A stretch of DNA of 30,380 nucleotides, taken from positions 1 through 30,380 of the IMG/VR virus record IMGVR_UViG_3300033153_001318; one strand, written 5' to 3'. The DNA comes from a virus. Each line of letters begins with the position of its first letter. Position 1 is the stretch's first letter. A program made the position numbers and the translations under genes. Positions 1 to 30,380 of this stretch are shown in pieces. A model generated the notes under the pieces. It saw nothing but the letters and a program-made list of their open reading frames with translations. It had not been told where the DNA came from and did no database searches.

Positions 1-2154
1 ACATTTGCGATAAGTGGTGTTACTGCAGACAATGATACATTTAATTTTACAACTTCATTTAATATTGCAAATTCAAATTACATATCAAAAGTATTTGGTA
101 AATCTAACTTTGCAAAACCTAAATCTGAAGTTCCATTATTCTTAGAAGAAGAATATTATAACTTACTAAACACAGGTTATAGACTTGGTAGGGTGAGAGG
201 TCTTGATTGTTCATTAACGGCATTACCAAGTGCAAGACAAGACTTAGGTTCTAATACAAGTATCGGTTGGTATTTAGATAGGTACCAAACACCTGAAACA
301 CCATATTTAGTTTCCGAACTTAGAGGTAACAAAGTTTATGATATGTTTAAGTTCTTAACTATATCTGATGGTAATTCAGCAAACTTAGAGGTTAAAATAT
401 CAATAATGAATATTTCATTTAACAATGGAACGTTTGATGTTGTTGTTCGTGACTTCTTTGATACTGACGCAAATCCAGTTGTATTAGAAAAATTCACTAA
501 CTGTACTATGGACCCGAATCAAAATAGTTTTGTGGCTAAGAAAATTGGTACATCGAACGGAGACTTTGAATTGAGGTCAAGATTTATAATGTTAGAAATG
601 AATGAAGATGCACCTATAGGTTCACTACCTTGTGGATTTAAAGGTTATCAAACTAGACAATATTCAGGAGTTAAATCACCATTCTTAGAGTATAAAACTA
701 AATACGACACACCAGGTGAGGTTATATGGAATCCACCATTCGGAGCAGCTACGGGAACTGATAATGAAACAAGAAGTTCGGGCGATAAAGTAAGAAGAAC
801 ATTCTTAGGTGTTTCTAATACCGCTGGTATTGACGCAGACTTCTTATCTTATAAAGGAAAACAAAATCCTACCAATTTAGCAACTGCTACTGATTCACAA
901 CCATGGGCTTACCTTACTAAAGGTTACCATATGGATTCAGGAGCAACGGTTATTTTAATTTCATCTAATTATGTAACTTCAGGTCAAACTGCATTTGAAG
1001 TGGGTAACGCAAGTTTCGATTCGGAACCTGATGAAAGTAGTCCTTACTATAGACTAAACTCTCGTAAGTTCACTGTAGTACCGTCAGGAGGTTTTGACGG
1101 ATGGGATATCTATAGAGAATATAGAACTAATGGTGACAGATACCAATTAGGGGCAGCAGGATTTAGAGCAGGTGCGGCACCTTCTATAACTTACCCAACC
1201 GCAACAGGATGGGGAGCGTTTAAACAAATCACAGGTCCTGACCAATTAACTTGGGCAAATACTGATTATTACGCATACCTATGGGGTCAGTATACATTTA
1301 ATAACCCTGAAGCGGTTAATATAAATGTATTCACAACACCAGGTATTGATTATGTTAATAATTCTAATCTTGTTGAGTCAGCAATTGATATGATAGAACA
1401 AGACAGAGCGGATTCAATCTATATCTGTACTACACCTGATTATCAAATGTTTACACCAACATTAGGTGATTTCGACACTAATTTCATTTATCCTGAAGAG
1501 GCGGTAGATAATTTAGAAGATACAGGAATTGATTCTAACTACACCGCAACTTACTATCCATGGATATTAACAAGAGATTCGGTAAATAATACACAAATTT
1601 ATCTTCCACCAACAGGTGAAGTTGTTAGAAACTTAGCATTAACAGATAATATAGCTTTCCCTTGGTTCGCATCAGCGGGTTACACAAGAGGTTTAGTTAA
1701 TTCGGTTAAAGCACGTAAGAAGTTAACACAAGAAGATAGAGACACTTTATATGTAGGAAGATTAAACCCAATCGCGACCTTCTCAGATGTAGGTACTGTT
1801 ATATGGGGTAATAAAACTACACAGATTAAAGAATCTGCACTTGACAGAATAAACGTTAGAAGATTGTTATTACAAGCACGTAAATTAATTTCCGCAGTAG
1901 CAGTTAGGTTATTGTTCGAACAAAATGACGAACAAGTAAGACAAGAATTCTTAGATTCAGTTAATCCAATCTTAGACAGTATTAGAAGAGATAGAGGTTT
2001 AATTGACTTTAGAGTGACAGTTTCTGGAACTCCTGAAGATTTAGACTCGAACACGTTAACAGGTAAAATTTATCTGAAACCAACAAGAGCACTTGAATTC
2101 ATCGATATTGAATTCTTGATTACACCTACAGGAGCTTCTTTCGAAGATATTTAA
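1..2154 (+). CDS. gp18: Tail sheath protein, gp18-like (5' end missing)
   Basis: This is the contractile sheath subunit, which polymerises around the tail tube and contracts to drive it through the host envelope. The frame is open from the first base of the window. A GTG at 193 is internal, because sensible coding continues upstream of it, so the true start lies outside the window. About 717 codons are visible, more than the whole T4 sheath (659 residues). The last 120 or so residues carry the typical sheath C-terminal domain: a DRINVRRLLL segment near visible residue 616, a helical stretch with FEQND, then RGLIDFRV and a closing beta strand (LEFIDIEFLI). The middle part is probably the variable surface domains. 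The gene ends in TAA and is followed by a hairpin. The identification is firm; the exact N-terminus cannot be seen. Confidence 0.9.
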   Translation, partial: TFAISGVTADNDTFNFTTSFNIANSNYISKVFGKSNFAKPKSEVPLFLEEEYYNLLNTGYRLGRVRGLDCSLTALPSARQDLGSNTSIGWYLDRYQTPETPYLVSELRGNKVYDMFKFLTISDGNSANLEVKISIMNISFNNGTFDVVVRDFFDTDANPVVLEKFTNCTMDPNQNSFVAKKIGTSNGDFELRSRFIMLEMNEDAPIGSLPCGFKGYQTRQYSGVKSPFLEYKTKYDTPGEVIWNPPFGAATGTDNETRSSGDKVRRTFLGVSNTAGIDADFLSYKGKQNPTNLATATDSQPWAYLTKGYHMDSGATVILISSNYVTSGQTAFEVGNASFDSEPDESSPYYRLNSRKFTVVPSGGFDGWDIYREYRTNGDRYQLGAAGFRAGAAPSITYPTATGWGAFKQITGPDQLTWANTDYYAYLWGQYTFNNPEAVNINVFTTPGIDYVNNSNLVESAIDMIEQDRADSIYICTTPDYQMFTPTLGDFDTNFIYPEEAVDNLEDTGIDSNYTATYYPWILTRDSVNNTQIYLPPTGEVVRNLALTDNIAFPWFASAGYTRGLVNSVKARKKLTQEDRDTLYVGRLNPIATFSDVGTVIWGNKTTQIKESALDRINVRRLLLQARKLISAVAVRLLFEQNDEQVRQEFLDSVNPILDSIRRDRGLIDFRVTVSGTPEDLDSNTLTGKIYLKPTRALEFIDIEFLITPTGASFEDI

Positions 2155-2162
2155 TATCTGAC

Positions 2163-2169
2163 TATTTAT
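2163..2169 (+). promoter_or_regulatory. TATTTAT box downstream of sheath gene
   Basis: This is one of eight TATTTAT heptamers found in intergenic leaders. It lies 9 bases after the sheath stop and 63 bases before the 50-aa ORF. A GC-rich hairpin follows directly, so the box may drive the small ORF and HAD gene, or it may be fortuitous here. It is the least convincing member of the set because of its distance from the next start. Confidence 0.25.
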
Positions 2170-2175
2170 TATATT

Positions 2176-2197
2176 GAGGAGGGTTAATTCCCTCCTC
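2176..2197 (+). terminator. Hairpin after sheath gene, terminator candidate
   Basis: GAGGAGGG and CCCTCCTC form a perfect 8-bp stem around a TTAATT loop, 21 bases after the sheath stop. It is strikingly GC-rich for this genome. Only a short, weak T run (TCTTA) follows, so it may be a weak terminator, an mRNA-stabilising end or a processing signal. A 12-bp palindrome, TTAAACGTTTAA, lies just downstream at 2206-2217. Confidence 0.55.
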
Positions 2198-2232
2198 TTA
2201 GCCTATTAAACGTTTAAATAAAAAAAAAGGAA

Positions 2233-2385
2233 ATGGAATTTAAGAAAAAAGCACTTAACGAAGCGTTATCTATTAAAGCTAACGGAACTAAGTCTTTCTC
2301 TGAAAAACCTCAAAATATTGTAATTTCTGAGAATCAGTTAGAAAGATTAATTGAAAAACTTAATACTAATAAAGATAAGAAGTAA
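2233..2385 (+). CDS. Small protein of unknown function (50 aa)
   Basis: This is an ATG-to-TAA frame of 50 codons. It starts after a poly-A/AAGGA leader that is one of the few Shine-Dalgarno-like sequences in the window, 3 bases before the ATG. The product begins with a basic MEFKKKALNEALS segment and ends in an amphipathic helix (ISENQLERLIEKL) with a lysine-rich tail. There is no signal peptide or membrane segment. Its stop shares one base with the start of the HAD-like gene (TAATG), which implies translational coupling and possibly a joint function. I recognise no family. It is accepted as real because of the leader, the coding-like composition and the tight junction. Confidence 0.6.
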   Translation: MEFKKKALNEALSIKANGTKSFSEKPQNIVISENQLERLIEKLNTNKDKK

Positions 2386-3236
2386 TGAGTATAAAAAGGA
2401 TTATTAGAGAGTTTTATCACGAAAAACAATTACGTGAAGGGTTTGACCCTGAGGGTAATCCTGATTTAAAATACTATGCTTTTGATTGGGACGACAATAT
2501 CGCTACAATGCCAACTCAGATTATTGTTATGTCTGATGAAGGTAAAGAAATAGGTATGTCTACCGAGGATTTTGCAGATTATCGAGGGTCCATAGGTAAA
2601 GAACCTTTCGAATATAAAGGTGAAATGGTTGTGGGGTATGCCGATGACCCATACAGAAACTTCGGTGTAAAGGGAGATAAAGCATTTATAATTGACTCAA
2701 TGATGGCAAAGCCAGGTCCTTCATGGAACGATTTTGTTGAAGCAATAAACGGTGGTTCAATTTTCTCAATTATAACTGCAAGAGGTCACACACCATCAGT
2801 ATTACGTGATGCTATATATAATATGATAGTAACTAACCACAATGGTATTGACAAAGATATGTTAATTGACAATTTAAAGAAATATCGTAATATGTCGGGT
2901 GACGATGAAAAAGACTCATCAATAATGATTAACGATTATTTAGACCTTAACAAGTATTATCCCGTAACATATGGTGAGGGTAATGCTGCGGACCCTGAAG
3001 AGGGTAAAATAAAGGCGTTAAGAGAATTTATTTCATATGTTAAGGAGATGAGTGAAAGAATCGGTAAAAAAGCCTTTCTTAAGAATGATATAAAAAATAA
3101 TTTTATACCTATGATTGGGTTTTCTGATGATGACCCAGGCAATGTAGAAAAGATTAAAGCATTTTTAGATAAAGAATATGAAGATAAACCAGTTAAAACG
3201 TATTTAACTAAAGGAGGAGATAAAAAAGAAGTTTAA
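2385..3236 (+). CDS. HAD-superfamily phosphatase-like protein
   Basis: This 283-aa soluble protein has the haloacid dehalogenase core motifs. Motif I is AFDWDDN, with the nucleophile and acid at D34 and D36. Motif II is SIITARG, with T131. Motif IV is GFSDDDPGN at 245-253, with metal-binding acidic residues 248-250. The roughly 90 residues between motifs I and II would form a cap. HAD enzymes usually transfer or remove phosphate. Candidate substrates are nucleotides, nucleic acid 3' ends or a phosphoprotein, and the sequence does not choose between them. The motif III lysine is not assigned; several lysines at 228-237 could serve. The gene is coupled to the 50-aa ORF upstream and sits between sheath and tube genes, which is unexpected for a metabolic enzyme. 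HAD membership is fairly secure; the function is unknown. Confidence 0.75.
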   Translation: MSIKRIIREFYHEKQLREGFDPEGNPDLKYYAFDWDDNIATMPTQIIVMSDEGKEIGMSTEDFADYRGSIGKEPFEYKGEMVVGYADDPYRNFGVKGDKAFIIDSMMAKPGPSWNDFVEAINGGSIFSIITARGHTPSVLRDAIYNMIVTNHNGIDKDMLIDNLKKYRNMSGDDEKDSSIMINDYLDLNKYYPVTYGEGNAADPEEGKIKALREFISYVKEMSERIGKKAFLKNDIKNNFIPMIGFSDDDPGNVEKIKAFLDKEYEDKPVKTYLTKGGDKKEV

Positions 3237-3313
3237 ATTATTAATATTTTATTTGCTCTAGTAGAGATTACTGAAAAAAAAATAAAAGTAAATAGAAAAA
3301 CTTTCTAACTGGA

Positions 3314-3320
3314 TATTTAT
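3314..3320 (+). promoter_or_regulatory. TATTTAT box and overlapping T4-late-like TATAAATA upstream of tail tube
   Basis: TATTTAT lies 38 bases upstream of the tail tube start. It overlaps TATAAATA at 3318-3325, which is exactly the T4 late promoter -10 consensus. The upstream region 3237-3357 holds no gene. It is the only place where both orientations of the motif are present, and it precedes a gene that would be expressed strongly and late. Confidence 0.45.
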
Positions 3321-3357
3321 AAATAAATAAACTAAAGAAATATAAAACCAAAATACA

Positions 3358-3846
3358 ATGGCAGACTTATTAATGAAAATGCCCGTTCCCTATGAACCAA
3401 AAAGGAAGAATCGATTTATTCTATCGTTTCCATCTTCATTGGGTATTAATTCTTGGTATGTTGAGTCTACATCAAGACCTAACATCCAAATCGGGTCAAC
3501 TGAAATTCCTTTTTTAAATACATCCACATATGTGGCAGGTAGATTCGTGTGGAACACGATAAACGTTACATTCCGTGACCCAATTGGACCATCAGCTTCA
3601 CAAGCTTTAATGGAATGGGTTAGATTACACTCAGAGTCCGTAACAGGTCGTATGGGTTATGCTGCAGGATACAAAAAGGACTTAGACTTGGAAATGTTAG
3701 ACCCAACAGGAGTTGCAGTCGAAAAATGGATTCTTCAAGGAACATTCTTAACGGATGTCAATTTCGATAGTTTAGGTTACAGTGATGATGCTCTTGCTAC
3801 AATAACAGCAACATTACGTCCTGATAGATGTATTTTGGTATATTAA
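3358..3846 (+). CDS. gp19: Tail tube protein, gp19-like
   Basis: This is the structural subunit of the inner tail tube, stacked as hexamers inside the sheath. The 162-aa length matches T4 gp19 (163 aa). The sequence shows the expected features: an N-terminal MADLLMKMPVPYEPKRKNRF segment, a central beta-rich region with a conserved FRDPIGPSAS loop, and the terminal strand ATITATLRPDRCIL typical of the gp19 family. The start has no Shine-Dalgarno, only an A-rich leader (AAAATACAATG). A strong hairpin terminator follows, so it probably forms its own transcription unit behind the late-type promoter element, in keeping with a protein needed in many copies. Confidence 0.92.
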   Translation: MADLLMKMPVPYEPKRKNRFILSFPSSLGINSWYVESTSRPNIQIGSTEIPFLNTSTYVAGRFVWNTINVTFRDPIGPSASQALMEWVRLHSESVTGRMGYAAGYKKDLDLEMLDPTGVAVEKWILQGTFLTDVNFDSLGYSDDALATITATLRPDRCILVY

Positions 3847-3890
3847 TATAAAATAGTATTGATTAAAAATCAATCAATCATATATTTAAG

Positions 3891-3924
3891 ACCATAGGAG
3901 TCATTGTACTTCTATGGTTTTTTT
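3891..3924 (+). terminator. Rho-independent terminator after tail tube
   Basis: ACCATAGGAG (3891-3900) pairs with CTTCTATGGT (3909-3918) in a 10-bp stem with one G-T pair and an 8-base loop. A run of seven T follows. A weaker 7-bp hairpin (ATTGATT/AATCAAT, 3858-3874) sits just upstream. This is a textbook factor-independent terminator. Confidence 0.85.
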
Positions 3925-3939
3925 ATTATATAGACAATT

Positions 3940-4689
3940 ATGGACCAAGGAAAACAATACGGACAAATGAATATGGACTTACCACATGACGTGGTACCAT
4001 TACCATCACAAGGGTTATTCTATTCAAATAAGAAGAAATCTCTTAAAGTAGGTTATCTAACCGCTCAAGATGAAAATATATTATTATCGACAGGTGGGGA
4101 TAAAAACTTAGTGATGACACTATTAAAAAATAAAATTTATGAACCTGACTTCAACGTCAATGAAATACTTGATGGAGATGCAGAAGCAATACTTATATTT
4201 TTAAGAAACACCGCGTTTGGTCCTGACTATAACTTTAAATTAAAAGACCCAAAAACAAAAAAAGATTTTGACGCGACTATTTTATTAGACGAGTTAAATA
4301 TTCTACAACCTAAAATAAAACCAAACGACAAAGGATTGTTTGAGTTTAACTTACCAAAAACAGGGGTTAACGTTGTTTGTCGACTTTTAAATGTAGGAGA
4401 CACTACAGAACTAAGTAAATTAGATGAAAGTTATCCGGTAGGGGTCACAGTTCCAATAGTTACAAAAAGATTAGAAAAACACGTTGTTTCAATTGACGGT
4501 GATGAAAGCCGAGAAAAAATATCAACTTTTATAAATACGCTACCTATTATGGATTCTAAATTTATTAGAAACACAATGTCAGATTGTGAACCTAAATTAG
4601 ACCTTGATAGAACTGTTACAGCCCCGTCAGGAGAAAAAGTGAATGTGCGTATCACTTTTGGGGCAGAGTTTTTTCGTCCTTTCTTCTGA
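3940..4689 (+). CDS. Baseplate hub/tail assembly protein, gp26/gp51-like
   Basis: This 249-aa protein resembles the T4 gp26/gp51 baseplate hub family. It has an N-terminal LPSQGLFY motif, a TAQDENILL segment (DE followed by small hydrophobics), a helical part with LIFLRNTAFGPDY, and a beta-rich C-terminal half ending in VNVRITFGAEFF. In T4 these proteins act in hub assembly. Its place between the tail tube and tape measure is also where many tailed phages encode tail assembly chaperones. The gene follows a strong terminator, and its leader lacks a Shine-Dalgarno and a TATTTAT box, so its promoter is not obvious. The stop TGA overlaps a second reading frame (see the small CDS at 4703). The family call is moderate; gp26 versus gp51 cannot be decided. 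Confidence 0.65.
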   Translation: MDQGKQYGQMNMDLPHDVVPLPSQGLFYSNKKKSLKVGYLTAQDENILLSTGGDKNLVMTLLKNKIYEPDFNVNEILDGDAEAILIFLRNTAFGPDYNFKLKDPKTKKDFDATILLDELNILQPKIKPNDKGLFEFNLPKTGVNVVCRLLNVGDTTELSKLDESYPVGVTVPIVTKRLEKHVVSIDGDESREKISTFINTLPIMDSKFIRNTMSDCEPKLDLDRTVTAPSGEKVNVRITFGAEFFRPFF

Positions 4690-4702
4690 TTATAGGAAAA
4701 CT

Positions 4703-4864
4703 ATGCTTGATGAGTTCTACTATTTGAGTAAACATGTTAATATGTCTTACTCAGACCTTCAAACTATGCCCACCTACGAGAGAAAATTTTTCATTGACAA
4801 ACTATCGTCAGAATTTCAAAAAAGAAATGAGGAAATCGAGAAACAAAGACAAAAATCCCGTTAA
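4703..4864 (+). CDS. Small tail-assembly-type protein (53 aa), or 3' part of a frameshift product
   Basis: The likely independent start is the ATG at 4703, with AGGA 6 to 9 bases upstream, and the product is 53 aa. It contains LSKHVNMSYSDL and a MPTYERKFF motif, then a highly charged C-terminal helix (EKQRQKSR). This helical pattern resembles the short second proteins or C-terminal extensions of phage tail chaperones. The frame is open upstream to 4643, inside the 3' end of the gp26-like gene, where a run of six T (4669-4674) could allow a +1 or -2 slip. That would give a fusion of about 307 aa. Whether it is translated separately, as a fusion, or both cannot be decided from sequence. Confidence 0.6.
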   Translation: MLDEFYYLSKHVNMSYSDLQTMPTYERKFFIDKLSSEFQKRNEEIEKQRQKSR

Positions 4865-4868
4865 TCAA

Positions 4869-4875
4869 TATTTAT
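4869..4875 (+). promoter_or_regulatory. TATTTAT box upstream of tape measure
   Basis: The heptamer lies 14 bases before the tape measure start, in the 25-base gap after the small ORF. An AAAA run (TTGTAAAAG) follows, as in several other copies. At this distance the transcript would have a very short leader. Confidence 0.4.
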
Positions 4876-4889
4876 TGTAAAAGTATTTT

Positions 4890-6854
4890 ATGTTTTTAAA
4901 TGAGGGAAATGGTTTAGTTGGTGATACTAAGGCTTTATCCGAGAATATTAAATTGGCGGATGTTAGCTTAAAAACCTTTGCAGGTAATTTGAGGACTAGT
5001 ATTACAAATGTCCAACAAGTTATAAATAATGCTGCGGAGATAAATACAAAAGCCGCCAATACGGTTAGGACTACTCTTGGTCAAACCCGTGTTGTAAGTA
5101 ATCAAGTTCAGAGAGTTGTTGCACAGGCAGCAAAAACAACCGAACTTATTGGTGTTGACGCTTCAAAAAACTTAGAGTTATTTGGTGCATTGAACGAATC
5201 AATGCAAAGAAATACATTTTTTACTGACCAACAAATTAGTAGATTTCAGTTATTAGGTTCGATGGCTAACATGACTTCAGCACAATTAGCTGAGATGGCG
5301 ACCTCTTTTGATACTTTGGGGTATACCACTGACCAAACTTTAGACATGATGTCAGATATGACCGATGAGGCAAGGGCCTATGGTGTTAATGTTTCAGCTT
5401 TCATGGGAGAGGTTAATAAAAACCTGAAACTGATGGTTAGTTATAATTTTAAAGATGGGGTTCAGGGATTATCTAAAATGGTTGCGGAAGCTCAGGCATT
5501 AAGAATTGATATGAGTAAAACTGTTAGTTTTGCAGATGAATTAATGTCACCAGATAAAGCCATTGAAACTGCCGCTGGTTTCCAAATGTTAGGTGGAGCA
5601 GTCGGTGCGTTAGGGGACCCATTCCAATTACTACATATGGCTCAGACTGACATGGAAGGGTTACAAACGAGCCTTGTAGATATGGCGGGAGCCTCAGTAG
5701 ATTTTAATAAAGAGACTGGGGAGTTTAATATTCCGGTTACTGAAATGTATCGTCTTAGAGAAGCTGCGAGCTTAGCAGGACAATCTTACCAAGAATTCTC
5801 AGAAATGGCTATGAACGCGGCCCAAAGAACTGAAAAATTAAAATTACTTGATGGGTTTAATACTGTACCTGAAGAACAAAAAGAATTAATTGCAAGTTTA
5901 GGTAAAATTGGGGCTAACGGAACCATGGAAATAACGATGCCTGATGGGTCTATTAAAAAAATAGGTGAAGGGTTCAATGAGTTAGTTGCTAGTGATTACG
6001 GAGAACTACAAAGTATGTTAGATGTTAATAATATGTCTGAACTAGACGTTGCTAAACAATCTATGGGTTTCTTAAATGAAATACAGGCGGCTCAAAACAC
6101 ACTTGTAAAGCTAACGACATTAAATTTAGTTCAATCAGGTGGATTTGAAACTTTCGGAGAAAACATATCTAAAGTACAATCATTATTAACTGAAAGTTTT
6201 TTAGCTAGAGAAAGTGAAGTAGCATTACCTGAAAGTGTGACCACTAGTTTTGGTACACTAGCAACACAACTTAAATTAGATAAAACCGATGCTGATGAAA
6301 TGGCAAATGCGATAGTTGATGGACTTAATAAGTTTAGTGAGACAGTAGACAGTAAATTAGTACCCGCATTGGAAAATATTGATTATGGTACATTAATAAT
6401 TGACCCACTAAAAAAAGGGTGGAGTAATCTTACTGAAGCATTAAAAGACCTACCTTTCCTTGAAATTATCGGTGATACTATAAATGTAAGTAGTGGTAGA
6501 TTTGATAGGAGTAATGAAGATAATACTGTAAATGTAAGTGGTGATAGATTTGATAGGACCAATAACAATACAACTGAGGTGAGTGATAGATTTGATAGAA
6601 GTAATATGGCAGTTAACAATATAGAAACTGCGAGTCTTAATGTTAATTCTACAGATAATACTCCTGTACAATTGGCGGTAAACGGACAAGTTAATCTCAA
6701 CATAGAAGGAATACCAACAAACTCACCAATGACTAAAGAAGAGTTAGCCACCCTATTAGTTAATAATCCTGACGCCATGTTTAAAATAAAATCTCAATTA
6801 GAAAATAGATTAGGTACCTTAACAGAATTTAATATGGGCGGTGGATACGGATAA
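4890..6854 (+). CDS. Tail tape measure protein (gp29 position)
   Basis: This 654-aa protein is predicted to be the tape measure, which fills the tail tube, sets tail length and leaves ahead of the DNA. Evidence is its position after tube and chaperone-type genes, a size close to T4 gp29 (590 aa), and long helical, Ala/Met/Gln-rich sequence. It contains the glycine-rich AAGFQMLGGAVGALGDP segment (about residues 231-247) common in tape-measure-like proteins. Residues 1-80 are helical and look like a coiled coil. Residues about 530-575 are a low-complexity Asn/Ser/Asp region with three RFDR repeats, joining the helical body to a C-terminal domain ending NMGGGYG. The ATG at 4890 has no Shine-Dalgarno; a later start is possible. 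No clear membrane helix is visible. Confidence 0.75.
   Translation: MFLNEGNGLVGDTKALSENIKLADVSLKTFAGNLRTSITNVQQVINNAAEINTKAANTVRTTLGQTRVVSNQVQRVVAQAAKTTELIGVDASKNLELFGALNESMQRNTFFTDQQISRFQLLGSMANMTSAQLAEMATSFDTLGYTTDQTLDMMSDMTDEARAYGVNVSAFMGEVNKNLKLMVSYNFKDGVQGLSKMVAEAQALRIDMSKTVSFADELMSPDKAIETAAGFQMLGGAVGALGDPFQLLHMAQTDMEGLQTSLVDMAGASVDFNKETGEFNIPVTEMYRLREAASLAGQSYQEFSEMAMNAAQRTEKLKLLDGFNTVPEEQKELIASLGKIGANGTMEITMPDGSIKKIGEGFNELVASDYGELQSMLDVNNMSELDVAKQSMGFLNEIQAAQNTLVKLTTLNLVQSGGFETFGENISKVQSLLTESFLARESEVALPESVTTSFGTLATQLKLDKTDADEMANAIVDGLNKFSETVDSKLVPALENIDYGTLIIDPLKKGWSNLTEALKDLPFLEIIGDTINVSSGRFDRSNEDNTVNVSGDRFDRTNNNTTEVSDRFDRSNMAVNNIETASLNVNSTDNTPVQLAVNGQVNLNIEGIPTNSPMTKEELATLLVNNPDAMFKIKSQLENRLGTLTEFNMGGGYG
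6489..6604 (+). repeat. Three imperfect in-frame repeats in the tape measure gene
   Basis: The DNA motif GATAGATTTGATAG, with variants, occurs three times. It encodes RFDR at residues 537, 553 and 567, at intervals of 16 and 14 residues. Each is followed by Ser/Thr-Asn and an Asn/Asp-rich linker. The near-identity of the DNA suggests recent slippage or unequal recombination in a flexible linker. Confidence 0.75.
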
Positions 6855-6866
6855 ATCTATAAACTG

Positions 6867-6890
6867 TGGTTATATAAAATAATATAACCA
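6867..6890 (+). terminator. Hairpin after tape measure gene
   Basis: TGGTTATAT pairs with ATATAACCA in a perfect 9-bp stem around an AAAATA loop, 12 bases after the tape measure stop. The following sequence is T-rich but interrupted (TCTATTTAT), and it includes the next TATTTAT box. This is a possible terminator placed directly before the next promoter element. Confidence 0.5.
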
Positions 6891-6892
6891 TC

Positions 6893-6899
6893 TATTTAT
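6893..6899 (+). promoter_or_regulatory. TATTTAT box upstream of the 1587-aa tail gene
   Basis: The box sits between the hairpin and the start codon, 17 bases before the ATG. Its context, CTATTTATCTAAAAA, is nearly the same as the copy at 29957 (CTATTTATCTTAAAAA). This pair gives the best support that the element extends beyond the heptamer. Confidence 0.45.
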
Positions 6900-6916
6900 C
6901 TAAAAAGAATATATAG

Positions 6917-9900
6917 ATGCAAAGTCCATTATCATTTGACTCAACTGAAAACTTCAGAAAGAAGCTATTAGTAAAAAACTTAGAACCATATAATAGTGAT
7001 GGTTTTACCCCTGCCAGTCAACCAGGTCAGAGTCAAATAGATATTAACGATGTTGGAGTTATTGATTCACAAGAAGTGGAAACTATTGGTAGTACCGAGA
7101 ACACTTCTCTATATGTTAAAAATCAATATGGACCTGAAGGTGGTTTTGGTGAACCTAAGTCTATAGATGATGTAGGGTTTATTAATTCGGTGACGAGTTT
7201 TAATAATACTTTAAACCTTAATATGTCAAATGGTGTACCAGCATTGATAGGTAAAAGTCCTTACTATAATTTTGTTGCGTCTTCATATAATTCATTTAAT
7301 TTATTAACGAGTTCTAACCCACAGGGAGATAACGGACCACTTTCGCAAGATTCTGATTTAGCAAGAATTGCTGCGGAATCACTTAAAACAGAGTTTCAAT
7401 ATAGAATTTCCGAAGAAACTTACCAACAAACAATTGGTAGAGTTAATGCTTTAGACGCACTATCTGACCCATTTGAACTATTAGCAATTACAACAGGTAA
7501 TAGGTCAGTAATTGAAAGAGATTGGAAAATATCGGTACCAAAAGGATTAATTGGTAAAGGTTTAGATTTTATTAGCCGTATTAGTGGTGTATATTCCCCA
7601 TACTCTTGGATACCAGGTGACTACTTTAGTGACCAACCAAAACAAATGTATTTTAATCAAATAGCTAATTCTATTACGGGATTATTTGATAAAAGAGGAG
7701 TATTAGCATTACCTACAGAAAAAACAGGAATGCAAATATTCTTGGAAAATACGGGTGGAGGGCAAAGGTCAAGACTATTCAAAGGACTATCCTTAAACAG
7801 ATATATACCAGATTATAATAGAAATTTTCTAACTGATTTATTCACTAAAGTACCAAAGCAAAATTATTATGTAGGAAGTTCTCAACAGGAGATGAAAGAT
7901 ATTGTTGCACCTGCAGAATCTTTACCTTTAAATCAAGACGGAAATAAAGTTCAAACACCCGTTTATGGTTATGATGAGATTGCTAAAATCTATGAAAATG
8001 AACAAAAAGATAATACCTATAAGTTTGGGTTAAACCAAACATCCACATACGATGATGGAGGATTACAAGGTGGTTTTACATGGGTATCCCCTAAATACAA
8101 AGATAGGGCGGGTCAAAAAGTTGGTGTCGGAGCAGAGTTTTTTGGTACGATAGATACTGATTGGAATGAACAAGGGGTTCAAAACACATTTACTGCCACA
8201 CAATCAGTAGACGGTACAGGTGATTACAATTATACGCCTGGGTCCATACTTGATAATACTCAAAAATTAATTAACTCTGCTGACGAAGTTGTTGGTGTTA
8301 GAAAATTACAACACGTAGGTAATGCGATTGACCAAATCTCTAAAGTGTTTCATGACGGAACAAGAGAACTTACTAAAGGTTCACGAGTTATCGCGTACAG
8401 AGATGAGGGAGGGGCGATTGTAGGTAAAGAGTATTGTAGGGTCTTTACAAAAGACACTCCTTACTATTCTATGGCGGATTTACAAAAAACAGAAGGTATA
8501 ACAACCAACAATAGACGATTTACATATTCGGTTTTAGATAACACATATAACTTAAATATCGCACCTATGAGAGGTACAGATACTACTAATTTAACGGGAA
8601 ATGATTTTAGTAGTGAAGGAGTTAAAAAATATATGTTTTCAATAGAAAACTTAGCTTGGAGAACATCAAGAAAAAAAGGTTTTACTTATCAAGATTTACC
8701 ACATTGTGAACGAGGACCTAATGGTGGTAGAATTATGTGGTTCCCACCATATGATATGAAGGTAAACGAACAAAACTCTGCAAATTGGAACCAAAATGAA
8801 TTCTTAGGTCGACCTGAACCAATATACACGTATAATAATACAACAAGACAGGGAAGTTTAAGTTGGAAAATTGTTGTCGACCATCCCTCCGTATTAAATG
8901 CTATTGTTGACAAAGAATTGGCAAATGAAAGTAATAACAGTAAAGTTACGGGAATTGTTGATTCATTTTTTGCAGGATGTCGTAAATATGATATTTACGA
9001 ATTAGCGTTGAGATTTCCACAATTTACTTATAGTGACATTTATGAGATAGTTGTAAACTCTTCAGTTGGACAAGAAACAAAAGAATATTTTGACATTATT
9101 GATGCAGAAATACCTGGTGATTTAGATGTGACAACCGAAGAATATGAAGATAAAGTAGAGAGTACGGATTTTGATTTCGCTTATTATTTTCACAATGATG
9201 TTCCTGGACCACAGACTTCAACAGATACAACTACATCTGAAGTTTACAGCACTACTTTACAAAATTATATTGGTTTACAGACAGAATATAGTAATACCGC
9301 AAATGCCGATGAAAAAAACAATGTAAATCAGTTTTTTATAGATAATATTTTAACAAGTTCGGATTCGGGTGTGTTATATAAAACACAATTATTTGTTAAA
9401 AAAGTTGGTGAAGCATTAAATGCGGGGGCAACAGTTCAAGTTTTATTACAGGGCTCAGCGTCATCACCTAATTCAGTTGTCTATAATAATGCTTTATCTA
9501 AAAGAAGGATTGATAGTGTAAAAAAATATTTATTACCCTTGATGGATGAAAATCAAAAGTCTTTACAGAAGTGGGTGGATGATGGAAAACTTATTATAAA
9601 GGAAGACCCTAAAGGTGAACAAACAAATATACAAGGGACAGACTGTACAAAAGACTTAGTTGGTAATGATAAAATTTATTCGGTAGATGCCATGAAGTGT
9701 AGAAGGGTTAGGATAAGTTCAGTAGTTGAGACACCACCACCACCCGAAGAAGATAAGGTTACCGATGAAATAACAAACCCACCTGAAATAGATACGGAGA
9801 CACAAACCGCTAGACCCGCTCAGCCGGTAATTACACTCAGTGAGAAAGTGGAACAACAAAAAGAAGAAGTTGCAAAAATAATCGTAAGAAAATTGTTAAC

Positions 9901-11680
9901 TGAATGTGATTACTTTAATTTAGTTAAAGAAAGTGCACCTATGGTGTATAATGGGATAAAAGAGAAAATAAAATATTTCCAACCAGCGTTTCATTCAACC
10001 ACACCCGAAGGTTTAAATTCTAGACTAACCTTCTTACAACAATGTATTAGACCTGGTGACACTATTCCTGTAATTGGAGACGATGGTAGACCTACTGAGT
10101 TTAACGCTAAAAACACTTCATACGGTGCACCTCCAATATGTGTTTTAAGAATTGGTGACTTTTACCATACCAAAATTGCTATTAATCAATTATCAATTAA
10201 TTATGAACCATTAACATTTGATTTAAATCCTGAGGGTATTGGGGTACAACCAATGCTGGCAGATATAACAATGTCATTTTATTTTATTGGTGGACAAGGA
10301 TTAAAAGAACCTGTAAATAGATTACAAAATGCATTATCATTTAATTATTATGCAAATACAGAGGTTTATGATGATAGGTCAGTTGTTACTGAAGAAAGAG
10401 ATGAGTTGAATAGAGAAATATGGGAACAAATAAATAGTACAATACCCTTTGACTCAAATAATAGAGCGACAACGGAAGAAGACCTACCAAATAATGGACA
10501 AACTATTGGTACTAGCCAAACTGAAGAAGTGGTTACATATCCAGGGACAGACATCTCAACTAATAGTGGTCAAATGTCCTATAAAGATATTATGGCTGAG
10601 GCTGTAGTTAATACTCAGGCGTATGCGGATTCTATAGTGGATTCGTTAACTGAAGTAGCAACTAAGTATTCATTAGACGGGTTATCGTATTTTACTGACC
10701 AAAGAGACTATACTAACGGTAAAATAATAGGTTATTATACTGATGGGTTTACAGGTACTACCACTGAAACAAAATTATTTGGAAAACCTCAAGAAGATAA
10801 ATTACAAAATAAAATAAATAGTCTATTTGATGAGGTGATTTCAGATATAGACACCGAAACATCCCCATTAGTAAAAAAAATAAATAATAAAAATTTCCAA
10901 CAGACAGATATAGATTTATATAAATTCAATCTTAAAAATTTAATTAATGAAATAAAACCTAATTATATTTCCGACTACATGAGTGTAATGCCTAAAGTTG
11001 TTAATAACCAACTTAGTTTAATTAAAACTATTGATAAGGTTAACTTTATACTAACAAATACCGATGGGTTCTCAACTAAACCAAGAAATGTTCAAGTATC
11101 AATCAGTGCAACCACTAATGTTGATAAAACATCAAAAAATGCTAATAACACATATGAGGAAATGGCTAATGATATGCAAACGTTAGGTACTGATATACTA
11201 AATTTTAATAACCAAATATTTGTAGATAATAATAAATTAGTCGAAAAAGAGTGGGATAATTCTTATTTATTTTCATTAGAAATCAATGAAGGTATTGAAA
11301 GCGCAAGAGTTATGAACGCTATGTATCAACAAATCTTAAACGATAAACAAAATGTTATAACTAAACTTTTAAATGGTAGGATAGGGACGATAAACAAATG
11401 GGAAAGGTATGTTAATAACATTATAGACGGACTAAATAGTGATTATGAAAAGGTTTCTAGAAAGACGGAAAGAGAGTTAGATAGGTTTAGTAAACGTTCA
11501 TCAGTAAGAAAGTTTAAGGACTATTCACCATTTGCCAAAGAAAAGGAAAGAATATTCCTTTATATTAATGTACCTAAGGACTATATTAATAGTACTAAAG
11601 ATGGGTACTTTAATCAACTATACTCTGAATTAAATCAGGGACCTAAACAAGAATTTAATGGTAAAAGTACATTTAAGTAG
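6917..11680 (+). CDS. Giant tail/baseplate protein with an OmpA-like domain
   Basis: This 1587-aa protein is of uncertain exact role. Its context (tape measure upstream, gp53 and hub-lysin downstream) implies a baseplate or tail-end component. Residues about 810-935 match the OmpA C-terminal pattern in register: G846, then N857, L860-S861 and R864, closing with CRRVRISS. In OmpA this fold binds peptidoglycan. Here the usual ligand-binding Asp is replaced by Ser849, so binding is doubtful. A Pro/Glu-rich hinge follows (TPPPPEED, then NPPEID). Residues about 1070-1150 form a beta-rich domain that includes CVLRIGDFY. The C-terminal 400 residues are mostly charged helix, probably coiled coil. No T4 counterpart is recognised; gp48, gp54 or gp7 equivalents are conceivable. 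It ends in TAG, the only amber stop among the intact genes, 2 bases before gp53. Confidence 0.7.
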   Translation: MQSPLSFDSTENFRKKLLVKNLEPYNSDGFTPASQPGQSQIDINDVGVIDSQEVETIGSTENTSLYVKNQYGPEGGFGEPKSIDDVGFINSVTSFNNTLNLNMSNGVPALIGKSPYYNFVASSYNSFNLLTSSNPQGDNGPLSQDSDLARIAAESLKTEFQYRISEETYQQTIGRVNALDALSDPFELLAITTGNRSVIERDWKISVPKGLIGKGLDFISRISGVYSPYSWIPGDYFSDQPKQMYFNQIANSITGLFDKRGVLALPTEKTGMQIFLENTGGGQRSRLFKGLSLNRYIPDYNRNFLTDLFTKVPKQNYYVGSSQQEMKDIVAPAESLPLNQDGNKVQTPVYGYDEIAKIYENEQKDNTYKFGLNQTSTYDDGGLQGGFTWVSPKYKDRAGQKVGVGAEFFGTIDTDWNEQGVQNTFTATQSVDGTGDYNYTPGSILDNTQKLINSADEVVGVRKLQHVGNAIDQISKVFHDGTRELTKGSRVIAYRDEGGAIVGKEYCRVFTKDTPYYSMADLQKTEGITTNNRRFTYSVLDNTYNLNIAPMRGTDTTNLTGNDFSSEGVKKYMFSIENLAWRTSRKKGFTYQDLPHCERGPNGGRIMWFPPYDMKVNEQNSANWNQNEFLGRPEPIYTYNNTTRQGSLSWKIVVDHPSVLNAIVDKELANESNNSKVTGIVDSFFAGCRKYDIYELALRFPQFTYSDIYEIVVNSSVGQETKEYFDIIDAEIPGDLDVTTEEYEDKVESTDFDFAYYFHNDVPGPQTSTDTTTSEVYSTTLQNYIGLQTEYSNTANADEKNNVNQFFIDNILTSSDSGVLYKTQLFVKKVGEALNAGATVQVLLQGSASSPNSVVYNNALSKRRIDSVKKYLLPLMDENQKSLQKWVDDGKLIIKEDPKGEQTNIQGTDCTKDLVGNDKIYSVDAMKCRRVRISSVVETPPPPEEDKVTDEITNPPEIDTETQTARPAQPVITLSEKVEQQKEEVAKIIVRKLLTECDYFNLVKESAPMVYNGIKEKIKYFQPAFHSTTPEGLNSRLTFLQQCIRPGDTIPVIGDDGRPTEFNAKNTSYGAPPICVLRIGDFYHTKIAINQLSINYEPLTFDLNPEGIGVQPMLADITMSFYFIGGQGLKEPVNRLQNALSFNYYANTEVYDDRSVVTEERDELNREIWEQINSTIPFDSNNRATTEEDLPNNGQTIGTSQTEEVVTYPGTDISTNSGQMSYKDIMAEAVVNTQAYADSIVDSLTEVATKYSLDGLSYFTDQRDYTNGKIIGYYTDGFTGTTTETKLFGKPQEDKLQNKINSLFDEVISDIDTETSPLVKKINNKNFQQTDIDLYKFNLKNLINEIKPNYISDYMSVMPKVVNNQLSLIKTIDKVNFILTNTDGFSTKPRNVQVSISATTNVDKTSKNANNTYEEMANDMQTLGTDILNFNNQIFVDNNKLVEKEWDNSYLFSLEINEGIESARVMNAMYQQILNDKQNVITKLLNGRIGTINKWERYVNNIIDGLNSDYEKVSRKTERELDRFSKRSSVRKFKDYSPFAKEKERIFLYINVPKDYINSTKDGYFNQLYSELNQGPKQEFNGKSTFK

Positions 11681-11682
11681 TT

Positions 11683-12000
11683 ATGAGATATTGGAATAGA
11701 TATACAGATTTTTTGGTTAACGGACAACAAACAGTTGTACCATTTGTTAATATACCTTCTAAACCATCAGATAAAAGATTTATCTTTAGGACGGGACGTA
11801 GTAGGTTAGATAAAATAAGTTACGAATTTTATGAGTCACCATATTTTGGTTGGTTAATACTAGCTGCAAATCCTCAATACGGAGGATTAGAGTCAAATAT
11901 CCCTGATAATGCATTACTTTTTATCCCGTTCCCTTTGACTAATTCTTTACAGGATTATAAAGCTGCGGTAGAAAATCATTTCTTCTATTATGGCAGATAA
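11683..12000 (+). CDS. gp53: Baseplate wedge protein, gp53-like (LysM-type fold)
   Basis: This 105-aa protein matches the conserved half of T4 gp53, a wedge subunit that helps join wedges around the hub. Motifs are RSRLDKISYEFY, then SPYFGWLILAANPQYGG, then IPDNALLFIPFPL. This is the LysM-like pattern seen in gp53 and in P2 gpX-type tail proteins. It is shorter than T4 gp53 (196 aa) and lacks its C-terminal part. It begins 2 bases after the stop of the preceding giant gene and overlaps the next gene by 11 bases, so the three genes are almost certainly co-transcribed and translationally coupled. Confidence 0.82.
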   Translation: MRYWNRYTDFLVNGQQTVVPFVNIPSKPSDKRFIFRTGRSRLDKISYEFYESPYFGWLILAANPQYGGLESNIPDNALLFIPFPLTNSLQDYKAAVENHFFYYGR

Positions 12001-15000
12001 CAAATTTTTCGGTAATGAAAAGGTCTATGTGGAAACTGATTATGATAACGTAATAGTTGTAGACCCCAATAAAGTGGTAAATTCTGATGGAACAGTACAA
12101 GAACGTAATGTTAAACAAGAAAATTTAATCACCTACGCTAATTTAGAGGCGAGAGTTATTCCTAGAACAAAACTCGCGATAGGTTCTAATTATGATGATA
12201 GTGTAAAAAATGTGGGAGTAGCACAACTTAAAGTTAATTTTTTAGAAGGTAGAGCTCAAGCTCAAAAAGAACCAAATGTTAATTTAGGGGGCGATGATTC
12301 AAATGACCCTAAATATTTTGATACTTCATGGACAGACCAGTTCTTACCGGGTAAAAATGCCGAAGACTCAACAAACGATATATTTAGTTCAGGTAGAGGA
12401 GTAGACACTCAATTGTTAGGGATTACCCGTATTAATGTAAAAATGAATCCAGCATTTGTTCCTACAGTCACAATTGAAATGACAGATGTACAAGGTAGGG
12501 TGTTATTTGAAAGAGGAGACCAATCTCCGTATTCCATTTTCATGCATCTACCATATCCGATTTTTATTTTAACCATAAAAGGACATTATGGTAAGGCAAT
12601 AAAATTAGAGTTAATATTAAAAGATTTTAATGCTAGATTTGACCCATCAGACGGAAGTTATAAGATTACTACCTCTTATGTTGCCAAATCACACGCCTTT
12701 TTACAAGACACATTATTAGATTATATTTACACAACTCCTCATATGTACCCTAAAACGTATGAATTAGATAATAATTCTCCTGGAACATCAGATGGTACAG
12801 TTGGGGTAAATAAGATTGAGACTACCAAAGGAATGCAGAAGATAAAAGAGGTCTACTCTTTGTATAAATCCAAAGGGTTAATTGATGATGACTTTCCTGA
12901 AATCACAATGAATCAAATGAGGATGAGGTTAGAGTATTTTAATCGATATGTAATGGAGGCGTATTCTAAAGAAGATATGTCAGTTCTTAATAATATTGTG
13001 GAGTATGAAAAGAATATTACAACATATCGAAAAAAAGTTTATCCTACTTTAAATGAAAATTGGTTTGATACATATATAGACCCGTCCTCTATATACGCTT
13101 TAAACGATACAAAATCATCGGTAATATACGGGTTTAAAAAAGAAATAAAAGAACAAGGAAGAAAAACGGCGTTATCTAAATTAAAAGGTATAATAGATGA
13201 AGGAAACCAAAGTCTAAAGAATAACCCTACATTTTATAAACCTGGTAAATATGAGATAGAAGGTAAGGATTATCCTGCTGAAATATCAGTTAATATAAAG
13301 GCAAGTGATTTGACGGTTCTAATTGATGACCCTGAAACTATTGATTACAAAACTACATATATTTTAAGAAAAGGAAGTGAACCAACACAGAGTGAATTAG
13401 AAGCATTTGAAACCAAACTTAAGGCGGATTTTAAACTCGCTTCTAAGTCATATTATATTGGTCCTGATGGTGAAATAACTGAAAATGAAGATGGTTCAGT
13501 TTTAATAAAATTTGGTAATGTTATAAAAGATAAAAACTTCGCAACGGGAACTTTTTTAGCTAAGTTGGCTAAGATTGAAAATACTTTTAAAGAAAAGAAA
13601 GAAACTATTGAAAAACAGTTGTCGGAAGCATTATCTAAAAAAATAATTAATTCTGATATTGGTTTAGGTTTCAACCCAACCATAAACAATGTTATGGCGG
13701 TAATTTGTGCAAACGCGGAAGCTTTTTATAGGTTAATGGATGAAACACATCAAGCGGCTTGGAATGTAAGAACGGATAAGACTCGTTTAAGTGCTATTAT
13801 ACCACCCGAAAAATCTTTTGGTGTTGACGGTAAAAATATGTTAGACCAAGTAACTATAGGTGGTTCCACAGGTAATACACTACAAAATACCGCAATAGTA
13901 TATCCTTGGCCGCAATATTTTGAGGAAGAAATTGATGAAGATAACAATACTAAATATACTTTAAAATATCCTGGTCAACCAAGTGTAATTTCAACGATTA
14001 AGGGATACGACTACTCTATATGGCCTGAAATTCAATTTACTGAAGAATATATAACTGCGTCATTAGAAAGGGACAAACCGAAAGTTAATATAAACTATGG
14101 AAACCAAAAACAAGTATCAAAATATATTGGAGTAAATGCCGTGGAATTTCCTTTCGAAAACCACCCATATGTCAATGAAGAAGCTGTATCATTTTTTTAT
14201 GAAATATTTGAACGTACATATTTAAGTTCAAATTACAGTAAAGTAGTTAGAAACAATAATTTTAGAAAAAGTTTATATACGGTCTTAGCGGACTTTGAAT
14301 CTGTAAACATAAAAGAAGGGTTAAACGATAGTCCACAACTTACAAAAACATTTAAAGAGTTTAAGTTTAATTCATCAATATTTAATAGTTATTTATCATC
14401 AATATCTAACGGAGGACAGGGAAGTTTTTGGGCGAGAAAGGTTAGAGACATCTATACTCAAAATTATATTAAAGGATATATTGATGTAGATTTTGGGATT
14501 TATAGTATAGAAAGTATGTCTACAAGTTCAACTGATTTAATATCATCGGTTGAGTCTATTAAACAATTAGAAGATTATATTAGTGGTACCTCATCAAATG
14601 CCACAACATTAATGGATGTTTTTCCATTTAATAATTTAGATTGGTTACAAAAAAATGTAGCAGATGGTGTTAGTATTGGTAGTGTAGATAAGGCTAATAG
14701 TACTACAGATGTTATGAATTTTAATATATTAAAAAAGAGTTTTGCGACATTTGATGATGAAACAGATAAAGATGAGAGATATTTAAATAGGTATTTAACT
14801 TATTTTCAGTATGAAAAAAATAAACCTGCAGCCCCTAATCAAAACACTAGTAACTCAAGTGATAGTACTCAATATAACACTAATGACCAAGTTAAGACTT
14901 ATTACAATAATAGAGAAAATAAAGATTTTTATTTAACAGAAAGTCCATTAGATTATGGGACAAATTATGATGAAGCAACAAATAATTTAACATCATTACA

Positions 15001-18000
15001 AACTACTTCCCTTTTGAATACTCCTTATTTTATTAACGCACTTTTAAAAGGGGTTTCAGGAGAGACGTTTTCTCAAGAAAACCCATACGTTGGTTTAGGT
15101 TATTTATATTTAAATTCACTACCGTTACCAACACTTAGCGAAAAATACTTAACACGTAATGAATCCAATAGTGGGGTTAATACTACTAAATGGGGAGATT
15201 ATTTTTATGCGGGACTTAGTAAATTTGCTGCAATACATAAGATACCTTACCTTTGGTTACTGAAATATGGTTCAGTATGGCATCGATATAAAGAAGATAA
15301 GAAGGGTAATGGAGACATTTTAAATGGTATATGGAAAGACTTTAATTATGTAAATGCTTATGACCCAATAACTAATAATATAAATAAAGTATATAATGTA
15401 CAAAATTATACGGGGGGGACTATGTCTTACGTTCCTCAAAAGACCGATATAGTACCGGGAATAATACCTAACGTTGCAAATCCAACGTTACCTGGAACTC
15501 CTGTTAACTTTAATTATCAATTTACTAAAAATGGTTTTTACCCTAAAGTAGTAAATGACACTTATAAATTTTTTACTGGTAAATCGCCTTTAATTAATTA
15601 TGATGGGGGTGAAATAAATGACCTTTTCAATAATGGTAATTTTAAATTAGGTCAATCACAGACAAATTTCTTACCTGTAGGATATGACCAAGATAATGTC
15701 CTTAATACTTTAACTTATAGTAGTTACTTTCAGTATTTTGACCTTGAGGGTAATACGAGTTTTGATGAAGAAGACTCAACAGGTAGATTATTAATTATAC
15801 CGTCTTCAGGTTATTTGAAATTTACACAGGCACAAAGGGAGTGTCTTAATTCACAAGGACATCTAAAACAAAACATAGATATTAATAATAAATCTATACA
15901 AAATGGTAATGTGAGACCGTTATGGGGAGCATCTAATTTTGGATATTTTAATAACCAATGGGTTAAAAAACCTAAAACAAACGAATATATTAAATATATT
16001 GATAGTGAAGAGAACCAACAAAATGCATTTAATTTATTAAATAAAGATAGCGAAGAGGAATATAAATCAATAGAAGAAATATTTGCTATTTTTTCAAAAG
16101 AAATGTTAGATGAGTTCGAAAGACATTTTTTAAACTTTTGTAAAAAAGAAAAAGATTATCAGTCTTTAGTTTTTAATCCTTCAGAGGTAAATGATAACGA
16201 ATATTTAGGTTCATTTAATGTGGAATATGACTATAATATTGAAAGGGCTATGAAGTCTTTATTAATAGTTAATAAACCTACATTAACAGATAATCCTGAA
16301 AAAGACGTAAAGACCATATCTGATTCACAATTAGATAATTTTGTTAATTTAAATAGAACACAAATATCCGAAAGAGATATAATATTAAAGATAGGTAATC
16401 CAGGTAGATTTAATAGACGAGTGTTTGACTCTTTTTCAACTAATGAAACTATAATACCTACAGACCCAATAAATTTTGACACTTATGTTAATGAAACAGT
16501 TCCCACATCAACAGGATTAGTGACCCTTTCATCAAGTCAGATAAATAATCCTGAAGCATGGGATGCTCTTTATGATTATGTTGGAGAATATGTTGAAGAC
16601 GGCATGGTATATTCTGACAACGGTTCTTATATTACCGATTTTTTCCCAACTATGGACATAAGATTTAATGAGGAAAATGTTAAGAGTTTATCTCAAATAA
16701 TAAAAGTCTTCGCCACTCAAAAATATAATAATAACAACTTAACTAAAAGTGATTTCCAACAAACGTTTGAAAGTTTTCTATCAGAACAAATAACATTTCA
16801 AAATGATATGTTAAATCAAATTTTTACAAAACTTAACAAAACTTTACCTTCAGTTAAAGTTAATGCCACCCAAACAAGAATTTCTAAATTAGACGGGGAT
16901 ACGAATAAAAATGAATTATGGTCAACCTTTAAAACGTTTAATGATAGATGGATATCCGGTCAAGACGTTAAAAATAAAACATTATTTGAACAATTTTTAT
17001 TCATGGATAAAGCGAATAGGCCTATTGGTGATAAAGTGGTTATTAATATTGAAGATTTAAGAAGTGCGTTAAAAACCGCTAATGCGTCAGCAAGTGTACT
17101 ATCACTATTAGGAACCATATTAGAAAAAAATAATTTTATATTTATGCCTACTCCTTCCTATTCTAATTTTTATGGTAGGAATTTAAGAGTTAAGGAAGGT
17201 ATGCCTGACCCTTCATTTGATGATATTGGTAATAATACATTTGGTACATTTTTAGAAGTGGATACTCATGGTTCCGAACCTAAATTTTTAGCGATATATG
17301 TTGGTGAAGTTTCAAAAACTTTTAATACTTCACCTGAAAACGATAACTATCTTTATGGTGACGATTCCTTTGATATTACTAAACCTTCACTATCTCCTTT
17401 ACGCTCGTCTTTAGATGGAGTTAGTAATTTTTCAAATAGAAATAAAGTGGTAGCATTTAACGTAGATTTTGGGGTACAAAATCAACAAATCTTTAAATCA
17501 ATATCAATTGATATGTCACAAAGAAAAAACATTGCGCCGACATTCCAAATACTTGCAGACATGGGGTCTATGGCAGATGGTCAAAAAGTATCTCAAGAAA
17601 CTGCTAATTTATATAACTTCTATAAGAGTGCTAGTTATAATTGTAGTGTAACCTCAATGGGGAATGCAATGATACAACCAACAATGTACTTTAATTTAAG
17701 ATACGTCCCAATGTTTTATGGTCCATACTTAATTACAAGTGTAACTCACGATATAACTACGAGAGATTTTCAAACATCATTCGAAGGGGTGAGAACAAGT
17801 AAATATTCTTTACAAATGCCAGACGGATTAATCGCTAGTGTTAATAGAGATATTGTTCAAAATTACTTATCTGAAATAAGAAGAGTACCCTCATTAGGTA
17901 ATTCTACGGGTAATACATTAACTAGAAGTAACTATATTAAAAACAGTTCATCTAAAACGAACGCTAAAAGGCAGGGACAATCAACTAAATGTGTGGCGGT

Positions 18001-18574
18001 ACAAAATTTAGATAAACCATATGACGATATTAAACAAACACAAATAAATCAAACTCAATTTAAAAATGGGGTACAACAAATTAGTTTGAGTGAAAATGTT
18101 AAAAAGTTTATATATGGTGTTGGATATGTTGAAACAGGTGTTGGTAAAAATTTAAAATCATTAAATAGTAATTACTTTAATTTAAAAAATATGAAAAGTA
18201 ATGAAAGATGGACAGTAAATTTTGATAAACAAACATGTGTACAGGATGGTGAGTACGTGGTACCGTACCTTTCTTTTGAAGATGCAGGAGATTCAATAGA
18301 ATTTATGGCTAAAGTTTGTGACCAATTCGCACCAATAATTGACGCGTTTTTAGTAAATAATCAAATTAATGGTGATTTGGCGAAAAGTTTTGCTTATCTA
18401 TGGTATTATACGTTTAGATTTACTACATTAGATAAAGAATTAAACGCGGGAAGTAATGTTGATGACTCAATAATCGCGGCTGTTGATTTAGATATAAAAA
18501 ATGATTCGGTATCAAAAAAATTATTCAATGATTCAATAAAAACATTTAAAACTTCAAATGAGTCTTGGAGTTAA
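11990..18574 (+). CDS. Giant baseplate hub protein with C-terminal lysin-like domain
   Basis: This 2194-aa protein begins inside the end of gp53. The N-terminal part (about 125-240) has a beta-rich domain with TVTIEMTDVQGRVLFERG and a GHYGKAIKLELILKDF strand pair. Residues about 1835-1945 resemble the gp27/VgrG/late-control-D hub fold: IAPTFQI, SVTSMGNAMIQPTMYF, then FYGPYLITSVTHDIT and FQTSFEGVR. The C-terminus (about 2030-2194) looks like a glucosaminidase (GH73) or lysozyme-like domain: GYVETGVG with candidate catalytic E2048, then LNSNYFNLKNM. In T4 the hub (gp27) and lysozyme (gp5) are separate proteins, so this may be their functional fusion for cutting peptidoglycan during injection. 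Much of residues 250-1800 is not recognised. The fusion role is inference; baseplate membership is likely. Confidence 0.7.
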   Translation: MADNKFFGNEKVYVETDYDNVIVVDPNKVVNSDGTVQERNVKQENLITYANLEARVIPRTKLAIGSNYDDSVKNVGVAQLKVNFLEGRAQAQKEPNVNLGGDDSNDPKYFDTSWTDQFLPGKNAEDSTNDIFSSGRGVDTQLLGITRINVKMNPAFVPTVTIEMTDVQGRVLFERGDQSPYSIFMHLPYPIFILTIKGHYGKAIKLELILKDFNARFDPSDGSYKITTSYVAKSHAFLQDTLLDYIYTTPHMYPKTYELDNNSPGTSDGTVGVNKIETTKGMQKIKEVYSLYKSKGLIDDDFPEITMNQMRMRLEYFNRYVMEAYSKEDMSVLNNIVEYEKNITTYRKKVYPTLNENWFDTYIDPSSIYALNDTKSSVIYGFKKEIKEQGRKTALSKLKGIIDEGNQSLKNNPTFYKPGKYEIEGKDYPAEISVNIKASDLTVLIDDPETIDYKTTYILRKGSEPTQSELEAFETKLKADFKLASKSYYIGPDGEITENEDGSVLIKFGNVIKDKNFATGTFLAKLAKIENTFKEKKETIEKQLSEALSKKIINSDIGLGFNPTINNVMAVICANAEAFYRLMDETHQAAWNVRTDKTRLSAIIPPEKSFGVDGKNMLDQVTIGGSTGNTLQNTAIVYPWPQYFEEEIDEDNNTKYTLKYPGQPSVISTIKGYDYSIWPEIQFTEEYITASLERDKPKVNINYGNQKQVSKYIGVNAVEFPFENHPYVNEEAVSFFYEIFERTYLSSNYSKVVRNNNFRKSLYTVLADFESVNIKEGLNDSPQLTKTFKEFKFNSSIFNSYLSSISNGGQGSFWARKVRDIYTQNYIKGYIDVDFGIYSIESMSTSSTDLISSVESIKQLEDYISGTSSNATTLMDVFPFNNLDWLQKNVADGVSIGSVDKANSTTDVMNFNILKKSFATFDDETDKDERYLNRYLTYFQYEKNKPAAPNQNTSNSSDSTQYNTNDQVKTYYNNRENKDFYLTESPLDYGTNYDEATNNLTSLQTTSLLNTPYFINALLKGVSGETFSQENPYVGLGYLYLNSLPLPTLSEKYLTRNESNSGVNTTKWGDYFYAGLSKFAAIHKIPYLWLLKYGSVWHRYKEDKKGNGDILNGIWKDFNYVNAYDPITNNINKVYNVQNYTGGTMSYVPQKTDIVPGIIPNVANPTLPGTPVNFNYQFTKNGFYPKVVNDTYKFFTGKSPLINYDGGEINDLFNNGNFKLGQSQTNFLPVGYDQDNVLNTLTYSSYFQYFDLEGNTSFDEEDSTGRLLIIPSSGYLKFTQAQRECLNSQGHLKQNIDINNKSIQNGNVRPLWGASNFGYFNNQWVKKPKTNEYIKYIDSEENQQNAFNLLNKDSEEEYKSIEEIFAIFSKEMLDEFERHFLNFCKKEKDYQSLVFNPSEVNDNEYLGSFNVEYDYNIERAMKSLLIVNKPTLTDNPEKDVKTISDSQLDNFVNLNRTQISERDIILKIGNPGRFNRRVFDSFSTNETIIPTDPINFDTYVNETVPTSTGLVTLSSSQINNPEAWDALYDYVGEYVEDGMVYSDNGSYITDFFPTMDIRFNEENVKSLSQIIKVFATQKYNNNNLTKSDFQQTFESFLSEQITFQNDMLNQIFTKLNKTLPSVKVNATQTRISKLDGDTNKNELWSTFKTFNDRWISGQDVKNKTLFEQFLFMDKANRPIGDKVVINIEDLRSALKTANASASVLSLLGTILEKNNFIFMPTPSYSNFYGRNLRVKEGMPDPSFDDIGNNTFGTFLEVDTHGSEPKFLAIYVGEVSKTFNTSPENDNYLYGDDSFDITKPSLSPLRSSLDGVSNFSNRNKVVAFNVDFGVQNQQIFKSISIDMSQRKNIAPTFQILADMGSMADGQKVSQETANLYNFYKSASYNCSVTSMGNAMIQPTMYFNLRYVPMFYGPYLITSVTHDITTRDFQTSFEGVRTSKYSLQMPDGLIASVNRDIVQNYLSEIRRVPSLGNSTGNTLTRSNYIKNSSSKTNAKRQGQSTKCVAVQNLDKPYDDIKQTQINQTQFKNGVQQISLSENVKKFIYGVGYVETGVGKNLKSLNSNYFNLKNMKSNERWTVNFDKQTCVQDGEYVVPYLSFEDAGDSIEFMAKVCDQFAPIIDAFLVNNQINGDLAKSFAYLWYYTFRFTTLDKELNAGSNVDDSIIAAVDLDIKNDSVSKKLFNDSIKTFKTSNESWS

Positions 18575-18609
18575 TACTCAATAAATTAAGAAAAACACTA
18601 ATTTAGTTA

Positions 18610-18616
18610 TATTTAT
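18610..18616 (+). promoter_or_regulatory. TATTTAT box upstream of the 74-aa gene
   Basis: The heptamer lies 13 bases before the ATG at 18630, in a 55-base gap after the hub gene, and is followed by ATATAAAAAC. There is no hairpin in this gap, so read-through from the hub operon is also expected. Confidence 0.4.
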
Positions 18617-18629
18617 ATATAAAAACATT

Positions 18630-18854
18630 ATGGATACGAAAACACTATTAGACCAGTATTTGTCAAAAGACACGAGAATTACTGAAAAAGATGCGGGTAA
18701 TGGTTACAAAGAAGTTTGTGATTTAGACACAGGTGATTGTTATACCGTAAGAATGAGAGACGGCCTTATAGAAAGAGTTGATAATTCTATGAAACTAAAT
18801 AGAACTTTAAAAGTTGAAACACCTCATGGTGTCAAAACACTTTTGAATGGTTAA
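18630..18854 (+). CDS. Hypothetical protein (74 aa)
   Basis: This is a small soluble protein of unknown function. A helical N-terminus (TLLDQYLSKDT) leads to ITEKDAGNGYKEVCDLDTGD, then a beta-rich segment (CYTVRMRDGLIERVD) and a short C-terminus ending LLNG. Two cysteines (C30 and C37, DLDTGD between them) could pair or bind metal. It heads a two-gene unit with the acidic protein 11 bases downstream. I do not recognise a family. It is accepted as real from its leader box, its spacing and a coding-like sequence. Confidence 0.6.
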   Translation: MDTKTLLDQYLSKDTRITEKDAGNGYKEVCDLDTGDCYTVRMRDGLIERVDNSMKLNRTLKVETPHGVKTLLNG

Positions 18855-18865
18855 AAAATAATAAA

Positions 18866-19486
18866 ATGTCTGTAGATAAAAAAATACTAGAAGAAATTAC
18901 CAAATACAATACTATTAATAGGTATATTTCAGAACAAGACGCACCCTTACCACCTACACCTGGAGAAGAGGCTGACGAGTTAGAGTTAGACGGTGTAGAT
19001 TTAGAAGGGGAAGAAGTTCAATCAGTAGATGTTGAATCTGACCCCGATGTTGAAGTGGTGGATGAACCTGGTGATGAATCTGTAGACGTGGAAGAATCGG
19101 GTACTGAAGAATTAGATATTACTGATTTAGTGACTACTCAAAAAGATATGTCACAAAAACAAGAAGAATATATGGATAGTATGATGGATAGGTTAGAGGA
19201 CTTAACTAGTAAACTATCAGACATGGATAAAATATTAAATAAAATAAACGACCTTGAAACTAAAGTTGAAAAGTATCGTCAAAAATCTCCTGAAGAAAAA
19301 TTACAACTTAGAAGTTTAGATAGTTATCCATATAACCAAAAGTTAACTGATTTCTTTGTGGATAAAGAAGTTGAAATGGAAAAGACGGGTAAGAATGAAT
19401 ATGTTTTAACACCAGATGAGGTTGAAAACTATTCAGAAAACGATATTAAAAATTCATTTGACAAACCATTTGAGGAGGAATACTAA
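18866..19486 (+). CDS. Acidic coiled-coil protein of unknown function (206 aa)
   Basis: This protein is strongly acidic. Residues about 25-93 are almost only D, E, V, P, G and S (such as DVESDPDVEVVDEPGD) and are probably disordered. Residues about 95-140 form a likely coiled coil (MDSMMDRLEDLTSKLSDMDK). A folded C-terminal part with YNQKLTDFFVDKEVEM follows, ending in FEEEY. The make-up recalls phage scaffolding, core or internal virion proteins, but there is no family match I can name. The N-terminus contains an Ile-Ser-Glu tripeptide (residues 21-23) of the kind cut by T4-type prohead proteases. It is followed by a strong terminator, which marks the end of the structural block. Confidence 0.65.
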   Translation: MSVDKKILEEITKYNTINRYISEQDAPLPPTPGEEADELELDGVDLEGEEVQSVDVESDPDVEVVDEPGDESVDVEESGTEELDITDLVTTQKDMSQKQEEYMDSMMDRLEDLTSKLSDMDKILNKINDLETKVEKYRQKSPEEKLQLRSLDSYPYNQKLTDFFVDKEVEMEKTGKNEYVLTPDEVENYSENDIKNSFDKPFEEEY

Positions 19487-19517
19487 CCCCAATCAATTAT
19501 ATATATCACACTAAAAG

Positions 19518-19543
19518 AGACCATTTAATTATGGTCTTTTTTT
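19518..19543 (+). terminator. Rho-independent terminator before gp32
   Basis: AGACCAT pairs with ATGGTCT around a TTAATT loop, followed directly by six T. The stem can extend through flanking A/T. The loop is the same as in the hairpin at 2176. It ends the structural unit 32 bases after the acidic protein gene. Confidence 0.85.
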
Positions 19544-19555
19544 ATTTTAAATTAT

Positions 19556-19583
19556 TTGACTTAGCGACTTTCTTTGTTATATT
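19556..19583 (+). promoter_or_regulatory. Sigma70-like promoter for gp32
   Basis: TTGACT (19556-19561) and TATATT (19578-19583) are separated by 16 bases and lie just after the terminator, about 48 bases before the gp32 start. It is the only good -35/-10 pair seen in the window, and no TATTTAT box is present. This fits host-polymerase early or middle expression of replication genes. A Bacteroidota-type -7 box (TAnnTTTG) is not seen, so host recognition is uncertain. Confidence 0.55.
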
Positions 19584-19630
19584 ATAACTTGAGTATAAGA
19601 TAAATTTTTAACGAGTAAAAAGAAAAAACT

Positions 19631-20485
19631 ATGGCAAATGCATTAGACGCAGTGTTGGCTCAATATGAGAAAAATACTGCAAAATCAAACAACGGAAATC
19701 AATCGATTTCACAAGAAGACAGACTAAAACGTTATTTTACAACGTATCTTCCTAAGGGAACTAAATCAGGTCAGAAAAAAGTTAGAATACTACCAACTCC
19801 TGACGGTTCATCACCATTTAAAGAGGTGTGGTACCACGAAGTTCAGATTGACGGTAAGTGGACTAAACTTTATGACCCAGGTAAAAATGACGGGGAACGT
19901 TCACCATTAACCGAGGTTTATGAAGAACTAATATCGACAGGAAAAGATTCTGATAAAGAATTGGCTAGACAATACAGACCACGTAAGTTTTATATTGTAA
20001 AACTTGTTGATAGAGATAACGAGGACCACGGACCTAAATTTTGGAGATTTAAAGATAACTACAAACAAGAAGGTATTTTAGATAAAATCATTCCAATTTG
20101 GAAGGCTAAAGGTGATATCACAGACGCGAATGAGGGTAGAGATTTAATGATTGAACTTTCTAAAGCGAAGACACCAAAGGGTATTGAGTATACAGTGGTA
20201 CAAACTGTAATGTATGATGACCCATGTCCTATTCATGAAGACTCTACTCAAATGAAAGAGTGGATGGAAGATGAACTAACTTGGCAGGATGTTTACGCAC
20301 AAAAACCTGTAGAATATTTAGAGGCTATATCAAGAGGAGAAACACCTGTTTGGGATACTGAACTTAAGAAGTATGTTTACGGTGATGATTCGGAAGTGAC
20401 ACTTGGAGGTGGTTCAACAGACAAAGTTGAAGAAACAAAAGACCCACAATCAAGTATGGGAGTTGATACAGACTTACCATTTTAA
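19631..20485 (+). CDS. gp32: Single-stranded DNA-binding protein, gp32-like
   Basis: This 284-aa protein coats ssDNA during replication and recombination and coordinates UvsX and the helicase. It has a basic N-terminus with polar segments (residues 1-52), an OB-fold core with VRILPTPDG, WYHEV, FYIVKLVDRD and KFWRFKDNY, and an acidic C-terminus. T4 gp32 (301 aa) holds a zinc through one His and three Cys. Here the equivalent CPxC reads SPLT (residues 91-94), and the only cysteine lies near residue 198, so the zinc site appears lost. The last residues, DTDLPF, look like the bacterial SSB tip (DDDIPF) used to recruit partners. The gene begins after a sigma70-like promoter and heads the replication block. 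Confidence 0.85.
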   Translation: MANALDAVLAQYEKNTAKSNNGNQSISQEDRLKRYFTTYLPKGTKSGQKKVRILPTPDGSSPFKEVWYHEVQIDGKWTKLYDPGKNDGERSPLTEVYEELISTGKDSDKELARQYRPRKFYIVKLVDRDNEDHGPKFWRFKDNYKQEGILDKIIPIWKAKGDITDANEGRDLMIELSKAKTPKGIEYTVVQTVMYDDPCPIHEDSTQMKEWMEDELTWQDVYAQKPVEYLEAISRGETPVWDTELKKYVYGDDSEVTLGGGSTDKVEETKDPQSSMGVDTDLPF

Positions 20486-20499
20486 TAGACTAACCAATC

Positions 20500-20529
20500 G
20501 ATGGTAACGACATTAGTGTCGTTACCATC
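20500..20529 (+). promoter_or_regulatory. 13-bp perfect hairpin between gp32 and uvsX
   Basis: GATGGTAACGACA and TGTCGTTACCATC form a perfect 13-bp stem with a TTAG loop, 14 bases after the gp32 stop and 16 bases before the uvsX start. The trailing sequence ATTATTTAAAAAG is a poor T tract, so it may attenuate, protect the gp32 mRNA 3' end, or bind a protein. An in-frame ATG at 20501 lies in the stem and is not the likely start of uvsX. Confidence 0.75.
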
Positions 20530-20545
20530 ATTATTTAAAAAGAAT

Positions 20546-21547
20546 ATGGCAATAAAGAAAAAAGATTTTAGTAGTATAAAGAAAAAATTCTCTACATCCG
20601 CAAAGTACAAACCTCAAAGATTTTTAGATTTAGGTGAAAACTTTTTAGATGCTGTGGGAGTACCTGGTCCTGCGATAGGACACTTAAACATGTTCTTAGG
20701 TCATTCAGATACGGGAAAAACTACGGCATTAGTTAAAGCTGCTGTAGACGCTCAGAAAAAGGGTATACTTCCTGTATTCATAATTACAGAACAAAAATGG
20801 TCTTTTGAACACGCACAATTAATGGGTTTTGAATGTGAAGAAGTTGTTGATGAAGAAACGGGAGAGTTAGATTGGGATGGATTTTTCATCTTTAATAATA
20901 ACTTTAACTATATTGAACAAATAACTGATTATATCAATGAATTATTAGACGCTCAATCAAAAGGAGAATTAGAATATGATTTATTATTCCTATGGGATTC
21001 TGTTGGTTCAGTACCTTGTAAAATGACATTTGATGGTAAAGGAGGGAAACAACATAACGCATCTACTTTAGCGGATAAAATAGGTATGGGAATTAATCAA
21101 AGAATTTCAGGTTCGAGAAAGGCGGATTCAAAATATGAAAACACATTAGTAATTGTAAATCAACCTTGGGTAGAGTTACCTGATAACCCATTTGGACAAC
21201 CGAAGATTAAGGCTAAAGGAGGGGAATCAATATGGTTAAACTCATCATTAGTATTTTTATTTGGTAATCAAAAAAACGCAGGTACAACTAATATATCGGC
21301 GGTTAAAGATAAAAGAAAAGTTAAATTTGCGTCAAGGACAAAAATCTCTGTTATGAAAAATCATATCAATGGATTGGGATACGCTGACGGGAGAATAATT
21401 GTAACTCCTCATGGATTTTTAGCAGGTAAAGATAGTACCGAAGAAAAAAAATCAATTGAAAAATATAAGGGGGAACAATCGACATATTGGAAAGAAGTTA
21501 TCGGAACTGAAGGTGATTTCAAATTGGAAGAAGAAAAAGAAGTGTAA
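20546..21547 (+). CDS. uvsX: RecA-like recombinase, UvsX-like
   Basis: This ATP-dependent strand-exchange protein acts with gp32 in recombination-dependent replication. The ATG at 20546 gives 333 aa beginning MAIKKKDF. An ATG 45 bases upstream is inside a perfect hairpin and would add 15 residues that do not look conserved. Walker A is GHSDTGKTT (52-60). Walker B is LLFLWDS (146-152). E82 in ITEQKW may be the catalytic glutamate equivalent. A KGGESIW segment and the DKRKVKF region follow, consistent with DNA-binding loops and C-terminal core. T4 UvsX is 391 aa, so this version is somewhat short. It follows gp32 closely and is probably in its operon. Confidence 0.88.
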   Translation: MAIKKKDFSSIKKKFSTSAKYKPQRFLDLGENFLDAVGVPGPAIGHLNMFLGHSDTGKTTALVKAAVDAQKKGILPVFIITEQKWSFEHAQLMGFECEEVVDEETGELDWDGFFIFNNNFNYIEQITDYINELLDAQSKGELEYDLLFLWDSVGSVPCKMTFDGKGGKQHNASTLADKIGMGINQRISGSRKADSKYENTLVIVNQPWVELPDNPFGQPKIKAKGGESIWLNSSLVFLFGNQKNAGTTNISAVKDKRKVKFASRTKISVMKNHINGLGYADGRIIVTPHGFLAGKDSTEEKKSIEKYKGEQSTYWKEVIGTEGDFKLEEEKEV

Positions 21548-21565
21548 CAATTTAACACAGATAAA

Positions 21566-22582
21566 GTGGTTAAAACATTATTAATTGACGGAAATAATTT
21601 ATTTAAAATAGGTTTTCATGGTGTTAGAGATTTCTATCACGAAGGAAAACATATTGGAGGTATATATCATTTCGTTAATACAATCAAAAGATTTCTAAAT
21701 GAGTATAATTACGACAAAGTAATTGTATTTTGGGACGGAGAAAATAACTCGTCTCAAAGAAAACTCATATCACCCGATTACAAACAAAATCGTAAACAAA
21801 CATTAAATGAGGCTAAGAAAGAATCCTTTGAATGGCAAGTTCAAAGGGTTAAGGCCTATTTAGAGGAAATGTTCATAAGACAAGTTTCGGTAAAAAATAC
21901 TGAGAGTGATGACTTAATAGCGTATTACTGTCAAATATCTGAAGATGAATATAAAACTATTTTTTCTTCAGATAAGGACCTTACACAGCTTATCTCAGAA
22001 AAAGTAGAGGTGTACCAACCGATGAAGAAGATAACCCTTAGAAACGGAGATATGGTACCTCTAAAAGACATCTCAATACCTCATCAAAATATATCAACAT
22101 TTAAAATAATTTCAGGTGATAAATCTGATAATATTGATGGTATTAGATATATGGGGGAAAAAACATTTGTTAAGTTATTTCCCGAAATAGTTGATAGTGT
22201 GGTAACTATTGACGATATTTTAAAACGTGCTGAGGAGTTACATAAAAATGATAAAGACAATCGAGCATTACAAAATTTACTTTCGGGTAAAACAAGAAAA
22301 GGAATTTATGGTGAAGAATTTTTTGTAATTAATAAAAAACTCGTAGATTTGTCCCAACCATTATTAACTGATGAATCAAAAGTTATTATTGAAGAATACC
22401 ATACGGAAAATTTAGACCCTGATGGTAGAGGATATAAAAACTTAATGAGGATGATGATGAGTGATGGAATTTTTAAATATTTACCTAAACACGATAACGC
22501 ATGGGTTGAATTTTTAACCCCTTTTATGAAACTAACAAGAAAAGAAAAAAGAAGATTTAAAACAAAAAAACGTTTAATATGA
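21566..22582 (+). CDS. rnh: RNase H / 5'-3' exonuclease (FEN family)
   Basis: This 338-aa nuclease is of the T4 RNase H/FEN-1 type, which removes RNA primers and flap DNA from lagging-strand fragments. Metal-binding acids are visible in order: D8 (LLIDGNN), D57 (VFWDGE), E113, D115 and D116 (ESDDLIAYY), D136 and D138 (SSDKDLTQ), and D185 and D188 (ISGDKSDNI). The last group belongs to the helix-hairpin-helix region. T4 RNase H is 305 aa. The start is GTG, the only non-ATG start accepted here; no ATG is available upstream, and the next residues (VKTLLIDGN) must be included. Its TGA overlaps the next gene's ATG (ATGA), showing coupling. Confidence 0.88.
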   Translation: MVKTLLIDGNNLFKIGFHGVRDFYHEGKHIGGIYHFVNTIKRFLNEYNYDKVIVFWDGENNSSQRKLISPDYKQNRKQTLNEAKKESFEWQVQRVKAYLEEMFIRQVSVKNTESDDLIAYYCQISEDEYKTIFSSDKDLTQLISEKVEVYQPMKKITLRNGDMVPLKDISIPHQNISTFKIISGDKSDNIDGIRYMGEKTFVKLFPEIVDSVVTIDDILKRAEELHKNDKDNRALQNLLSGKTRKGIYGEEFFVINKKLVDLSQPLLTDESKVIIEEYHTENLDPDGRGYKNLMRMMMSDGIFKYLPKHDNAWVEFLTPFMKLTRKEKRRFKTKKRLI

Positions 22583-23031
22583 AAGAAAAAATAGAAACAA
22601 CAAAACTGGAGTTCTTGATGACACTCAACGACAATTTCGTAGTACAGAGATACTTCAATGTTAAGGGTTATAATCCTAAGGCGAGAAAAAGTGTTGAACT
22701 CTACAGTCTAATTAGAGATGTTGCAGAAAAAATCCAAGAGGATTTAAAAGTTAAGGCTTCTAATTATATGACTGAAAACGCACAACAAATTATGTCTAAT
22801 CCTGACATTTTAGAGACTTCAAATACTGAAGGACCTGAGTATTTTAACATATATGTTAAGATTGGAGATGAGACAATTTGTCATAGAATTTGGGATGCTA
22901 AAATGTACCCACCTAAGACAAGATATACCGTGGACGTACGCCCACACCTAAAAAAGCTACTTCGTGATTTGACTGACATTTTCTCTAGTGAAAATTTAAC
23001 TCACAAGTACATGGATTATCAACTAGTTTAA
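22579..23031 (+). CDS. Hypothetical replication-block protein (150 aa)
   Basis: This is a soluble alpha/beta protein whose start overlaps the RNase H stop by 4 bases, so the two are translated together. The sequence includes FVVQRYFNVKGYNP, a helical segment ending MTENAQQI, a strand pair around YFNIYVKIGDE and a C-terminal helix with RPHLKKLLRDLTDIF. There is no Walker motif, zinc ligand set, signal or membrane helix. Lying between the nuclease and helicase genes, it may serve replication, for example as a loader or modulator, but no homology to gp59 or gp61 is apparent to me. The function is unknown. Confidence 0.75.
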   Translation: MKEKIETTKLEFLMTLNDNFVVQRYFNVKGYNPKARKSVELYSLIRDVAEKIQEDLKVKASNYMTENAQQIMSNPDILETSNTEGPEYFNIYVKIGDETICHRIWDAKMYPPKTRYTVDVRPHLKKLLRDLTDIFSSENLTHKYMDYQLV

Positions 23032-23034
23032 CCA

Positions 23035-23041
23035 TATTTAT
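23035..23041 (+). promoter_or_regulatory. TATTTAT box upstream of helicase gene
   Basis: The heptamer lies 3 bases after the stop of the 150-aa gene and 32 bases before the gp41-like start. If it is a promoter element, the helicase and reductase genes could be read late as well as from the upstream gp32 unit. Confidence 0.35.
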
Positions 23042-23073
23042 ATTCTACAAAGAAGATTAAAACTCAATAAAAT

Positions 23074-24453
23074 ATGTCAAAAGAAAAAAATTTTGGATAC
23101 CTCGGTAACACATTTCAATTACAGCTACTTAATAACATTATTCTATATAAGGATTTTGCGGCTTCGATTGTAGATGTACTTGAACCAAAATACTTTGACA
23201 ATCAATATTTTAAGTTAATCATGCAGATGACAAAGGAGTATTATCACAAGTACGAACACGCTCCTTCATTCTCAACACTTGAACAAATAACTAAATCTGA
23301 GGTTACCTCACCTATGGCCCAAAAAATGGTCTTAGATATGATTAATCAGGTTAATGAAACACCTAATGATGGTTATCAATACGTTCAAGAAAAGTCTTTA
23401 AAGTTCTGTAAACAACAAGAATTACAGAAAGTTATGACTAAAGCTCAAAAAATCATTGATAAAGGTGATTTTGAATCTTACGACTATCTTGAAGAGATGG
23501 TTAGAGAGGCTTTACAGGTTGGAGAAGTAGACACTGGAACTGCAGATGTGTTCTTTAATTTGGATGAGGTGTTGGATGACGACTTTAGACATCCTATACC
23601 GATTGGTATACCTGGTATTGATAATCTTTTGAAAGGAGGGTTAGCTAAGGGTGAGATTGGGGTTATATTGGCACCTACAGGTGTTGGTAAAACAACTGTT
23701 CTTAGTAAAATATCAAACAATGCGTTTAACTTGGGGTATAACGTACTTCAAATATTTTTTGAAGACAACCCTAAGATTATACAGAGAAAACACTTTACTA
23801 TGTGGACTAAAATTGCACCTGACAATTTATCTTTACATAAAGAAGAAGTTTTGGAAAAGGTTAGACAGATTAAAGAAAACGCACCTAATAGACTTATCTT
23901 GAAAAAATTACCTTCAGATACTTTAACTATGAATCAAATTAAAAATCAGATTCGTAAAATGATGGCTGAAGGTACTAAAATAGATATGGTCGTGGTAGAT
24001 TATATTGATTGTATCGTTCCTGATAAAAATTTAGGGGACGAATGGAAAAGTGAAGGTTCAGTAATGAGAGGATTTGAATCCATGTGTCATGAATTAGACA
24101 TTGCAGGATGGACGGCTACTCAAGGTAACAGGTCATCTATATCTTCTGAAGTTGTAACTACAGACCAAATGGGGGGTTCAATTAAGAAAGCTCAAGTTGG
24201 TCACGTTATTATTTCTGTTGCAAAATCCCTACAACAGAAAGAAATGAATTTAGCAACGATAGCGATTACCAAGTCAAGAATTGGTAAAGACGGTATTGTA
24301 TTTGAAAATTGTAAATTCGATAACGAAATGTTAGAGATTGATACGGACTCAAGTGTTACTTTCTTAGGTTTGGAAGAACAAAAAGAAGAAAAAAACAAAG
24401 TACGTATCAAAGAACTACTCGAAAGGAGAAAACAAAGGGAAAGTAAACAATAA
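23074..24453 (+). CDS. gp41: Replicative DNA helicase, gp41/DnaB-like
   Basis: This 459-aa hexameric helicase is predicted to unwind the fork 5' to 3'. The N-terminal helical domain (about 1-110) is DnaB-like. A linker leads to the RecA-type motor with Walker A APTGVGKTT (200-208). The Walker A-linked strand and FFEDNPKII (about 228-236) follow, then Walker B MVVVDYID (D309). TATQGNR (Q350) corresponds to the DnaB H3 glutamine motif, and a basic C-terminal tail ends the protein. The T4 gp41 length is 475 aa. The start ATG has an A-rich, Shine-Dalgarno-free leader. It completes the gp32-UvsX-RNase H-helicase block. No primase gene is in the window; it may lie outside. Confidence 0.9.
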   Translation: MSKEKNFGYLGNTFQLQLLNNIILYKDFAASIVDVLEPKYFDNQYFKLIMQMTKEYYHKYEHAPSFSTLEQITKSEVTSPMAQKMVLDMINQVNETPNDGYQYVQEKSLKFCKQQELQKVMTKAQKIIDKGDFESYDYLEEMVREALQVGEVDTGTADVFFNLDEVLDDDFRHPIPIGIPGIDNLLKGGLAKGEIGVILAPTGVGKTTVLSKISNNAFNLGYNVLQIFFEDNPKIIQRKHFTMWTKIAPDNLSLHKEEVLEKVRQIKENAPNRLILKKLPSDTLTMNQIKNQIRKMMAEGTKIDMVVVDYIDCIVPDKNLGDEWKSEGSVMRGFESMCHELDIAGWTATQGNRSSISSEVVTTDQMGGSIKKAQVGHVIISVAKSLQQKEMNLATIAITKSRIGKDGIVFENCKFDNEMLEIDTDSSVTFLGLEEQKEEKNKVRIKELLERRKQRESKQ

Positions 24454-24475
24454 AACATTTTAAAAATTAGCAAGG

Positions 24476-25756
24476 ATGGATAATCTAATTAATACTGTAA
24501 GTAAAGACATACGTTATGTTATAAAAAGAAGTGGTGATAAAGTCGTTTTCAAATCAGACAAGATTGAAACGGCAATATTAAACGCGATGAAAAGTATCTC
24601 TAAAGTAGATAATGATATGGCTGAAAAAATAGCCAGATTAACGACTAAGGCACTGTTTAGAGGTAATAAAGATAGAGTGCCAAATGTGGATGAGATTCAT
24701 GATATGGTTGAAAACAAACTAATGGATAACGGATTAAATGATGTAGCAAAAGAATATATTATTTACCGTTCAAAAAACCAACCAAACATTTTCTCAAAAA
24801 GAGTTAATCTTAAACCTTATGAGTACCCTAATCTGAACGAATACGTTGATGCGATTAGACACTCATATTGGGTACACACTGAATTTAATTTTACGTCCGA
24901 TATACAAGACTATAAAGTACACTTAAACGAAAAAGAAAAGTCTGCAGTTGAAAGAGCAATGTTAGCGATTTCACAAATAGAAGTCGCAGTTAAATCATTT
25001 TGGGGTGACATTTATAAAAGAATGCCGAAACCCGAAATTGGTAATGTTGGTGCAACTTTTGCGGAGTCTGAAGTTAGACATGCGGACGCATACTCACACT
25101 TGATTCAGCTATTGGGTCTTAATAATGAATTTGAAAATTTATTAGAGGTACCTCAAGTTAGAAGAAGGATTAAATATTTAGAAAAAGCAATATCAACATC
25201 TAAATCGGTTGATAATAAAGAATACTTTGAATCTGTAGTATTATTTTCAATGTTTGTTGAAAATGTATCACTATTTTCACAGTTCTTAGTAATTATGTCA
25301 TTTAACAAACACAAAAACAAATTAAAAGGTATTAGTAATGCAGTTGAGGCTACATCTAAAGAGGAGAATATTCACGCTGAATTTGGGTTTGAATTAGTTA
25401 ATTTAATTAAAAAAGAAAATCCTGAGTGGTGGACTGAACAATTAGTTGATGATTTAGTTATAGCGACTAAAGAGGCTTATGAAGCTGAGACTGAAATTGT
25501 TAATTGGATATTTGAAAAAGGAGATTTAGATTTCCTTACAAAAAGTCAAACAATGGAATTTATTAAGCATAGATTTAATGTATCATTAAATTCAATCGGA
25601 CTTGATAATATCTTTGAAATTAACGATACTTTGTTAGAAACAACTGAATGGTTTGATGATGAGATTTTAACTACAAAACATACAGATTTCTTTAATAAAA
25701 GAAGTATAAACTATAGTAAGAAATCTAAATCGATAACATCTAACGACTTATTTTAA
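24476..25756 (+). CDS. nrdB: Class I ribonucleotide reductase small subunit with N-terminal ATP-cone
   Basis: This is the radical-generating subunit of 426 aa. Residues about 12-100 form an ATP-cone (VIKRSGDKVVF, ETAILNAMKS, then YIIYRSKNQ), the nucleotide-sensing module usually found on NrdA. The ferritin-like domain follows. Metal ligands visible are E199 and H202 (SEVRH), E262 (FVENVS), and E297 and H300 (EENIHAEFG). The radical tyrosine Y206 is kept at the ExxHxxxY spacing. The first carboxylate is probably E169 (QIEVAV), where class Ia usually has Asp. A C-terminal tail ending TSNDLF could dock with NrdA. It begins 22 bases after the helicase gene and precedes nrdA by 34 bases, so both subunits are likely co-expressed. 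The metal type is unresolved. Confidence 0.9.
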   Translation: MDNLINTVSKDIRYVIKRSGDKVVFKSDKIETAILNAMKSISKVDNDMAEKIARLTTKALFRGNKDRVPNVDEIHDMVENKLMDNGLNDVAKEYIIYRSKNQPNIFSKRVNLKPYEYPNLNEYVDAIRHSYWVHTEFNFTSDIQDYKVHLNEKEKSAVERAMLAISQIEVAVKSFWGDIYKRMPKPEIGNVGATFAESEVRHADAYSHLIQLLGLNNEFENLLEVPQVRRRIKYLEKAISTSKSVDNKEYFESVVLFSMFVENVSLFSQFLVIMSFNKHKNKLKGISNAVEATSKEENIHAEFGFELVNLIKKENPEWWTEQLVDDLVIATKEAYEAETEIVNWIFEKGDLDFLTKSQTMEFIKHRFNVSLNSIGLDNIFEINDTLLETTEWFDDEILTTKHTDFFNKRSINYSKKSKSITSNDLF

Positions 25757-25790
25757 AAAAAATATACACGAATAATAATAAAACAATAAT

Positions 25791-27497
25791 ATGAAAAATA
25801 GAAAACCTTTTGATTGGATTAATGAAGAGTCGGTGACGTTTCTTCGTAGAGGTTATTTAAGTGAAGGTGAAGAACCTTTAGATAGAATAAAGACAATAGC
25901 GGAACACGCTGAAAAACTTTTAGGTATTGAAGGTTTTGCTGAAAAATTTTACGACTATATGGGTAAAGGATGGTATTCTTTATCATCACCGGTATGGGCT
26001 AATTTTGGTAAAAGAAGAGGATTACCTGTAAGCTGTTTCGGTTCTAATATAAGTGATAATATCGAATCAATATTATACACACAAGCGGAAGTTGGTGAAA
26101 TGAGTAAAATGGGAGGAGGTACTTCAGGTTACTTTGGTAACATTAGAGGTAGAGGTGCTGAAATTACAGATAATGGACATGCTCCTGGCGCGGTACACTT
26201 TATGAATTTATTTCAGAGTGTGGTTGACAATATTTCACAAGGTTCAACACGTAGAGGAAGATTCTCACCTTATTTACCTGTAGAACATCCTGATATTATG
26301 GAGTTTCTTGAAATTGGTACCGAAGGATTTCCAATTCAAGATTTAACACATGCAGTTACTGTAACTGATAAGTTTATGGAAGAAATGATATCTGGTGATG
26401 ATGAGAAAAGAAAAATATGGGCAAAAGTAATCCAAAGAAGAGGTGAGATTGGTTATCCTTATATTATGTTTACAGATACCATGAACAATAACTCACCTGA
26501 AGTTTATAGAGATAAAGGGGCAAAGATTTACAATTCTAATCTTTGTTCTGAAATCGCTTTACACAATTCAGATGACGAATCCTTTGTTTGTGTTTTATCA
26601 TCAATGAATGTTTTACATTATGATGAATGGAAAAATACTGACGCTGTTCAAACTATGGTTTATTTCTTAGACGCAGTTGTTACCGAATATTGTAATAAAT
26701 TAGAACAACTCAGAGATAATGGTACTAGAGAAGGTAAAATGGCGTTTTTGTATATGGAAAAGGCTTACAATTTTGCTAAAAGACAAAGAGCGTTAGGTTT
26801 AGGAGTATTAGGATGGCATTCATTGTTACAATCAAAAGGTCTTGCGTTTGACACTAAAGAAACCGCAAAACTTAATGTCGAAGTTTTTAAATTCATAAAA
26901 GATAAATCTTATGAGGCTTCTGAGGAGTTATCAAAGATTTTTGGAGAACCTGAATACTTAAAAGGTTATGGTAGAAGAAATGTTACGTTAAACGCAGTAG
27001 CACCTACAACCTCATCAGCGTTTATTCTTGGTCAAGTATCTCAATCAATTGAACCGATATGGTCAAACTGTTATGTTAAAGATGTTGCTAAATTGAAGGT
27101 TACTATTAAAAATCCTGTACTAAAAGAATTATTAATAGAGTTAGGTGAAGATACTAAAAAAGTTTGGGATAGTATTAAAAAACAAGATGGTTCAGTACAA
27201 CATTTAGACTTTTTAACCGATGAACAAAAAGATGTGTTTAGAACATTTGCGGAAATCAATCAGGCTTCTATAATTAATCAAGCGGCGGTAAGACAAGATT
27301 ATATTGACCAATCACAATCTTTAAATTTAATGGTTTCACCTGAGATGCCAACTAAAGATGTAAATAAATTACTTATCGATTCATGGAAGTTGGGTGTTAA
27401 AACACTATATTATCAACACTCCATGAACTCGGCACAGGCATTTGCAAGAAAGAAATTAAATTTAAATGACTTACAATGTGTGGCTTGTGAAGGTTAA
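25791..27497 (+). CDS. nrdA: Class I ribonucleotide reductase large subunit, lacking ATP-cone
   Basis: This is the catalytic subunit, converting ribonucleotides to deoxyribonucleotides. The 568 residues start directly at the barrel region without the usual N-terminal ATP-cone, which is instead on NrdB. Catalytic groups seen are C82 (VSCFGSN) and C267 (FVCVLSS) as the redox pair, and N250, C252 and E254 (NSNLCSE) at the active site. Y540 and Y541 (TLYYQHS) lie in the radical path, and a C-terminal CVAC (C563, C566) serves re-reduction by thioredoxin or glutaredoxin. All key residues are present, so it should be active. A strong terminator follows 30 bases after the stop and closes the transcription unit. 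No glutaredoxin gene is next to it. Confidence 0.92.
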   Translation: MKNRKPFDWINEESVTFLRRGYLSEGEEPLDRIKTIAEHAEKLLGIEGFAEKFYDYMGKGWYSLSSPVWANFGKRRGLPVSCFGSNISDNIESILYTQAEVGEMSKMGGGTSGYFGNIRGRGAEITDNGHAPGAVHFMNLFQSVVDNISQGSTRRGRFSPYLPVEHPDIMEFLEIGTEGFPIQDLTHAVTVTDKFMEEMISGDDEKRKIWAKVIQRRGEIGYPYIMFTDTMNNNSPEVYRDKGAKIYNSNLCSEIALHNSDDESFVCVLSSMNVLHYDEWKNTDAVQTMVYFLDAVVTEYCNKLEQLRDNGTREGKMAFLYMEKAYNFAKRQRALGLGVLGWHSLLQSKGLAFDTKETAKLNVEVFKFIKDKSYEASEELSKIFGEPEYLKGYGRRNVTLNAVAPTTSSAFILGQVSQSIEPIWSNCYVKDVAKLKVTIKNPVLKELLIELGEDTKKVWDSIKKQDGSVQHLDFLTDEQKDVFRTFAEINQASIINQAAVRQDYIDQSQSLNLMVSPEMPTKDVNKLLIDSWKLGVKTLYYQHSMNSAQAFARKKLNLNDLQCVACEG

Positions 27498-27527
27498 ATA
27501 ATAACACAAAAACTAAAACACTATTAG

Positions 27528-27555
27528 AAAAGGTTAGATTCGTCTAACCTTTTTT
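27528..27555 (+). terminator. Strong rho-independent terminator after nrdA
   Basis: AAAAGGTTAGA pairs with TCTAACCTTTT in a perfect 11-bp stem with a TTCG tetraloop, and the T run is six long (27550-27555). The UUCG loop is especially stable. It separates the reductase unit from the baseplate wedge unit. A second small hairpin (ACAGAT/ATCTGT, loop AAAATA) lies at 27565-27582. Confidence 0.92.
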
Positions 27556-27587
27556 AGTTTATATACAGATAAAATAATCTGTGTTTA

Positions 27588-27594
27588 TATTTAT
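27588..27594 (+). promoter_or_regulatory. TATTTAT box directly before gp25
   Basis: The heptamer ends only 5 bases before the gp25 ATG. If it acts like a -10 element, transcription would start at or near the first codon, giving a leaderless or nearly leaderless mRNA. It is the first gene after a strong terminator, so a promoter is needed here. Confidence 0.45.
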
Positions 27595-27599
27595 GAAAT

Positions 27600-28061
27600 A
27601 TGGCAGACGGTAAAACATACGGAGTATTTTTTCCTTTTAGAGATAGTTTACAGGGAGACTACCTAAGATTAACTCAATCACCTGATGAGGAAATTAGGGC
27701 GGATTTACTGCATTTAATATTAACAAGAAAAGGTAGTAGGTATTATTTACCTGACTTTGGTACTAGAATTTATGAGTTTATTTTTGAACCGATGGATGGA
27801 CCAACATTTGATGCTATTAAGGCGGATGTTAGACAGGCGGTTGATAAATTTATACCTAACTTACAAATAAACGATATTACTATTGAACCATATGTTGAAG
27901 CCGAACCATTACCTGGTGAAATAAATTATGATGAATTAGGAGAACAAGTATTTAGAGTAGCTAGCGACAGTGCTGTGGAGTATACAGCTAAACTTAGGAT
28001 TGACTATACGATAGTTAATGGTACTTTTTCATCAAAAGATTTCGTAATTATTAATATTTAA
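27600..28061 (+). CDS. gp25: Baseplate wedge protein, gp25-like
   Basis: This 153-aa protein is of the gp25 (GPW_gp25) family, conserved in contractile tails and type VI secretion sheaths, where it helps start sheath assembly on the wedge. Signatures are DEEIRADLLHLILTRKGSRYY, split here as an acidic helix and a TRKGSR turn, then LPDFGTRIYEFIFEPMD and the strand EYTAKLRIDYTI. T4 gp25 is 132 aa; the extra length is mostly at the N-terminus. The leader is Shine-Dalgarno-free. It is followed after 6 bases by gp6, an order in keeping with co-assembly of the wedge. Confidence 0.9.
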   Translation: MADGKTYGVFFPFRDSLQGDYLRLTQSPDEEIRADLLHLILTRKGSRYYLPDFGTRIYEFIFEPMDGPTFDAIKADVRQAVDKFIPNLQINDITIEPYVEAEPLPGEINYDELGEQVFRVASDSAVEYTAKLRIDYTIVNGTFSSKDFVIINI

Positions 28062-28067
28062 TAGTAT

Positions 28068-29906
28068 ATGGCTAACCGTAAAATTTCATACACAGATAGA
28101 GACTTTCAATCCTTAAGACAGGAACTGATAAATTATACTCAACAGTATTATCCTGATTTAATAGGTAACTTTAATGACGCATCGATATATTCTGTATTTA
28201 TGGACCTTAATGCCGCTATTGGTGATAATTTACATTATCATATGGATAGGAGTATTCAAGAAACGGTTTTACAATACGCACAACAAAAATCTTCAATTTA
28301 TAATATTGCACGAACGTATGGTTTAAAGATACCAGGTAATAGACCGTCCATTGCTTTAGTTGATGTATCCATTACAGTACCCGCGTTAGGTGACCAAGAA
28401 GATGAGAGATATTTAGGAGTTATGCGTGCAGGGTCACAATTTATAGGTGCAGGACAGGTTTTTGAAAATCCTAATGATATTGACTTTAGTTCTCAATATA
28501 ATAGTGAGGGTTATCCTAATCGTACAAAAATTCCTAATTTCGACTCTAACAATAGATTAGTTAATTACACGATGACAAAAAGAGAGGTTGTGGTTAACGG
28601 TTTAACAAAAACATTTAAAAAAGTAATAAATAATAATGATGTAAGACCATTTTTTGAGTTTTTCTTACCCGAAAAAAATGTTGTTAGTATAACATCAATT
28701 ATACAAAAAGATGGTGTTAACTATCAATCTCCTCCGACATATGATGAATTCATAAATGCACCTAATAAGTGGTATGAAGTAGATGCCTTAGCGGAATCTA
28801 AGATTTTTGTGGAAGACCCTACAAAGCCAGCGGATAGACCTGGACTTAAAGTTGGAAAATATATTGAAACTGAAAATAGATTTGTATCGGAATATACACC
28901 TGAGGGTTATTGTAAAATAAACTTTGGGGGAGGGACTACAACACCTGAAGAACAACTACAAGAGTTTACAAGAACAGGTATTCCTTTAAGAATACAAGAC
29001 TACCAAAATAATATAGGTTTAGGTTTAACCGTAAAAGCAAATACAACGTTATTTGTACAGTATCGAATAGGTGGGGGTAAAGCCTCTAATGTTGGAGTAG
29101 ACGTAATAACTCAGTTTGGTACAACATATTTTGATGTCAATGGACCATCAACTAATATAAATCAAAATGTTATTGAAAGTTTAAGGACGACTAATGTTAC
29201 GGCAGCTATTGGTGGCGGAAACTTACCTACAACAGAGGAAGTTAGAAATATGGTTTCATTTAACTTTGCGGCTCAAAAAAGGGCAGTTACGGTTAATGAT
29301 TATAATTCATTAGTTAGGACTATGCCAAGTAGATATGGTGCACCTGCTAAGGCTGCGATTACTGAAGAAGATAATAAAATTAAGATTGAAATATTGTCTT
29401 ATGATACTCAAGGTAAATTAACAGAAGCGGTGTCTAACACTTTAAAACAAAACATAGCAAATTATTTATCACATTATCGAATGATTAATGATTATATATC
29501 AATTACTAACGCTAATGTTGTAGATTTAGAGTTTGATTTATCGGTTGTAATGGACTCAACTCAAAACCAAGGACAAATTATAACTAATATTATAAACTCA
29601 GTTGATAGTTATTTTTCACCTCAAAAACAACAATTAGGTAGTAATGTAAACGTTTCGGATATACGAAGAATAGTACAAGATATACCTGGAGTCATCTCAT
29701 TATCTGACTTACAAGTGTTTAACAAAGTGGGAGGAAGGTATTCAAATTCACAAACATCTCAAAGATATTCTAATAACGAAACAAAACAAATTCAATTGGT
29801 TGATGACACTATATTTGCACAACCTAATCAAGTTTATCAAATTAGATTTCCTGACAATGATATTAAAGTGAGAGCAAAGTCACTTAAAAATGTCGACTTC
29901 TCTTAA
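28068..29906 (+). CDS. gp6: Baseplate wedge protein, gp6-like (Baseplate J family)
   Basis: This 612-aa wedge subunit is predicted to form the iris-like ring around the hub. T4 gp6 is 660 aa. The N-terminus is typical: KISYTDRDFQSLRQELINY, then DLNAAIGDNLHYHMDR and YGLKIPGNRPS. Central beta domains follow, then the J-like C-terminal region with VNDYNSLVRTMPSRYG and DYISITNANVV, and a VSDIRRIVQDIPGV element near residue 530. It begins 6 bases after gp25 and probably shares its mRNA. The last 20 residues are basic. The assignment is secure at family level. Confidence 0.9.
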   Translation: MANRKISYTDRDFQSLRQELINYTQQYYPDLIGNFNDASIYSVFMDLNAAIGDNLHYHMDRSIQETVLQYAQQKSSIYNIARTYGLKIPGNRPSIALVDVSITVPALGDQEDERYLGVMRAGSQFIGAGQVFENPNDIDFSSQYNSEGYPNRTKIPNFDSNNRLVNYTMTKREVVVNGLTKTFKKVINNNDVRPFFEFFLPEKNVVSITSIIQKDGVNYQSPPTYDEFINAPNKWYEVDALAESKIFVEDPTKPADRPGLKVGKYIETENRFVSEYTPEGYCKINFGGGTTTPEEQLQEFTRTGIPLRIQDYQNNIGLGLTVKANTTLFVQYRIGGGKASNVGVDVITQFGTTYFDVNGPSTNINQNVIESLRTTNVTAAIGGGNLPTTEEVRNMVSFNFAAQKRAVTVNDYNSLVRTMPSRYGAPAKAAITEEDNKIKIEILSYDTQGKLTEAVSNTLKQNIANYLSHYRMINDYISITNANVVDLEFDLSVVMDSTQNQGQIITNIINSVDSYFSPQKQQLGSNVNVSDIRRIVQDIPGVISLSDLQVFNKVGGRYSNSQTSQRYSNNETKQIQLVDDTIFAQPNQVYQIRFPDNDIKVRAKSLKNVDFS

Positions 29907-29956
29907 ATCTATCCATATACTTTTGACAAAATCAAATTAAAATTAAGATGAATAAC

Positions 29957-29963
29957 TATTTAT
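29957..29963 (+). promoter_or_regulatory. TATTTAT box upstream of last gene
   Basis: The heptamer lies 14 bases before the ATG at 29978, in context CTATTTATCTTAAAAA, nearly identical to the copy at 6893. It also lies in the loop of a 7-bp inverted repeat (TTAAGAT 29943-29949 and ATCTTAA 29962-29968, partly overlapping it), which could be a regulator site or chance. Confidence 0.45.
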
Positions 29964-29977
29964 CTTAAAAACTAATT

Positions 29978-30380
29978 ATGCCGAAATCGATTAGAATAAG
30001 AACAGAACCTGGTGTTGATAGAAACATTAATGTTAAAATTGACCAAGATTTTGATTCCTTAGAAATTCTTTCTTTAAAATTAAGACAAGAAGATTTATAG
30101 ATTCCTTAGAAATTCTTTCTTTAAAATTAAGACAAGAAGATTTATATACACAGTTCTGTGCAGATTACGGTGTGGTAGTTGGTCGTGTAATTGCAAATGG
30201 AGGATTAGGTATACCAAATGCTCATATTTCTATTTTTGTGCCATTAGACGATGTTGATGAGGTTGACCCAATAATATCGACATTATACCCTTATAAAACC
30301 CCTACAACAAAAAATGAAGATGGTTATAGATATAATCTTTTACCTTATGAGGATGAGTATTATGGTCACAATGCAACTGG
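29978..30380 (+). pseudogene. Baseplate/tail protein gene interrupted by a 47-bp duplication (3' end missing)
   Basis: The reading frame begins MPKSIRIRTEPGVDRNINV and stops after 40 codons at a TAG (30098-30100). That stop is created by an exact tandem duplication. Leaving out one copy restores a continuous frame to the end of the window, including VVVGRVIANGGLGIPNAHIS and a FVPLDD motif. The latter resembles a carboxypeptidase-regulatory-like beta sandwich, a fold found in phage baseplate or fibre-base proteins. Its place after gp25 and gp6 corresponds roughly to gp7 in T4, but homology to gp7 is not shown. No good restart codon lies between the stop and the second copy. It is either a real frameshift mutation or an assembly error; the intact gene would be structural. 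Confidence 0.7.
30053..30146 (+). repeat. Exact 47-bp tandem duplication
   Basis: Copy 1 is 30053-30099 and copy 2 is 30100-30146, each starting GATTCCTTAG and ending GATTTATA, with no mismatch and no spacer. Forty-seven is not a multiple of three, so the second copy shifts the frame of the gene that contains it. No other direct repeat of this size was noticed in the window. Confidence 0.95.

Follow-up and report, generated by a model that had tools for sequence, protein, structure and literature searches.

A very large gp27-type baseplate hub with a GH73-like C-terminal domain in a family of contractile-tailed viruses

We found that the gene at 11990..18574 (+) of the window, by which we mean the whole 30,380-base virus record analysed here, encodes a 2194-aa protein (P0001) that is the central hub of a contractile T4-like tail, and that this protein is a very large form of the gp27-type hub, new in its size. 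We consider it probable that the protein joins a contractile-tail hub to a helical insert and to a GH73-like C-terminal domain, that this domain is catalytic in the phage of the window and non-catalytic in most relatives, and that the spike is a separate protein.

The 2194-aa reading frame contains no internal stop over 11990-18574 (+), and its start overlaps the end of the preceding 105-aa gene by 11 bases. A scan of IMG/VR returned at least 597 stretches encoding relatives of the hub, of which at least 78 distinct loci were kept, and among the matches listed nearly all full-length relatives measure about 2100-2310 aa, with identity to the window protein falling to about 33%. Because relatives of such regular length occur at so many loci, the length of the frame is not a matter of chance, and a gene fusion or an assembly artefact is ruled out by the constant length and gene order across dozens of independent contigs. 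Furthermore, the gene is under purifying selection: dN/dS against three relatives lies between 0.03 and 0.20 in all regions where it could be computed, with minima at residues 131-275 and 1741-1950, and the C-terminal domain is the fastest-evolving part of the protein. The frame, first proposed from the sequence alone, is therefore a real gene, being uninterrupted, selected and member of a large family.

Outside these environmental contigs the family was not encountered. No hub relative was found among 50,697 isolate phage records, where a second family member and the neighbouring protein P0003 also returned nothing as queries, and none was found in a scan of bacterial genomes. Scans of the whole protein against PHROGs, Pfam, the PDB and isolate phages gave no match, and PHROGs recognise the window hub only when the scan is restricted to residues 1800-1950. 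Neither the domain libraries nor the isolate phages searched contain hubs of this size, which are common among environmental viral contigs. In several clades about 100-400 extra residues follow the GH73-like domain (hubs L035, L051, L065, L077, L130, L144 and others), and two family members match the TIG/IPT (Ig-like) family.

The gene content of the window is that of a T4-like contractile phage. Sheath, tube and a baseplate hub component (phrog_150) are followed by a putative tape-measure protein, by the genes that we label P0003 and P0004 as presumed baseplate components, and by the hub gene, which sits in this baseplate cluster after tube and tape measure. Downstream lie genes for SSB, UvsX, an exonuclease, DnaB and ribonucleotide reductase, together with a gp25-like and a gp6-like baseplate wedge protein, and the 30-kb window is probably a fragment of a larger genome. 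The order sheath, tube, gp26-like protein, tape-measure-like protein, P0003, P0004 and hub is mirrored in the Flavobacterium phage vB_FspM_immuto_2-6A (immuto) and in the Microcystis phage Mel-JY01. Comparison of the window hub with the hubs of these two phages detected no sequence similarity, so their identification as hubs relies on synteny and motif. A GC content of 32%, Shine-Dalgarno-like leaders at only 1 of 19 genes and the presence of Flavobacterium phages among the nearest sheath relatives suggest a host among the Bacteroidota.

The C-terminal part of the protein belongs to the gp27-type hub superfamily. When the scan is confined to residues 1800-1950, phrog_196 'baseplate hub' is found at residues 1883-1939 (E 3.1e-5), the scanned segment also matches phrog_52 'tail protein', and across the family phrog_52 is matched by 27 of 45 members and phrog_196 by 20 of 45. 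A model of residues 1150-2194, built from 77 sequences and of moderate confidence (pLDDT 72, pTM 0.35), was compared with the PDB, and the top matches are almost entirely of one kind, contractile hubs: the pyocin R2 hub, phage P1, AlgoCIS, VgrG, Mu gp44 and T4 gp27. These matches have probabilities of 0.9-1.0 and modest E-values, the best being 6e-3 and none reaching 0.001. Among the BFVD matches, which comprise hubs and tail lysins, the best named structural relative is A0A8S5LAH1 of Myoviridae sp. ctPuP5, labelled 'Lysozyme' in the database (E 5.5e-20), a distant relative that aligns over 678 columns at 19% identity. Profile searches against the PDB gave only chance matches (VPS35, LEDGF) for the C-terminal half and the hub segment, and nothing for the N-terminal half and the C-terminal domain. 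From the fold search, phrog_196 and phrog_52 we place the second hub barrel region at residues 1741-1945 (17210..17824, +), which includes the most conserved block of the family alignment, residues 1876-1935 (17615..17794, +; GNxMIQPTMYFNL..VP.F.G.Y.I..V.H.I...F.T...G.R). The tail hub that the sequence-only reading had seen near residues 1835-1945 is upheld by phrog_196, by the fold search and by synteny.

A first gp27-type tube barrel is suggested near residues 140-260 (approximately 12407..12769, +). Its placement follows from the beta-strands at 143-260 in a model of residues 1-1165, again of moderate confidence (pLDDT 72, pTM 0.45), and from the low dN/dS of this region. Against the PDB the N-terminal half gives weak matches to hubs, tail terminators, Hcp and tube proteins, the best usable one being the phiTE baseplate (9cuy_X, probability 0.97), while a PHROG scan of residues 125-262 of the window protein was empty, with no convincing family match. 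Profile comparison detected no homology between the two putative barrels, as is also expected from the 4% identity between those of gp27 (PMC3004832).

According to the models, about 1480 mostly helical residues of no recognised fold would separate the two barrels. This insert (residues 261-1740; 12770..17209, +) has no PHROG, Pfam or PDB family match, which bears out the earlier statement that about 1500 residues are unrecognised. It appears to belong to this hub lineage, because the syntenic hubs of Mel-JY01 and immuto measure 671 and 938 aa, and it probably forms a large baseplate collar around the hub. The middle region could instead add further baseplate roles, such as wedge contacts or fibre docking, rather than a free-standing collar; the shortness of these syntenic hubs, the low dN/dS and a length that holds at 2.1-2.3 thousand aa while identity declines to about 33% would all suit such roles, but the region matches no wedge, fibre or other baseplate family and the wedge genes gp25 and gp6 stand separately in the window, and we regard this alternative as rather unlikely.

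A collar would not be the only enlargement in this baseplate. P0003 (6917..11680, +), a 1587-aa baseplate protein with relatives at 87 of 92 loci, carries an OmpA-like insert near its residues 800-900 (about 9314-9616), and 16 of 25 members of its family match OmpA (PF00691), with a best E of 4.3e-6. The OmpA family is peptidoglycan-binding, and by analogy the domain in P0003 probably binds peptidoglycan too. Two baseplate proteins of one phage, the hub and P0003, are thus both enlarged by inserts, one of which is probably peptidoglycan-binding. Position, and a visual match to a 716-aa protein of immuto, suggest that P0003 is possibly a tube-baseplate connector (gp48/gp54-like). A YNxxLSxRRIDSV motif lies in its OmpA-family domain, and some of its relatives reach 2000-2350 aa where about 1600 is usual. 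Mel-JY01 (L080, 25983-32750) encodes at the P0003 position an unannotated 2255-aa protein, directly upstream of a gene of 112-115 aa, and tail proteins of increased size may often occupy this place. Between P0003 and the hub lies P0004 (11683..12000, +), a small baseplate gene of 105 aa that is found at 91 of 92 loci, immediately precedes the hub gene in all 91 and has equivalents in immuto and Mel-JY01.

The arrangement of the hub can be compared with several known systems. T4 gp27 carries no enzyme, and the T4 lysozyme is part of gp5, where it lies between the OB fold and the beta-helix. The window hub resembles gp27, which is among its structural matches, in occupying the centre of a contractile baseplate and in having two tube-like barrels far apart in sequence (the first of them putative); it differs in the about 1480 residues between the barrels and in the GH73-like domain that follows the hub. 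The T4 protein is 44 kDa in size, with barrels formed by residues 2-111 and by 207-239 plus 307-368 (PMC3004832). A hub and a C-terminal hydrolase-like domain in one chain are also found in the Tal hubs of Gram-positive phages: Tal (gp59) of phage 80alpha is a gp27-like trimeric hub of 633 aa whose hub domain of about 350 residues is followed by a putative cell-wall hydrolase of the GDSL/SGNH type (PMC7048315), whereas the window hub comes from a contractile phage, measures 2194 aa and ends in a GH73-like domain. In immuto, gp033 (YP_010114650.1) sits at the corresponding place in the gene order, preceded by tube, tape measure, a large baseplate protein and a gene of about 100 aa, and has a C-terminal peptidoglycan-hydrolase domain (VanY, E 6.6e-10); it differs from the window hub in its 938 aa and in bearing a VanY/M15 peptidase in place of the GH73-like domain. 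The contrast with T4 drawn earlier is less striking than it seemed, given that fusions of a gp27-like hub to a C-terminal hydrolase are known from 80alpha and, judging by synteny, from immuto.

The C-terminal domain (residues 2001-2194; 17990..18571, +) is supported as GH73-like at the level of motif. In the window clade a GH73-type motif, E-[ST]-G followed by N-x-N-x-F-x-x-K, is present with small differences in downstream spacing, and in the window protein E2048 (codon 18131..18133, +) stands in the context V-E-T-G-(x8)-N-x-N-x-F-x-L-K. Four of 10 close relatives hit the Pfam family PF01832 (Glucosaminidase), all of them below the curated cut-off (best E 0.0029); one sequence in the wider hub set also gives a hit, and the window protein gives none. 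We do not claim GH73 membership, because this cut-off is not reached. When profiles are compared, the resemblance to GH73 is weak: the best probability is 10%, and one pair reaches E 0.003. The domain is modelled with a pLDDT mostly of 80-90 within the 1150-2194 model, and the top 50 PDB matches of that whole model include no lysozyme or GH73 fold. Of the two folds that had been expected, the hub was recovered by the fold search of the C-terminal half, and the proposed GH73- or lysozyme-like C-terminus is supported by its motif with E2048.

An internal comparison is provided by a 162-kb relative, the hub of which is 73% identical to that of the window and which has, in addition, a gene for a free-standing 192-aa protein that exceeds the PF01832 cut-off. 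Alignment puts the catalytic-motif Glu of this genuine GH73 protein onto E2048, and the N/N/F/K positions align as well. The 192-aa protein (L179, 1477-2052, -) has an N-terminal hydrophobic segment, is widespread in IMG/VR and is probably a signal-anchor endolysin. Its relatives supply a control of 46 distinct GH73 lysins, in all of which (46/46) the Glu, the two Asn and the Phe are present; this set covers less diversity than the hub family, and the comparison is limited accordingly.

Next to this control, the hub family is divided. E2048 is present in all 10 sequences of the window clade, where pairwise identity falls to 30%, and V2047, G2050, N2059, N2061 and N2064-N2067 (K2066 included) are likewise invariant. 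Across 89 family members position 2048 holds Glu in 22, Arg in 21, Asn in 16 and a different residue in the remaining members, so that the GH73 Glu motif is absent from 67 of 89. Misalignment does not explain this absence, because only 4 of the 67 have any Glu within four residues of the position. In the hub-core tree the position changes state 8 times, at least 7 of these changes being forced by well-supported branches, with the tree giving no direction. The residues that are constant throughout the family are C2083 (89/89; codon 18236..18238, +), F2096 (89/89) and C2001 (87/89; codon 17990..17992, +), possibly the disulphide partner of C2083, together with N2061 and P2092; no acidic position of the C-terminal domain is conserved across the 89 members.

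Lysin activity is therefore not a property of the family, E2048 being absent from most of it. The earlier proposal of E2048 as catalytic residue remains plausible for the window clade and does not extend to the other members. Judging from these residues, the domain is probably an active tail lysin in the window phage and its close relatives and non-catalytic in most other relatives, and our reading is that it would have a second conserved role with no need for catalysis. Where the Glu is absent, it is probably kept as a disulphide-stabilised cell-wall-binding or structural domain. An alternative is that the domain lacks catalysis in every member, the window phage included, that common descent or a structural need preserves E2048, and that the domain only attaches to the cell wall or serves as a plug of the hub. 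Absence of the Glu from 67 of 89 members, the at least 7 changes in the tree, family-wide constants that comprise two Cys, N2061, P2092 and F2096 and no acid, the fast evolution of the domain and the OmpA-like, probably peptidoglycan-binding domain of neighbouring P0003 all fit this alternative, but E2048, G2050, N2059, N2061 and K2066 are invariant in the window clade despite 30% pairwise identity, the same constancy of residues as in real GH73 enzymes, and we judge it somewhat unlikely. We thus retain the reading of a lysin in the window clade and a non-catalytic domain in most other hubs.

The protein had also been proposed to be a one-protein puncturing device. Unlike a spike-lysozyme of the T4 gp5 type, the window hub has no OB fold or beta-helix match beside its lysin-like domain, and PHROG, Pfam and PDB fold searches found no spike in the hub chain. 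A separate protein of about 520 aa is encoded in 7 of 8 large related contigs; it starts with D-N-x-D-P-x-x-L-G-R-[IL]-R or a close variant, and shows weak similarity to Phage_base_V (the gp5 OB fold), seen in two relatives and below the Pfam cut-off. Scanned individually, its members matched neither a PHROG nor an OB-fold Pfam family. Among the contigs carrying it are those of L004 and L007, which are closely related to the window and have the closest hubs tested. From these sequence features, we tentatively regard it as the likely membrane spike, separate from the hub. That hub, spike and lysin all reside in one chain with no separate spike seems highly unlikely: the hub and the GH73-like domain do share a chain, about 1480 residues have no assigned fold and no spike gene is seen within the 30-kb window, but the window is a fragment, the hub gives no spike or beta-helix signal and the separate candidate accompanies even the closest hubs tested. 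The one-protein device is accordingly not supported, and a hub with a separate spike is preferred. One relative has a PAAR match, but this falls in a proline/threonine-repeat protein and was not accepted as a spike. In the record of L144 the OB-like protein of about 520 aa is matched in two pieces (L187/L188), the first with one in-frame TAG; recoding of the stop, an insertion or an error in sequencing might account for it.

Under the preferred reading, the hub would act as a trimer whose two tube-like barrels, the C-terminal one observed in the fold search and the N-terminal one putative, prolong the six-fold tail tube and carry the spike, as in gp27, VgrG and Tal hubs. The helical insert of some 1480 residues would form a collar of the baseplate round the hub. 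Contraction would push tube, hub and spike through the outer membrane, and the GH73-like domains, carried on a flexible linker after the hub, could then reach the peptidoglycan in the periplasm. In the window clade the domain would cut the glycan strands by means of E2048, and in clades that lack the Glu the domain and the OmpA-like domain of P0003 may only hold the peptidoglycan.

Taken together, these elements allow the broader proposal that the hub family has repeatedly converted a C-terminal glucosaminidase into a non-catalytic docking domain, which with the OmpA-like domain of P0003 anchors the baseplate, and that the insert is a new collar; as a joint claim we hold this to be possible and, on balance, doubtful. 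If it is true, the baseplate would be anchored to peptidoglycan during infection by the hub C-terminus and the OmpA-like domain of P0003 in a widespread uncultured family. The family constitutes a natural series: the hub is otherwise conserved, the lysin position has switched several times to or from Glu, and because both states are on offer, whether a tail lysin must be an enzyme becomes directly testable.
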